From contig VBAW01000023.1 in the NCBI GenBank assembly GCA_005888635.1, forward strand, positions 1 to 64,000: 64,000 nucleotides of DNA, in the 5' to 3' direction. This document shows, in pieces, positions 1-64,000 of the stretch (position 1 is the first letter of the stretch; each line of letters begins with the position of its first letter). Made by a program: the position numbers and the translations under genes. Under the pieces are notes generated by a model. The model was not told where the DNA came from. It did no database searches and worked only from the letters and a program-made list of their open reading frames with translations. The DNA is from Candidatus Bathyarchaeota archaeon (GTDB taxonomy: Archaea > Thermoproteota > Bathyarchaeia > 40CM-2-53-6).

Positions 1-56
1 ACAAAGAGTAGAGCATATCTTCTGAACAAGCTAGAAGCTTCTTGGGACGGATCAGA

Positions 57-1253
57 ATGGACACGCGAAAATTCCACACTGCCACTGAAGAAGAGATCCA
101 AAAAGCAGAAACGAGTGACGTATACTTCGAGCGAACCAAGGAGATCCTAGAAAAGGAAGGGCTCTCAAATATTCACGTAACCGCCGAGATCACAACAGGC
201 TCTCTTCCCAAGAATTGGGAATATGGAATTCTTGCAGGCGTCGAAGAAGCTGCGCACTTGCTAGAGGGACTGAACATTCGTGTAAGGTCGTTTCCGGAAG
301 GGACATTGTTTCGCCCTGTTGATTCTTCAGGTGTTCGCGAACCAGTCATGGTCATAGAGGGCAGGTACCTGGACTTTTGTCTCTACGAGACCCCGCTCCT
401 CGGCCTCCTCTGCCAGTCCTCCGGAATAGCAACAATGGCGAGCAGAGTTCGGAAGGCCGCGGGCGCAAAGACAGTTTTCTCATTTGGAATACGCCGTGCT
501 CATCCCGCGTTAGCCCCAATGATCGATCGAGCATGTTTCATCGGAGGATTCGACGCCGTCTCGAGCATGATAGGGGCAAAGCTGTTGGGCAAGAGTCCAA
601 CTGGCACGATGCCCCATTCTCTCATCATTGCTATCGGAGATCAAGTCCGCGCGTGGAAGAGCTTCGACAAGTACATGCCAAAAGAGGTGCCGCGTATCGC
701 GTTGGTGGACACTTATTGTGACGAGAAGACGGAAGCGATAATGGCTGCTGAAGCATTGGGCAAGTCACTGTACGGAGTAAGATTAGACACTCCCAGTTCT
801 CGGAGAGGCAACTTTCCGGAGATAATCAGAGAAGTGCGTTGGGAATTGGACTCAAGGGGTTTCAAGGACGTGAAGATCTTCGTATCGGGCGGACTCGACG
901 ATGAATCAGTTGGGGTACTTTCTGCGTCTGGAGCTGACGGTTTCGGAGTGGGCACGTCCGTCAGCAACGCACCCAGCATAGACTTTGCGATGGATATTGT
1001 AGAAGCGGGAGGAAAGTTTGTTGCAAAGAGAGGAAAGCTAGGCGGGAAGAAGGAGGTCTGGAGATGCGATAAGTGTCTCCTAGATCATGTTCTCCTTGAA
1101 GATGTTTCTTCCCCATCTTGCTCAAATTGTCGGGGCAAGACGAGACCTTTGCTAGTCAGGTTATTGGAAAGCGGACGCCCAACAGGTCCTCTCCCCACGT
1201 CGGACAAGATTCGCGAACACGTGATCCACCAATTGGGAAAATTGACGATCTGA
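57..1253 (+). CDS. pncB: Nicotinate phosphoribosyltransferase family protein
   Basis: GxRRAHPALAPMIDRA, GTMPHSL and FVSGGLDD motifs; C-terminal zinc ribbon CxxC...CxxC. Confidence 0.85.
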   Translation: MDTRKFHTATEEEIQKAETSDVYFERTKEILEKEGLSNIHVTAEITTGSLPKNWEYGILAGVEEAAHLLEGLNIRVRSFPEGTLFRPVDSSGVREPVMVIEGRYLDFCLYETPLLGLLCQSSGIATMASRVRKAAGAKTVFSFGIRRAHPALAPMIDRACFIGGFDAVSSMIGAKLLGKSPTGTMPHSLIIAIGDQVRAWKSFDKYMPKEVPRIALVDTYCDEKTEAIMAAEALGKSLYGVRLDTPSSRRGNFPEIIREVRWELDSRGFKDVKIFVSGGLDDESVGVLSASGADGFGVGTSVSNAPSIDFAMDIVEAGGKFVAKRGKLGGKKEVWRCDKCLLDHVLLEDVSSPSCSNCRGKTRPLLVRLLESGRPTGPLPTSDKIREHVIHQLGKLTI

Positions 1254-1769
1254 CTAGCTTCTAGTTGCCTTCTTCTTAGAGAGGACCTTTCTCCTTAAGT
1301 CTGTCCCACAGACCCTGCACTTCTTCTCAGGCGGCCTATACCGCCTATAGCAAGCCGGGCAGTACATTATCCAGTCAAACCGATGAACGATTCCAAAGTT
1401 TGCCAGAGAACTGTGGCCTATCTGGAGATGCTCGGCAAGATTCTGAATAGCATAGTCGTCACTGACGATGACAGGCTCGTGGCCGTCAAGTTTCAAGTCC
1501 AGAGCTAGTGCCAATACTTCTCGGTCGGCTTTGGACAAATATCCTGATTCTCCCGCTTTCCTGCTTGCCTCTTCTACCATTCCCTCGGCTCTCAGTGAAG
1601 GAGCCTGAACTTTCAGTTCGCCTTTCTCGCTGAACATTCGAAATCGAAGTTGAGGCATTGTCCCCGCGGACAGTTCTTCCTCCACGGCTCTAACGGAGTA
1701 GGCTTCTCCTGACTTCGAAGGATTGAAACCCATTATGAAAGCGGACGTGTCAAGAACGAGCACTGTCAA
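1254..1769 (-). CDS. nob1: Nob1-type PIN endonuclease with C-terminal zinc ribbon (rRNA maturation)
   Basis: VLDTSAFIMG PIN start, D residues, CPACYRRYRPPEKKCRVCG ribbon. Confidence 0.85.
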   Translation of the reverse strand: MTVLVLDTSAFIMGFNPSKSGEAYSVRAVEEELSAGTMPQLRFRMFSEKGELKVQAPSLRAEGMVEEASRKAGESGYLSKADREVLALALDLKLDGHEPVIVSDDYAIQNLAEHLQIGHSSLANFGIVHRFDWIMYCPACYRRYRPPEKKCRVCGTDLRRKVLSKKKATRS

Positions 1770-2605
1770 ACATTCTCCCTCTCTGAGGCAAGCCTCCTGA
1801 GGCCACGCTGGAGAAAAGTATCTCCGAAGCGGACAAACCGCGCGCTAACAGATGACTTCTTCATCTCTAGTGGTTGTCCCCGGCGTATTTCTTTCACAGG
1901 ATTACCATCCATAACAAGGGTCGCGGTGGGTCCGGGTTCCTCTAGGCTGACTGTAATTCTCCTGTCTGCTGGGACTACTATCGACTTTACAGGTTGGAGA
2001 GGGGCGATGAGGGTGAGAGCAAAGACATCCAGGGATGTTTCTAGAACAGGTCCCCCTGCCGAGAACGAGTGGGCAGTTGAGCCTGTCGGGGTGGCGACCA
2101 TGAATCCGTCCGCCCTCGCCTTGATGATCCGTCTTCCGCTCTGAGAAACGTCAAAGTTCAGCATCTTGTCCGGAACTGTTGGCAAGAGGAGAGCCTCATT
2201 CAAGCAGTTTCCGATGAGGCGATTATTCTGGGAGACAGAAACGCACCACTGTGCCTCCATCTGAAAATCGTGCTTGAGCCACCTAGTGAATGACTTTTCC
2301 AGATCTTCCGGTTCGATTTCAGTAAGATACCCTCTGCGGCCGAGGTTCACCGCCAGTATCGGAGTCTGAGGATTCGGCATCTCCTGAATGGCCTTCAACA
2401 CTGTGCCATCGCCTCCCAGTGTGATCAAAAGATCGACTTTCATTCGGTTGAGGGGTCTGCCACCCGGCAGCTTCGCAGTCCGAGAAAGTTCTGCTTCCGG
2501 GACCGACGTCATTCCAGAATCCGTTATGACTCGGTAAGCCCTCCGAGCCGTAGCCAACGCTTCCTTCGACTGCGTCTTGGCAAGGATTCCAACTAGCTTA
2601 GTCAT
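1766..2605 (-). CDS. nadK: NAD kinase
   Basis: GGDGTVLKA, NLGRRGYLTE, TPTGSTAHSFSAGGP motifs. Confidence 0.92.
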   Translation of the reverse strand: MTKLVGILAKTQSKEALATARRAYRVITDSGMTSVPEAELSRTAKLPGGRPLNRMKVDLLITLGGDGTVLKAIQEMPNPQTPILAVNLGRRGYLTEIEPEDLEKSFTRWLKHDFQMEAQWCVSVSQNNRLIGNCLNEALLLPTVPDKMLNFDVSQSGRRIIKARADGFMVATPTGSTAHSFSAGGPVLETSLDVFALTLIAPLQPVKSIVVPADRRITVSLEEPGPTATLVMDGNPVKEIRRGQPLEMKKSSVSARFVRFGDTFLQRGLRRLASERENV

Positions 2606-2727
2606 GAGAGTTCCGTTTGTCTCAGCCTCAGGTGATCTGATTGCTTGAAAAGAATTCCCCTAGCCTCTTTTTCGCGGGAAGTCTTTTAGATGGACTCTTT
2701 GACGATTAGTTTTCGAGTCAGAATTTC

Positions 2728-3123
2728 ATGAGCAAGCCTGTCTATGTCGGCGAACTAAAGATCGGGCAGTATGTGATCATTGACGGTGAGCCCTGCCGAA
2801 TTGTTGATTTCGAAAAGTCGAAGCCAGGCAAGCACGGATCGGCCAAGGCTCGGATTACTGCGATCAGCGCCTTCACTGGTCAAAAGAAGACGCTTCTGAG
2901 TCCCGTGGATGGCAGAACAGAAGTTCCGATGATCGATAAGAGGACTGCTCAGATTATTTCCATCTCCGGGAATAATGTCCAGATGATGGATATGGAGAAC
3001 TACGCCACTTTCGATAGTCCCTTGCCTGACGACGCCGAGCTCAAGGCCTCCTTGGCCGCAGGCGTCGAGGTCGAATATTGGGACGTTCTCGGGCGTAAGA
3101 TGATCGTTCGCAGAAAGGGCTGA
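2728..3123 (+). CDS. eif5A: Translation initiation factor 5A
   Basis: SKPGKHGSAKARI hypusination loop; full-length 131 aa. Confidence 0.95.
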   Translation: MSKPVYVGELKIGQYVIIDGEPCRIVDFEKSKPGKHGSAKARITAISAFTGQKKTLLSPVDGRTEVPMIDKRTAQIISISGNNVQMMDMENYATFDSPLPDDAELKASLAAGVEVEYWDVLGRKMIVRRKG

Positions 3124-3180
3124 CACCCCTTCTCGTCACGAGAACCGGCCACCGTTAAGCATCTCAAACTGCGTCCAGGG

Positions 3181-4095
3181 ATGACTCTGGATGCTCTAGC
3201 CCGCGAGATGAAAGCAACTCATGTGCTCGGAGCAGGGCGAATCGGCGAGGCCGTTGATGTCGTTTCAGAGATGTTCCATGATCGCTCTTTCACGAATTTT
3301 CTGACAATTGCAGGTCCCATGGTGCCCGCGGGTTTCCGACTGCTATTCGGGGACCTGATTGATCGAGGCTTCCTAGATGCGATTGTAACAACTGGCGCAA
3401 ATTTGACTCACGACGTGATAGAGAGTCTTGGACTCCATCATTACCAAGGTAGCTTCCAAGTTGACGATAGAAAACTGATCCAACGCGGTTACAGTCGGAT
3501 CGCGGACATTTTCGTCAAGGAGTCATCTTTCGAGAGACTCGATAAGACAGTGAGAAAATTCTTGTCTAGGATTCCGATAGCAGACCGTCGAAACATCGCT
3601 TTCTCTGAACTGTTATCCAAACTTGGTAGGATGATCAAGGATCAAGACTCAATCCTCCACAAGGCAACAATTAGGAACGTGAAAATATTCTCACCTGGAC
3701 TGTTGGACTCGATACTTGGACTAAGTCTCTGGAGCTTTGCGCAGACTGAGACGTTACAATTGAACCCGTTCAGCGACGTGACAAAGATGGTGAACATGGC
3801 GATGGACGCTGAGAAAATCGGTGTACTAATTCTCGGCGGCGGCATTCCGAAGCATCACACATTGCTGGCCAGCGTTCTTCGTGAGGGAGTGGACAGGGCC
3901 GTCCAAATAACCGCAGATCGTCCCGAACAGGGAGGGCTGAGCGGAGCGCCCTTGGCGGAGTCGATAAGCTGGCGGAAGATAAGGAAGGGTGGAAAATTCG
4001 TCGATGTTTACGGCGACGCGACCATCTGTCTACCATTGATCATTGGAGCTGTTCTGGACAGGGTTAAGAAGCGCGATCGACGACTAGTAGAATAG
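3181..4095 (+). CDS. dhs: Deoxyhypusine synthase (canonical-looking copy)
   Basis: TGANLTHD and GGGIPKHHTLLA active-site lysine motif; adjacent to eif5A. Confidence 0.9.
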   Translation: MTLDALAREMKATHVLGAGRIGEAVDVVSEMFHDRSFTNFLTIAGPMVPAGFRLLFGDLIDRGFLDAIVTTGANLTHDVIESLGLHHYQGSFQVDDRKLIQRGYSRIADIFVKESSFERLDKTVRKFLSRIPIADRRNIAFSELLSKLGRMIKDQDSILHKATIRNVKIFSPGLLDSILGLSLWSFAQTETLQLNPFSDVTKMVNMAMDAEKIGVLILGGGIPKHHTLLASVLREGVDRAVQITADRPEQGGLSGAPLAESISWRKIRKGGKFVDVYGDATICLPLIIGAVLDRVKKRDRRLVE

Positions 4096-4096
4096 A

Positions 4097-5287
4097 ATGG
4101 AAGCCGTAGGGCGATCCCTAACCGATGCAGTCCGGAAAATGCTCCGGATGCCCAATGTTGACGAGCGGGCGATCAAGGAGCTGGTGAAGGATCTCCAGAG
4201 GACCCTCCTCCAGGCAGATGTCAACGTCGAACTGGTACTCCAACTCTCAAAATCAGTAGAAGAACGGTCGATCAAGGAGAAACTTCCTCCAGGGATCAAT
4301 CGCCGAGAGCACGTCGTCAAAGTGCTCTACGAAGAGATGGCCAAGTTTGTGGGACAGGACCCCGCCAAAGTCGAGCTCCAGCCAGGCACATTCCGGAAGA
4401 TCATGCTGGTCGGGATCCAGGGAACTGGAAAGACGACCAGCTCAGTCAAGCTTGCACGTTTCTTTGCCAAAAGGGGTCTCAGAGTGGGGCTCGTCTGTGC
4501 CGACACCTATCGGCCCGGAGCATACGATCAACTGTTACAACTGGCAACAAAAGCAGAGATTCCCGTCTATGGCGAGCCGGGCAAGAAGAAGCCAGAGGAC
4601 ATCGCAAAACACGGCCTCGAGCATTTCAGAAAGGAAAACTCCGATCTCGTAATTATCGATACAGCGGGGCGCCATCGAAACGAGAAGGACCTAATGGATG
4701 AGATGAAGCGCATCGCGTCCGCTGTCAAGCCGGACGAGATCGTTCTAGCCATTGATGCAACTATCGGCCAGCAGGCCATTTACCAAGCCAAGGCATTCCA
4801 CGAAGCCACCCCGATAGGGTCCGTTCTGCTGACGAAGATGGATGGCTCGGCCAAGGGAGGAGGCGCTCTATCAGCCGTTGTCGCAACAGGTTCAAAGGTG
4901 AAATTCATCGGAACAGGGGAGCGAGTCGAGGACCTAGAACTCTTCGTCCCCACCGACTTCGCGGGCCGATTGCTGGGTATGGGGGACCTGAACGCCCTTC
5001 TAGAGAAGGTGAAGGAGGCTGAGGTCAAGGTTCCCGAGGCCAAAGTCCGCCAGTTCATGGAGGGGCGGTTCAGTCTCAAGGACATGTTCGATCAGATGGA
5101 GAATCTGCGGAAGATTGAGCCTCGATTAGTCGACAGTTCCCGGGCAAGGAGAATCGCGCACGGTTCAGGCAGATCCGAGAGAGAAGTTCGCGAGCTTGTG
5201 AATCAGTATTTCTCTATGCGGAAAATGATGAAGCAGATGAAACGGCGGGGACCAATGATGAAGGGAATGCCCTTCATGAAAAAATAA
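4097..5287 (+). CDS. srp54: Signal recognition particle 54 kDa protein with shortened M domain
   Basis: GIQGTGKTTSSVKLA, DTAGRH, TKMDGSAKGGG, GTGERVEDLE; C-terminal RARRIAHGSGRSEREVRELV RNA-binding motif. Confidence 0.93.
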   Translation: MEAVGRSLTDAVRKMLRMPNVDERAIKELVKDLQRTLLQADVNVELVLQLSKSVEERSIKEKLPPGINRREHVVKVLYEEMAKFVGQDPAKVELQPGTFRKIMLVGIQGTGKTTSSVKLARFFAKRGLRVGLVCADTYRPGAYDQLLQLATKAEIPVYGEPGKKKPEDIAKHGLEHFRKENSDLVIIDTAGRHRNEKDLMDEMKRIASAVKPDEIVLAIDATIGQQAIYQAKAFHEATPIGSVLLTKMDGSAKGGGALSAVVATGSKVKFIGTGERVEDLELFVPTDFAGRLLGMGDLNALLEKVKEAEVKVPEAKVRQFMEGRFSLKDMFDQMENLRKIEPRLVDSSRARRIAHGSGRSEREVRELVNQYFSMRKMMKQMKRRGPMMKGMPFMKK

Positions 5288-5300
5288 TTCCGAAAATCAC

Positions 5301-5720
5301 TCAGCAGGAATGAGTCTTCGGGTCCGAGTTCCTATGCTCTAGTTTGTCCTTGACTCTTTCTTCTTCCTTCTCAAAATAGCGCACCCCTTCCTTGAGCACC
5401 GATCCGAACAATGGGCCGAACGTGAAAGTTATGGCTGAGATGGCAGCTCCGATCGAGAAGAAGGCCATTACAGCGGCAAATACCTTCCCTACATCAGTCG
5501 CTGGAGTGGCAGCTGGCCCCTCCGCGGTAGCCAGCAGCGCCATGGAGTAGAAAGATGCGACTAGACCCCATCCTTCGATTACCATGAGTCCCACCGTGCC
5601 AACAGCCATCACAATCGCCAGCACTACAATTGCGTAGAATGCTCTCTTTGTGAATGGAGAGAGAGGATGATGAACGATCTCCGAGAGTCTTGGCAATCCT
5701 TCCTTCTCGCAGCTCGGCAA
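5301..5720 (-). CDS. Two-TM ion-channel-like membrane protein with non-canonical pore loop
   Basis: Two hydrophobic helices flank FYSMALLATAEGPAATPATDVGKVF, which resembles a K+ channel pore segment without TVGYG. Confidence 0.5.
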   Translation of the reverse strand: MPSCEKEGLPRLSEIVHHPLSPFTKRAFYAIVVLAIVMAVGTVGLMVIEGWGLVASFYSMALLATAEGPAATPATDVGKVFAAVMAFFSIGAAISAITFTFGPLFGSVLKEGVRYFEKEEERVKDKLEHRNSDPKTHSC

Positions 5721-5871
5721 TCTCAGGGTCCGGTTGATTATCTCTTTTGATACTAGTCGAGGCAGTGCTCAGAATGGACCCTTATTGTCGGAGTCTGCCG
5801 TCTCTCTATAGGTGAAGGCTCAGTCAGGAAAAGGTTAACCTATCAGCCTAGTTCAACTGGCAACGAATAGA

Positions 5872-6603
5872 ATGGGGCTACCGAAGCCTACAGTGCAGCT
5901 GCTGCTTAAGGAGAATCAGGATCATGCCTGCGCAGAGGCTCCTGAGATATGTGTCAAGGTGATGGCTATCGCTGATCTCCCTGACATGTTTGGCGAATTC
6001 GAGGTGGTGGCGTTCTGGAATAATTTTGACAGAAAAGAGCATGCTGCACTGATACACGGGGACATTTTCGAGAAGGAGGAGGTCCCAGTAAGACTTCATT
6101 CTGAGTGCCTGACGGGAGATACGCTTGGCTCTCTCAGGTGCGATTGTCGCGAACAGCTCCAAGAGTCAATGAGGCAGATTGCGAAGATGGATCGAGGCAT
6201 CGTACTCTACATGAGGCAGGAGGGGCGGGGAATCGGCTTCATCAACAAGATCAAAGCCTACCAGTTACAGGATGAGGGCTACGACACTTTTCGAGCCAAC
6301 GAGGTGCTCGGGTTCAAGCGTGATGAGCGCGACTATGATTTAGCGGCTCACATGCTGAGGTCCCTACACGTCAAGTCGATCAAACTCATGACGAACAACC
6401 CCGCCAAGATCAAAGATCTTCAACTGCACGGGATCCGGATAACCGGGCGCATTCCAGTTGTCGTTCCTCCGAACAAATATGATAAGTTCTATCTTGAGAC
6501 GAAGAAGAGAGCGGGTCATCTTCTCGACAGGACCCAGCCTGAAGAGTTTCTCGAGCAGGCGGAAGAGTTGCAGGACAACCATCACTGGGAACAAGCCGAG
6601 TAG
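5872..6603 (+). CDS. ribA: GTP cyclohydrolase II
   Basis: HSECLTGDTLGSLRCDCREQL, MRQEGRGIGFINKIKAYQLQDEG, LMTNNPAKI. Confidence 0.95.
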   Translation: MGLPKPTVQLLLKENQDHACAEAPEICVKVMAIADLPDMFGEFEVVAFWNNFDRKEHAALIHGDIFEKEEVPVRLHSECLTGDTLGSLRCDCREQLQESMRQIAKMDRGIVLYMRQEGRGIGFINKIKAYQLQDEGYDTFRANEVLGFKRDERDYDLAAHMLRSLHVKSIKLMTNNPAKIKDLQLHGIRITGRIPVVVPPNKYDKFYLETKKRAGHLLDRTQPEEFLEQAEELQDNHHWEQAE

Positions 6604-6656
6604 CCAGTTCGATCCCAGCCAGATTGCTGGGGGAGAGAGAGAACGTGGCTGGTCTG

Positions 6657-7082
6657 TTAGAGTCTCCGTAGTAGTTCTTGTTCGGATAGGATTGTGAGGC
6701 CTGGTATTCGTTGGAAGTGTTCTTTGTTCTCGGTTGCCACGGCGTAGCCTTCTTGGAGCGCTGTGGCTCCGACGAAGAGGTCTCTGATCTCGATCGCTCT
6801 CCCTGCCTTCTCTAGGCCGGAGAGTATCTTTGCCGCAAGCTCAGATGCTTCTTCGGTAAAGGAGAGTATTCTGAGGGTCGAGCTGAGACCCTTGACAGCG
6901 GTGAGGTTCGTCTTAGCCTCCCCATACTTGAAAGCTCCAAGAAACAGTTCGAACAGGTTGACGATCGTCGTCGCAAGCTCCACTCTCCCTTCAAGTCTTG
7001 TGACTGTCGAGGGTCCACCTTTGGCTCTGAGGTGGTTCACGAGGGCGGTGGTGTCTAGAACTATTCGCTTGGGTATTTCCAA
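6657..7082 (-). CDS. vapC: VapC-like PIN-domain toxin
   Basis: IVLDTTALVNHL start, acidic PIN residues, ATENKEHF; overlaps the upstream antitoxin-like gene. Confidence 0.8.
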   Translation of the reverse strand: MEIPKRIVLDTTALVNHLRAKGGPSTVTRLEGRVELATTIVNLFELFLGAFKYGEAKTNLTAVKGLSSTLRILSFTEEASELAAKILSGLEKAGRAIEIRDLFVGATALQEGYAVATENKEHFQRIPGLTILSEQELLRRL

Positions 7083-7300
7083 TGGGACCAGTGCTTTCTC
7101 AGGCTCTTGAACAGATCCTCGGCCTCGCTGTCAGTCATCTTCCACGCTCCCTGGAAGTCGCTCAGCTTCAGCCCGCGTGTCTTGATGAGATGCTCAAGGA
7201 CATCGTCCATGGAGACTGGATGTCCCGACTCCTGTCTAAGCCGGCCTGCGACCTTGTTCAACTCTTTGTAAATGTCCTCGCTGACTCGTATTGTAGCCAT
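7061..7300 (-). CDS. vapB: VapB-like antitoxin
   Basis: MATIRVSEDIYKELNKVAGRLR ribbon-helix-helix-like N-terminus; start chosen at internal Met; 22-nt overlap with the toxin gene. Confidence 0.75.
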   Translation of the reverse strand: MATIRVSEDIYKELNKVAGRLRQESGHPVSMDDVLEHLIKTRGLKLSDFQGAWKMTDSEAEDLFKSLRKHWSHWKYPSE

Positions 7301-7396
7301 TGTAGACAACGTCACAATGTGACTTCTGCCATAAAAGGCGTTCTCTCCTTGGCCGTTACTATTCAAGAACTGGGAAAAAAAGCCATCAAGTCTTCC

Positions 7397-8692
7397 TCAG
7401 CGCGCAATCACTTTGCCACAACTTGGGCAGATCGTGGTGTCACGAGGGACCATGGTCGCACAGTGAGGACACAATCGAAAATCTCGACTTTTGACATGTT
7501 TCTCGTCGAGAACTTCCGGCGATTCCTCCGCCAAGTAATTATCTCTCTGGGAGAGGGTGTCTTGAGTCGACTGAGTCGAATAGTCAGATGCCTGTCGCCC
7601 TTCTTTGTGCCAGGTTGGCGGTGGGACGAAGCTAAATCCTGCAACCAATCCCTGCAATCTATCGAACAGGCCTGGCTCCTGCGTAATTAGAAAACCTACA
7701 GCTTTCCCCGACTTTGGAACGATCGTTAGATGCCCGCGCCTAACCGCTCCTGGTCTCTTTAGTTCTATCTCGGAAATATTGTCTCTCCGTATGTCGAAGT
7801 CCTTCCTCTTGTCAAGTTCTTCCAAAGTTATCGCATCGTCAAATCGTAACCTGCGTTGGCCCAAGCCGATAACAACTGTGATTATTGGAAAGGCAATAAG
7901 GTAGGCCAGTGCGGGGGCTGATCCGATCGCTAGACCTACCGCCACGCCGCCACCGATTCCTCCCAGAGCGGCGATGATGAGTATTAACACGAACCATTTG
8001 CTCGTCCTTACTCCAATGATTCGTTGTGAAGTGAAGTAGATTCCGTAGCCCGAGGCGAAGCTACCTTTCTTCTTCAGCCCCGCGGCCATCAGTCCACCGA
8101 AGAGCTGTTCGTGGCCACCGGTAAACTTGTTCCAAGCAGCTACCCCTTGAGTAAGCTTCTCTTGTCCGATTTGCAGAGTCTTAGAGTCCTTCTCCTCCTC
8201 CGGTTCGGGATTGAGAAGAATCCACTTCTTCCGAAATCTCTTGGTAACGAAGTGAAAGTCGATGAAGTCGAGAGCCAAGACCGCGCCTAACCCGACAAAT
8301 ACTAGAAAGGTCCAATTTGCAATTCCACTTAGAGAGGGAATGCTGCTCGCCAATACGATTGTCGGGATCGAGCCGAACAGAAGTACCATCAGAACCGCTG
8401 TAAGACGCGTCCAAGTGTGGCTCCATCCGTAGAAGCCGGGATGAGTCTCCTTGAGATGCGAGGATTCCGAGATGGAACCCTCTTTTCCACCCCCGAAGGA
8501 ATCACGGCAGACTGGACAAACATAGTTTCGAGCATAGAACTTCCATGGCGCGATACCAATCCAGCAGACTACGAATCCCACAACAAAGACGACGGACCCG
8601 GTAAGAGTGCCTTCCTGGATTCTACCCCCGTAAACCACCATACCGAGACCTAGAAATGCTACCGAGGTCTCGAGGGTGTTCCTTCTGGTCAT
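7397..8692 (-). CDS. Multi-TM membrane protein with C-terminal double CxxC zinc ribbon
   Basis: Several hydrophobic helices; CPVCRDSF internally; C-terminal CPHCATMVPRDTTICPSCGK. Confidence 0.7.
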   Translation of the reverse strand: MTRRNTLETSVAFLGLGMVVYGGRIQEGTLTGSVVFVVGFVVCWIGIAPWKFYARNYVCPVCRDSFGGGKEGSISESSHLKETHPGFYGWSHTWTRLTAVLMVLLFGSIPTIVLASSIPSLSGIANWTFLVFVGLGAVLALDFIDFHFVTKRFRKKWILLNPEPEEEKDSKTLQIGQEKLTQGVAAWNKFTGGHEQLFGGLMAAGLKKKGSFASGYGIYFTSQRIIGVRTSKWFVLILIIAALGGIGGGVAVGLAIGSAPALAYLIAFPIITVVIGLGQRRLRFDDAITLEELDKRKDFDIRRDNISEIELKRPGAVRRGHLTIVPKSGKAVGFLITQEPGLFDRLQGLVAGFSFVPPPTWHKEGRQASDYSTQSTQDTLSQRDNYLAEESPEVLDEKHVKSRDFRLCPHCATMVPRDTTICPSCGKVIAR

Positions 8693-8862
8693 TCACCAGC
8701 ACCTTAGGGGTATGGGCCTCGCGTCGCGCACCCAACAAGGTTTCCATTGTGGTTACCATTTGCGGTTACCAACACCGTTACCAAACAGGAATTCTCAATT
8801 GCACGTAATGTTCGCGACGCGAAACTCTTGTTTCCGGGGAGACATCCCTCTTTTGAAAAATC

Positions 8863-9065
8863 GGCGGGAATAAGCCCTGATCCGGAATCGGGGCAGGCGA
8901 TTTGAGCTTGCGACTTTTTCGCGTTGACCTCTCCGCTTAATCCGCGATCTCGAAAAAGTCGGATCTATGCATTCTGGGCGCTGAAGCGTGAAGCTCACCC
9001 AGAACAGATTCAACTGGCGAGACCCCTAGTAGAAAAATGTCATAAGTAGTTGCTCCCCGCGACAC
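8863..9065. repeat. Copy A of a ~200-bp intergenic imperfect inverted repeat; candidate structured ncRNA/regulatory segment
   Basis: Reverse complement aligns to 13591-13793, sharing AGCAACTACTT, GCCAGTTGAA, AGGTCAACG, CTCAAATCGC and CCGATTCCGGATCA blocks in order. Confidence 0.8.
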
Positions 9066-9110
9066 AAACCAGCTCTTTGAAAGGGATTCTCTCCGAGGCG
9101 TGACAACTCT

Positions 9111-9605
9111 TCACTTCAGGTCAAGCCTCATTTCCCAGGTACGCTTGAAACCTAGCTGGCTGTAGACTCTTCGACCCATCTCGCTGGCGTGCAGCATCAG
9201 CCGCTCGTACTTGTTCTTCCGGCACCATTTGATCGCCTCCTTCACAACCATCGACGCGACCCCGCGTCTGCGAAAGTCAGGCTCAGTGTACATCGACAAG
9301 AGATATGGCTGAACCATCGACGTCCGATGCGGCCTCGGCTGGACCGGTTGAAGCCACACGCAGCCACCTCCCGCCATCCTACCATCATCGCTCTTCACAA
9401 CCCAGGCCATGAACTGATGATTTCTCAGACGTGCCCGCGCCCATCGTTTGTAGACCCGGTCTCCCTTTTCATGCAACTCATTATTTCTGACTCCGAGCGC
9501 CTTCCACATGGCTTGACGTTGATGAACTAGGGCATCAAGATCTTTCAAGCCTGCTGCGTGCACTGACAGTTTCGATCTCGCAGTTCTACGATGTCTAGCT
9601 GGCAT
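9111..9605 (-). CDS. GNAT-family N-acetyltransferase
   Basis: YTEPDFRRRGVASMVVKEAIKWCRKN acetyl-CoA-binding motif. Confidence 0.85.
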   Translation of the reverse strand: MPARHRRTARSKLSVHAAGLKDLDALVHQRQAMWKALGVRNNELHEKGDRVYKRWARARLRNHQFMAWVVKSDDGRMAGGGCVWLQPVQPRPHRTSMVQPYLLSMYTEPDFRRRGVASMVVKEAIKWCRKNKYERLMLHASEMGRRVYSQLGFKRTWEMRLDLK

Positions 9606-9653
9606 GTCTCGACGATGCGTAGAGGCGCTCGTTAGCTGTGGTGTCGAGATTTC

Positions 9654-10175
9654 CTAGCTCAGCTTCTTTGGATCAAATTTGTTGCCGTACTTGTCGATGA
9701 AAGCTAGCTCAGGGAGGGGCATCCGATTCTTCTTCCCAATAATCCTCTTCACCGGATAGCCGAACCCAACAACCACCACAGGCTTCAGCGTGTTGGGAAT
9801 GGCGAAATCCTTCCTCATCTTCTCATCCTTAATCCCCGTGTAGATTCCCGAGATAACCCCGTGGTCCCACGCAGCCAGCTCCATGTTCTGGACGGCCCGA
9901 CCAGCGTCAATCAGGTGAAAGCTAAGGGTAGGATCGGAAAGAACAACCACCGCAAAATTAGCCCCCGCAACCCAGCCGCCAGAGGTGCTATCCTCTGCTA
10001 ACCTCTTCAACATCTCCTTCTCTTGGACCAGAATGAACCTCCACTCTTGCTTGTTGTTGCCGGTTCCGGAGGCGCGGGCAGCCTCAAGAACCCTCGACTT
10101 CACCTCGGCCGCTACCTTCTTCGAATCGAACTGGCGAATATCCAGCTTGCTCATTATGACCTTGTAGGTATCCAT
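9654..10175 (-). CDS. Nitroreductase family protein
   Basis: EAARASGTGNNKQEWRFILV, NMELAAWDHGVISGIYTG, VVVGFGYP. Confidence 0.85.
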   Translation of the reverse strand: MDTYKVIMSKLDIRQFDSKKVAAEVKSRVLEAARASGTGNNKQEWRFILVQEKEMLKRLAEDSTSGGWVAGANFAVVVLSDPTLSFHLIDAGRAVQNMELAAWDHGVISGIYTGIKDEKMRKDFAIPNTLKPVVVVGFGYPVKRIIGKKNRMPLPELAFIDKYGNKFDPKKLS

Positions 10176-10258
10176 CTTCTTCTCTCCGTATCTATGTTGG
10201 AATCAGTACCAATCTTAAAGAATTCCCTTGACTCGAACGGATTTGCTATCAGGGACAC

Positions 10259-11362
10259 GTGAAGACTTTGGATCAGCTAACGGTCAACCAGGTTACTGTT
10301 CAAGAGATTAAGCTCAAGGAGTTTTGCAATAGCGTCTGGACCAGACTCGGGGTCCCAGAAAAGGACGCCCAAGTGACAACCGACGTTCTGGTGCTCGCAG
10401 ATCTGCGAGGAGTCGAATCTCACGGAGTCGCAAGACTGCCAAGATACTACACTGATTTGAAGAATGGCTGGACAAAACCCACAGACCAGAGCAAAATCAT
10501 CAAGGAGACGAAAGCAACCGCGCTCATCGACGGCGGCCAGAGCCTCGGCCAAGTCGTCGGACGCAGAGGAATGGAACTGGCGATAAAGAAGGCGAAAGAG
10601 ACGGCCATCGGAATCGTTTCCGTACGAAACTCTCACCACTACGGAATCGCCGGATACTACAGCCTCATGGCACTAGAACACGATCTCATCGGCGTAAGCA
10701 TGACCAACGCCGCACCACTGGTCGTCCCCACATTCGGCCGAACAGCCGTTCTAGGAACAAACCCGATAAGCCTCACAGCCCCAGCGTCCAAAGAGAAACC
10801 GTTCGTATTAGACATGGCGACATCCGTCGTCCCCAGGGGAAAGTTGGAGGTCTATGATCGGCTGAAGAAGAAAATGCCTCTCGGCTGGGCAGTAGACGCA
10901 ACCGGGAAGGGAACATCCGATCCTCACACTGTTCTTGATGCACTCTCAAAGAGACTCGGTGGAGGAATCCTTCCGCTGGGCGGAGAGGGAGAAGAACACT
11001 CTGGCCACAAAGGCTACGGGCTGGCCCTAATGGTCGACGTGCTCTGCGGCGTTCTGAGCGGCTCAGCCACTGGGCTTGGAGTGGATGTCGACAAGGCAAA
11101 GCCCAACGTTGGCCACTTCTTCATGGCTTTGGATCCAGCTGCCTTTCGTCCATTGGAAGACTTCAAACGAGATATGGACCGGCTGTCTCAAGAGCTGAAG
11201 AACTCGCCGAAAGCCCAGGGACAAAATCGGATCTACGTTCACGGCGAGAAGAGCTATGCTAGAATGGAAAAGTGTCGCAGAGAAGGCATTCCAGTGGGGA
11301 CGGCCGTAGTTGAATCGATGAGACAGGTAGGCACCGAGTTAGGCGTTCCATTGTCATTCTAG
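10259..11362 (+). CDS. Malate/L-lactate dehydrogenase (Ldh_2 family)
   Basis: DLRGVESHGVARLPRY, SHHYGIAGYYSLMA, GTNPISLTAPA, GHKGYGLALMVDVL. Confidence 0.92.
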   Translation: MKTLDQLTVNQVTVQEIKLKEFCNSVWTRLGVPEKDAQVTTDVLVLADLRGVESHGVARLPRYYTDLKNGWTKPTDQSKIIKETKATALIDGGQSLGQVVGRRGMELAIKKAKETAIGIVSVRNSHHYGIAGYYSLMALEHDLIGVSMTNAAPLVVPTFGRTAVLGTNPISLTAPASKEKPFVLDMATSVVPRGKLEVYDRLKKKMPLGWAVDATGKGTSDPHTVLDALSKRLGGGILPLGGEGEEHSGHKGYGLALMVDVLCGVLSGSATGLGVDVDKAKPNVGHFFMALDPAAFRPLEDFKRDMDRLSQELKNSPKAQGQNRIYVHGEKSYARMEKCRREGIPVGTAVVESMRQVGTELGVPLSF

Positions 11363-11436
11363 CATTCTCTGAAAGTCAGAAAATCCAAAAGAGTCGACGA
11401 TATAGCTACCGGTTATCGCGAAAGGAAGTCGAACGA

Positions 11437-12747
11437 ATGGAACCTTGGGATGTCGTGATTATTGGAGGCGGAATCCTAGGGACGTCAGTCTCCTACTGGC
11501 TAGGAAACCAGTACAAGGGACGAATCGCAGTCTTAGAAAGGGAACAGGATGTCGCTATGCACACTTCTCGACGGAACACCGGAGTTGTTCATCGTCCCTT
11601 CTATCTTGACCCAGTCAAGCGACGAATCTTCGCGAGATGCTCACAGGCCGCCTACGGGATGTGGAAATCCTACGCCAAGGAACGCAATCTGGCTTGGGAT
11701 CCCGTCACGACCCTAGAAGTGGCTACTCGACCTGAAGATTTGAAGAGAATCGAAAAGTACTATCACTGGGGGATCGAGAATGGAATGGGTGAAGACGAGC
11801 TTGAAGTTCTTTCAGCCGAAGACGTCCGAAAACTCGAACCTCACGTTCGAGGCTATGGTGCTATCTGGTCGAAGACAGATACATCGGTAGATTACCACGC
11901 GTTCACGAAATCACTCAGGGCAGACGCAGAAAGCGAGGGCGTCAAGTTCCTAACCGGTGTCGACGTAGGATCCTTCAAAGTTGATCGAGATTCTTTGCAG
12001 ATCCTCCCGAGAAGTGGCGGCGAACCGATTCCGGCTCGATTCCTCATAAACTGTGCCGGCGGTAGCTCACTGCGCATCGCTCACATGCTACGGCTGGGAA
12101 CCGAATACTGCGACCTGAACTTCAGGGGCGAATACTGGGAAATAGCGGACGAGTGGACCTACTTGGCAACGAGAAATATCTACACTGTGGCGCAGCATCC
12201 GGAGCTTCCGTTCTTGGATCCGCACTGGATTGTGCGAGCCGACGGGAGGAGAGAGATCGGACCGAACGCAGTGCCCGTTGCGGGCCCTTACACGTATCAT
12301 GGGTTCTTCAGGACCCCGGCCGAGGCGGTAAAGAAGATATTCGAACAGCCTATCTCCAACAAACTGGCTCTACTTTACAACCGAGATTTCCTTGAACTAG
12401 CAGGCCAAGAATGGCTCTCTTCCATTTCAAAGGGTGAGATGGCGCGACGTGCTCAAGAATTCATCCCCGAGCTGAAAGTAGAGTATCTAGCAAGACCCGG
12501 AATCGCGGGCGTAAGGGCCCAGGTGATAGACCGGAGGGGGAATTTCATCAAGGAAGCGATCGAACTTGAAGGACCCCACTCGTATCATATCACCAACTAC
12601 AATTCTCCTGGAGCCACCGGGTCTCCAGCCTTCGCGGCTTGGCTTGTCAACAAGCTAGGCCAGAGCGACCGTCTTAGTCATCTACGGCGCCGTATGGTCA
12701 GAGGGAGTTTTTGGGATTTCAAAACGATAAGCGAACAAATCGGCTGA
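11437..12747 (+). CDS. FAD-dependent oxidoreductase (L-2-hydroxyglutarate oxidase-like)
   Basis: VVIIGGGILGTSVSYWL dinucleotide fold; RNTGVVH; NYNSPGATGSPAFA. Confidence 0.88.
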   Translation: MEPWDVVIIGGGILGTSVSYWLGNQYKGRIAVLEREQDVAMHTSRRNTGVVHRPFYLDPVKRRIFARCSQAAYGMWKSYAKERNLAWDPVTTLEVATRPEDLKRIEKYYHWGIENGMGEDELEVLSAEDVRKLEPHVRGYGAIWSKTDTSVDYHAFTKSLRADAESEGVKFLTGVDVGSFKVDRDSLQILPRSGGEPIPARFLINCAGGSSLRIAHMLRLGTEYCDLNFRGEYWEIADEWTYLATRNIYTVAQHPELPFLDPHWIVRADGRREIGPNAVPVAGPYTYHGFFRTPAEAVKKIFEQPISNKLALLYNRDFLELAGQEWLSSISKGEMARRAQEFIPELKVEYLARPGIAGVRAQVIDRRGNFIKEAIELEGPHSYHITNYNSPGATGSPAFAAWLVNKLGQSDRLSHLRRRMVRGSFWDFKTISEQIG

Positions 12748-12919
12748 CAGCTAGCTAATTCAACTTATTTCTAATCGTGCACAATGTTCTCTCGATGTTC
12801 GACAACTAATCGGTCCCCCGCGCTTCTCGAAATTGGTTTCGGAGAGATGAGAATGTGGTTAGTTTGAGAACGATTGCCGAGAACTGGATGGGAGATTTCG
12901 TTTGATAAAAGGTGCGGGT

Positions 12920-13390
12920 CTATCGGATGATGGTGAAGGAGAATTGGTTGTTTTTCTGGGTGATGAGTGTTATTGTGTAGCTGTTTCCAGCCTGGAATTG
13001 GAACGAGTTGCCGGTGTGCGTGCAGCTGGTGCATGCTGTGTTGATGAGTATGAAGACTTTCGCTAGGTTTGTTGGGGAGACTGGGGGGTTTGGCCAAGTG
13101 GTTCGGGCGTATTGGTTACCGTTCTGGTCCTGCACATAGTAACTAGCGAGAGTGGTTGGGGTGGAGCCGGTGTTTCTCAGATAAAGTGTCATGTTCATGT
13201 TGGTGTTGTCGAAGCCTTGGTTTTCGATGGTGAGTATCTCTCTTCCGGTGGGTGGTGTGGGGAGTATGGCTCCGAAGACTCCGAGGGACCATGAGTAGAC
13301 GATGACTGTCATGACTACGACTATGACTACGAGTAGGAGGGTGGCGATGATGGTGTCGAGTCCCTTCCGGTCGTAGTGTCTGCGGAACAA
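12920..13390 (-). CDS. Archaeal type IV pilin-like protein
   Basis: Class III signal peptide RKG|LDTIIATLLLVVIVVVMTVIVYSW followed by beta-rich domain. Confidence 0.8.
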   Translation of the reverse strand: MFRRHYDRKGLDTIIATLLLVVIVVVMTVIVYSWSLGVFGAILPTPPTGREILTIENQGFDNTNMNMTLYLRNTGSTPTTLASYYVQDQNGNQYARTTWPNPPVSPTNLAKVFILINTACTSCTHTGNSFQFQAGNSYTITLITQKNNQFSFTIIR

Positions 13391-13590
13391 GATAGCTTGA
13401 TGGCCTCGTTCGTTCTCGTCTATCTGGTCTGTCTCTCAAGCACGTGTCGTCACCTTGTGGGAACTGGACGGGTAACATCAACGGACGAGAAGGATGACCT
13501 AGTGGAATATTCCTCGTGGTATGGCGTTGTATGATGCGTCTTGATGTTCGAACTTCTTCTTGCAGGTCAACTCTTCCGAAGACGCGTTTT

Positions 13591-13793
13591 GCGTCGCGAG
13601 AAGCAACTACTTTTGAGATTTTTGACAGGGGGTGCTGCCAGTTGAAGCTGAACCGGGCGAGTCCTGCGAAACAGGTCGCAGAATCAGCCGGTCGGCTGTT
13701 TTCGGTATGCCGTAGCTCAGCGTGCAGGTCAACGTGCAAACTGCGTGACCTCAAATCGCATGCTCCGATTCCGGATCAAGGCTTGTTCTGCGC
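13591..13793. repeat. Copy B of the ~200-bp intergenic imperfect inverted repeat; candidate structured ncRNA/regulatory segment
   Basis: Aligns to the reverse complement of 8863-9065; contains nested stem GCGTGC-AGGTCA...TGACCT-CAAATC-GCATGC. Confidence 0.8.
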
Positions 13794-13868
13794 TTGTCCT
13801 GTTTCAAATGGAACTGGTTTGGGGTTTCTCTTCTGGAAGAGCCGGGCGGAAAATAGGACTACTGTTCG

Positions 13869-14123
13869 TTAATTCCCCTCGCAGAGATGAGTTTTGTGTC
13901 GCGTGCACCAAGTGCAGTTGAGCGTCTTGGTTGCTAACGGACTTTGGTAACCGTGAATGGTAACAGAATGCGGGTGGATGATTTGGGTTCTCTCATGATC
14001 AGGCATGTAAAAGGTCGGCCGGGGGCGCTTTCGGTCTGCGTAGGCGAGCAGAGAGATGAGCAGTACGACAATCGAGAATGCGACCAAGAGGATGTGAACG
14101 ATTCCCTCAGTGATGGCGATCAC
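13869..14123 (-). CDS. Small single-TM protein with C-terminal CTWC/HC cluster
   Basis: N-terminal hydrophobic helix; LNCTWCTRHKTHLC tail; the tail is nucleotide-similar to the 8740-8850 region. Confidence 0.45.
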   Translation of the reverse strand: MIAITEGIVHILLVAFSIVVLLISLLAYADRKRPRPTFYMPDHERTQIIHPHSVTIHGYQSPLATKTLNCTWCTRHKTHLCEGN

Positions 14124-14150
14124 TGCGAAACACGTGAACCCGGTTCTGGC

Positions 14151-14648
14151 TCAAGGATTGACGTTCAGTTCGCCGTTTTGCATCCATGGAAAGTGGATAG
14201 TGCAAAAAATTTGACAGAAGACTCTGAAGCTTCCTAGGGTATTAGCAGAGAACCTCACGTCATAACACCCTCCAGGGTTCACCGTGATTCCGCTGTCAAA
14301 AAAATGTGTTACGGTAAAACCGTGAGCCTGAGCCGTATCGTTATTCACTACATGGATCACAACGTCTTGGCCCAATGAGACATTCATTACAGGCCAAGGA
14401 AAAGAATGAAACCTACTGCCATTGAATCCCACGTTCAGTCCTTCATTTGCCATCACGACCGTAAACACCGCAGTATTAGCGGAGCCAATCGGTCGGACCC
14501 AACAGTTTGGTGGGCTAGGCCCGAACAGATGAAGCGCATAAGCAGTGAAGAAAAAACCTGCGACAATTATGATTACTGCCAACGTAGCTTGCCATCGTCT
14601 TGAAAGTCTCAGCAATCTACCCCATACCGTCTTCTTTGGATTTGACAT
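14151..14648 (-). CDS. Membrane-anchored cupredoxin with CoxII/CuA-like copper motif
   Basis: TM anchor; AHGFTVTHFF and FRVFCQIFCTIHFPWMQNGEL (CxxxC, His, Met). Confidence 0.8.
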   Translation of the reverse strand: MSNPKKTVWGRLLRLSRRWQATLAVIIIVAGFFFTAYALHLFGPSPPNCWVRPIGSANTAVFTVVMANEGLNVGFNGSRFHSFPWPVMNVSLGQDVVIHVVNNDTAQAHGFTVTHFFDSGITVNPGGCYDVRFSANTLGSFRVFCQIFCTIHFPWMQNGELNVNP

Positions 14649-14652
14649 GCCA

Positions 14653-15483
14653 TCACGAATGGAATAGTGCCGCGAAGTAGATGGCAAGGAAACCGAGGAG
14701 TATGGGGGCCACGATCCTAATGGAATCCTCAGAGGTCACAGTCTCTCCAGACCGGAACAAGGGTCTGGACAACCTCAAAGCTGCGTAGATCGAAGTTCCA
14801 GTGCCCAGCGCGAAAAAGTACGTCGCGTCGAAGCCTGCCAAAAAGCCTGTAGCAGGACCCATTATGAAGTAGCCCACGGCCGCACCAAGGAGCGACGGAA
14901 GGACGAAAACTAGGCTCAGCAGAAACACATCCTTCAGCTGACCTTTGATACCAGACGCGGTTCTATTGGTATAGGCGCAATAACATGCCGCCGCCATCAT
15001 TGGCTCCAGGCCCTTGTGCAACAAATACGCGACACCAGCCGAAGCTCCTCCAAAGGCGTCGAGTAGAGATGTGCTCGAGGTGGAGTAGGCGGTCGCACCA
15101 AAAGCAGCACCTTCCCCTAGACCATGTATTCCTATGGCAGCTGCAGCTAGGAGGGGTATGGCCACGCTGACGGTTACCATTGTTGATTCCGAGGAGAAGA
15201 GACCACGCCGCCGGTCTATCCAAAAGACCGAGAGCACCCCGATTATGAACAGCCCGACTGCGGCGACCTGTGCAGCACCTCCAGTGAATCCCGCATTAAC
15301 GTCTAGGAGCGCCGAGCCTTGAATTGTGTCCACAAAGAACCAGAGAAAAATGCCTAGGGCGAAAGCCGTGAGATACCTAGATTTTACAATTTGACTTGCC
15401 CAAACTATTACAAGCAATCCGACGAAAGCCGGGATCCAGGTCGAGGCCAACCACGCGATAAAGCCCACGGCAAATTCTATCAT
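14653..15483 (-). CDS. ZIP-family-like metal permease
   Basis: About eight TMs; IGIHGLGEGAAFG and LLHKGLEPMMAA resemble ZIP TM4/TM5 metal motifs. Confidence 0.6.
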   Translation of the reverse strand: MIEFAVGFIAWLASTWIPAFVGLLVIVWASQIVKSRYLTAFALGIFLWFFVDTIQGSALLDVNAGFTGGAAQVAAVGLFIIGVLSVFWIDRRRGLFSSESTMVTVSVAIPLLAAAAIGIHGLGEGAAFGATAYSTSSTSLLDAFGGASAGVAYLLHKGLEPMMAAACYCAYTNRTASGIKGQLKDVFLLSLVFVLPSLLGAAVGYFIMGPATGFLAGFDATYFFALGTGTSIYAALRLSRPLFRSGETVTSEDSIRIVAPILLGFLAIYFAALFHS

Positions 15484-15560
15484 GGTTGGAAATGGGGACC
15501 GGCGCGTTTTGAGAGTTGTGGCTCAACCCGCGAACCAGACAGTCTCCTTTGGGTGATTTT

Positions 15561-17105
15561 TCATGCGTAGTCTAGCAGAGTAGTCTTGCGCTTCTGTCTC
15601 GGACCCCTGCTCTTGACTGTCGCTAGGTAACGGTGCATTCGTTCTTCTTTTCGTTTGCTTGTCCAATAATATGCTTCGTCGATAGTTCCTTCAGTCATCA
15701 AAACCGTTGTTTTCCCTGGTCTCGTTCGCCCGGTTCTTCCGCGCCGTTGTATCATCCGAATCTCAGACGGTACAGCCTCGTAGAAGATCACGTGGTCGAC
15801 GTCTGGCACGTGCAGACCCTCCTCTCCTATGCTAGTGGTGACCAAAACGTTGTGTTTGCCTTCTCGGAAGTCTTCGAGAATCTGCATCTGTTCATTTTGA
15901 CTGAGACCCAAATCCTCACTGTTTCGACTGGCCTGACCTACAAACCGGATCGGCTGTACGGCCTCAATCATACCAAGGTCCTCGACGATAGCCTCTACGC
16001 TGTCTCTGAACTGAGTGAACACAATAACTTTCGAATCCGGATTTGATTGAAGGTCCTCCGATATTAGCTCTCGAAGTCGTTTCTGTTTTGGATGAGGGAT
16101 CGTTGAGAGGGAAGCACATGATTTCTGAGCTTCAACTACTCGAGGATCGCGAGCTAGTCCGCGAGCTGATCTCGTGCTAGCTCTGTCGAGCTTGGAGAGG
16201 AATTTGTCGGCACTCCGCGATCCCTGTGTCTCCAACAGGTCGATAGCATGGTTCAGCGACATGGCTTGCGCTTGGAGTTGTACCGCGCCGAATAATGCGC
16301 CGCCCCCGCCTCTCCTCAGACTGTTGTGAAGCTTTTCGCCTAGGTCTAGTAGGATCCGTTTGCTTATTCTCACGTTGGCTGGGAGCTGATGCATGGTCCT
16401 CAGTTTGTTTATCCTCTCGTCAAATGCCGTCCGAAGGATCTTGCTTACCTCTTTGTATTTCTCCGGTAGCGCTAGTCGTTCATAGTTCAGAGAAACGTCT
16501 TTGACATACGGTGTGACGTCCTCGTCAGCTTCGGTTCGGGTCTCAACATTGGTGATGGCTAGTTTTTCGCAGATTTCTTCGACCCTGCTCTTCTTCGCGC
16601 TTGGAGACGCGGTCAAGCCTAGAATCAAGGGGTTGCTGGCTTGTAGCTTGTACGATTGGGCTACCTCAGAATAAGCGTAGCTTCTGACACATCTGTGAGC
16701 CTCGTCGAACACGATAAGGGAGACATTTCGCAGATTGTACCGATCAGCCGAAATGTCGTTTCTGATGACTTCAGGCGTCGCAAAGACCATTGTTGACTCG
16801 TCAAAAGCCGTCTCCCTTAGCTGGGCCGGGGTCTCGCCAGTGAGGACAGTCGATTTCGCGTTTTGATCTGGGAAATGTTCCTTGAAGAATTGCGCGTGCT
16901 GAAGCACTAGCGGCCTCGTGGGTGCCAAGATCAAGATCTTGCTTTGCGGATAACCGGTCAGGCGATCAGCAGCTACAAGCAGCGCGACAATCGTCTTCCC
17001 GAGCCCTGTCGGCAAGACTACGAGAGTGTTAGCGGTCAAAGCAGATTTCGCAATGGCTCTCTGATACTCTCTGGCTTCAATACCCCCTTGCTGCAAGGTC
17101 TGCAA
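15561..17105 (-). CDS. Hef/FANCM-type SF2 helicase without nuclease domain
   Basis: LPTGLGKT, DEAHR, TASP, QRRGRTGR; ends shortly after the helicase core with KRKTTLLDYA. Confidence 0.88.
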   Translation of the reverse strand: MQTLQQGGIEAREYQRAIAKSALTANTLVVLPTGLGKTIVALLVAADRLTGYPQSKILILAPTRPLVLQHAQFFKEHFPDQNAKSTVLTGETPAQLRETAFDESTMVFATPEVIRNDISADRYNLRNVSLIVFDEAHRCVRSYAYSEVAQSYKLQASNPLILGLTASPSAKKSRVEEICEKLAITNVETRTEADEDVTPYVKDVSLNYERLALPEKYKEVSKILRTAFDERINKLRTMHQLPANVRISKRILLDLGEKLHNSLRRGGGGALFGAVQLQAQAMSLNHAIDLLETQGSRSADKFLSKLDRASTRSARGLARDPRVVEAQKSCASLSTIPHPKQKRLRELISEDLQSNPDSKVIVFTQFRDSVEAIVEDLGMIEAVQPIRFVGQASRNSEDLGLSQNEQMQILEDFREGKHNVLVTTSIGEEGLHVPDVDHVIFYEAVPSEIRMIQRRGRTGRTRPGKTTVLMTEGTIDEAYYWTSKRKEERMHRYLATVKSRGPRQKRKTTLLDYA

Positions 17106-17127
17106 TATCGGAACTCGTTACTGGTTT

Positions 17128-17748
17128 CTAACGGTTCGGGGATGGGTAGTTGAGAGGAGCGTTCCGGAGAAGGAAGAAGTGTCTGCGCCCAAATTTGGTG
17201 ACCAGGACGGCGCTTAAGAGCCATGCTCCCAAGGCGGTTACCTCGACGATCATTCTGGCTGGCCGATCGAAGTAGAGGAATCCGGTTAATCCGAGCAAGA
17301 GTCCGATCAGGGCTAGGAATTGGTATCTATCCACGAAATGGAAATCGGACAGCCCAGCTCTCCAAGACTTCAGCGCAGTGGCCAGATAGAGAAGGAGCCC
17401 TCCTCCCGCGAAAATACTGACAGATATGATATTCCAATACGATAATTTCAGGATCAGCAACCCGATTTCGTCCGCGATAAGTCCCAGTCCTATACCTGCA
17501 ACAAGAGCGCTGTCCCATCTCGCCCTGGCGTCTGAGGCGTAGATCATTACGCCCAATGAAACCAGTAACAAGAGGACGCCGTAGTACATGTGGTGAAATC
17601 TGAATCCTTGGACCCTGATGACGGGACAGTGTTGAGTGCAGACTGATTCTAGAGTGACGAAGAGCCGCGCGATTCCTATTGCTACCGTGTAGCCGAGTGA
17701 GACGAAGAATAGCCCTACTGGGCCAAGGAAGGAACCGGCCCTTTTCAT
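17128..17748 (-). CDS. Integral membrane protein
   Basis: Six to seven hydrophobic segments, conserved-looking RFHHMYYG and GLIADEIGL. Confidence 0.6.
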   Translation of the reverse strand: MKRAGSFLGPVGLFFVSLGYTVAIGIARLFVTLESVCTQHCPVIRVQGFRFHHMYYGVLLLLVSLGVMIYASDARARWDSALVAGIGLGLIADEIGLLILKLSYWNIISVSIFAGGGLLLYLATALKSWRAGLSDFHFVDRYQFLALIGLLLGLTGFLYFDRPARMIVEVTALGAWLLSAVLVTKFGRRHFFLLRNAPLNYPSPNR

Positions 17749-17929
17749 TCTAGTATCGCCATGGCGTTTTCATTCTCTTTAACCTATCCGGTCACACTAT
17801 TGATTCTGCTATACGAGAAGAAAACCCTCATTTAGAGGCTAAGCAAAAACAAAGTTCTAAAAAAAGGCGAGACCAGCTATACTTCTCTACCGTCTTCAGT
17901 GAAACACCTGTGACTATTGGGGTCTTGCG

Positions 17930-19471
17930 ATGAAGTGGAAAGAACTTAGGCACAATGGTGTCGCGTTTCCACCCACGTACGAGCCTAAAGGGCTCCAGAT
18001 AAACATCAGAGGTGAGACGGTCCGACTCTCGCCCGATGCTGAAGAGATGACGTATGCGTGGGGAAAGAAGCGAACAACACCTTACGTTCAGGACCCAGTG
18101 TTCCAGACTAACTTCCTCTCCGACTTCGTGAAAGTACTCCCCGCCAAGTTTGCCGATGTGAAGTATTCTGAGATCGACTTCTCACCACTCTACGAGTATC
18201 TGTCGAAAGAAGAGCTTCTCAAGGCCGACAAGGAACTCAAGAAGAGAGTGACCACTCAGCGGAAGGAGCTTCGCCTTCAATTGAAAGAGAAGTACGGCTA
18301 CGCGGTCATCGATGGGACAAAGACTGAGTTTGCAAACTACATGGTAGAACCGCCTAGCATATTCATGGGACGTGGGAGTCACCCTATGCGGGGCCGGTGG
18401 AAGCCGAGAATCTTCCCTGAAGATGTGGTTCTGAATCTATCTGAGGATGCCCCCGTTCCTGCAGGTAATTGGAAAGAAATTGTTCATGATCACGAGTCTA
18501 TTTGGCTGGCCTACTGGGTCGACAAGCTAAGCCAGGTCCGGAAGTACGTCTGGCCCTCAGACATCTCGGATCTGCGCCAAGAGCGGGACAAGATGAAGTA
18601 TGATAATGCGAAGAAGCTTCGAAAAAAGCTTTCCGATGTTCGCGAATTCATAGAGAAGAACCTTCACTCGCCGGATGCTAAGGTCAGGAAGCTCGCGACC
18701 GTCTCTTACTTGATCGACAACCTGGCCATGAGGGTCGGTGACGAGAAGGAGGAGGACGAGGCTGATACTGTTGGCGCATCGACGCTTCGGGTCGAGCACG
18801 TCAAGTTCCTCCCACAAGGCGTCGAGTTTGACTTTCTCGGAAAGGACAGCGTGCGATGGCAGAAGACCCTCAAACTAGATGGCTCCGACAGTCCAATCCG
18901 CAGAAACCTCCAAGAATTCGTGTCAAACAAGAAGCCTGAAGACCTCGTCTTCGACGGAATCACTTCCGCCCACGTAAACCGGTTTCTCGGGAAGGCTGCC
19001 CGGGGTCTAACCGCCAAGGTCTTCCGAACCCATCATGCTACTGAAACAGTGCAGGCGTATCTAGGTCGGCACAACGGATTCAAAGCTAACGACCCGGGAT
19101 TCGTCAAGCTGTACCATGCCCGGGTTGCGAACCTAGAGGCGGCGATCCGATGCAACCATAAGCGGACCCCTCCGAAGACCTGGGAAGGCAGTCTGGACAA
19201 GAAGCAACAGAGGCTGGCCGAGCTGAAGAAGCGGCCTTCGAAGACCGACAAGCAGAAGCTGCGGCTAGCAGAGAGGATGAAGAAGCTCAAGCTCGATATT
19301 GAGCTACAAAGGCGGACCAGAGATTACAATCTGAATACGTCTCTCCGCAACTACATCGACCCGAGGGTCTACAAGAGTTGGGCCAACAAGGCAGAGTTCG
19401 ACTGGACGTCGGTATATCCCAAGACCCTGCAGAGAAAGTTTCTCTGGGCAACAAAGAGCAGAGCCCAATAG
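17930..19471 (+). CDS. topIB: DNA topoisomerase IB (eukaryote-type)
   Basis: MKWKELRHNGVAFPPTYEP N-terminus; IDNLAMRVGDEKEEDEADTVGASTLR; KVFRTHHAT; catalytic region LNTSLRNYIDPR. Confidence 0.93.
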   Translation: MKWKELRHNGVAFPPTYEPKGLQINIRGETVRLSPDAEEMTYAWGKKRTTPYVQDPVFQTNFLSDFVKVLPAKFADVKYSEIDFSPLYEYLSKEELLKADKELKKRVTTQRKELRLQLKEKYGYAVIDGTKTEFANYMVEPPSIFMGRGSHPMRGRWKPRIFPEDVVLNLSEDAPVPAGNWKEIVHDHESIWLAYWVDKLSQVRKYVWPSDISDLRQERDKMKYDNAKKLRKKLSDVREFIEKNLHSPDAKVRKLATVSYLIDNLAMRVGDEKEEDEADTVGASTLRVEHVKFLPQGVEFDFLGKDSVRWQKTLKLDGSDSPIRRNLQEFVSNKKPEDLVFDGITSAHVNRFLGKAARGLTAKVFRTHHATETVQAYLGRHNGFKANDPGFVKLYHARVANLEAAIRCNHKRTPPKTWEGSLDKKQQRLAELKKRPSKTDKQKLRLAERMKKLKLDIELQRRTRDYNLNTSLRNYIDPRVYKSWANKAEFDWTSVYPKTLQRKFLWATKSRAQ

Positions 19472-19524
19472 GTTTCGAGACAGCCCTAAAGGAAGCCCGT
19501 TCCGGACGAGACTCACAGGTCTTC

Positions 19525-19995
19525 CTAGAAGATTGAGCGTGTCATTTCCATTATCTTTCCGAAGTCATTCAGTAACTCGGCGTAGTTCTCGTCAGCTCCA
19601 GCCCAGACTTGGCGTTTACTCGTGATCGTATTCTTCGCGTCGGCCGCTGACATTCCTGACAGCATCAGATATGCCGCGGCGCAGGTGGGGCTTCTGCCTC
19701 TTCCCTTAAAGCAATGGAGAACAACTTTCTTGCCAGAGTCGACATTGTCTCCGATGACCGAGGACACTATCTTGAGACGGCTTATTGGAATAGGCTGACC
19801 TGACTCAGGCACCAGTGGAGTCCTCTCATCATACGTTATGCCTAGCTCACGACACACCGATTTCTCTTCGGGACTTGCAGTCAGATCCATTATCACAAGC
19901 TCGCTCCCAAGCTTACGCTTGAGTTCAACCAGGTCATCTTTGGAGGGAGCTGCCCCGATCCAGAGTCTCTCTGGAATTATTTCCGTAAAGTCCAA
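19525..19995 (-). CDS. Dual-specificity protein phosphatase-like protein
   Basis: VVLHCFKGRGRSPTCAAAYLM (HCxxGxxRS). Confidence 0.85.
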   Translation of the reverse strand: MDFTEIIPERLWIGAAPSKDDLVELKRKLGSELVIMDLTASPEEKSVCRELGITYDERTPLVPESGQPIPISRLKIVSSVIGDNVDSGKKVVLHCFKGRGRSPTCAAAYLMLSGMSAADAKNTITSKRQVWAGADENYAELLNDFGKIMEMTRSIF

Positions 19996-20066
19996 CTTGA
20001 ATATCCCTCAAGACTTACTTGTTATTAGGATGACGGTTTCCCAGATTGTCCCTCGTCGTGACGGGG

Positions 20067-21068
20067 ATGAATCAAAACGTACTGGTAGGCACAGATGTCG
20101 TTGACGAGAAGAGCATCAGGGCACTCTCAAGATACTCTAGGGTCTACAAGCTCGCTGATCTGACAGAGGATCGCCTGAACCAAGTTCTGCCCTCGATTCA
20201 TTGTCTCGTAGTATTCTCCTGGCCAAACCAACTGACAAGCGACAGGCTCCAAAAGATGACTAGCCTGCTTTTCATTCAGAGCATTCTCGCAGGCGTCAAC
20301 CATATCCCCTTCGCCAGTTTGAACAAGAATGTTATCGTCAGTAGTAACGCCGGGGCTTACTCAGACGAGGTTGCAGAGTATGCTTGGGCCTTGCTCCTCT
20401 CGGCTGCCAAGAGAGTGGTAGAACTCCATGTGTCGCTCCGAGAACAGAAATGGACCCTCAAACGTACCCTTGACGAAGGGAGCGAGATCACCATTTTGAG
20501 AGAGAAGATCCTAGGAATACTCGGATTCGGTGGAATCGGCGGTGTCGTGGGCAGGGGCGCCAGAGGATTTGGAATGCAAGTCTATGCGTATTCGAGAAAG
20601 AAGTCAGCGGCAAAAGGCGTCAAGTTCTTCGTAGGTACGAGTGGATTGTCGGTTCTTCTGAAGAATTCCGATGCTGTAGTCCTGGCGCTTCCGTTGACAG
20701 GTCAAACCGCAAGGATCATCAACGCTGAGCGGTTGTCTCAGATGAAGAAAGACGGGATCCTTGTCAACGTAGCTCGCGGAGAGCTCGTTGACGAAAAGGC
20801 ATTGTATGAACACCTCGTGGCCAATCCAAATTTCCGGTATGCTACTGACGTATGGTGGTACAGAGAAAATCGAGAATCTCTCAAGACGGACTACCCCTTT
20901 CTCTCATTGCCCAATTTCATTGGCACGCCACATGTCTCGGGGCCATCAGGCCTCGCCACCGGTCGGCCGGTTCAGCTCGCTGTGGAGAACGCTATTCGAT
21001 ATTTGAAAGGGCTCCCCCCCCGCAACATAGTAGACCCGGAAGAGTACAAGACAAGCTACCCCTACTAG
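20067..21068 (+). CDS. D-isomer 2-hydroxyacid dehydrogenase
   Basis: GILGFGGIGGVVGRGARGFGM NAD motif; LVNVARGELVDEKAL; GTPHVSG. Confidence 0.88.
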   Translation: MNQNVLVGTDVVDEKSIRALSRYSRVYKLADLTEDRLNQVLPSIHCLVVFSWPNQLTSDRLQKMTSLLFIQSILAGVNHIPFASLNKNVIVSSNAGAYSDEVAEYAWALLLSAAKRVVELHVSLREQKWTLKRTLDEGSEITILREKILGILGFGGIGGVVGRGARGFGMQVYAYSRKKSAAKGVKFFVGTSGLSVLLKNSDAVVLALPLTGQTARIINAERLSQMKKDGILVNVARGELVDEKALYEHLVANPNFRYATDVWWYRENRESLKTDYPFLSLPNFIGTPHVSGPSGLATGRPVQLAVENAIRYLKGLPPRNIVDPEEYKTSYPY

Positions 21069-21088
21069 TTACTGATCGGGACGAACAG

Positions 21089-22042
21089 TTACGAGAGCAG
21101 TCGGTTTAGGAGGCTAAGGGAAACGTTTCCTCCAGATACGACCAGGACAACTCGGTCGCCCAGTTTGTTCAAATTCTCCGGTTTCGAGAGGACTGCCAGC
21201 GGGGCAGATCCCGACGGCTCTGGGAAGATGTGAGCCTCTTCTATCAGCAGTTTCATTGCTGAGAGAATCTCATCGTCAGAGACGCTGAACATTCCGTCGA
21301 CGTTCTTCTGACATGCCTCCAAGGTTAGGTCCCCGACCGAAGCTGGGATTAGCCCGTCGGCGATCGACTTTGGCTCATTGATCATAACGATTTTTCCGGC
21401 GCTAAGGGAGGCTTGCATTTTGGGAGCGCCGGTTGGTTCGACTCCGAAGACTCGTGCAGAGGGTTTGAGCGATTTTATGGCGATTGAGATTCCGGAGATG
21501 AGTCCTCCTCCACCAACTGGAACGATGACCGAGTCGAAGTCGTCGAGTTGTTGTGTTATCTCAAGCCCACATGTTCCCTGGCCTGCGATAATGTCGGGAT
21601 CGTTGAATGGAGGAACGAAGGTTGCGCCGGTCTCACCGGCGATTTCACGAGCTTTTGCCTCTCTATCAGAATGGTATTTTCCGAATTTGACAACGCCCGC
21701 CCCGTATTCTTCTATAAAATCGACCTTTTCCTTGACGGCAGTCTCGGGTACTACGACAGTACATTGCTTTCCCAGCAGTCGTGAGCAATAGGCTACCGCA
21801 ATGCCATGATTACCGGATGACGCGGCAACTATTTTCTTGGCGGATAATTGCGAGATTTTGTTGTAGGCTCCCCGGATCTTGAAGACCCGTATTGGCTGGA
21901 AGCATTCAAGCTTCAGGTAGACCTTACGTCCGAATCTTCGGGAGAGTGCCGGCGATTCGACCAGCGGAGTTCTAAAAGCGACGCCCGATATTCGCTCGGC
22001 GGCAGCTTCAATGTCTCTCAGCCTTGGGAGCTCCAGTTTCAT
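21089..22042 (-). CDS. Threonine dehydratase/serine racemase-type PLP enzyme
   Basis: ECFQPIRVFKIRGAYNK, AASSGNHGIAVAY, VPVGGGGLISGI. Confidence 0.9.
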   Translation of the reverse strand: MKLELPRLRDIEAAAERISGVAFRTPLVESPALSRRFGRKVYLKLECFQPIRVFKIRGAYNKISQLSAKKIVAASSGNHGIAVAYCSRLLGKQCTVVVPETAVKEKVDFIEEYGAGVVKFGKYHSDREAKAREIAGETGATFVPPFNDPDIIAGQGTCGLEITQQLDDFDSVIVPVGGGGLISGISIAIKSLKPSARVFGVEPTGAPKMQASLSAGKIVMINEPKSIADGLIPASVGDLTLEACQKNVDGMFSVSDDEILSAMKLLIEEAHIFPEPSGSAPLAVLSKPENLNKLGDRVVLVVSGGNVSLSLLNRLLS

Positions 22043-22113
22043 TTCTGAAACCGAACACGCTTCCTCGGAAGTTCTTTAACCTGTAATGAGTTGCCTCTGA
22101 TCTGTATCAAGAG

Positions 22114-22581
22114 ATGCTTCCAACCGCGGGAGTCAACAGAGTCTTTGGCCTACTGGACCTGCTAAGGGCGTATAACGGCAAGACGGACGTAGCGAACCTC
22201 ACAATCGACCTCAGGATTGCCCTTGACGAGCTGCTCCCAATAATCGATACCGCCGAGTACTTGGCGCTCGTCGCAGTGCAGCAAGGAGACATCTCCCTCA
22301 CTGATCTTGGCAAAAAGGCGCTTAATGGTAAGATTCCAGAGCGGAAGAAGATAGTTCACGATAGGCTCGTGAGTCTTGAGCCGTTTGCCGACGTGGTCCG
22401 GATGGTTCATGAGAAGAAGCAGTTGAGCAGGTTTGAGCTGGCCAGGTTTCTCAGCTCGAAGTTCGGCTACACGACCGACCTTCCGACCATTATCAACGTG
22501 CTCATAAGCTGGGGCGTGTTTGCCGGACTATTCAGGTATGATGGACAGTCCGAGAGTCTGCTGCCTAGAGAATCCTCTTAG
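22114..22581 (+). CDS. AAA-associated C-terminal domain protein (ABC-linked regulator)
   Basis: Helical sequence with LTDLGKKAL and RFELARFLSSKFGY; beside nitrate/sulfonate-type ABC genes. Confidence 0.65.
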   Translation: MLPTAGVNRVFGLLDLLRAYNGKTDVANLTIDLRIALDELLPIIDTAEYLALVAVQQGDISLTDLGKKALNGKIPERKKIVHDRLVSLEPFADVVRMVHEKKQLSRFELARFLSSKFGYTTDLPTIINVLISWGVFAGLFRYDGQSESLLPRESS

Positions 22582-23378
22582 GATATCTTAGATATGATTC
22601 TGTCGGAATAATCAAACATCGCTGGATCCCTCTGATTCCTGGGCCTCTCTAGCGTTATTTGCACATTATCAACAATTGTCGCCGGACGATGATTCAACAC
22701 TATGACCCGGTCAGCCATATAGACCGCCTCCTGAACGTTGTGAGTCACCATCACGACGCAATTGGTAGCATAGACCGGGTCTCTCCATATCTCCAAGACT
22801 TCCTGTCGAAGGTTCTCCGCTGTTAGAGCATCGAGGCTGGAGAAGGGCTCGTCCATCAACAAGACCTCCGGCTGAAGCGCTAGCGCCCGTGCGATACCGA
22901 CCCTTTGCTTCATTCCACCGGAGAGTTCTTTGGGATACGCGGTTTCGAAGCCTTCCAAGCCGACATCTTGAATGTACTTTTTCGCAATCTTCACCTGCTC
23001 GTCTTTAGGAACTGTAGTGGACTGGAGGGCCATCTCCACATTGCCGAGAACTGTCTTCCAAGGAATCAAGGCGAATGTTTGGAATATCACGCCGATCTTG
23101 GCACTAGGCGCGGTAATCGGCTGGCCGTGGAATAGGACCCGGCCCGACGTTGGCTGGTCAAGTCCATCAATTATTCGAAGAAGAGTGCTCTTCCCACATC
23201 CTGAAGGTCCCACGATACAGAGGAATTCCTTGTAGACGTTGAAGCTGATATCCTCAAACACTGTCGTGCTCTTCCCTTCCCCAGGATAGACCTTAGCAAC
23301 ATCCTTGATTTCGAGCAGGGGCTGACTCGCCTGGGACACGTTCTTAATGTCAGGCGGGGGTTCCGTAGGTTGGGTCAA
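22578..23378 (-). CDS. ABC transporter ATP-binding protein (nitrate/sulfonate type)
   Basis: GPSGCGKSTLLR, LSGGMKQRVGIARAL, LLMDEPF. Confidence 0.93.
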   Translation of the reverse strand: MTQPTEPPPDIKNVSQASQPLLEIKDVAKVYPGEGKSTTVFEDISFNVYKEFLCIVGPSGCGKSTLLRIIDGLDQPTSGRVLFHGQPITAPSAKIGVIFQTFALIPWKTVLGNVEMALQSTTVPKDEQVKIAKKYIQDVGLEGFETAYPKELSGGMKQRVGIARALALQPEVLLMDEPFSSLDALTAENLRQEVLEIWRDPVYATNCVVMVTHNVQEAVYMADRVIVLNHRPATIVDNVQITLERPRNQRDPAMFDYSDRIISKIS

Positions 23379-23383
23379 GAGTT

Positions 23384-25213
23384 CTACGCCTCGAACTTGT
23401 ACCGATCAGCCTTTCTGAGTAAACGTCTCCAGACGAGCCTATTGATGGCGAGGACCGTCGCTGTCATGGCGAGCAGGGCTGCGAAGATCTCTACCGAGGA
23501 GAGGAGGACATTCGATAGGTTTGAGGCTTCCACCAGAAAAGAGCCGAGCCCAGGCACATTTGCGTTCGGGTCAATGTACTCCGAGACTATGAGGGCATTC
23601 CATCCTCCTCCCCATGCTTGAATGCTACCTATGAGGATCGCCGGAAAGGCGGCCGGAATCAGAATCTGCTTCACATATCGCCGTCCGCTTACTCTGTAAG
23701 CCTTAGTCGCTTCGGTGATGTCGTTTGGAACACTGTTGACCGCTCCGACTATGTTGAACAGAAGATACCATTGCATGCCCGTCAGCAGGAGGATAATGGA
23801 AGCGAAGTTGAGAGTGACACCCAGATAAGGAGTGTTTCTAAAAGGATTGACCAGTATTATCACCACCAAGGGAAACAATGCCGTGGCGGGAATCGATTGG
23901 CCGATATCGAATATGGGAACAAGCCACCGCGAAAGCCTCTGGCTCCTGGCGATTAGTATTCCTGCAGCAAGCGTCCAGCCAAGTGCGATAAGGTAGGCTG
24001 TGACGAGCCTTGAGAGTGAGAAGAGAGTGAGCCCGATCAGCTGGAAGGCGGTCACATTAGCAGCGAGTATAGTCAGAGCGTTTAGAATCGACACGGATCT
24101 AGGGGCGATGAGGAGTTCGAGGCCGAACGCGACCAGTCCTAGGAAGATCGCATAGCTCAATAGTCTTCCCCAGAAAGGTATTCTGCTGATCCTTTCAGGA
24201 AATCTTAATCTCTCAGTGAAATGGAGGAGCTTCGTAACTCTTACGACTTCGAGGGCTCTTGTCACGATCGATCTTTGTGACTTGTAGAAGGTACGGACTG
24301 GAGATACGATTCGATCTTCGTACCTTTTGACTCCCTCGGAAACGACACTCCTCGGAGTTGCAGTTGTTCTCGGTGCGGCCACTGATTCATACTTGTACTT
24401 CTCCGCTCTCGCACCTAGAGGTCTCCATACGAGCTGGTCGATTGCGTAAATGATGGCGACGAGAATGATTAGTCCAAAGAGCGCAGAGGCTATGTCTGAA
24501 CCGGCTGATGCTTGAGCTATGTATGAACCGAGGCCCATTGCTGATACTTGTTTTCCTCCGAACGGAACATATTCTTCAATCGGGATCAGGTACCAGCCTG
24601 ATCCCCATGCCAGTATGCTGGTCCAGATGAGTTCCGGGTAAACCGCCGGGAGCACTATTTGCCGAAGATATCTTACGCCTCTTATTCCGTAGGCGCGTGA
24701 TGCCTCTTTGATGTCCGCCGGGATGGCGTTTATCCCTGCTATCACCCCGAATGTGGGGGACCAAGCCATTGCTGTGAAGATCAATAAGATGGCAGCGACT
24801 TGAAGACCGAACGGATTGGGGTCTGGACCCCTTCCGAGGAATATCGCAAAAACAATAGGGAGGTACCCAAGGACGGGGACCGACTGGAAGATATCTAACA
24901 AAGGTAAAAGGACATGGGAGGCTCGATGGCTCATCGCTGTCGCGATTCCATATGATAGGGCGAAAGCGAGGGCTAATGCATAGGCGATTGTCATTCGGCC
25001 CAGAGTGAAAACCGCAAACAGAGGAAGTTTCGGGGTGAGCGCATTATTGATGATAGAATTCAGGCCGCCGTTCACGATTACCTCGACAACGAGCAGAAAA
25101 ATGGCGGTGACGATGACCACTCCTTCGACGGTTCTGATGATGCGAGGGTTCGAGCCTCGGGCCCAGAATCTAGGCTCGTGGATATTGGGAGAAGAGTGTC
25201 TTAGTGGACTCAT
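23384..25213 (-). CDS. ABC transporter permease with two fused BPD-type permease domains
   Basis: Two copies of the signature block (EASRAYGIRGVRYLRQIVLPAVYPELI; EATKAYRVSGRRYVKQILIPAAFPAIL). Confidence 0.9.
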   Translation of the reverse strand: MSPLRHSSPNIHEPRFWARGSNPRIIRTVEGVVIVTAIFLLVVEVIVNGGLNSIINNALTPKLPLFAVFTLGRMTIAYALALAFALSYGIATAMSHRASHVLLPLLDIFQSVPVLGYLPIVFAIFLGRGPDPNPFGLQVAAILLIFTAMAWSPTFGVIAGINAIPADIKEASRAYGIRGVRYLRQIVLPAVYPELIWTSILAWGSGWYLIPIEEYVPFGGKQVSAMGLGSYIAQASAGSDIASALFGLIILVAIIYAIDQLVWRPLGARAEKYKYESVAAPRTTATPRSVVSEGVKRYEDRIVSPVRTFYKSQRSIVTRALEVVRVTKLLHFTERLRFPERISRIPFWGRLLSYAIFLGLVAFGLELLIAPRSVSILNALTILAANVTAFQLIGLTLFSLSRLVTAYLIALGWTLAAGILIARSQRLSRWLVPIFDIGQSIPATALFPLVVIILVNPFRNTPYLGVTLNFASIILLLTGMQWYLLFNIVGAVNSVPNDITEATKAYRVSGRRYVKQILIPAAFPAILIGSIQAWGGGWNALIVSEYIDPNANVPGLGSFLVEASNLSNVLLSSVEIFAALLAMTATVLAINRLVWRRLLRKADRYKFEA

Positions 25214-25315
25214 GGGGCCTGATCCACCATCGTTTCTGAATCGGACGGTCGCTCCATGTTATAAAAGGGCAATCCGAGCCGACTCCCATTCACTTCGCTA
25301 CTTGAAGAAAGAATT

Positions 25316-26072
25316 CTAGGGAAGAAAGCTAACTGGAGAAATCTGCTTTACGGAGCTAAATTTCTCATAGCGCTGTCTTCTCTGGGTCACCAAGTCGTTC
25401 AGAATGGGCTGCATTTCAGGTGCATCTCCTAGATTTCGCAAATAGTCGATTGTCAGATCGCTGTCGTGAATGAATCCGAGCTGGGATTGCCATGATCGAA
25501 GTCGTAACAACAACCTGGCGGTTTTCTTAGATCGGAATAGTTCAGCTAAGTAGCGGAGTCGTCTGCAATCGATTCTCAAGAGATGTAGGTCCCGGAAATT
25601 ATTTGAGTCCTTCAAGACCATCGGGAGTCGACCGTTGATAGCGGCGATGAGCTGGTTCGTGGTCTTGTTGAGCCTTTTCTGAAGTTTCGGGACTGACAAA
25701 TCCTTCTCTGTTATCCTGGGTATGTGTTCCTTCTGAAGCGTGTTCGTTTGTCGTCGGGCCGCCTGTAGGTTAGACTCACGCGTCTCCTTGATTCCTGAGA
25801 TCCGCTCTTCCATGTTCGGATCATGTTTGTATGTTGATATCTTTGACAGGATAATATCAAGATCTCTGACCGTTGCATTCGCTTTGGACGACTCATCGAG
25901 AGAGGTGAGGAAGGTTCGTGTCGCCTTTGCTTTCCGTATCTTTTTCGGGAAGTAGCTCGATGCAGAGCCTCGTTCTGAGCATGGCGATGCGGAGGTCCGG
26001 ACATCTTCCTTGGAAGTCCGGATTTAGGTCCGACCCGGCACGAGCGACACTCATGCGCGTAACGAGAATCAC
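25316..26072 (-). pseudogene. CHAD-domain protein, apparent frameshift near 25940-25960
   Basis: 25316-25813 ORF has LHLLRIDCRRLRYLAELF; the same frame extends upstream without ATG (YFPKKIRKAKATRTFL...STYKHDPN), then DLRIAMLRTRLCIEL is in another frame. Confidence 0.55.
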
Positions 26073-26140
26073 GGAGTTGAGGCGTTTGTGCTGCCTACGG
26101 GATCCAAGAAAGGGAGAGAGTTGTGGCTATTTTCACTCGA

Positions 26141-26644
26141 CTATTTCTCGGAGAAGCTCATGGAGCAGCCGTGGTCCCCACGGAGTCTTCCCTTGAAGCC
26201 TAATTCGAGAGTTTCAGCAGCTTTCTTGTAGCTCCCTATGCATGTGGCGCAGAAGATCGATCTCGCTTGGGGTTTTGTCAGCCCGTATGCTTCTGCTTGT
26301 GCGACAACGGATTCTATGCATCCGCACCGGTTCAGCCTGACCGTCCGGGATTCATCTTCCGCTTCAATCTCATAGTCGCTATTGAAGGTCTCGCCCATGC
26401 TGTCGGCCAAGTTCTGGGAAAGAGCCTCGACCCTGCTCCCTTGGCTCTTACTTTTGATATCCTGAACTTTCAGGTTTGCCTTCATATCCGTCAGTATGTT
26501 CATCGCGGGTGCAATGGCGTCGAAGCCCGCTGCGGTGACGAACGTGCCTACCTGGAGAAGAAGATAGTGAGCCAATGTCTTCCTGAGCATCTCATACCGT
26601 TCCCCTAGGCTTCGGGTCCGTTTCGGTTGGGTCAGCGTGGTCAT
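26141..26644 (-). CDS. Cysteine-containing hypothetical protein
   Basis: RCGCIESV...IFCATC...DHGCSM. Confidence 0.55.
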   Translation of the reverse strand: MTTLTQPKRTRSLGERYEMLRKTLAHYLLLQVGTFVTAAGFDAIAPAMNILTDMKANLKVQDIKSKSQGSRVEALSQNLADSMGETFNSDYEIEAEDESRTVRLNRCGCIESVVAQAEAYGLTKPQARSIFCATCIGSYKKAAETLELGFKGRLRGDHGCSMSFSEK

Positions 26645-26689
26645 CTGGTCTCGACGTCTATTTCCAAAAGGCTCGTTTTTTAAATTAGT

Positions 26690-26945
26690 GTACTCGATGC
26701 CTCAGATAGATCCGTAGCCCAGTCGCGCTTCTCCGAGGGTGTGTTGGCGTGAAGGGTCCTGGAGTAGGTCCCAGCCGAAGAAAAACCTGGTCACCTCAAG
26801 GCTAGAGAGTGATCTAGGTAGCGAGGCTCATAGACGCTCGCCACTCAGGCTCTCGTCGGCGCGTCGAACATCGTAACCATCCTCTAAGTTCAGAATCCTT
26901 CACGTAAACCGTAAACTAGAGCCGTCGAGACCCTCCCCCCTAGTT
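26690..26945. ncRNA. Candidate structured intergenic RNA, family unknown
   Basis: ~330-bp ORF-free gap with hairpin-forming segments GGGTCCTGGAGTAGGTCCC and GCGAGgctcatagacgCTCGC; AT-rich TTTTTTAAATTA upstream. Confidence 0.3.
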
Positions 26946-26970
26946 CAAAGGTTTTGAAACGCTTGAGAAG

Positions 26971-27558
26971 CTAGTCAATTGCGCCGTGTTGTTTGAGAAG
27001 CGCTACGATTCTGTCATTGTTGCGTTCTGAAGCGACTGCTAGTGGAGACTTTCCTTGAAAATTCTTCGCCTTTGCATCGGGTCCTGCATTATCAAGCAAC
27101 CACTCGACGATTTCGTGGTTGCCCCTCGATACGGCGTTCTGTAGCGCGAGAGTCGCGCCGGATTTCGCACCTCGTTCGAAGACCAGTTGAACCAGTCGCG
27201 GATTTTCGCTCCACACTGCGTGAGGCAACAGTGGTATTCCGTGAGCCCCGGTAGCATGGGCATTCCGAGGATCCTCATTCAGTCTTCGTACGACTTCGTC
27301 TTGCATGCCGAGCATGGCTGCGGTACAGATCTCCAAAGGGGCACCCTGCTTGAGAAGAAATTGGGCGACATTAGCGTTGCCGACTTGGGCGGCGGCCTGG
27401 ATGGCTGTTTCGGTATCGTTCTGGTTCCATCGATATGATACATTGAGGAGTTCAGGATTCTCTGCAAGCATCTGTCTAACCTTCTCTAGGTTTCCGTGTC
27501 CGGCGATGACGAATTCCCGGATCTGCTCCGTGGAAGGTGGCCGTTGCTCCGTCTGCAC
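26971..27558 (-). CDS. Ankyrin-repeat protein
   Basis: Repeated units such as ETAIQAAAQVGNANVAQFLLKQGAPL and NHEIVEWLLDNAGPDAKAKNFQGKSPLAVA. Confidence 0.85.
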   Translation of the reverse strand: MQTEQRPPSTEQIREFVIAGHGNLEKVRQMLAENPELLNVSYRWNQNDTETAIQAAAQVGNANVAQFLLKQGAPLEICTAAMLGMQDEVVRRLNEDPRNAHATGAHGIPLLPHAVWSENPRLVQLVFERGAKSGATLALQNAVSRGNHEIVEWLLDNAGPDAKAKNFQGKSPLAVASERNNDRIVALLKQHGAID

Positions 27559-27663
27559 GAATTGCTATTACTCAAATGCAAGTATAACCTTTGCTTGAGG
27601 TAGGCTTAGTTTCCCAGCCACTTGACTCTTGACTTCGCATCAAGTTTTGCCAATTACATTGTT

Positions 27664-27903
27664 CTAGCCGAGTATTGGTTTCCCTGTCAGCTCGACCAGC
27701 CTCTTACCTTTCATGAGCCGGGAAACCCAGAGGACCCCTCCGAGCTCCAGCTTCATCAGTTCCCGATTGAGTTCTCTAAAGCTGACCTCCCCGAAGTTTG
27801 ACTTCACCTCTTTTTGCAGGTCAACGTCGCTCATCGAGCCCTTCTTTTCCAAGATCTCCACGATGGCTAAGGACATAGGCCTAGGGCTCCATATCTTGCT
27901 CAA
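27664..27903 (-). CDS. Small winged-helix-like protein
   Basis: VEILEKKGSMSDVDLQKEV...LGGVLWVSRLMKGKRLVEL. Confidence 0.55.
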   Translation of the reverse strand: MSKIWSPRPMSLAIVEILEKKGSMSDVDLQKEVKSNFGEVSFRELNRELMKLELGGVLWVSRLMKGKRLVELTGKPILG

Positions 27904-27939
27904 CGCTCGGTCACAAGGATAGATTATGCCAGAAGGGGT

Positions 27940-30114
27940 CTAGGCTACTGCGACGGGCGCTCTCTGCTTCTTGAATCTCTTCGTGAATCCCTGATACCAC
28001 TTCTCCATGTCACTTGTCATCGAAGGCTTGATTCGATCCAAGGCATCCCGAAAGTCCTCCATCGTAACACTATTCGTCTCGATATCTCGCCTCAAAGAGA
28101 TGAGCCCCGCCTCTCTGCAAACACCTTCTAGATCAGCCCCCGAGTAGCCTGCGGCTTGACTGGTAATCTGGTCCACATCAACATCTTTGGCTAAGGGCAT
28201 GTTTCGAGTGTGGATCTTCAAAATCTGGAGACGGGTGCCGTGATCCGGTGCTGGCACGAAGATGAGCCTATCGAACCGGCCCGGTCGTAAAATGGCTGGG
28301 TCAATCATGTCCGGCCGGTTGCTCGCGCCTATGACGACCACGTTGACCAGGGCTTCGATGCCGTCCATCTCAGTCAGCAACTGGCTTATCACGTGCTCTG
28401 AGGCACCGCCGTCATCGGAGCCCATTCCTCTGCTAGGAGCAATCGAGTCGAGCTCGTCGAAGAAAATAATGGATGGGGCAGCGCTGCGACCTTTCCTAAA
28501 GACCTCGCGGATGCCCTTCTCTGATTCCCCAACCCACTTGCTGAAGAGCTCAGGACCCTTGATCGAAATGAAGTTAGCCTCGCTCTCAGTTGCAACAGCT
28601 CTAGCCAGCATTGTCTTCCCGCAGCCCGGGGGGCCAAAGAGGAGAATGCCCTTTGGCGGCCTTATTCCAATTCTCTTGAAGACTTCAGGCTTCTTGATGG
28701 GCCATTCGACTGCCTCCTGAAGTTCCTGTTTGACATCGGTCAGCCCCCCTACATCCGCCCATTGGACGGAGGGTACTTCGACGTAGACCTCCCGCATCGC
28801 GGTGGGAGTAATTTCTCGGTAGGCGTTCATGAAATCGTCTAGGTTCACTTCCATCTTCTCAAGCATCGCGCTCGGGATTCTTTCGTCCTCTAGGTTAACC
28901 TGAGGAAGATAGCGTCTCAATGATTTCATTGCGGCCTCTCTGCAGAGTGCTGAGATGTCAGCGCCAGTGTAGCCGTGACAAATCTCAGACAACCGGTCTA
29001 GGTTCACATCAGCAGTTAACGGCATGGCTCGCGTGTGAATCTGCAGAATTTCGTGTCTGCCTATTTTGTCAGGGACTCCGATCTCTATCTCCCTGTCGAA
29101 GCGTCCCGGGCGTCGCAGTGCCGGATCAATGGCGTTAGGCCGGTTGGTAGCACCTATCACGATGATGTTTCCCCTGGCGCCCATGCCGTCCATCAGGGAG
29201 AGCAGTTGCGCCACGACTCTATGTTCCACTTCACCGGTCACTTCTTCTCTCTTGGGAGCGATGGCATCCAATTCGTCGATGAAGATTATGCTCGGAGCAG
29301 TCTCCTGGGCTTTCTGGAAGATCTCTCGGAGTCTAGCTTCAGATTCGCCGTAGAACTTTGACATGATCTCGGGTCCGGAGATGACGTAGAAGTTTGCATC
29401 TGACTCGTTGGCGACAGCCTTGGCTACGAGTGTTTTGCCGCAGCCTGGGGGGCCGTAGAGGAAGATTCCTTTGGGGGGCTCGATGCCTAGCCGCTGGAAG
29501 AGCTCAGGGTGTCGGAGTGGAAGTTCCACCATTTCCCGTATTCTCTGAATCTCCCCCCGGAGGCCACCAACGTCCTCGTAGGTGACGATCGGTAAGCCCT
29601 TCTTTTCCGGTGAAGGTTCGCTCATCACTTGGAGAACAGTTGACTCTGTGACCTTCACGGGACCGTGGGGACGGGTCCTGGTTGCGAGTAGAGGTACGGA
29701 GCTGCCGAATATGCTCAGAAGGGTCATGTCTCCTTCGATGAAGGGCATGTCCATGAATCGACGTTTGACAAAGCTCACGAACTCGTCGTCTACGCTCAAG
29801 CGGACGTCGGTGGGTGCAAAGACGATTGTCTGGGAGTCGTGTACTTCCGCCTTCTTGATAGTGATGAACTCGTTGAGGGCTACTCCTGCGTTCCTCCTGA
29901 GAAGCCCGTCGATCCGTGCGATTTCCTGAGCCTGATCTTCGGCATAAGCCGGCCAGGCAATGGCGACCGTAGTGCGCTTGCCGCGTACTTCTATGAAGTC
30001 GCCGGCCGTTATCCCGAGCTTCTCCATTGTCGCATTATCGATGCGGACTTTACCATGCCCAACATCTCGCTGTTTAGCATCAGCTACTCGGACCTGTACT
30101 TCTTTGGCCATCAT
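27940..30114 (-). CDS. cdc48: Cdc48/VAT-type AAA ATPase
   Basis: N-terminal Cdc48 fold; two Walker A ([18 protein letters not shown]), two DELD boxes. Confidence 0.97.
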
Positions 30115-30479
30115 TAATGGTTCAACTCCATGGTTGTGATGGGCAGACTGAGTTCCGGAGAAGACTGTCGTCTAATGCTCCGGACTGCTCCTGACCTGTC
30201 CCTTCATCGTTCTATTCGGCCACAATAGGTTTTATCGTCATTATTAGCGATGTGTATCTCATTCAATAGCCTGCGCTTCTCACCGGGCAGAAATAGGAAT
30301 CGGCAAGTCCCACCGGGGACTTTCCCTGGCACTTCCCATCCTAAACGACAAGCTTCTTACTGCGTATTTCAAGATTCGCTGACGATCTCAATCCAAAGAT
30401 GCCCCACGCGCGACAATTTCGCGCATTCAACCGTTTGTAACGTCTTTATCGCTCGTTGAGCTGAGGAGTTAGAGGATTC

Positions 30480-31739
30480 ATGGGAGCTGGTTTCGAAAGT
30501 TTCGGCCTGGAACTTCCATTGGTCCAGGCTGTGCGGGAAATGGGCTTTGGTGAGCCGTTCCCCATACAGGCTATGGCTATCGCTCCCCTTCTCGAGGGCA
30601 GAGACCTGATGGGCCAGGCTCATACTGGGGCTGGCAAGACTCTTGCCTTCGCACTGCCCATGCTTCAGAAAATAGATCATCAACTGCCGGGAATCCAAGG
30701 ACTGGTAATAGTTCCTACAAGAGAGCTAGCTCTTCAAGTGGCGCGTGAGTTCGAGAAGCTTGCTAAACACCTTCGCGTCAGGGTCGCGGCGATCTACGGA
30801 GGCGCGAGCATGAGGCTTCAGATAGAGAGGCTAAGGAATCGCTCTTGCAGTATCATCATCGCAACTCCTGGCAGGTTGATCGATCATCTTGACCGGCGGA
30901 CTGTGAGTTTGGACAAGACGAGTTTCGTTGTTCTAGATGAAGCCGATAGAATGTTGGACATGGGATTCATCGACGATGTACGAATCATCCTTAGTCACGT
31001 TTCGAGAAACCACCAGACGGCCCTGTTCTCCGCGACCATGTCCAATGAGGTAGTGAAACTTGCTCATCGGTACATGAAAAACCCGCTGAGGGTATTCGTT
31101 GACACAGACGAGCCGACGGTGGACTCTGTCCAGCAGAAATTTGTTAGAGTAGACGAGGGCGGAAAATTCCCCACCCTCCGCGCGCTCCTAAACAACGAGC
31201 ACATCACGAAGGGTTTGATCTTCTGCGAGACAAAGGCAAGGGCGGGAGAGCTGGCGCAGGCTTTACAGGATCAGCACTACAAGGCCTTGGCTTTGCACAG
31301 TGATCTCTCACAGTACCAGAGAGACAGCGCTGTTCACTCGTTCCGCATTGGCCTTACAAACCTGCTGGTAGCCACGGAGGTCGCAGCAAGAGGCTTGGAC
31401 ATACCCAAGGTAAGCCACGTCGTAAACTACGACATGCCCTTGGAGCCCAAAATGTACTTCCACCGAATCGGCCGAACGGCCCGAGCAGGAAAACCCGGCA
31501 TTGCGCTCTCCCTCATCACCCGTCAAGACGAAGACGGCTTCAAGCAGATAAGAAAGATGACATCATCCGACCTCCGCGAAGTCGCAGATGGCCTTTTGCC
31601 TGAAAATCGTGTCGGTTCGAAGTTCTTGCTCCCCACGCGCCCCTCGCAGGGACAAGCCGCCCAAAGATTGTCTTCAGGGAGGCGGCCGCGACGATTTAAT
31701 CGTCGGGAAAGGTCATTCAGACGAAATCGTCGGCGTTGA
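30480..31739 (+). CDS. DEAD-box RNA helicase
   Basis: AHTGAGKT, PTRELALQ, DEADRMLDMGF, SAT, HRIGRTARAGK; Arg-rich tail. Confidence 0.95.
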   Translation: MGAGFESFGLELPLVQAVREMGFGEPFPIQAMAIAPLLEGRDLMGQAHTGAGKTLAFALPMLQKIDHQLPGIQGLVIVPTRELALQVAREFEKLAKHLRVRVAAIYGGASMRLQIERLRNRSCSIIIATPGRLIDHLDRRTVSLDKTSFVVLDEADRMLDMGFIDDVRIILSHVSRNHQTALFSATMSNEVVKLAHRYMKNPLRVFVDTDEPTVDSVQQKFVRVDEGGKFPTLRALLNNEHITKGLIFCETKARAGELAQALQDQHYKALALHSDLSQYQRDSAVHSFRIGLTNLLVATEVAARGLDIPKVSHVVNYDMPLEPKMYFHRIGRTARAGKPGIALSLITRQDEDGFKQIRKMTSSDLREVADGLLPENRVGSKFLLPTRPSQGQAAQRLSSGRRPRRFNRRERSFRRNRRR

Positions 31740-31922
31740 GTATTGGCCAGGGGATAGTTTTCTGGCTAGAATCTTACCTTAGCCAAAGGTGGCTTTCTTG
31801 ACTCGCTCGAAACATCTCGAGACGGGGTTTCTAGCAAGCCTGCCGAAACCTGCTTGTCCAAGTTGAAGGAAATATCAAATCGTTAACCCTGATTCAGAAT
31901 ACGACACTTCGCATACATCGTT

Positions 31923-31947
31923 TGGTGGGGCGGGTGGGATTTGAACC
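31923..31947 (-). repeat. Displaced tRNA 3'-end fragment (putative distal att repeat)
   Basis: TGGTGGGGCGGGTGGGATTTGAACC; 24/25 identical to 40860-40884; no tRNA body upstream. Confidence 0.8.
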
Positions 31948-32049
31948 AGAATAAGTATGGATCCAGCACCTTGCTCCGAGGCTGAGGACTTAGGAAGGCT
32001 TTATCCAAATACCTCGTACACGAGAATGTTTCTGGTCTGATTTTCCTCA

Positions 32050-32395
32050 GCCGCTATTACTGAGCTTCACGCCAATCTTGGTCTTCCCGTCTGGCGAGAT
32101 ATCAAACTTTGATACGGGTAGAAAGCGACAGGATATTCTCTCTATCGCATCAGAGCCGGTGAAGGCATCTACACGGGCTATGAGCTGTCTGTCCAAAATG
32201 GAACCGGTCACAAGCTCATGTACACATAAGGTACGGTGACGGCGTAGGCGGGTCGCGGGACGTTCCCGGCTTGTACGACTCTACCAATTCTGCCAAGCCG
32301 CTCCCGTATCGGGATCTCCCTTTCTGAGTACTTGCGTACTTGAGCCTCTACCGATCCGGACGGACTTGCGAAGGCCTAGGTTGGGCTTTTGTTGC
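32050..32395 (-). pseudogene. Decayed ORF, unknown family
   Basis: Minus-strand reading SGSVEAQVRKYSEREIPIRERLGRIGRVVQAGNVPRPAYAVTVPYVYMSL then frame change to VTGSILDRQLIARVDAFTGSDAIERISCRFLPVSKFDISPDGKTKIGVKLSNSG*. Confidence 0.4.
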
Positions 32396-34235
32396 CCGTC
32401 ACGAGCCGATCCACCTGAGCTTCGTAGAGCCGATTGTAAGCGCCTCCCTTGCTCATCAGGACCTCGTGCGTCCCTTCCTCGGCAATCCCTCCGTTTTCGA
32501 TGACGACTATCCGTTCGGCGTCTATGATCGAGGACAGCCTGTGTCCGATGACGATCAAGGTCCTCCCCTTTGCCACCCGTCGGAGTGCATCTTGAATGAG
32601 AGACTCGGACTCAGAGTCGATATTCGATGTCGCCTCGTCAAGGATGAGAATGCTCGGATCCTTGAGGAGAGCTCGAGCAATCGCGATTCGCTGCCTCTGA
32701 CCCACGGAGAGAGTGACCCCGCGTTCGCCAATCTCAGTATCATATCCCTTCTGGAGGGAGACGATGAACTCGTGAGCGTTCGCCGCCTTTGAAGCCCGGC
32801 TGACCTCCTCGTCGGATGCTTGAAGTTTCCCGTACAGGATGTTCTCCCGAATCGTCCCAGAGAAGAGGACAGGCTCTTGGAGGACGAGGCCTATCTTGCT
32901 ACGGAGGTACCCGAGGCTCAGGCTCGTTATTGGATATCCGTCGACCAGTATCCTCCCAGAAGTTGGCTCATAGAACCTCATGAGGAGGTTCACAACGGTG
33001 GACTTCCCAGCCCCGCTCGATCCGACGATGGCAACTGTCTCGCCCGGACGGATCAACAAGGATAAGTCCCTGAGGACGTTTTTGTCCGGCCGATAGCCGA
33101 ACGATACCCTTTCGAACTCGATTCGCCCTTCGATCATTTGCGGAGTGAGGCTGCCTGGAGTCTCCAAAACTTCCGCGTCTCGGTCGACGAGTTCGAATAC
33201 CCGGTCGGCCGCGGCAAGTGCCTTCTGAAGCTTGAGGTTCCCCTTGCTCAGTTGGACTAGAGGCTTGAACATCTTGTCCATTACCCCCAGGAAAGCGACG
33301 AGTGCTCCAAGCTTCAGGGCGTTTGAGACCACTGCCGGGGCGGCGAACCAGATCACCGCCAAGGTGGCGAGCAAAACGAGGAGATCGACAGAGGAGCCAT
33401 AGATGGCGGACAACCGTGCAAGCCGCACCTTCGCCTTCGTCATCGAAAGGGATCGGTCGCGGAATTCCGTCGCCTTGCGGTCCTCCAGCCGGAAACTCTT
33501 CACGATCCGAATCCCGGAGAAGACCTCGAACGCCTGGCTGGTCAGCTCAGCAAATGCCTCGCGAATCCTCGCCGTGAAGCGCTTGATCGTCCGCTTGAAC
33601 AGGTTCACTACAATCACCAAGACGACGCAGGCCGGCGCGACCAGGAGGGTGAGTCTCCGGTCGACCAGGAAGAGGAGGCCGAGTGCACCCGCCACCGTGA
33701 CTGCGTTCGAAACGAAGCCTGCGACATCGTCTTCCATGAAATTCTCCACCTCGGTGGTGTCACTGACCAACCGGGATACTAAGTCCCCCGAATGAGACTT
33801 GTCGAAGACGCCCACGGGCAAGAGCTCGATGTGTTGATAGACGTCGGACCGTAGCTTGTGTATCGTCCTCTGGCTCAGTACTTCGCTCAGGTACACCTGA
33901 AAGAACGAACTGATCTGATTGAGGCCGAACGTCAGGCCGAGGAGGAATATGACGAAAGGCAAAAGGCCTAGGTTCGCTTGGCTGAGATTTCCCCCGCCGA
34001 GGACGCTGTTGAAGAAGACGAACCCTATGATCCATGGCTGCGCCAAATTGAGAGCGGCGCCCGAGATGATTGCGACGGTTACCCCGACCGCGTACGGCCA
34101 GTGTATCTTCACGTAGGAGAGAAGTCGGAAAACGGTCCGTCTTCGGGAGTGTCCTCCGGTTTTCGCTTGGGAAAGGTCGGCAGAGGGCCCCCCTCTATCC
34201 AGACGGGTGTCCTTAATTCTGCCGTGTTTGCCCAT
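32376..34235 (-). CDS. ABC multidrug/lipid exporter (TM-NBD half transporter)
   Basis: Six-TM domain; GSSGAGKSTVVNLLMRF, LSVGQRQRIAIARALL, LILDEATSNID. Confidence 0.95.
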   Translation of the reverse strand: MGKHGRIKDTRLDRGGPSADLSQAKTGGHSRRRTVFRLLSYVKIHWPYAVGVTVAIISGAALNLAQPWIIGFVFFNSVLGGGNLSQANLGLLPFVIFLLGLTFGLNQISSFFQVYLSEVLSQRTIHKLRSDVYQHIELLPVGVFDKSHSGDLVSRLVSDTTEVENFMEDDVAGFVSNAVTVAGALGLLFLVDRRLTLLVAPACVVLVIVVNLFKRTIKRFTARIREAFAELTSQAFEVFSGIRIVKSFRLEDRKATEFRDRSLSMTKAKVRLARLSAIYGSSVDLLVLLATLAVIWFAAPAVVSNALKLGALVAFLGVMDKMFKPLVQLSKGNLKLQKALAAADRVFELVDRDAEVLETPGSLTPQMIEGRIEFERVSFGYRPDKNVLRDLSLLIRPGETVAIVGSSGAGKSTVVNLLMRFYEPTSGRILVDGYPITSLSLGYLRSKIGLVLQEPVLFSGTIRENILYGKLQASDEEVSRASKAANAHEFIVSLQKGYDTEIGERGVTLSVGQRQRIAIARALLKDPSILILDEATSNIDSESESLIQDALRRVAKGRTLIVIGHRLSSIIDAERIVVIENGGIAEEGTHEVLMSKGGAYNRLYEAQVDRLVTGNKSPT

Positions 34236-34360
34236 TCTCCCACCGCCGAATTGTTGGGCCTACCGTGCCGCTCCCAAACCGCGGCCCGAGCTGCTAATCG
34301 AAGCCCAAATCCAAGTCAGCGCTATGACCGCCCTGAGGTCGATGTAGCGGAGCGACGTCC

Positions 34361-35130
34361 TCATTGCTTCTGTGATCCTCTCCAGGTTCCTAAATCAAGC
34401 TGGCGTTGATCAGCCGCGAACATGACGCCGACGACAGGGCTTTCTGAGGCCATAAGCCCGTGGATCGCCTCGGTCAGCTGAACCTCCTCGCCCGAACTAT
34501 TCCGGATCCCTGATAACGAGTCGAAGATCTGGTCTGTGAAAATGAACACATGTATCATCGCGTGATTGGTCCCGGGACTTGAGGCTTCTCCACCGCCGAG
34601 GTGATCCGAAATACCCCTTCCTTGAGGGAATTGCCTTCAACAACCCCTTGTCGCCTCAGGTAAGGCGCGTCTTCTAGAAGGAACGTCGCGGCCATACTAT
34701 GCTTACGGTGCATCACTGCGAGGCAGTCGAGGTAGCGATCACCCGCCGAGAGGATGAACTCGTCGGCGGCTTGCACTAGGAGCGTCCCCTTGATGAGGGG
34801 TCTCCTGAGACGCACTGTTTCTCCGAAACCTAGCTGCTTCGGCTGATTGAGAAAGGTGAGACTTGAGGTCCTGATCTTATTGTAAAAGCTGCAGAGGCCT
34901 TCCGGGGCCTTCCCCCTCTTTCCCAGGGAATCCAGAAACCTCGAGTCGGGGTTGAAGTGATCTTCGATCGCTCGCTTCCCCCTTCCGACCCCTATGTAGA
35001 ATCTCCGAACGCCCGCCTTGCGAAGCTGTTCGAAGACCGCGTATACGACGCGTCTGACCTGAGTGTGGTCGCTCCTATCAAGGGTGATCACGGGGAACAT
35101 CTCCTTGGGCACCTCCTTCGAGAAGGGGAG
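34361..35130 (-). pseudogene. UTP-glucose-1-phosphate uridylyltransferase (GalU-like), N-truncated and frameshifted
   Basis: VPKEMFPV, GRGKRAIEDHF, NQPKQLGFGETV, GVVEGNSLKEGVFRITSAVEKP in 34555-35112; C-terminal IFTDQIFDSL...GEEVQLTEAIHGL in another frame (34361-34558). Confidence 0.75.
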
Positions 35131-36097
35131 AGGCTAGCGGGTGATCCGCGCGCCACGCCGCCTCGCGCACGAGCGAATGAGCTCCAAGAATTGGCTGGGT
35201 TCTCAGCCCGGTCTTCAGACCGCTCGCAGCAAGGTGAAGGAGCGCGGCCGCCCAATACCATTCCAGAGAGTTCGGGTCTACCAAGCCTCGCGTGCCTTCC
35301 AAGAATGCCTCCGTAGCTCGGGTCGCCTCGTCTGCGACTTCCTGGTGCCGTACTGCGGCACGGGAAATTGTCGCGAGGAACATGCCCGCGTCGACCTCGA
35401 AAGATCCTTGGCCAAACTGTTGCCAGTCAATCACGCCGGGGCCGTCCCCCATATCGAGGATGTGACGTGCATAGAGGGTGCTGTGCACGAGGTGTGGCGT
35501 TCCTTCCCTCGGCTGGGTCCGCGTCAGTACCTTTGCGGTTCGCTTGGCGGTGGCCCCGAGGAGTGGATCGGCCGCGGTAAGAGCCCCGACGGACACCCCC
35601 ACCTGATACAGAAGATGACCGCATCCCCGCGGCGGGCCGAACCTGGCATCTACCCCTGAAGCCGCGTGGAGCCACGCTACCGCAAGTTCTCCCGCGCGCC
35701 TGCCTTTTCCATCCTTAACTAATTGACTAGCGGATGGTCCTTCGAGCCAGCTCAGTACGAGGATCTTTTGGTCGCGATCCCAGCTGAGGAGGCGTGGTAC
35801 TCGAGGCCCGAAGTCGCCAGCGAGACCCAAGACTGCGAGCCGCCGATAAACCTCGGCCTCAGCGGAGGGGTCGTCCGCGTAGATCTTGATGACGAATCGA
35901 CGATTTGCCACCCTTGCCTCCAGAGTTGCGCGTGAACCCGGGACATAGTTGTGCATGTAGAGCGTCGCCAATTCCAGTTCTGGCTCTGACATCACCTGCG
36001 CAAGGCCCCGTGTCATGATCTTTCTGAGGCCGGGTAGGGCCGGATCATCAGGTAGCTCACTCGCCGTAGTCCGACTTTCATCCTTCGCATCCGCCAT
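35078..36097 (-). CDS. Aminoglycoside phosphotransferase-like protein with degenerate catalytic loop
   Basis: RRFVIKIYADDPSAEAEVYRRL; HSTLYARHILDMGDGPGVIDWQQFG where HGDxxxxN is expected. Confidence 0.7.
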   Translation of the reverse strand: MADAKDESRTTASELPDDPALPGLRKIMTRGLAQVMSEPELELATLYMHNYVPGSRATLEARVANRRFVIKIYADDPSAEAEVYRRLAVLGLAGDFGPRVPRLLSWDRDQKILVLSWLEGPSASQLVKDGKGRRAGELAVAWLHAASGVDARFGPPRGCGHLLYQVGVSVGALTAADPLLGATAKRTAKVLTRTQPREGTPHLVHSTLYARHILDMGDGPGVIDWQQFGQGSFEVDAGMFLATISRAAVRHQEVADEATRATEAFLEGTRGLVDPNSLEWYWAAALLHLAASGLKTGLRTQPILGAHSLVREAAWRADHPLASPLLEGGAQGDVPRDHP

Positions 36098-36099
36098 TC

Positions 36100-38535
36100 C
36101 TATCCCTCGGAGATCTCGTGTTGGGCTGCCTCGATGACCTTGGTGATCTTCTCAGGCCAACGCGATTCTTGCCGCCTGAAGATTCCCGCAGCCACTTCGA
36201 GGAGCGCACCAGCGCAATGCAAGGAGAATCGCCGCCTCCAGGAGTTAGGGACGAAGCGGAAGTACTCCTCTACGAAGGTCGCTCCTGCGATCTTCGTGTG
36301 CGTCATGGGGGTCGAATCGAGTCCCACGCGCCCCGTGATGTAGGCGAAGAGCTGCGCCGGGTCGAGCAGCGGATCCGCCAAGGCCGCCCAGTCGAGATCT
36401 ATGAACGTCACGTGCCCGTTCGATAGGAAGATGTGATCAGGCTTGAGGTCACCATGGATTGGCGCGGGTCCTCCCTCGTCCAAGCCTCCTGTGACCGAAT
36501 CGGAAATCACCTGAACCGCCTCTCGGACTTGGGGGCATGCCCACTGAACGAGGGCCGAGGCTTTCTCCACCTCCACCAGTTGGTCCGCGAGCGAATAGCG
36601 TCGCTTGATAGGAAACTCGTCCTGGTTGAACGCGGCAACCGCGCGAGCAACTAGCCTCAGTTCGTCTGATGGGTCCGGATTCGTTGCTAAGATCTGCGTC
36701 AGCGAAACGCCCGGGGCCTCCTCGAGCGCCAAGGTGCGCAGCTCATCGACATAGACGATAGGCTTGACCGTCGAGTAGGGGCGCTTTCCGTCCGGCCCGC
36801 TCCCGGATAGCGATTGCAGAATCCGAAAAGTCTCCGCGCCACGATCGTTTCGATAAACCTTCAGGTAGCAGCGCACCTCTTCGCTTGTCGCAGATACTGC
36901 GTCGTGCGCGCGGATCACGTATCGGAGCGCCGCCCCAAACTCGGTCCGGTATCGAGTGGGCTCGATGGTTCGCTGCTCGACACCCCATTCGCCCGGCCTG
37001 AGTCGGCCCAGGAGTGAGGGCTCGATACCCTGAACCGCTCCGCCTACTACAGAGCCGAGAGTCCGAAGCTTTCGATCATACGGATAGACTTCCACCAGCA
37101 TCTGGAGGCTGGGGATGAAGCCCACCGGTTCAAAGGTGAGGCAGCTTTTGGGAATCCTTCCTTCGGGGACCTCGGCTTTCATCTCCTCCCACCGCCTGGA
37201 GGCCTCACCGTCGGCATAAAGAACGCCCGTGACCCACTGGTCCCACCGACGGCCCGTACTGGGTTCTGCAACACGTAGCGTATACTGCAGGACGTGCCGC
37301 GAACCTGACTGGCGGCAACGAAACCGAAAGGCCACGCAGTCGTGGATCCTGTAGTCCTTCCCCGGGACCGCCTTCAGATGGCGGCGGAACACCTCGAGCA
37401 TGAACTGCGGATTGGACGCAACCGAGAGCTGTGGGACTTCATGGTCGACGGGGAACCCGACTCCCCCGTTCTGGTCGAGTCCTCGCTCTGTAACCATTGA
37501 CTCAACGGGTGATAGAGGCGGGCCGCCAGCGGCGACCCCACTCTGCACTGAAGGCTTGAGGAACAATCCCATGAGCTGGTCCGCTTCGGCGTTTCGTTGA
37601 ACGTTGCCATCAGGGTCCTTGTTCCTATCTTCTCTAAGCAGCCGGTGAACCTTCCTCAAGAGGATAGCGCGTTCGTACCAGGCCACCCGATTCTCCCAGC
37701 TATGCTCGGAGGTGCATAGTCGTCTGTAGGCGTCGAGGAGGGCTGGCCGCACGGACCCAAAGTCCCTCAGTTTCCACGGCTTGCGGATGGTGATTCGGCG
37801 CAGCTGCACGAGGAGGTTACCTAGGTCCAAGGCTGGGTCCCCTCGCGCACACTTATCAAAATCGAGCACGACGATTTCCCCTCCTCTCCAGAGAAGATTC
37901 GCGGGCCCGAAGTCACCGTGCACGAACGAGAGATGTGGGGGGAGTCGTGGCGCCTCATCCATGATTTGAGCGAAGGCTCTTCGCAAACTTGGCGCCTCGC
38001 AAGGACGCCAGGCACTGAGGTCCTCGAGTCTCGGCCTGAGGTCTGCGAGCAAGGTCTCAGGCGAAGTGATCGTGGGAGTGTATACTGGCATAGCGTGCAA
38101 GGTGGCCAGAGCGCCTCCCATCGCCGCGAGAATCGCCCCGGTGTCCCGGGCGATTGCGGAACTCACCGGCTCGCCCGATTCATACGTCAGAAGCAGAAGG
38201 TGGAGCGGCGCGTGATATGCAAGGACGGTTGGAACGGTCAGGCCAGTGCCGCGGGAGCCTTCGCTGGCCCCGATGCCCCTCAGGACCGCTGCGACCCGAA
38301 GAGCGTCATCTCCGCGTTCGTAGTACTTCCCCACCCACTGATAGCGTTGGATGTAGGGAAGCTCCGCGACGCGAGCCTCGAGATCGTAGCGCACAACCCG
38401 CTGCTTGCCATGCTCCGTGAATTGGGCATCTGAAGTCAATCGCTCAAGGTTTGCGTCCGTACCGCACACATCACGTAGTACACCCCTCAGAACGGCCCAC
38501 GTATCCTCCGGCTCCAGGGTGGTTATGGGATTCAT
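36100..38535 (-). CDS. Tandem double aminoglycoside-phosphotransferase-fold protein
   Basis: Two catalytic loops: HGDFGPANLLWRGGEIVVLDFDKC and HGDLKPDHIFLSNGHVTFIDLDW. Confidence 0.85.
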   Translation of the reverse strand: MNPITTLEPEDTWAVLRGVLRDVCGTDANLERLTSDAQFTEHGKQRVVRYDLEARVAELPYIQRYQWVGKYYERGDDALRVAAVLRGIGASEGSRGTGLTVPTVLAYHAPLHLLLLTYESGEPVSSAIARDTGAILAAMGGALATLHAMPVYTPTITSPETLLADLRPRLEDLSAWRPCEAPSLRRAFAQIMDEAPRLPPHLSFVHGDFGPANLLWRGGEIVVLDFDKCARGDPALDLGNLLVQLRRITIRKPWKLRDFGSVRPALLDAYRRLCTSEHSWENRVAWYERAILLRKVHRLLREDRNKDPDGNVQRNAEADQLMGLFLKPSVQSGVAAGGPPLSPVESMVTERGLDQNGGVGFPVDHEVPQLSVASNPQFMLEVFRRHLKAVPGKDYRIHDCVAFRFRCRQSGSRHVLQYTLRVAEPSTGRRWDQWVTGVLYADGEASRRWEEMKAEVPEGRIPKSCLTFEPVGFIPSLQMLVEVYPYDRKLRTLGSVVGGAVQGIEPSLLGRLRPGEWGVEQRTIEPTRYRTEFGAALRYVIRAHDAVSATSEEVRCYLKVYRNDRGAETFRILQSLSGSGPDGKRPYSTVKPIVYVDELRTLALEEAPGVSLTQILATNPDPSDELRLVARAVAAFNQDEFPIKRRYSLADQLVEVEKASALVQWACPQVREAVQVISDSVTGGLDEGGPAPIHGDLKPDHIFLSNGHVTFIDLDWAALADPLLDPAQLFAYITGRVGLDSTPMTHTKIAGATFVEEYFRFVPNSWRRRFSLHCAGALLEVAAGIFRRQESRWPEKITKVIEAAQHEISEG

Positions 38536-39764
38536 GCGGCCCGTCCTGTCAAAGTCATTTCCTCACGGGGAGATGGATGGGGAAAGCCCTCGCTGCCAAG
38601 CCATCGACTGAGGTACGCGGTCAGGCGGGTGGCCCCATCGAAGGAGGGCACGATCTCGCGCACTCTTTGGGCCTGAGCCCGCGGATCAAGGCTCAGCGCC
38701 CATTCCAATGCCTCAGTGAGGCCCTCGCCCGTCAGGTCTCGCGGGTGGACCCATTTCGCCAAACCATGCGACGCCAACACTTCCGCACGAATCGTTTGCT
38801 CGCGCTTGTAAGTGGCCCGCGGCACAATCACCAGGGGTCGCCCTTGCGAGAGGGCCTCCCAAACGCTGTTGTAGCCACCCATACCAACTACGGCGTCCGC
38901 AGCAGCAACGAGTTGGAAATTGTCGGCCGTCGACAGTACGCGACTCGCGGGAGGGGAGTGCGCGTGCAGTCTCGCCCGTTGCTCCTCAGGCATGAACGGT
39001 CCCGTCACGAAAACTGCGCATAGATCGGGAAGCCTCGACTGCAACCGGGCGACGGCCGCCTCAGCGGCTTCGAGCACAGGATACCCATCCTTACCGCCAC
39101 CTACGGTCGCCACGATGAGGCGTCCGTTTCGAGGCAGCCCGTATAGGCCACGTATCTCATTCGTATTGACTGCCTCCCGCTCTTGAACGACGTACCCACA
39201 GTAGTAGAGTTTGGATCTTACGGACGGAGGAATGGAATAGGCTTCCGCCACATCGAAGAGGTGTGGCAAACCGTACACCGCTATGCCATCGTACAGTTTT
39301 TCGAAGGCACTGTACACCCCGAGCGCCTCCCACTTCGCACGGATGCGACCGGCGTCGTCCATTATGTCGCGCAGCCCTAGAATGAACTTTGTATTCGGGT
39401 ACCGCGCTTTCAGGGCGTAGAGGCCATCCCGAAACTCGCTTCTGTGGCCGAAGGGCTCGTGATCGACCAGCACAAGGTCCGGGGCCAGTTCTAGCGCCAG
39501 ATCGCGCAGGATTCGGGCCCGTTCATCGCTGAGATGCTGGTTGTATGCCTCATCGTCCTCCTCCGTCTTCGCAAGGCCGGTGGAAGCCGAGTGGGTGGGC
39601 AGTTTAACATATGCGCAGCCATTGGGCAACGGTAATCCGTCGAGGAGGGGAGATTCGGTCACCAGGCGGGCGGCTAAGTTAGGATAAGCCCCAAGGAGGT
39701 GGCGGGCGATGGTCAGGCTCCGGGTGATGTGCCCCATCCCTTTTCCGTCCTGGGCGTACAGCAT
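38532..39764 (-). CDS. GT28/MurG-like glycosyltransferase
   Basis: DGKGMGHITRSLTIARHL N-terminus; VVGMGGYNSVWEALSQGRPLVIVPR C-terminal nucleotide-sugar motif. Confidence 0.82.
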   Translation of the reverse strand: MLYAQDGKGMGHITRSLTIARHLLGAYPNLAARLVTESPLLDGLPLPNGCAYVKLPTHSASTGLAKTEEDDEAYNQHLSDERARILRDLALELAPDLVLVDHEPFGHRSEFRDGLYALKARYPNTKFILGLRDIMDDAGRIRAKWEALGVYSAFEKLYDGIAVYGLPHLFDVAEAYSIPPSVRSKLYYCGYVVQEREAVNTNEIRGLYGLPRNGRLIVATVGGGKDGYPVLEAAEAAVARLQSRLPDLCAVFVTGPFMPEEQRARLHAHSPPASRVLSTADNFQLVAAADAVVGMGGYNSVWEALSQGRPLVIVPRATYKREQTIRAEVLASHGLAKWVHPRDLTGEGLTEALEWALSLDPRAQAQRVREIVPSFDGATRLTAYLSRWLGSEGFPHPSPREEMTLTGRAA

Positions 39765-40040
39765 AATCGTGTGAGCTGGTCCGTCGGGGTCATCAAGTCG
39801 CTTATCTAGGCGCCGATCCGGTGCTAGGTCAGTCGTCTGGGACCAACTTTTGGGTTCGACCTATCTACGACACTAACTTGATTCGGTATTTCAGCATCAC
39901 TATGATCATTGGATTCGATTATAGATATCGCAATCTGAAGGATGAGTTTTGATTCCGGCAATCTCCAGATATAACCTCCAACTCGGATTTTCTATCCATG
40001 GTCCCTCTCGCGGTTTTTCAATGGCGCGGAGTAAACAGGG

Positions 40041-40217
40041 TCGGGGGGTAAAATGGTCCTCGATCGCCCGCTTCCTTCTGGCCGACTACAGCGTAGAAGC
40101 TCCTTATGCCTGCTCATAAACGGCTTGGACGAGTGGCTTCAACCCCAAGCACTGTCTACCGTCGTAAGTGATTATCGGGGGTATCTCCTTGGGTATCTCC
40201 TTGCAGAAAGGGAGCAT
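40041..40217 (-). pseudogene. Relict second copy of GalU-like N-terminus
   Basis: Minus-strand reading MLPFCKEIPKEIPPIITYDG...AVYEQ, IRSFYAVVG and RKRAIEDHFTP, with two stops and frame changes. Confidence 0.7.
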
Positions 40218-40859
40218 CCTAGTCCCCATTCCTCCCACGGTATGATCGCCTCGTATTCATAGAATCGGTTCGGATGATAAACTGCATGTTCGATTACAAT
40301 AGCTTATAGTGAATCACAAGTGTTCACTAGGGAAACGTTTCCAGCCGGTCCCTATTACACGGCGAGGCGGTTGTCGGAGAAAAACAAGAGGGGTGGGGAA
40401 GAGGCTCCGAAGGACTTACCTCTTTTACTGTCCGAGTCATCTGTGCCAACTCGGCACCACACAAAGGTGGTGTAGGAATGGCCCTGCTAATGTACACGAG
40501 ACAGGTGTGACCTTAGCCTGTCAATTGATCAGAGACCATCACCGATGATTAGACAACCATCTGTTGTGGGGGACTGAGGTTTCGAAGCTCATCCAAGAAT
40601 GCCCTTCGCGCCATTTGCGAATCAATCGTCTCCCCACATATTGTACACTTGACGAGTTTGCCAACGAAATTGATGTCGCTCTTGGAGAACTGGGTCGATT
40701 GTTTTACACTCGCGGAGATAACGCCACTCGTCTGTTAGAATTGGACCGCCCAAACAGACCACCTCATAATCTGCTCGTAACGAAGCAGAGAATGAGCCAG
40801 GGGGTGTAAGAGAAACGGTCTGTTAGGTGTCTCTGTAATCAGGATTTATGACCGACTTG

Positions 40860-40884
40860 TGGTGGGGCCGGTGGGATTTGAACC
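40860..40884 (-). repeat. tRNA 3'-end repeat (putative proximal att)
   Basis: TGGTGGGGCCGGTGGGATTTGAACC; partner of 31923-31947. Confidence 0.8.
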
Positions 40885-41004
40885 CACGACCTCTGGCCCC
40901 GATCTTCTCGGAGTCACCAGCGCCCCAGGGTCACCGTCCATAACTGGACTCTGGTATCCTCTGGGCGGGGCTAAATCCCCTGGACCAAGCTAGACGACGG
41001 CCCC
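40860..41004 (-). tRNA. tRNA with intron(s), isotype unresolved
   Basis: Acceptor GGGGCCG/CGGCCCC, D-arm GTCTAGCTTGGTCCA, T-arm GTGGGTTCAAATCCCAC, ACCA end; span ~145 nt implies ~65-70 nt of intron. Confidence 0.8.
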
Positions 41005-41132
41005 CGTTTCTCCGATCGAATCCATAGGTATTCTACCTTTCCGTCGGCGAGAAGATCGCGGCCATAGTTGGTAGGAGTTCTCGAATGACCTTAGAGACAA
41101 GGCTATGAGGGCGGACAGAGAGCCCCAGATTC

Positions 41133-42617
41133 ATGGAAACGGCCACCGCAATAGAGACAACTAGGCGTGTTGTTATCGAACGGGATATTCCAGAGCCTGC
41201 CGTAGCAGGGCTTGTGGAATTCATTGACCGATACTACATCCGATCGAAGACGAGATTTATCCAAGACCTTTCTTATCGCAAAACCGCTAGCGGGACCGGC
41301 TTCGAACTGTTCTGGATACTCAAGCCCTTTGGATCAGAGCAAGCGGCTCCTCTCGCCGTGACTCTGAAGATAAGCAAGGCGGCCATCGAGCTTGATTTTC
41401 CGGGGTTAGACCCGAGTAACAAGCCCCTTCGGAATGCTGTCGAAAGAACCGTTGATGAGATCGAAGCAGCTGTCCTTTCTTATTTTCAGAACATCAAGAC
41501 GACCAGTCTCTACTTTGTTATCGGCGCGTCCGAGGAGCACTCCGAGGCGCCTGACCAGAGGGGCATAATGCGAAATGTCGCGAAAAGAATTTTCACGGGT
41601 AACACAACAAGCCTGTTCCTCTCGTTCATTCTCCTAAGCTTCGCCCTATTCTTCATTATCGGAGTCTACACCGTCTTCGTATTGATCAGTCTTCAGCTCG
41701 TAGCTCTGATTTTCTCGGACAAGATTGTTTACAGAATTGGCAGTGTCCGCCCTGACGCTGAAAGACCACTTGTAACAATAGTAAGTGTCCGATCCAACGC
41801 TGAAACTCTCAAGTCTATCTCTCAGCATGGCAAGAAGATACTCTCACAAATTCGAGAGGAAATTGCGAGAAGCGCGACGGCCACATATTCTGCATCAGCC
41901 AACGAGGAGCTCAAGTCAACAGTCATAGGCTCGCTGCTCAGGCATGGCATTATCGCGTCCGGCAAAGAGATCACTATTAAGACGAGAGACGTTTACCGCA
42001 TCGTTCACCAAGTATCGGAAAAGTTCGGCAGACAGACTCCAAAGATCACCATCGCAAACACGATCGTCTCCAATGCTTCCGCGACTGGAATCTCGTCGAG
42101 CCGTTCCACGGTGATGATCACGGCCGGTTCATTGGAAGACCTAAACGATGACGAACTAGAAGCGGTTATCGGTCACGAGCTGGGACACGTGGCAGGCCAC
42201 GATCCCGTCATTCTGTTCGCGGCTACATCTTTCGAGTTTCTCGGAAGGTTCTATCTCTGGCTTCCTGTATTACTCTCTCTGGGCTTTTTCTACTTCCTTT
42301 TGGCATTTGGCGCGATCTATCTGATAGGGAAGTTTCTCGAGACTAGAGCTGACACCGAATCCGCGGTAGTCGTTGGAAACCCAGAGGCATTATCCTCTGC
42401 TTTAACAAAGATTGGGTTCAGGCAGCTCTATCGTGAGAAATACAATCCAGGCGCAAAGCTGTTCGACTGGTTTCAGTTTGACCCACATCCGCCTATCTAT
42501 TTCCGAATAGCTAGGCTGTCAAAGTACTCGGGAAAACAAGAGCCCGTAAAACACACATTTCTGGTCTCGATACGAGACATCGTCGTGGGCTTCTTCTCTG
42601 CGTTGTTCCAGGTCTAG
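41133..42617 (+). CDS. M48-family metallopeptidase (HtpX-like), membrane-bound
   Basis: AVIGHELGHVAGHDP zinc motif; TM helices; E(TRADTES) third-ligand region. Confidence 0.9.
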   Translation: METATAIETTRRVVIERDIPEPAVAGLVEFIDRYYIRSKTRFIQDLSYRKTASGTGFELFWILKPFGSEQAAPLAVTLKISKAAIELDFPGLDPSNKPLRNAVERTVDEIEAAVLSYFQNIKTTSLYFVIGASEEHSEAPDQRGIMRNVAKRIFTGNTTSLFLSFILLSFALFFIIGVYTVFVLISLQLVALIFSDKIVYRIGSVRPDAERPLVTIVSVRSNAETLKSISQHGKKILSQIREEIARSATATYSASANEELKSTVIGSLLRHGIIASGKEITIKTRDVYRIVHQVSEKFGRQTPKITIANTIVSNASATGISSSRSTVMITAGSLEDLNDDELEAVIGHELGHVAGHDPVILFAATSFEFLGRFYLWLPVLLSLGFFYFLLAFGAIYLIGKFLETRADTESAVVVGNPEALSSALTKIGFRQLYREKYNPGAKLFDWFQFDPHPPIYFRIARLSKYSGKQEPVKHTFLVSIRDIVVGFFSALFQV

Positions 42618-42647
42618 ACTGAGAGTTCACCCAACTCACACGAGTCT

Positions 42648-43172
42648 TCAACCGTGGACGGCAGTTCTTCTGCCACTACGGTAGGTTGCTAGAGCTCCCA
42701 GTCCACTAATCAGCAGAAGAACAGCAATTGGGAAGACCGGGACAATTAGGAAGGTACTCACTATCCTGTCGGTCGCTAGGCTCACAGTTCCAGTGTAGAC
42801 GCCTGAGAACCGCAGCGGCAGAGCCGTTAGATCCTTTGATCTGGCAGCCTCAGCAACCCCACTAGAGAAGTACACTCCTATCAGGAAGGTCGATAGGGCT
42901 CCGAGAATATTGATTACTCCGCCGGGCAGGGTAAACCTCGCCAGCATTAGGCCGCTTCCCAAGAGCATGATGAAGGCCAGGCCCAACTGAATCAGCATCA
43001 AGTTCTGCGACTGTGAGGATGTTACATTTACCGCGCTCGGAAGGTTGTATGCCCACAAGGCCCATCCGATCGCGAGGAGGCTCGAGAAAACTCCCAAACC
43101 TCCAGAGAGAAGGGCCCTCACGTGCTTAGGCGTCTGTAATGCTCCTTGAATCTTGACAGTCGACATTAACAC
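42648..43172 (-). CDS. Four-TM membrane protein
   Basis: Four hydrophobic segments. Confidence 0.55.
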   Translation of the reverse strand: MLMSTVKIQGALQTPKHVRALLSGGLGVFSSLLAIGWALWAYNLPSAVNVTSSQSQNLMLIQLGLAFIMLLGSGLMLARFTLPGGVINILGALSTFLIGVYFSSGVAEAARSKDLTALPLRFSGVYTGTVSLATDRIVSTFLIVPVFPIAVLLLISGLGALATYRSGRRTAVHG

Positions 43173-43202
43173 GCGACGTCAACCTTTGCTCTCTCTATAA
43201 AT

Positions 43203-44567
43203 CTACGAATTTGAACGGAGCGATTCGAGCATATCCGACAGTTTCATCTTTCGTTTTTTCGCTTCCTTTAGCAAGACCTTCTGGACCCCGCTTGAGTATT
43301 GCACGGCTTTCTTCGGCCTATTGACCACGGATTCAGGCAATTTCCAAGAAGCGGCAAGCCTCCTAAGAACGTACTTTCGAACTACACCGTTGCCGGTGAG
43401 TCGTAACTTTAGTGAAATGGGAATGCTCAGTGCGTAATCGACGAGTGGAAGATAGGCGAATGGACATTGAAGTTCGAGTCGATGAGAGACAGCTAGCTTG
43501 TCTCCAGGCTCAAAGTCGTTAGTCGCCGCGGCCCGAACACTCCTCAAAACTTCCTTCTTAGCTTCTAGAAAGTGGTGTTTGAGAGCTAACTCCTCAAATC
43601 TGCCGTATCCTGCGAATAGTTCGTCACTTAGCTGACCGACAAGAAGATGCCCCATTCCCATCTCTTCCGCTACCTCGCAGACGAAGAAGAGTGGGACCGA
43701 ATGGCCCACCAATGTCGAGTCAGTACTCTCGACAGTCTCAACGACCTCTCTAAGACGATCCATAATTTCTGATTGTGAGAGTTCTCTGACAGTAATTTCA
43801 AGCCCAAGTTCCTTTGCTACCCGTCGGGCGTGTTCTAACTCGGGCTGACCCTTCAGTCCCACTGTGATCAGTTCGGGTCCCAATTCGTTCTCTCTCGCGG
43901 CATATCCCACTAGGGTGCTGTCCAAACCGCCAGAAAATGCTGTGACGTAGCCTTCCGGAACCGCTTCGGCCAGAGATTCTAGGAGAAGTTCTCCTGTCCG
44001 AGCCGCGGCTTGATCCTCTCCAATTTTCAGTTCTTTGAAGCGAGATAGCGTCTCTCTTGCTAGAACTGTCACACGTTTGGTTGACGCTGCGAGCAGATGG
44101 CCTGGAGGGACGGTCCTAGGGTTCGAGATTCCTAATTTCGATAGAGCTGCCTTGAGGCTCGCAAAGGCGACAGTCCCCTGAGGGTCTCGACCATAGTAGA
44201 GGGGCTTCTGTCCGAGTATGTCTCGGCCGGCCAGGAGTCTTCCTTCTGAAATTCCGAGCACTGAGAATCCTCCAGGTTCTCGAAGAGATTCCGAAAACGC
44301 TTTTTGTCCCGTCTCCCCACCGATTTCTTCAAGTTCTAAGTTTGCTGGAAGAGATCCGTCAACCGCGAAACTAGTCCTCTCGACGCTTACTTTCGGGGAA
44401 TGTTCTAACTGATGAGAGCATGAACCTAATGCGACTGATCCATATTTTCCGTCGACCGTTATCGATTGAGTGAGAGCGCCTCGGCTCTTCATGGCACTCA
44501 AAGTGGCTTCGAGCTTAGAAGATACCTTCCCGGTCTCTGGTCCGATGATTCCGGCTATCCCTGACAA
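43203..44567 (-). CDS. Asparagine synthetase B-like protein with Ser2 in place of catalytic Cys
   Basis: MSGIAGIIG start; GQKPLYYG; FSGGLDSTLVGYAA PP-loop; GQLSDELFAGYGR. Confidence 0.85.
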   Translation of the reverse strand: MSGIAGIIGPETGKVSSKLEATLSAMKSRGALTQSITVDGKYGSVALGSCSHQLEHSPKVSVERTSFAVDGSLPANLELEEIGGETGQKAFSESLREPGGFSVLGISEGRLLAGRDILGQKPLYYGRDPQGTVAFASLKAALSKLGISNPRTVPPGHLLAASTKRVTVLARETLSRFKELKIGEDQAAARTGELLLESLAEAVPEGYVTAFSGGLDSTLVGYAARENELGPELITVGLKGQPELEHARRVAKELGLEITVRELSQSEIMDRLREVVETVESTDSTLVGHSVPLFFVCEVAEEMGMGHLLVGQLSDELFAGYGRFEELALKHHFLEAKKEVLRSVRAAATNDFEPGDKLAVSHRLELQCPFAYLPLVDYALSIPISLKLRLTGNGVVRKYVLRRLAASWKLPESVVNRPKKAVQYSSGVQKVLLKEAKKRKMKLSDMLESLRSNS

Positions 44568-44631
44568 CGGTCGCAGGATGTTGCTCGGAGTTGTTTAATA
44601 TCATGTCACACCGAAGTCTCGTCGATTTCGA

Positions 44632-45969
44632 TTGCCGATCCTTCCAATCGATACGGGCAGATATGGCAGTCCTGAAATGAGGCGTATCTTCGATGAAGAG
44701 AACAAGCTTCAGCTCTGGCTTGATGTCGAAGCGGCTGTTGCTGAAGCTCAAGCCGCCGTGGGAGACATTCCAAAAATTGCCGCTCAAGAGATAGCGAAGA
44801 ATGCCAACACGAAAATCGTGACGTTGGCTCGGACAAAGGAGATCGAGAAGGAGACTCGACACGATCTAGCGTCAATGGTACAAGCATTGTCGGAGGCTTG
44901 TTCTGGGGAGGGCAGAAAGTATGTTCACTACGGGCTCACGAGCATGGATGTCGAAGACACCGCCACTGCTCTCCAGTTCAAGGCCGCCTTCGCTCTGATC
45001 GAGAAGGGATTGCATCAACTAGAAGCGACGCTAAGCACGATGGTCCGGAAATACCGTGGGTTGATCGAGGTTGCCAGGACCCATGGAAGGCATGCGGGAG
45101 TCATCACGTTCGGTCTGAAACTCGCAGTCTGGCTCTCTGAAGTCAAGCGGCACAAACAGCGTCTGAGACAAGTCCGTGAGAGAGCCCTCGTTGGAAAGAT
45201 ACTAGGCATCGTTGGAACGGGAGCGGGACTTGGGAAGAACGCGCTAAAGGTCCAGGAGAAAGCCCTGGGGGGTCTTGGGCTGAAGCCAGCTGGGCTGGTT
45301 ACCCAGGTGATCCAGCGGGACATTCACGCCGAGGTCGTCACTTTCTTTTCCTTACTCGGGTCCAGTCTAGACAAATTTGCGACAGAGATTCGCAATCTTC
45401 AGAGAAGCGAGATCGCTGAAGCCTTGGAGCCTTTCGATAGGGAGAAACAGGTTGGAAGTTCGGCGCTGCCTTCAAAACGAAACCCCCAACTCAGCGAGCG
45501 AGCATCCAGCTTAGCCAAGCTGCTAAGGGCCCTTGCAATACCAGCCTTAGAGAATGTCCCACTCTGGCACGAACGGGACTTGTCTAATTCTGCGAACGAA
45601 CGGTTCCTCTTTCCAATGTCTTTCATTCTGACCGATGAGATGCTGCTGCTCGCGTTTAGGGTTCTGAAAGGGTTGGAAGTGTCTCCGAAAAATATGGAGC
45701 GCAACCTCGAATCGTCCCAAGGGGCCGTCTTGGCCGAGAGACTTGTCAACATGCTGGTCGAGAAGGGAGTCGCAAGAAAAGACGCCTACGACCGGGTTAG
45801 AAGAGTCTCGGTGAGATCACTGGACGCGGGGGTCCCATTCAGCAAGGCGATTCAGGAGGATAGCTTCGTTTCAAAGAGGCTCACGCTCAAGGAAATCAAG
45901 GAAGCTCTTGACTATCGAAATTACCTTGGAGTCACTTCGCAACTCATCAATATGGCTCTCAACGAGTAA
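44632..45969 (+). CDS. purB: Adenylosuccinate lyase
   Basis: YGSPEMRRIFDEENKLQLWLDVE, THGRHAGVITFGLK, GSSALPSKRNPQLSE signature. Confidence 0.95.
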   Translation: MPILPIDTGRYGSPEMRRIFDEENKLQLWLDVEAAVAEAQAAVGDIPKIAAQEIAKNANTKIVTLARTKEIEKETRHDLASMVQALSEACSGEGRKYVHYGLTSMDVEDTATALQFKAAFALIEKGLHQLEATLSTMVRKYRGLIEVARTHGRHAGVITFGLKLAVWLSEVKRHKQRLRQVRERALVGKILGIVGTGAGLGKNALKVQEKALGGLGLKPAGLVTQVIQRDIHAEVVTFFSLLGSSLDKFATEIRNLQRSEIAEALEPFDREKQVGSSALPSKRNPQLSERASSLAKLLRALAIPALENVPLWHERDLSNSANERFLFPMSFILTDEMLLLAFRVLKGLEVSPKNMERNLESSQGAVLAERLVNMLVEKGVARKDAYDRVRRVSVRSLDAGVPFSKAIQEDSFVSKRLTLKEIKEALDYRNYLGVTSQLINMALNE

Positions 45970-46053
45970 GGGTACTCAGAACGGGTCATCTTTTTCTAAA
46001 GAGTAAATCTTATTTCCGTTCGTTGTCGTCTCTGCAGATCCGAGAGGAGTCTC

Positions 46054-46245
46054 TTGCGCGAAGCGATGCTTACCATCGGAACTCTCCTTCTGTTCTTTGG
46101 TGGACTTGGTGCGATAGCAGCAACTACCCCTATGGGTGAAGGAGCGCTGATTACTCAGGCAACGCTTGTACAGATGGGCTGGTCCATCAGTATTTTCACG
46201 GTAATCGCCTTCATCGGCGCAGCTCTGATTATTCGAAATCGCTGA
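46054..46245 (+). CDS. Small two-TM protein
   Basis: 63 aa, two hydrophobic helices. Confidence 0.45.
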   Translation: MREAMLTIGTLLLFFGGLGAIAATTPMGEGALITQATLVQMGWSISIFTVIAFIGAALIIRNR

Positions 46246-46354
46246 TTTCACATCTTGATCGGATGTAGGACATCTCAGGGCATGCGCGGTGGTCGCGGTT
46301 GTTCGTAAGGAAACAGTTACTGATTAATACCCGGCCGGATTGCCTGCTCGGCTT

Positions 46355-46498
46355 ATGACGGATCAAGCGGCTAACTGGAAAATCCACGTGAAAAAGGGAA
46401 GCTACGAAGTAGAAGTTGAAGGTCCAAATCCCGAGCGCGTGGAAAAGATGTTTGATGAACTCGTAAAGAAATACATGAAAAAAATCGCTTCACCGTGA
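46355..46498 (+). CDS. Short protein (47 aa) not in the ORF track
   Basis: MTDQAANWKIHVKKGSYEVEVEGPNPERVEKMFDELVKKYMKKIASP*; in-frame ATG and TGA, amphipathic sequence. Confidence 0.65.
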   Translation: MTDQAANWKIHVKKGSYEVEVEGPNPERVEKMFDELVKKYMKKIASP

Positions 46499-46564
46499 CA
46501 TCATAGCTCCTTCTTGGTTTTCAAGCGAGATAGGCTCCCCTCTTTGGCCCTGAAAAAGACCGCC

Positions 46565-47803
46565 CTAGTTGGGTGGTCTCATTTCGTTGGAGAGGAGATC
46601 ATCGAGTTCCTCTTTCGCATCTAGCGAGACGGCAATCCGCTCGTATTCGTCCGGGTTGTGCTCATAGATGAATCGAAGGAGGGGAAAGTAGAGCTGTTGG
46701 GCCCTACGGACGGAGACGTGGCTTCTGACGCCAATAGACGCGGCGGCCTTTTTGCGGGTATCTCTAATCGATCGGGTTCGGGACATGGAACTGATCTTCT
46801 GCGGAAACCTCATCGGGACCCAGCCGCTCAGGGATGTTTGTTTCGCAATAGCCACACCCGCTGTCATTAGGTCAAGGGCGTACGACAGGAGATGCCAGGA
46901 CTGGGTCTTCTTAATCCGGCCGAAGTATAGATCAGATTCGGCGAGAGCAGACATGGCTTCCTCCAGCTCTTTCGGCTTCGGAATCTGATAGGGTGCATTC
47001 TCGAAGATCCACTGAAACAGCATTTCTTGGTCAACGTCTGAGATTGAGAGGGCTCGTCTTGCTGATGCCGTAGTCCGGCTGTTGAAGATTATCCGCAGAA
47101 CCTCAAAGATGGACTCTGTCCGGTCCCGTCCCGACAGAAGGTCGATATCGTCGACGGTTAACGACCGATTTCTGCTCGAAAGCAGCTGCATGTCGTTGAG
47201 GATAGATCTGATGTCCCCACGGTCTCGATCGAGTATGAGCCTCAGAGCGTCATCGTTAGCTTTCACTCCTTCTTGATTCAGAATATTCCTCAAGAGTGGG
47301 AGACCGTCTCGTACTCCTAACCGTTTGAGTTCTATCTGGAGACATGCTTCCCTTAGCGGTCTGGTCTTCGGGTCCCACGGATCGTTGGCGGTCAAGATCA
47401 ACGGATACTGCGTCATTTTGATTATTTGCAGGATAGTCGCAACTGCTCCTTGATCAGCTCTGAGGTTGATTCCATCTACCTCATCCAGAAGAATTAGCCT
47501 ACCTTTACTGAACAATGTGCTCTGGGTCGATGCCAGCCCCGCAACCTTAGCGAGTATGTCTCCGCTTCTCTTGTCTGAAGCGTTGATCTCGACGAGATCC
47601 CAGCCACGTTCTCGGGCCAGGGCCTCCGTCACCGAGGTCTTACCAACACCGGCTGGGCCGTAGAGCAGTACTGCTGCTTTACTGGGTCTGCCCTTGCTCC
47701 ATGACTCGACCCAGTCTCGAAGTTTCTCGATGGCTGTCTTGTTCCCGGCCACGTCCTTGCTCGTCCTCGGTCTGTATTTTGTCGTCCAAGGTTCTACTGA
47801 CAT
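46565..47803 (-). CDS. rfcL: Replication factor C large subunit
   Basis: WTTKYRPRTSKDVAGN, YGPAGVGKTS, DEVDGI. Confidence 0.95.
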   Translation of the reverse strand: MSVEPWTTKYRPRTSKDVAGNKTAIEKLRDWVESWSKGRPSKAAVLLYGPAGVGKTSVTEALARERGWDLVEINASDKRSGDILAKVAGLASTQSTLFSKGRLILLDEVDGINLRADQGAVATILQIIKMTQYPLILTANDPWDPKTRPLREACLQIELKRLGVRDGLPLLRNILNQEGVKANDDALRLILDRDRGDIRSILNDMQLLSSRNRSLTVDDIDLLSGRDRTESIFEVLRIIFNSRTTASARRALSISDVDQEMLFQWIFENAPYQIPKPKELEEAMSALAESDLYFGRIKKTQSWHLLSYALDLMTAGVAIAKQTSLSGWVPMRFPQKISSMSRTRSIRDTRKKAAASIGVRSHVSVRRAQQLYFPLLRFIYEHNPDEYERIAVSLDAKEELDDLLSNEMRPPN

Positions 47804-47819
47804 GGCAAATGTCTCAAAG

Positions 47820-48770
47820 CTATGCGTCCGACGCGAGCGTCGCTAGCAAAGCGCTTAGCTGGATCTCTTCGTCTCCACCCTGAACGAGTCGATAGTCGAT
47901 CTCGCCAACTGCCTCGATGAGGCTGATTCTCTTCTTTTCCGGGACGGGGAGTCGGAAGATCTCCGAGTGAATCTGTCGGACTATCTCGGATCCCGATAAT
48001 CCGTACTTGACCAGCAGTTGTCGGAGTTCCTCGCGTGCCTTGATGAAATCGCCCTTCATCGCATGAGTAAGCATCTCATGAACGTCAGTAGGCTTCGCCC
48101 TACCAACCACCTGATAGACCGCTTCCTCAGTAATCCCCTTAGACATTGACGCGGCTGCCTGAAGTGTATTGATCCCCTTCCTTAGATCCCCCTCCGCGAC
48201 CTCGACAACAGACTTCAGACCCGAGTCGATGACCTTCAGACCCTCACGCTTCGCGATGCCGTGAAGGTGTTCGACAATCTTCGACTCAGGTAGAGGAGTG
48301 AAACGGAACAGGGCACATCTAGACTGGATGGGCTCGATTATTCTGCCCGAATAGTTACAGCAAAGAATGAATCGGCATGTCTCAGTGTACTTCTCCATCG
48401 TCCTTCGCAAAGCTGCCTGTGCGTCATTCGTCATGTTGTCAGCCTCATCCAGAACGAGAATCTTGAACGGCACCTGGCTCAGCGACGCCATCCGCGCAAA
48501 CTCTTTCACCGTTGTTCGCACAACGTCGATTCCTCTCTCATCACTCGCGTTAAGCTCCATGAATACATCCTGAAATCTCTCTCCGAATAGATCGTGTGCG
48601 AGGCACAGGGCGGCGGTCGTCTTCCCAGTTCCCGGGGGTCCGGCGAAGAGGCAGTGAGGCATCGCTCCTCTCGTGACAAACTCTTTGAGACGAGAAACGA
48701 TCTCTTCCTGATCTACAATGTCGTCAAGAGTCTTCGGCCGATATTTCTCAGTCCAGAGAGCAGCTTCCAA
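47820..48770 (-). CDS. rfcS: Replication factor C small subunit
   Basis: WTEKYRPKTLDDIV, GPPGTGKTTAALCLA, NASDERGIDVVR, DEADNMT. Confidence 0.97.
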   Translation of the reverse strand: MEAALWTEKYRPKTLDDIVDQEEIVSRLKEFVTRGAMPHCLFAGPPGTGKTTAALCLAHDLFGERFQDVFMELNASDERGIDVVRTTVKEFARMASLSQVPFKILVLDEADNMTNDAQAALRRTMEKYTETCRFILCCNYSGRIIEPIQSRCALFRFTPLPESKIVEHLHGIAKREGLKVIDSGLKSVVEVAEGDLRKGINTLQAAASMSKGITEEAVYQVVGRAKPTDVHEMLTHAMKGDFIKAREELRQLLVKYGLSGSEIVRQIHSEIFRLPVPEKKRISLIEAVGEIDYRLVQGGDEEIQLSALLATLASDA

Positions 48771-49017
48771 CAGAGTCAGCCGGTGAGATTTCGGGTCTGA
48801 TACAAAAGACTGTTTCGCCCACCTCTACACGAAATATCCTGACGATCACATCGTTCTTTCTGGTCAAGAACAGATATAGTGGGGTCTCCGAACCGTCACA
48901 CTCCCTCCTGGGGCGAGCAGTCTGAACGAAGAACCATCAATAGTTACGATAGTTGACACGGAATTTGAAAATTCGCCCAGCAGAGTCAATTTTCTCAGAG
49001 AATTTCCAGAGACGAGA

Positions 49018-49485
49018 ATGGGAGACAGAGTCATGGGCCCGTATCGTCAGGGTCAAGAGGTAGAGCTCCCGCTCTGGATAACTACGCACTTAGTGCAAAT
49101 GGGATATGCGAAGTTCCGAGATGAAGACCAACTCACGCTCAATACTCTCTCGACAACTCACTACAAGGAGACCCTGCCTGGGTCCCGTCAAGTCCCAAAG
49201 CTCCCGCGGATCTTCTACTTCCAGCTCCGGCGCCTCCTGAAGGAGCTCAAGGGTCAGGAAGCCAAGGATCGGGCCAAGGGCAGAGATCTTGACAAGGCAG
49301 TCTCCCTGGCGCAAGACATCGTGAACATCAGAGTCAAGAAAATAACATCCCTACGCGCCTCGGGAGAACAGACCACCGAGCTTACCTCCAACCTCACAGC
49401 CGAAGAGCTCAGTCTCTACCAGAACATCCGAGAAACAGTGGACAAATGGAAGAAAGACATCCTTGGACGTGAAGCGACCAGTTGA
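49018..49485 (+). CDS. GINS-like replication protein
   Basis: GPYRQGQEVELPLWITTHLVQMGYAKF; overlaps the mcm start; open frame continues upstream (TIVDTEFENSPSRVNFLREFPETR). Confidence 0.6.
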   Translation: MGDRVMGPYRQGQEVELPLWITTHLVQMGYAKFRDEDQLTLNTLSTTHYKETLPGSRQVPKLPRIFYFQLRRLLKELKGQEAKDRAKGRDLDKAVSLAQDIVNIRVKKITSLRASGEQTTELTSNLTAEELSLYQNIRETVDKWKKDILGREATS

Positions 49486-52400
49486 GTGCCCTTCTCAAGA
49501 CCGCCCGACCAGAGGATGTCTTCCAGGACCTTTTTCGAACTCACGAATCCGACCAAATAGGCTCAAAATACCGAAAACGCCTCGCACAAGTCGCCATCAC
49601 TAACGGCAAATCCCTCATCATCGACTTCGACGACCTCATCTCATTCGACCCCGCCCTGGCGCGTAGCCTCGTCGAGAAACCTGATGACTACATCACCTAC
49701 GCAAGTTCAGCCGCCACCGCCCAGATGCGGGTCGAAGACCCCGAGTACGCTGAACACGTAGGCAAGATCTTTGCACGTTTCCGTAGACTACCAGAGAAGA
49801 CCGCCCTAAGAAAAATCGGAGCTGAACATATCAAGAAAATCGCTCTCGTAGACGGCATCGTCGTAAGAACAACCCAAGTAAAACCAACAATCGTCAGCGC
49901 GGTCTTCCGCTGCCGAAAATGTCTCGAAATAACAGTTCTAGACCAAGAAGGAGAGCTGATTCATGGACCTGGAAGTCACTGCCAGTTCTGCAAACAGAGC
50001 ACCTCATTCGAACTCTTACAGGAACAGTCAAAATTCAAGAACACACAGGAGGCTCGAATACAGGAGAGACCCGAAGATCTTCCGCCAGGACAGCTGCCAA
50101 GATATCTCGAGGTAAGGTTGGAGGACGATCTAGTTGACTCTGCGCGTCCAGGTGACAGAGTTTCCGTAACGTCGATCGTTCGCGCGGAGAAACAAACAGT
50201 CGGAGAACGAGGAAGACTTCGAACCTTCAACATCTACCTTGACGCGAATTTTGTAGATGTTGTCGGGAAGGAAACAGAAGTCGTTGAAATTACTCCCGAA
50301 GATGAGAAACAGATACTAGAAGCGGCTCAAGATCCATGGGTACAGCGAAAGCTCGTGATGAGCCTCGCCCCATCAATATACGGCTATGAGGACGTGAAGG
50401 AAGGAATACTCTACCTGCTCTTCGGCGGGACAGCAAAACAACTTCCTGATGGGGTCAACATCAGAGGCGACGAAAATGTGCTTCTGATTGGAGACCCTGG
50501 CTGTCTGATAGGAGACGAACGTATTGTCTTGGGAGATGGCACGATTGCTAAGCTTGAGGATCTTGGTCGGGACCATCTCGAGGAATTGGACGTTCCAGTG
50601 CTGACTGGTAGGGGTGGAGCAGAGAGAGACGTTGCAACGCGGTTCCACGTATATCATGATCAGCCGACTATGGAGATTGTTACTGAGAGTGGTAAGAGTG
50701 TCCGCGGAACCTACAACCATCCTCTAATGGCCGTCGAGACAGTCAACCGTTCGCTAGTTCGCCGTTGGAAGCGACTCGACGAGTTCAAGGTAGGAGACCG
50801 GGTAGCAACTGTCACGGGTTTCCCCTGCTACGTTCGCAGATATGTCGACACTGGGTTTCGGCCTCTTCCCTACAGATTGGGTCCAAGGTTCCATGGACGC
50901 CTCCCAACCAAAGTGACTCCTGATCTCGGAGCATTTCTAGGCTACGTGCTCGGAGACGGCTGGGTCCAGAAGTATCGAGTCGGTTTTCTGGTCGCGGACG
51001 GAGAGAAAGATCTTCTCAAACCTCTCTGCGACAAAGCAGAGAAACTATTCGGCGTCAAACCAAGGGTAAAAGAGAGAATTATTCCCGGCAGGAAGGTCCT
51101 CCTACACAACGCCATAATCGGCAGGCAAGACATTGCAGCGAATCTCTCATTTCTAAGACAGAAGCGAGTGCCTAACATCATACTGAGATCCGGAGACGAA
51201 GTCGTGGCTCAATTCCTCAAATGGCTCTACGAGGCGGATGGAACAGTATTCTCCAGTAAGCGAGGCTGCGGTGCCATCGGCCTCAAAGCGAAAAACATTG
51301 AGCTCCTTAGAGACGTACAAGTTTTACTCTTGCGATTTGGTGTACACTCACGAATAATAGGAAACGCCCTTCTCACCCGACGAGGAGAGAGCATTCTCAA
51401 GTTTGCCCGCAAAATCGGCTTTGCCTCCAACAAGAAGCGAACACGCTTAGCCGAGCTGGAGGCACGAGCGCGAAGGCTGAAACGTCTCACGGGGCAGCGC
51501 AGTGAGCGTATCGTAGCAGTCTACAATCGCGAACCAGCGGATGTGTATGACATAGAGGTCCCGCGAACCCATAGGTTCATCGCGAACGGCATCGTATCCC
51601 ACAACACCGCGAAGAGCCAACTGCTTCAGTACGTTTCTAGGATTGCTCCGCGAGGTCTATACACGTCTGGGCGAGGAACAACCGCTGCAGGTCTTACAGC
51701 CGCAGTCTTGCGTGAAAAGACTGGAGGCATGATTCTAGAAGCTGGTGCTCTAGTTCTCGCGGACAAAGGCGTTGCCTGTATCGACGAGTTGGACAAGATG
51801 CGCCCCGACGACAGAGTGGCGATCCATGAGGCATTGGAACAGCAGACAGTCAGCGTCGCTAAGGGAGGGATCGTCGCTACTCTGAACGCCCGCGCAGCAG
51901 TGCTAGCTGCGGCTAATCCTTCGCTGGGCAGGTATGAGCCTCATCGGAATGTGAGTGAGAACATCAACCTTCCAGTAACAATTCTCTCTAGGTTCGATCT
52001 GATCTTCATCATCAAGGATCAGCCTGAACCGGATTACGACTCGCGAATGTCGGAGCACATCCTTGCCCTTCACAGGAGCAAAGTTAGCCCCGAAACTGCG
52101 CCTTTTGCTCCGGATTTCTTGCGGAAGTACATCAGCTTCGCAAAGAGAATCACGCCTGTTCTAACCCCCGAGGCGGTTATCGAGCTACGCGACTTTTACC
52201 TGAAGATGAGATCAAAGGGAGGGGAAGAAGCGGCAGTTGCCATTACTCCGCGGCAACTAGAAGCGCTTGTGAGAATTTCCGAAGCCCGGGCTCGCGCGTT
52301 TCTGCGCGATACCGTAACCGTTGAAGACGCGAAGAGCGCCATCAGGATAATGACCGTATCACTCTCAGACGTAGGTGTCGACGTCAAGACTGGTGCGATG

Positions 52401-52643
52401 GACATTGACGTGATAATGACCGGCAAGCCCCGCAGCCTCCGCGACTCGTTCCAGAGAGTAATTGAGACCGTTGCAGAAATGGAACGGGAGACCGGAACGG
52501 TGGAGGAGACTGTTCTCATTGCGGCTCTTGTTGACAAGGAGAAGATGGAGGAGAGGGAAGCCCGACGTCTCATCGGACAGTTGATTAAGGAAGGAATACT
52601 ATACTCTCCCAAACCGGGAAGATTGAAGAGAACTGCGGGCTAG
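49482..52643 (+). CDS. mcm: MCM replicative helicase (intein-containing precursor)
   Basis: Zinc motif CRKC...CQFC; GDPG-[intein]-TAKSQLLQY Walker A; ELDKM Walker B; SRFDLIF arginine finger. Confidence 0.97.
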   Translation: MSALLKTARPEDVFQDLFRTHESDQIGSKYRKRLAQVAITNGKSLIIDFDDLISFDPALARSLVEKPDDYITYASSAATAQMRVEDPEYAEHVGKIFARFRRLPEKTALRKIGAEHIKKIALVDGIVVRTTQVKPTIVSAVFRCRKCLEITVLDQEGELIHGPGSHCQFCKQSTSFELLQEQSKFKNTQEARIQERPEDLPPGQLPRYLEVRLEDDLVDSARPGDRVSVTSIVRAEKQTVGERGRLRTFNIYLDANFVDVVGKETEVVEITPEDEKQILEAAQDPWVQRKLVMSLAPSIYGYEDVKEGILYLLFGGTAKQLPDGVNIRGDENVLLIGDPGCLIGDERIVLGDGTIAKLEDLGRDHLEELDVPVLTGRGGAERDVATRFHVYHDQPTMEIVTESGKSVRGTYNHPLMAVETVNRSLVRRWKRLDEFKVGDRVATVTGFPCYVRRYVDTGFRPLPYRLGPRFHGRLPTKVTPDLGAFLGYVLGDGWVQKYRVGFLVADGEKDLLKPLCDKAEKLFGVKPRVKERIIPGRKVLLHNAIIGRQDIAANLSFLRQKRVPNIILRSGDEVVAQFLKWLYEADGTVFSSKRGCGAIGLKAKNIELLRDVQVLLLRFGVHSRIIGNALLTRRGESILKFARKIGFASNKKRTRLAELEARARRLKRLTGQRSERIVAVYNREPADVYDIEVPRTHRFIANGIVSHNTAKSQLLQYVSRIAPRGLYTSGRGTTAAGLTAAVLREKTGGMILEAGALVLADKGVACIDELDKMRPDDRVAIHEALEQQTVSVAKGGIVATLNARAAVLAAANPSLGRYEPHRNVSENINLPVTILSRFDLIFIIKDQPEPDYDSRMSEHILALHRSKVSPETAPFAPDFLRKYISFAKRITPVLTPEAVIELRDFYLKMRSKGGEEAAVAITPRQLEALVRISEARARAFLRDTVTVEDAKSAIRIMTVSLSDVGVDVKTGAMDIDVIMTGKPRSLRDSFQRVIETVAEMERETGTVEETVLIAALVDKEKMEEREARRLIGQLIKEGILYSPKPGRLKRTAG
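50502..51605 (+). other. Intein (368 aa) with LAGLIDADG homing endonuclease, inside mcm Walker A
   Basis: Starts CLIGDERIVLGDGTIAKLEDL, ends RFIANGIVSHN followed by Thr; LGYVLGDGWV and LKWLYEADGTV motifs. Confidence 0.95.
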
Positions 52644-52675
52644 CTTTTCTCTAGAACTGGGGAGTATCTGCAAGA

Positions 52676-54928
52676 GTGAGAATTAGAGAACTTCAGTTAG
52701 ACCCTCAAGTCGTAACTCTGCTAGAAAACGAGGGTCTCGACCAGCTCTATCCGCCTCAAGAGGATGCGATAAAGGCTGGAGTACTAGACGGGAAGAACCT
52801 CGTTCTCGCAAGCCCCACCGCGAGCGGCAAGACTCTGGTCGCCGAGATCTGTATTCTGAAACACATCCTTGAGAGGAATGGAAAGGCCATCTATCTGGCT
52901 CCGTTGCGTGCGCTTGCGAGCGAGAAGTTCAAGGAGTTTCAGAGATACTCTTCGATAAAGAAGCCTAGCGGCGAACATCTACGCATCGGAATGTCCACTG
53001 GAGACTATGATAGTTCTGACCCGTGGCTTGGAAGATACGACATCATAATCTCGACCAACGAGAAAGCCGATTCTCTCTTGCGACATAGAGCTCCATGGAT
53101 GAACGAGCTTTCGCTAGTCGTCGCTGATGAGATTCATCTCCTAACCGAACATGAGAGAGGACCCACCCTCGAAGTGGTTCTGACCCGGCTAACCGAGATC
53201 AACCCGGACATCCAGATGCTTGCCCTGAGCGCCACTGTCAGAAACGCAGACGAAGTAGGGCAATGGTTGCACGCAGGCTCCGTCACCACTGACTGGCGTC
53301 CGGTCCCATTACGAGAAGGCATCTACAATCTCGGCCAACTACAGTTCAACGACGGGTCCAGCAGAGCCATTCAGAGTGGAACCAAGACCCCAGTCTTGGA
53401 TATCGCGCTCGAAGTATTGAGCAGTGGTGGTCAAGCACTCATCTTCACCGAGACCCGTAGATCAGCGGTGGAAATGGGACGAAAAGCTGCCCTCGCCGTC
53501 AAGCCCCGGCTCTCCAAGATCGAGGAACGCTCACTCAACACCATAGCGGAACGAATCCTCTCATCAGGAGAGAAGACACGCCTTGGTGAGGCCCTTGCAA
53601 GCCAGATAGCTTCCGGTGCAGGATTTCACCACGCGGGACTCACAGGCCCCCACCGTGGCATAGTAGAAACAGCCTTTCGTGATGGGAGGATCAAGGTTCT
53701 CGCAGCGACCCCGACCCTGGCGGCCGGCGTAAACCTCCCTGCTAGAACAGTCATCATCAGCAGCTACGAGCGTTTCGAATCTGGACACGGTCGATATCCC
53801 ATCAGCGTCCTAGAATACAAACAATTTTGCGGACGCGCCGGTCGTCCGAAGTACGACAAGTACGGAGAATCAGTCTTGATTGCTAGAAATCAGGACGAGG
53901 CTGACTGGCTGATGGAGAACTACGTTATCGCGCAGCCTGAGAAACTATGGTCAAAACTAGCCGTTGAGAAAATCCTAAGGCCTCACGTTCTCTCCACCGT
54001 CGCGGCGGGCTACGCGAAGACCGAGGAGGGCTTGTACGAGTTCTTCGGACGAACCTTCTACGCCCACCAGTACGGACCAAGAATGATCAAGGGAAAGATC
54101 GGAGAGGTCCTCAAGTTTCTCGCGAAAGAGGAGATGGTCGTAATGGAGGGCCGAGATCTTGAAGCCTCGAGATTCGGCAAACGAGTATCTGAACTCTACA
54201 TTGATCCCATGTCTGCAGTCATCATCCGTGACGGGCTCTACAACCGAGCCAAGAAGATGACCGACTTCAGCCTAATACATCTAATCTCAAGAACGCCAGA
54301 CCTGGCGCCTCGTCCTCGGCCGAGAGGGAGCGAAATGGACAAGCTCGGAATAATGGCTGAGAGCCAGAGGGACGAGATCATGGGCTACGCGCCCAACCAG
54401 TTCGAAGATCCGATAGCCTACGACGAATTCCTCTCAGAACTAAAGGCCAGCCTTGTTCTCTCAGACTGGATTAGCGAGTTCACAGAGGACCAGATTCTGG
54501 AGACAAGAAAAGTTGAGCCCGGTGATCTCCTAAGACTCGTCCAGGGAACAGAATGGCTTGTCTTCGCTGCTCAAGAGCTAGCTCGACTCTTCGGCCACAA
54601 AGACCTTCTGGCCAATATGGAAATGCTCCGCGTACGCGTTTCCAAAGGTGTCAAGCCGGAGTTAGTCAAGCTGGTCGGCTTGGAAGGTGTCGGTAGGGTC
54701 CGCGCCCGTATGATGTACAGCGCAGGTCTGAAGAGCATTGACGACATTAAGGAGAGGAGTCTGACAGAACTGACAGCCATTCCAACTATTGGACCCTCGC
54801 TAGCAAAGAGAATCAAGGAGCAAGCAGGGGGCCTCATCAAAGCGGAGGAATGGGAGAAGGCCAAATCGACCAAGTTGGTCGAAGCAGAACAGCAAATAAT
54901 GCTCACAGAGTACGAAGACACAGAATGA
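52676..54928 (+). CDS. hel308: Hel308-type SF2 DNA helicase
   Basis: YPPQEDAIKAG, SPTASGKTLVAE, DEIHLL, QFCGRAGRP, C-terminal HhH. Confidence 0.95.
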   Translation: MRIRELQLDPQVVTLLENEGLDQLYPPQEDAIKAGVLDGKNLVLASPTASGKTLVAEICILKHILERNGKAIYLAPLRALASEKFKEFQRYSSIKKPSGEHLRIGMSTGDYDSSDPWLGRYDIIISTNEKADSLLRHRAPWMNELSLVVADEIHLLTEHERGPTLEVVLTRLTEINPDIQMLALSATVRNADEVGQWLHAGSVTTDWRPVPLREGIYNLGQLQFNDGSSRAIQSGTKTPVLDIALEVLSSGGQALIFTETRRSAVEMGRKAALAVKPRLSKIEERSLNTIAERILSSGEKTRLGEALASQIASGAGFHHAGLTGPHRGIVETAFRDGRIKVLAATPTLAAGVNLPARTVIISSYERFESGHGRYPISVLEYKQFCGRAGRPKYDKYGESVLIARNQDEADWLMENYVIAQPEKLWSKLAVEKILRPHVLSTVAAGYAKTEEGLYEFFGRTFYAHQYGPRMIKGKIGEVLKFLAKEEMVVMEGRDLEASRFGKRVSELYIDPMSAVIIRDGLYNRAKKMTDFSLIHLISRTPDLAPRPRPRGSEMDKLGIMAESQRDEIMGYAPNQFEDPIAYDEFLSELKASLVLSDWISEFTEDQILETRKVEPGDLLRLVQGTEWLVFAAQELARLFGHKDLLANMEMLRVRVSKGVKPELVKLVGLEGVGRVRARMMYSAGLKSIDDIKERSLTELTAIPTIGPSLAKRIKEQAGGLIKAEEWEKAKSTKLVEAEQQIMLTEYEDTE

Positions 54929-55023
54929 TATCAATCAGCCGGATACCGGGCTTGCACATATTCTTGTTACAACACGCCTAACAAGTTAGGATCGATGTTT
55001 GGCACAGGTGCCGAGGCCGGCTC

Positions 55024-55416
55024 TTGCGTTCGGACACAATAGAGACTTTCCAAGGAACACTTGTCCAGTGTTTCAGCCTGACCCTTGAGATCCTGTTCGG
55101 AAGACCTGTCAAAGAGCAACTGATGCGAATTCTCGCCGAACACAAGATCCCAAGGTCAGAAATCGGGGCCAGGTTCGATGATGTTGCCAAGGTTCTTACT
55201 GACGTTTTCGGAAGTAGTTCACGACTACTGGTTTACAAGACTGTCGTGGGCTTGTACGAAGAGTATTCTGTTAGAGCAAACTTCGGATTTTATGATTCTC
55301 TCAGAGAGCAACTTCTCTTTCTGAGAGAAAGAGTGCTTTCAGACATACTGAAGCCAAGACATTCACCGAGCATCGACGATTCCATCTACATTACGGGACA
55401 CATACAAGACGATTAG
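55024..55416 (+). CDS. Small helical protein, unknown family
   Basis: Open frame with coherent helical sequence; resembles 55495-55869 layout. Confidence 0.55.
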   Translation: MRSDTIETFQGTLVQCFSLTLEILFGRPVKEQLMRILAEHKIPRSEIGARFDDVAKVLTDVFGSSSRLLVYKTVVGLYEEYSVRANFGFYDSLREQLLFLRERVLSDILKPRHSPSIDDSIYITGHIQDD

Positions 55417-55494
55417 CTCGTCAATGACGAAATCGTTTTCGTTATCAAGTGTCACAATCCAAGTGGAAGGCTGGTAACGAGAAGGTTATGCGGG

Positions 55495-55869
55495 TTGGGC
55501 ACGTCGGTCTACAAGTGGGGTCATAAAGGTCCGGAAAAACGTGGAAAACAAATGCCAGAGTCGCGGGAGTTTGCGAACATGTTTCAGGTATCGGTCGAAG
55601 AAGGGCTCGGTAATACTCTGGGCGTGAGTGTGATGCAGACTCTGAGGAATCTATTTAGTTACTCCTTTGAAATATATGCTAAAAAGCCCCTGGAACTTCA
55701 CCGCGAACTCTCCCGGGTTTTCGGGTTCGGCGCTATAACTCTGGAGAGGATGATTACGAAGGAACTCTTCCGAAGGCTAGGGCTGGATTACTCAGCTCAG
55801 CTTGACTTTGAGACGAGTGTCAACCTAGCGAGGCGCGACATGATCGCCAGCGAGAGAGGAGACAATTGA
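55495..55869 (+). CDS. Small helical protein, possible paralogue of 55024-55416
   Basis: FQVSVEEGLGNTLGVSVMQTLRNLF...LELHRELSRVFGFGAITLERMITKELFRRLGL. Confidence 0.55.
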   Translation: MGTSVYKWGHKGPEKRGKQMPESREFANMFQVSVEEGLGNTLGVSVMQTLRNLFSYSFEIYAKKPLELHRELSRVFGFGAITLERMITKELFRRLGLDYSAQLDFETSVNLARRDMIASERGDN

Positions 55870-55870
55870 G

Positions 55871-56167
55871 TTGATTGCTCCAAACCAATTATTCCAATCG
55901 ATGTTATCGTCCGAGATCAAGGGCGACCTACTCGTTCTCTTTCACAAGAACCCAGGGCTGATCGACAGTCTCGACGGAGTAGCCCGAAGAATTGGTCGAG
56001 TCGGCACTGCAATTCAAGCCGATGTTCAAGACATGGTGAACGTTCGTATCCTGGGCACGAAACAGATCGGAGGTCGGGAGATAATTTTCCTCGACCGTTC
56101 TGGCGACAAGGCCGCCCAAGAAACTATCATTAATTATCTGAAAAATGTCAAAGGAAAAAGAGAGTAG
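55871..56167 (+). CDS. Winged-helix-like small protein
   Basis: EIKGDLLVLFHKNPGLIDSLDGVARRIGR...IQADVQDMVNVRIL; overlaps next gene. Confidence 0.6.
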   Translation: MIAPNQLFQSMLSSEIKGDLLVLFHKNPGLIDSLDGVARRIGRVGTAIQADVQDMVNVRILGTKQIGGREIIFLDRSGDKAAQETIINYLKNVKGKRE

Positions 56168-56969
56168 GTCAGAAATGGCTAGACAAAAAACTGGAATTGT
56201 CGAACTTGACGCGATGTTGCATGGAGGCTTCCTGGAACGAGACGCGGTTATGGTCGCTGGTAGTGCTGGAACCGGCAAGACCACTCTTGCACTCCAACAT
56301 CTGGTTAACGGGATCACCAAGTTCGGAGAGCCTGGAATATACCTGACGTTTGAGCAGCTGCCAGACCAGATCTATCGTGATGCAGAGAATTTCGGCTGGG
56401 ACCTAAGGAAGCTTGAGCAGCAGGACAAGTTCAGGCTAGTCTGCACGAGCCCAGACTTGCTGCTGGAACCGGACGGGACAGGCCAGTTGCTGGATTCTTC
56501 CATCAAGGAAATACAGCCACGGCGTATGGTCATCGACTCACTGAATCATCTGGAGATGTATCTTCCTCGGGGGGGAGATATGAGGAAAGAAGCCTACCGT
56601 ATACTCAATTACGTCAAGACAAAGGGAATCAGCCCTTTGGCTATTTGGGAGACACAACAGAGTGCTGGACAAGCTTTCAGTGTTACAGATGTGGGAATGA
56701 GCTTCCTAGTCGACTGTATTCTACTCTTGAAATTTGTCGAGATAGAGTCAGCGATGAGGAAGGCCTTGGTAATAATGAAGATGAGGGGTAGCGACCATGA
56801 GAAGGAACTGAAGGAGTACGCGATAACACCTCAGGGCTTCAGGATACAAGGAGGATTCTCAGAGTACGAGGGCGTAATGTCCGGAATCCCACACAAGGTG
56901 GCCTCGGAAAAGTTCGTGGACATGTTCCGGACCGCGTCTGACAAACACAAGAACGCAACATCCCACTAG
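56145..56969 (+). CDS. KaiC/RadA-like RecA-fold ATPase
   Basis: GIVELDAMLHGGFLERDAVMVAGSAGTGKTTLALQHL; MVIDSLNHLE. Confidence 0.9.
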   Translation: MSKEKESRSEMARQKTGIVELDAMLHGGFLERDAVMVAGSAGTGKTTLALQHLVNGITKFGEPGIYLTFEQLPDQIYRDAENFGWDLRKLEQQDKFRLVCTSPDLLLEPDGTGQLLDSSIKEIQPRRMVIDSLNHLEMYLPRGGDMRKEAYRILNYVKTKGISPLAIWETQQSAGQAFSVTDVGMSFLVDCILLLKFVEIESAMRKALVIMKMRGSDHEKELKEYAITPQGFRIQGGFSEYEGVMSGIPHKVASEKFVDMFRTASDKHKNATSH

Positions 56970-57182
56970 CACTAACTTAGAGTCGTCACCGTAGATCGTC
57001 CATGTCGAGAACATTGTCATTATTGTCGAGTGCTCTGGTTGTAGAAACAATGAAACAGGTCAATGATGGTCCTCTACCAGTCGGAAACGAGCCCAAAAGC
57101 GACAAGCCGAACGAGGCCTCTATCAGCTTCGTCAACCTGTTTCGACGCATCGCTGCCGAAAGCCGGAAGGAGAAGCTAACTC

Positions 57183-57548
57183 GTGACTGACGCGACGCTA
57201 CTAACGAGCATGTGGATTGTTGCCGTACTCCAACTCGGGCTTGAAGCAGGCGTCGTTCTGTACGCATATCGACTGACTCGATTGACGGGCTCATTCAGAG
57301 CCTGGACCATGATCATACTTGCGTTCATTCTAACCACCGCCTCCAGCATATTCGGAGTCTTCCTCTTACTTCTCAACCCTGACCTCATAGCCGGGCTAGT
57401 ACAGTCAATCAGTTTGCCAACATTGATCGTCAGCTACGCCGTTTCAATCGCCACTTCTCTGTTATTCTTCTTCGGTATCTTCGACCTTGTTCGAAGATTC
57501 AAGCATGCGGCGAATAAACCTCCCGGTACAAATGCATCCGCGTTTTGA
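57183..57548 (+). CDS. Multi-TM small membrane protein
   Basis: Three to four hydrophobic helices. Confidence 0.55.
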   Translation: MTDATLLTSMWIVAVLQLGLEAGVVLYAYRLTRLTGSFRAWTMIILAFILTTASSIFGVFLLLLNPDLIAGLVQSISLPTLIVSYAVSIATSLLFFFGIFDLVRRFKHAANKPPGTNASAF

Positions 57549-57741
57549 ATAGAAACTTCAAATCTGGGTCTCGTGTGTCGTAAGTTATTCTGCAAGCGTG
57601 TGAATTACGTCGAGGCGTCTAACAGACGCCTTCAAAGAGACTTTGCAACTCTCAAAGCTGCATTTGAGATTCGATTTGCATGGTTTCCTAGATTTATAAT
57701 ACGACGACATGGGAGTAGCCGCGTCTAGAGTCGTTTCTTAG

Positions 57742-58827
57742 ATGGGAAAGATCAAGGTCGCACTCGCCGGAGTCGGAAACTGCGCAAGCGCCCTTATACA
57801 GGGCATACAATACTACCGCAAGAACCCTCCTACCGAGAACGGTCTCACAACCGGTCTCATGCATCCCAGTTTCGGACCCTACAAGGTCGAGGACATTACG
57901 TTCGTCGCCGCGTTTGAGGTGAACAGGAAGAAGATTGGAGCAGACCTTAGCAAGGCAATCTTCACAGAGCCGAATTCGGCCCCAAAGATCAGCGACGTCC
58001 CAGACATGGATGTCACCGTCAAGCCGGGTCCAGTACTCGATGGCGTAGCGCCACACATGAAAGAGGCCTTTCACGTCTACAGCAAATCTAGAACCAAGCC
58101 CGTGGATGTGGCTGCAGAGCTAAAGGACTCGGGGGCCGAAATTCTCGTCAACTATCTTCCCGTCGGAAGCGAAAAAGGCGCAAGATTCTATGCACAAGCC
58201 GCGGTCGACGCGGGCTGCGGCTTTGTCAATTGTATCCCCGAATTCATCGCCTCAACCGACAGCTGGGCGAAAAAGTTCGAGGAAAACAAGCTTCCAATTG
58301 CGGGAGACGACGTCAAGAGCCAGGTCGGTGCAACGATCGTTCACAGAGCACTAGTCGACCTCTGCTTGAAGCGAGGGGTCAGAGTTGATGAGAGTTACCA
58401 GCTAAACCTGGGGGGCGACACTGACTTTCTGAATATGACTGTCGAGGAGCGACTGCATTCCAAGAGGATCAGCAAGACTACCGCAGTCGCCAGCTTGATC
58501 CCATACTCAGTCCCAACTCGTATAGGACCCTCTGACTATGTTCCTCATCTAAAGAACAAGAAAATCTGCTACATCTACATGAAGGGCAGAGGATGGGGAA
58601 ACATTCCCTTACAAATCGACTTGAAACTTGCAGTCGAAGACTCTCCCAACAGCGGCGGGGTCGTAGCCGACGTCATTAGGGCGGTAAAGATTGGGCTTGA
58701 CAGAGGAATCGGCGGACCTCTGACCAGCATTTCCTCGTACAGTTTCAAGTATCCTCCGGTAAAGATTCCTGATGGTCAAGCTTCGCAGTGGGTTGAGGAT
58801 TACATTCAAGGAAAGAGAGAACGCTAA
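57742..58827 (+). CDS. ino1: myo-Inositol-1-phosphate synthase
   Basis: VALAGVGNCASALIQGIQYY, GDDVKSQVGATIVHR, NLGGDTDFLNM. Confidence 0.95.
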   Translation: MGKIKVALAGVGNCASALIQGIQYYRKNPPTENGLTTGLMHPSFGPYKVEDITFVAAFEVNRKKIGADLSKAIFTEPNSAPKISDVPDMDVTVKPGPVLDGVAPHMKEAFHVYSKSRTKPVDVAAELKDSGAEILVNYLPVGSEKGARFYAQAAVDAGCGFVNCIPEFIASTDSWAKKFEENKLPIAGDDVKSQVGATIVHRALVDLCLKRGVRVDESYQLNLGGDTDFLNMTVEERLHSKRISKTTAVASLIPYSVPTRIGPSDYVPHLKNKKICYIYMKGRGWGNIPLQIDLKLAVEDSPNSGGVVADVIRAVKIGLDRGIGGPLTSISSYSFKYPPVKIPDGQASQWVEDYIQGKRER

Positions 58828-59960
58828 GCGGCCGCGTGTCTTGCCTTTCTAGCGGAAGCGGTTGGAGCGGCTTCCATCCAGTCCACCTTCAAAGGTCCGC
58901 GTGATTTCCACTCCTCATAGTGCTCCATAATTCCTGTAAAAAGTAACGGAAGCCCGATGGTCGCGTCCAAGTGGACAGTGCACTGCTCAGCATTGGGGTC
59001 AAGCTTTCCCCACGACTGACTCTCAGGAAGCTCACAGCCAGACAATCCCCCAAACTTCGGATCATCAGTCGTAACTTGCATAGCGTAGCTATGCGGGGGA
59101 ACGGCCCAGCCGGAAATCTCGGCCATCGGCACGACCTGTTGAATGTAGTTCTTCGGGGTGCCGCCGCCAATGAATATCACTCCTGACTTGGGGAACTGCC
59201 TCTTGAGGTCCATGATCTCAATATTGTCCATCAACGCGTCATAAACGGCGGGTGGAGCGCTCTTCTTGAGCTTCTCATTACGGTAGACGGTCAACGCCAT
59301 ACCAATCGAACTGTCAGCCAGCGCAGGACAGAAAATCGGGAGTCTCTCTTTGGCAGCGGTTGCGAGGATACCGTAATCGTCTCTTATTCGTTCACCCATC
59401 ATCTGGAATAATTCCCTGCTCGAGTAAGACCCAGGCTGAAGGCTATCTGCAAAATTCTCTACGAACTCGTCCGCTTTCGTAAACGTAACGTCATCGGCGT
59501 ATGTATCGTAAACTCGGTCTATGCGCATCTTTCGTAGAGTCGGATCGTCAATGTGGCCGTGAGCCATGTAATGACGACCACCGAGCGATTCGTACAAGTC
59601 GTGACTAAGATTTGCACCCGTAGATACTAGTACGTCTATCGCGTGAAAGGCTATCAAGTCTCGAATAATTCTCCTCATTCCGCCAGCTATCATCGCTCCT
59701 GAGAGTCCGAAGAAGATAATTGGTCTCTCGGGATCGTTCAACATCTTGAGCCAAATCTTGTAACAACGGCCCAGGTTCCGGCTCTGGAAGGAAGTAGCGT
59801 TGAATGCTTCCAACGCTTCGCTAACGCTCCGGACCTTAGCAACATCATAATGTTGCACGGGATGTTTGAAAGCGTCGCCTCTAGGCGAAAAGCGAATACT
59901 CGACGTTGTTTGCGGAGAATATACTTTCGAGTGAGAATTGGAATTTCTGTTTGTTCTCAT
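58824..59960 (-). CDS. Deoxyhypusine synthase-like protein (second copy)
   Basis: TGANLSHDLYESLG, IFIGGGTPKNYIQQV (Lys kept, HH changed to NY). Confidence 0.88.
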   Translation of the reverse strand: MRTNRNSNSHSKVYSPQTTSSIRFSPRGDAFKHPVQHYDVAKVRSVSEALEAFNATSFQSRNLGRCYKIWLKMLNDPERPIIFFGLSGAMIAGGMRRIIRDLIAFHAIDVLVSTGANLSHDLYESLGGRHYMAHGHIDDPTLRKMRIDRVYDTYADDVTFTKADEFVENFADSLQPGSYSSRELFQMMGERIRDDYGILATAAKERLPIFCPALADSSIGMALTVYRNEKLKKSAPPAVYDALMDNIEIMDLKRQFPKSGVIFIGGGTPKNYIQQVVPMAEISGWAVPPHSYAMQVTTDDPKFGGLSGCELPESQSWGKLDPNAEQCTVHLDATIGLPLLFTGIMEHYEEWKSRGPLKVDWMEAAPTASARKARHAAA

Positions 59961-60064
59961 CTTGTAGTACTTGGGTCTGAAAAGTTGTTTCTATTTCTAT
60001 TAAAAACTACCCTTCCACCTAGTTTCTGCTTCTGCGCGCAAACAAAAGTCCCTCGTCGAGAGGT

Positions 60065-60292
60065 TCAACCTTCTAGCAGTCCGAGTTCGCTCATCAATCT
60101 CTTGTAATGTGAATTGATAATTTCCCAGATCTTGTCTCTGATAACTCCAGTCGCTGTTTCGCGTTCGAACGTTAGCTCCAGGGCTTGCTCTGGAAGCTTG
60201 AAGCTTGAAATCCTTACCTCAGGTAGGTTCGCCTTCGATAGATCCTCGTTTATCGAGTGCTCTAGATCCTTCAAGCGCGCTGGGGTCTGCAA
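60065..60292 (-). CDS. Small hypothetical protein
   Basis: 75 aa, coherent alpha/beta sequence. Confidence 0.5.
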   Translation of the reverse strand: MQTPARLKDLEHSINEDLSKANLPEVRISSFKLPEQALELTFERETATGVIRDKIWEIINSHYKRLMSELGLLEG

Positions 60293-60379
60293 GCTTGGCT
60301 ACAGCCGAAGAAACTCTTCTGGACTTCGATATCTTTCGATTGTAACTGAGAGATGCTCTCCTGAGGATTGGCTTGACCC

Positions 60380-62383
60380 TTACTCACGAGATGCGGTCCG
60401 AGACTCTATCTCTTGCTTCAGGTCCAAGAATGCTCGATTGACCTCGTCGACGGATGCCTCATCCTCAAGCGTTGTCACATCACCGATAGGCTTCCCAGCT
60501 ACCACAGCCTGCACAACCCGACGCATTATCTTGGCACTACGAGTCTTTGGAAGCTTCGAGACGAAGAATATCTGTTTCAGGGACGCAATAGGTCCCACCT
60601 TTTCCCTCACCCAATCGTTAAGCTCGCGGCCAAGTTGCTCACTCGGAGCCTGACCAGCCCTCAATATTACAAATGCGACAGGCACCTCGCCCTTCAATTT
60701 GTCCGGCACGGCTACTGCAGCGGCCTCCGCAACAGCACGATGCTGGATCAGGGCAGATTCCAGCTCGTATGTGCCCAACCTGTGACCTGCCACTTTGATC
60801 ACCTCGTCGGCTCTCCCTAAGATCCAGAAGTAACCGTCATCATCCCTCACCGCATAGTCCCCAGGATAGAAGCTGCCAGGGAACTTGATCCAATATACCT
60901 CCCTGTATCGATCAGGGTCCTTGTGAATCGTCAGAGGCATTCCTGGCCAAGGATTTCTAATCACGAGGTATCCTCTCTCCAGCGATTTCTGTCCCTTACC
61001 GTCATCGTCGACGACATCAGCGTCGATTCCGAGAATAGCCAGTCCGTTCGTCCCGGGTTTCATCGGCACCATGTAAAGCCCGGGAGTGTGGCTGACGAGA
61101 ATGCCGCCGGTCTCTGTCATCCACCATGTGCTGCCAAAAGGAATCTTGTCTCTTCCGACGTGGCGGTGCATCCAGCGGAATGCTTCCGGATTGATTGGCT
61201 CCCCGACAGAGTGCATGAGTCGGACTGAACTAGTGTCGTGTTTCTTGACCCACTCTTCGCCGTTCTTCATGAAGCTGCGGATTGCAGTTGGCGAGGTGTA
61301 GAGAACGTTCACGCCGTGTCTCTCTATGATCGAGACCCATCTATCGGGTTCAGGATATTCCAATGCTCCCTCATACATTAGCCCGGTCATTCCTTCCATT
61401 AGTGGGCCGAAGACGATGTAGGAGTGGCCTGTTACCCAGCCGATGTCGGCTGTACACCAGTAGACATCGTCGTCCCTCGCGTCGAAGACCCATCTCATGG
61501 TCGCATGTAGCAGGGTCAGGTATCCACCAGTATCGTGGACTTGGCCTTTGGGCCGGCCGGTTGTCCCAGAAGTGTGGAGTATGTAGAGGGGGTCTTCTGA
61601 TCTGACCGGCTCAGGCTCAACGTACACTGTCTCAGGCGTTTCTTCAAGAATATCATCGAGAAACGCGTCTCGATCCCTGTTCATCGAGACGTCGTTTCCT
61701 GTGTGTCTGACGACAATGATTTTCTTTACGCAGGCAGCTTTCTCAGAGGCCTTGTCTGCGACCTCTTTGAGCTTGATGAGGTTGCCTCTCCTTCTGCCAC
61801 CGTCAGCAGTGACGAGTAGCTTGGCATCTGCGTCGACGAGCCTGTCTGCTAGCGAGTCGGCACTGAAGCCGGAGAAGATCACTGTGAAACAGGCCCCGAG
61901 CCTCGCCGCTGCGAGCATGAATATTGGGAACTCTGGAATCATTGGCAGATAGAATCCAATGGTGTCTCCCTTTCTGATTCCGTACTTCTCTCGGAGAACG
62001 TAGCTGATTCGGTTTACGTCGCGATAGAGATCTTGGTAGGTCAGCTTACGAATCTTTGTGGGGGCTCCGTTCTCGGTCGGTTCTCCTTCCCATATGATCG
62101 CGAGCTTGTTCTTTCTCCATGTGTGGATGTGTCTGTCGAGGCAGAGGTATGACGCGTTGAGTTGTCCGCCGGGAAACCATTTGTAGAATGGAGGATTGGA
62201 GTCGTCGAGGATCCTGTCCCATCTTTTGAACCAGTCGAGTTCGGAGGCTACGCCTGCCCAGAACTCCCTGTAGTTCGCGACGGTATTCTTGTGGAGTTTC
62301 TGGTAGGATTCTATCGGTATGAGTGTCCGCTTGTTCTCTGGGACGATCTTTTCGTCGAATGGGAGGGCCCAGTTTACAGACAT
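60380..62383 (-). CDS. acs: Acetyl-CoA synthetase (AMP-forming)
   Basis: YILHTSGTTGRPKGQVHDTGGYL, WWMTETGG, GRADEVIKVAGHRLGTYELESAL. Confidence 0.96.
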   Translation of the reverse strand: MSVNWALPFDEKIVPENKRTLIPIESYQKLHKNTVANYREFWAGVASELDWFKRWDRILDDSNPPFYKWFPGGQLNASYLCLDRHIHTWRKNKLAIIWEGEPTENGAPTKIRKLTYQDLYRDVNRISYVLREKYGIRKGDTIGFYLPMIPEFPIFMLAAARLGACFTVIFSGFSADSLADRLVDADAKLLVTADGGRRRGNLIKLKEVADKASEKAACVKKIIVVRHTGNDVSMNRDRDAFLDDILEETPETVYVEPEPVRSEDPLYILHTSGTTGRPKGQVHDTGGYLTLLHATMRWVFDARDDDVYWCTADIGWVTGHSYIVFGPLMEGMTGLMYEGALEYPEPDRWVSIIERHGVNVLYTSPTAIRSFMKNGEEWVKKHDTSSVRLMHSVGEPINPEAFRWMHRHVGRDKIPFGSTWWMTETGGILVSHTPGLYMVPMKPGTNGLAILGIDADVVDDDGKGQKSLERGYLVIRNPWPGMPLTIHKDPDRYREVYWIKFPGSFYPGDYAVRDDDGYFWILGRADEVIKVAGHRLGTYELESALIQHRAVAEAAAVAVPDKLKGEVPVAFVILRAGQAPSEQLGRELNDWVREKVGPIASLKQIFFVSKLPKTRSAKIMRRVVQAVVAGKPIGDVTTLEDEASVDEVNRAFLDLKQEIESRTASRE

Positions 62384-62472
62384 GTGTTTGAAGAGGATTA
62401 GCTGATTCTAATAGGCGTTCTCGAAGGGTTGAGAGGACGCGCAGATTCGGCTTTTAGAATTGAGCGATGTTT

Positions 62473-62649
62473 CTAGGGTGATTCGCGCCTTCGTTTCCAG
62501 AGGCGGGACGAGTCTTCGGCTAAATTGTCGTGTCGGTGTTCCCATGCTTTGTGCTCGGGCATATGTTTTTCGCAAAAGGTTTTGTGGCAGTATTCGCATT
62601 CTATGTTGAGGGGCGATTCTGTTCCGCATTCGGCACACTTGATCACCAT
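62473..62649 (-). CDS. AN1-type zinc finger protein (58 aa), not in the ORF track
   Basis: MVIKCAECGTESPLNIECEYCHKTFCEKHMPEHKAWEHRHDNLAEDSSRLWKRRRESP*; CxxC...CxxC...CxxxH...HxH pattern. Confidence 0.85.
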   Translation of the reverse strand: MVIKCAECGTESPLNIECEYCHKTFCEKHMPEHKAWEHRHDNLAEDSSRLWKRRRESP

Positions 62650-62685
62650 CAACGACTCCTAGCTTTAGGATGGCTCTGGGGCCGT

Positions 62686-62991
62686 TTAAGCGTGTTCTTG
62701 CACTTGCTGCGTTATCGCGCTGTTGTCCCATTCTAGTATTAACTGCTTGAGTATCTTCGCGCGCGGGTTATCGAGTTTCAGTTTGAACATTCGGACTCTT
62801 CCATAGTCGTGTTCTTCTACTATGGCGGCGTCGGACAGGTCTTCGAGGTGGCGTTCGGTGGAGCTGTAGCTCTGGTCCGTTTGCTTTGCGATCTCTGTAA
62901 GATGCAGTTCTCCCACGTGGGATAGGACGGTTAGTATTTTGATTCGTCCTGTGCTGGAGAGGACTCTTGCGAGCGAGTGTTTCTCGGGCAA
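62686..62991 (-). CDS. ArsR-like winged-helix regulator
   Basis: RIKILTVLSHVGELHLTEIAKQTDQSYSSTERHLEDLSDAAIVEE. Confidence 0.8.
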   Translation of the reverse strand: MPEKHSLARVLSSTGRIKILTVLSHVGELHLTEIAKQTDQSYSSTERHLEDLSDAAIVEEHDYGRVRMFKLKLDNPRAKILKQLILEWDNSAITQQVQEHA

Positions 62992-62995
62992 TCGG

Positions 62996-64000
62996 CTAGG
63001 GCCGGCGTACTAGGCTCGATTCTAGCCATCGGCGTATGGCGGATGCAGGTGCTGTGGGTAGTCCTAGGAGTGTTGTTTTTCCTCTGAAGCCTGCGGTGGA
63101 GGGCTGGGTGGAGACTATGCCCGTGGCGCCGAGGTTCTGGACGTACTTCCAGACCTGGGTGTGGGCTCTGTATGGTTCCTTGTATTCTTCGCATGCCATC
63201 TTGTAGGCTATCTCTGTCTCGCCCATAGACGCGTATGTCTCTTGGGTCCGCTCTAGGGTCCTGGCAAGGCCTAGGAGTAGTAGCTTCTCGTGTAGGTTCA
63301 AGTGTTGGGCGTAGTCTGTTCTCATGACTGGGTAGACGCTCTGGGCTGCGGCCCGGACGTGTTCCGCCGTCACTTCTCGCGATGTTTCAGTGTCTGCGTA
63401 TTTTCCGGCTCGCCAGACGAGTTCGATCGCATATCTCGCGTCGCCTGCCGGTGCTGCCATGTCAGCGATGAATTCTACGACTTCTTCGGATATTGTTCCT
63501 TCTTTGAAGGCTAGTTCTACTCGTTCTCTGAGGATTGATTCAAGCTGGTTGATCGTGTAACGGTCTAGTCGTATCACGTTTCGTTGGAGTGTGCTCTGGG
63601 TGCTCCTGTCGAGATCATCTAGGTTCCGTAGTTCTCGTATGATGACGATTAGTGATAGTCTGACCGGTCGGCCGGGACGTTCCTCCTGTATTCGTGTGAG
63701 GTTGTAGAGGCTTGTTGATCCTTCAGCCTTGATCAGCACGTCCGCTTCGTCTAGTGTGAGTATTATGTGTAGGTTCTTGCTCTCCAGCTGGTCTAGGAGT
63801 ATGTGTAGTAGTTCTTCGCTGGAGAATCCTCGCTGGGGGAATTGGGGTGTGAAGTTCTGTAGGACTCGTTTGAGGATCATGAAGAGGCTGCCGCGGAATT
63901 CTCGGCAGTTGATGTGAATATACTGGAGATTCAGCTTGAGCGTCTTGGCTGTCCGGGTGATGTCTGTTCCGAAGCGTTGTGTGAGGACAGTCTTCCCCGT
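62996..64000 (-). CDS. cdc6: Orc1/Cdc6 replication initiator (5' end beyond window)
   Basis: Frame stays open to the window edge with TGKTVLTQRFG; LTLDEADVLI; winged-helix C-terminus. Confidence 0.9.
   Translation of the reverse strand, partial: TGKTVLTQRFGTDITRTAKTLKLNLQYIHINCREFRGSLFMILKRVLQNFTPQFPQRGFSSEELLHILLDQLESKNLHIILTLDEADVLIKAEGSTSLYNLTRIQEERPGRPVRLSLIVIIRELRNLDDLDRSTQSTLQRNVIRLDRYTINQLESILRERVELAFKEGTISEEVVEFIADMAAPAGDARYAIELVWRAGKYADTETSREVTAEHVRAAAQSVYPVMRTDYAQHLNLHEKLLLLGLARTLERTQETYASMGETEIAYKMACEEYKEPYRAHTQVWKYVQNLGATGIVSTQPSTAGFRGKTTLLGLPTAPASAIRRWLESSLVRRP

Follow-up and report, generated by a model that had tools for sequence, protein, structure and literature searches.

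An 8.9-kb stretch of DNA beside a tRNA-Pro gene of a soil-type Bathyarchaeia archaeon is probably the immobilised, integrase-less remnant of an integrated element, flanked by att-like repeats, lying in an accretion array at this tRNA and comparable in its working to the cis-mobilizable elements (CIMEs) of bacteria. The window analysed here is a stretch of 64,000 nucleotides from one contig of a metagenome assembly (G000). It was compared with related genomes, the closest being G009 (VBBB01000044, "Bathyarchaeota archaeon BA_7"); all the genomes compared are metagenome assemblies, and we counted this against our explanation. The original prediction, a tRNA-bounded island without an integrase, was upheld by island-free loci in relatives, by the lack of a solo tRNA tail at those loci and by integrase-bearing elements at the same tRNA.

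A tRNA-Pro gene and a solo tRNA tail bound the island

The sequence TGGTGGGGCCGGTGGGATTTGAACC at positions 40860-40884 (minus strand), the tRNA-proximal and attL-like repeat, recurs in the same orientation as TGGTGGGGCGGGTGGGATTTGAACC at 31923-31947, the distal and attR-like one. The two copies share 24 of 25 bases, with one mismatch, and no further copy was found within 6 mismatches elsewhere in the 64 kb. The first 17 bp of the proximal repeat, TGGTGGGGCCGGTGGGA, are also the core repeat of a tandem element in a sister strain, described below. The proximal copy is the 3' end, and the putative integration site, of a minus-strand tRNA gene at 40860-41004 with a paired acceptor stem (GGGGCCG/CGGCCCC), a T-stem with 5 of 5 pairs and an encoded CCA. 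The unspliced gene was overlooked by ARAGORN and by Rfam at the gathering score because it contains about three introns; Rfam returned a weak match, as a tmRNA-like acceptor/T-arm. After removal of three introns ARAGORN reported tRNA-Pro(GGG), the intron borders having been chosen by hand, so that their exact positions are putative. Orthologs of this tRNA-Pro are found in 15 of the 18 genomes of the genus. The gene is intact beside the island, which lies on its 3' side. Multi-intron tRNA genes are common in the window genome, where they are overlooked by ARAGORN and Rfam gathering scores.

At the distal repeat the T-stem forms only 2 of 5 pairs, compared with 5 of 5 in 19 of the 21 T-arm matches genome-wide; the tail at 31923 is therefore bodiless and not a hidden tRNA. 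The repeat, the tRNA and the missing body of the distal copy had all been claimed beforehand, and each claim was borne out. A second tRNA of the window genome, ending CCCGCCCCACTA, matches the solo tail equally well, with one mismatch, and the exact parent is therefore indistinguishable from sequence alone; the tail could have come from this second type. On the sister contig C24, another solo tRNA 3' tail (L054:1106-1130) matches a different tRNA, ending GGTCCCGCTA, and the AGAA that follows it is the same as the AGAA after the tail at 31923.

The island holds a G+C-rich operon and no integrase

Between the repeats (31948-40859) G+C content is 0.582, versus 0.52 outside. The island had been described as richer in G+C than its flanks, which is true of the operon (0.58-0.62; about 32.4-39.8 kb), where the excess is confined and reaches up to 4-8 s.d. 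above the flank kilobases, but not of the island ends (31948-32375 and 39765-40859), which at 0.50-0.52 are host-like. As predicted, the island contains no integrase or clear integrase relic, a tblastn search with four related integrase sequences having given only noise; in the 1.1 kb beside the tRNA, the expected position of an integrase, no integrase relic was recognisable either. The arrangement had also been compared to elements of the SSV type (class I), which like the island are tRNA-bounded. This comparison was not supported: neither the island nor the sequence next to its two repeats contains a piece of a split integrase, and related elements carry integrases of the usual unsplit form, whose 3' end adjoins the tRNA 3' end. 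A defence island was considered and rejected, PADLOC giving generic ABC, helicase and AAA matches only.

Related genomes lack the island at the same tRNA

Fourteen orthologous tRNA-Pro loci from the same genus keep the chromosomal neighbours and lack the island, and a solo tRNA tail was found in none of them. The locus is conserved wherever contigs are long enough, with PurB, an Asn-synthase-like gene and a small ORF lying 5' of the tRNA and a paired ABC permease and ATPase 3' of it, the permease beginning about 0.2-0.6 kb past the tRNA in most genomes. G000, G009 and C24 alone have an M48 peptidase gene (41133-42617 in the window) that separates the tRNA from the conserved 5' neighbour. M48 orthologs in G006 and G010, tried as empty sites, were rejected because their surroundings differ and do not include the tRNA.

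In G012 and G003 an ankyrin-repeat gene precedes the permease, 64 bp past the tRNA as its direct neighbour in the former and 0.6 kb past it in the latter. In the window the corresponding gene (26971-27558, minus strand) lies 13.3 kb from the tRNA, with a second CDC48 and a small ORF, a DEAD helicase, the solo tail and the operon in between. The nearest empty site, that of G012, thus differs from the window by a gap of 13.3 kb. The exact empty site that had been sought was not found: the orthologous tRNA loci are free of the island, but no genome compared joins position 31922 directly to the tRNA.

The closest relative carries the same arrangement. On contig C76 of G009 the DEAD helicase, the solo tail and the operon, that is, the left part of the island, follow one another unbroken in DNA 92-93% identical to the window. 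The tail of G009 (L055:8893-8917) carries the window's single mismatch along with additional decay, so that island and solo tail are an arrangement ancestral to both genomes.

Measured against the nearest relatives, the insertion amounts to about 13.3 kb and not 8.9 kb, because the island-free relatives also lack the DEAD helicase and the second CDC48 at this place. The extra segment (27648-31922) contains the second CDC48 with a small downstream winged-helix-like ORF (27648-30132), a duplicate of the pair on contig C53 of this genome, and the DEAD-box helicase (30480-31739); a second CDC48 between the ankyrin-repeat gene and the DEAD helicase is found only in G000 and G009. This segment needs explaining, and its far border lacks a tRNA tail; we counted both points against the 8.9-kb remnant. 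The true unit might be the whole 13.3 kb from the ankyrin-repeat gene to the tRNA, as one element or two in tandem, with the solo tail as an internal scar. We regard this as possible, with the odds somewhat against it. It would account for the absence of both the CDC48-DEAD segment and the island beside the tRNA in G012 and G003, and two matches point the same way: AACGATG occurs both in the flank outside the solo tail and in those arms of the sister integrase elements that adjoin the tRNA (chance about 0.018), and 13 residues just outside the tail (31842-31880) resemble an integrase C-terminus (E about 1). Both matches are weak, however, and there is no tRNA tail at 27559-27648, where short repeats shared by the ankyrin-CDC48 border and the solo tail were not significant. 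Moreover, the G+C content of the CDC48-DEAD segment is host-like, and its CDC48 is a close paralog of a chromosomal copy in the same genome (87% protein identity), with an ortholog elsewhere in G003. The segment may nevertheless be part of the same history as the island.

Integrase-bearing elements occupy the same tRNA in sister strains

In sister strains further elements lie at this tRNA, besides the 8.9-kb island. Contig C24, placed in the assembly G017, reads from the right end of the island through a 17-bp tail, TGGTGGGGCCGGTGGGA, and about 4.5 kb with a frameshifted tyrosine integrase into the whole tRNA, where the same 17 bp recur and where the integrase reading frame ends inside the tRNA. 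The window sequence is the empty site for this element. On both sides of the core of the C24 element GATGAATTTC is found in inverted orientation (read by eye), as would be expected of recombinase arm sites. Since a second, normal copy of the tRNA locus exists in G017, C24 probably belongs to a sister strain and not to G017; that it may be another strain's contig was likewise counted against our explanation. In G009, contig C78 carries sequence foreign to the window directly at the tRNA; an integrase-like C-terminal tail is all that is seen there, and a different contig carries the island. G010 and G005 encode intact relatives of the C24 integrase (PF00589; PHROG integrases), one of them at L113:24-1133 of G010, with their 3' end about 10-40 bp from a tRNA-like 3' end, and a search of viral contigs for the integrase gave no relative. 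The tRNA-Pro gene takes up elements repeatedly, including integrase-bearing ones in tandem.

These observations bear on a second alternative, in which the tail at 31923 would be a tRNA remnant of chance or independent origin, the operon having arrived by ordinary recombination. Such an origin would suit a tail segment that is conserved among many tRNAs and matches two types equally well, in an island where no integrase is present. The tail is, however, nearly the sole bodiless T-arm among the 21 in the genome, it has the orientation and side expected for 3'-end integration, it has no counterpart in any of the 14 island-free loci, and the tRNA that it adjoins demonstrably accepts elements, all of which make a chance remnant improbable.

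The cargo is a selected operon of likely bacterial origin

The four intact genes of the island share one direction (minus strand), and the first three nearly touch. They encode a 410-aa glycosyltransferase of the GT28/MGT-like kind (38532-39764); an 811-aa protein with two APH/kinase-fold domains (36100-38535; HGD motifs at 37897-37920 and 36433-36456); an APH-fold protein of 339 aa (35078-36097) in which HST replaces HGD (35462-35485); and an MsbA-like ABC exporter of 619 aa (32376-34235) with intact Walker A and signature motifs. Lacking the catalytic aspartate of the HGD motif, the 339-aa protein is a probable pseudokinase. A relic of GalU, the UTP-glucose-1-phosphate uridylyltransferase, lies at 34555-35112 on the same strand (including 34945-34977) and is deleted in G009. 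A second, smaller GalU-like relic (KRAIEDHFTP; 40038-40073, minus strand) sits in the non-coding 1.1 kb beside the tRNA, and the presence of separate relics at both ends of the operon suggests rearrangement within the island. The gene content is thus what the original prediction had described, the decayed GalU included.

Of 398 genomes sampled from the phylum, the 397 others yielded no homolog of the glycosyltransferase at E<=1e-25. Homologs are present in 274 bacterial plasmid records, mostly at full length and with 29-35% identity among the matches listed. Solved structures gave weak matches for the glycosyltransferase only and none for the kinase fusion, and no phage records carrying the 811-aa protein were found. 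On the Candidatus Manganitrophus plasmids CP114557 and CP114560, homologs of the glycosyltransferase (32% identity), the APH-fold proteins (24-26%) and the MsbA-like exporter (54%, ATPase part) stand in one polysaccharide-type cluster, and part of a fused glycosyltransferase there weakly resembles GalU. This plasmid cluster is larger, with alginate-lyase-like, radical SAM and alginate export genes, whereas the island has four intact genes. The operon is likely of bacterial origin, and would make and export a surface or secreted glycan, because its homologs reside on bacterial plasmids and are clustered on those of Manganitrophus.

The island is old, inherited and under purifying selection, since relative to G009 its genes have a dS of 0.13-0.21, where the flanking genes span 0.08-0.52, and most comparisons with G009 and with a mis-binned contig give a dN/dS of 0.19-0.31. 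The latter, L134 (VBFV01000192.1), is labelled Chloroflexi, is 97% identical to the island and holds island genes only; its place in a Chloroflexi assembly is probably a binning error caused by G+C content. Although this contig could suggest that G+C-rich bacterial sequence was joined to an archaeal contig by assembly or binning, such an artefact is extremely improbable, given that the left junction of the island is reproduced in G009 and the right one in C24, in independent assemblies at 92-95% identity, and that a contig of island genes only is what mis-binning by G+C predicts. Such G+C-rich islands, as a warning, are mis-binned as bacterial contigs.

Relation to known accretion systems

We propose that small elements with tyrosine recombinases have used the 3' end of tRNA-Pro repeatedly for integration. 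One of them, with a G+C-rich, bacterial-type operon for glycan synthesis and export, would have entered the genome of the ancestor shared by G000 and G009, leaving the tRNA whole and, at its own far end (31923-31947), a tRNA 3' tail, so that the two repeats would be the island's own attL and attR. The integrase gene would then have been lost and the operon retained by selection. Later, in sister strains, integrase-bearing elements would have separated the tRNA from the island by inserting between them, giving tandem accretion, with the window strain lacking the newer element. The island would be immobile alone, and removable in principle only through a neighbour's integrase acting on the flanking sites. 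Of the two fates first proposed, an immobilised remnant or a cargo moved in trans, the remnant is favoured, given that inheritance of the island looks stable, and movement in trans is a possibility.

In Streptococcus salivarius, CIMEs of 1.2-13 kb found in accretion with ICEs/IMEs have kept their att sites and lost their recombination genes (PMC7563491). The island is similar in size, in having att-like repeats and cargo without recombination genes and, in sister strains though not in the window strain itself, in the order of remnant, integrase-bearing element and target gene. It differs in its archaeal host and in that no conjugation or mobilisation genes were seen in its neighbours. By analogy we call it CIME-like in working rather than by descent from an ICE or IME, because no conjugation or relaxase gene was recognised in the island or the C24 element; its repeats correspond to att sites only putatively. 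In archaea, att sites at tRNA 3' ends, loss of integrase and tandem integration at one locus have been documented (PMC8371274, PMC6563490). The "cryptic integrated elements" of Thaumarchaeota target tRNA 3' ends, including those of intron-containing tRNAs, have a median att of 17 bp and form tandem arrays (PMC6563490). The island resembles them in lying at the 3' end of a tRNA, in the shortness of the att-like repeats at this locus (17-25 bp) and in the introns of that tRNA, and differs in having no integrase and a bacterial-type glycan operon as cargo.

A broader reading, in which the tRNA-Pro of Bathyarchaeia is a site of accretion and cargo islands lacking an integrase are carried there by one integrase-bearing partner after another, an archaeal CIME counterpart importing bacterial surface-glycan operons, is speculative and on present evidence rather unlikely. 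The locus is nevertheless a concrete archaeal case of tandem accretion, with the occupied and unoccupied sites both present in sister strains, a pair that makes the 17-bp core site and the integrase family open to testing in vitro. For uncultured soil Bathyarchaeia, it indicates one tRNA locus that repeatedly receives elements and at which a selected, apparently bacterial glycan cassette has become fixed.
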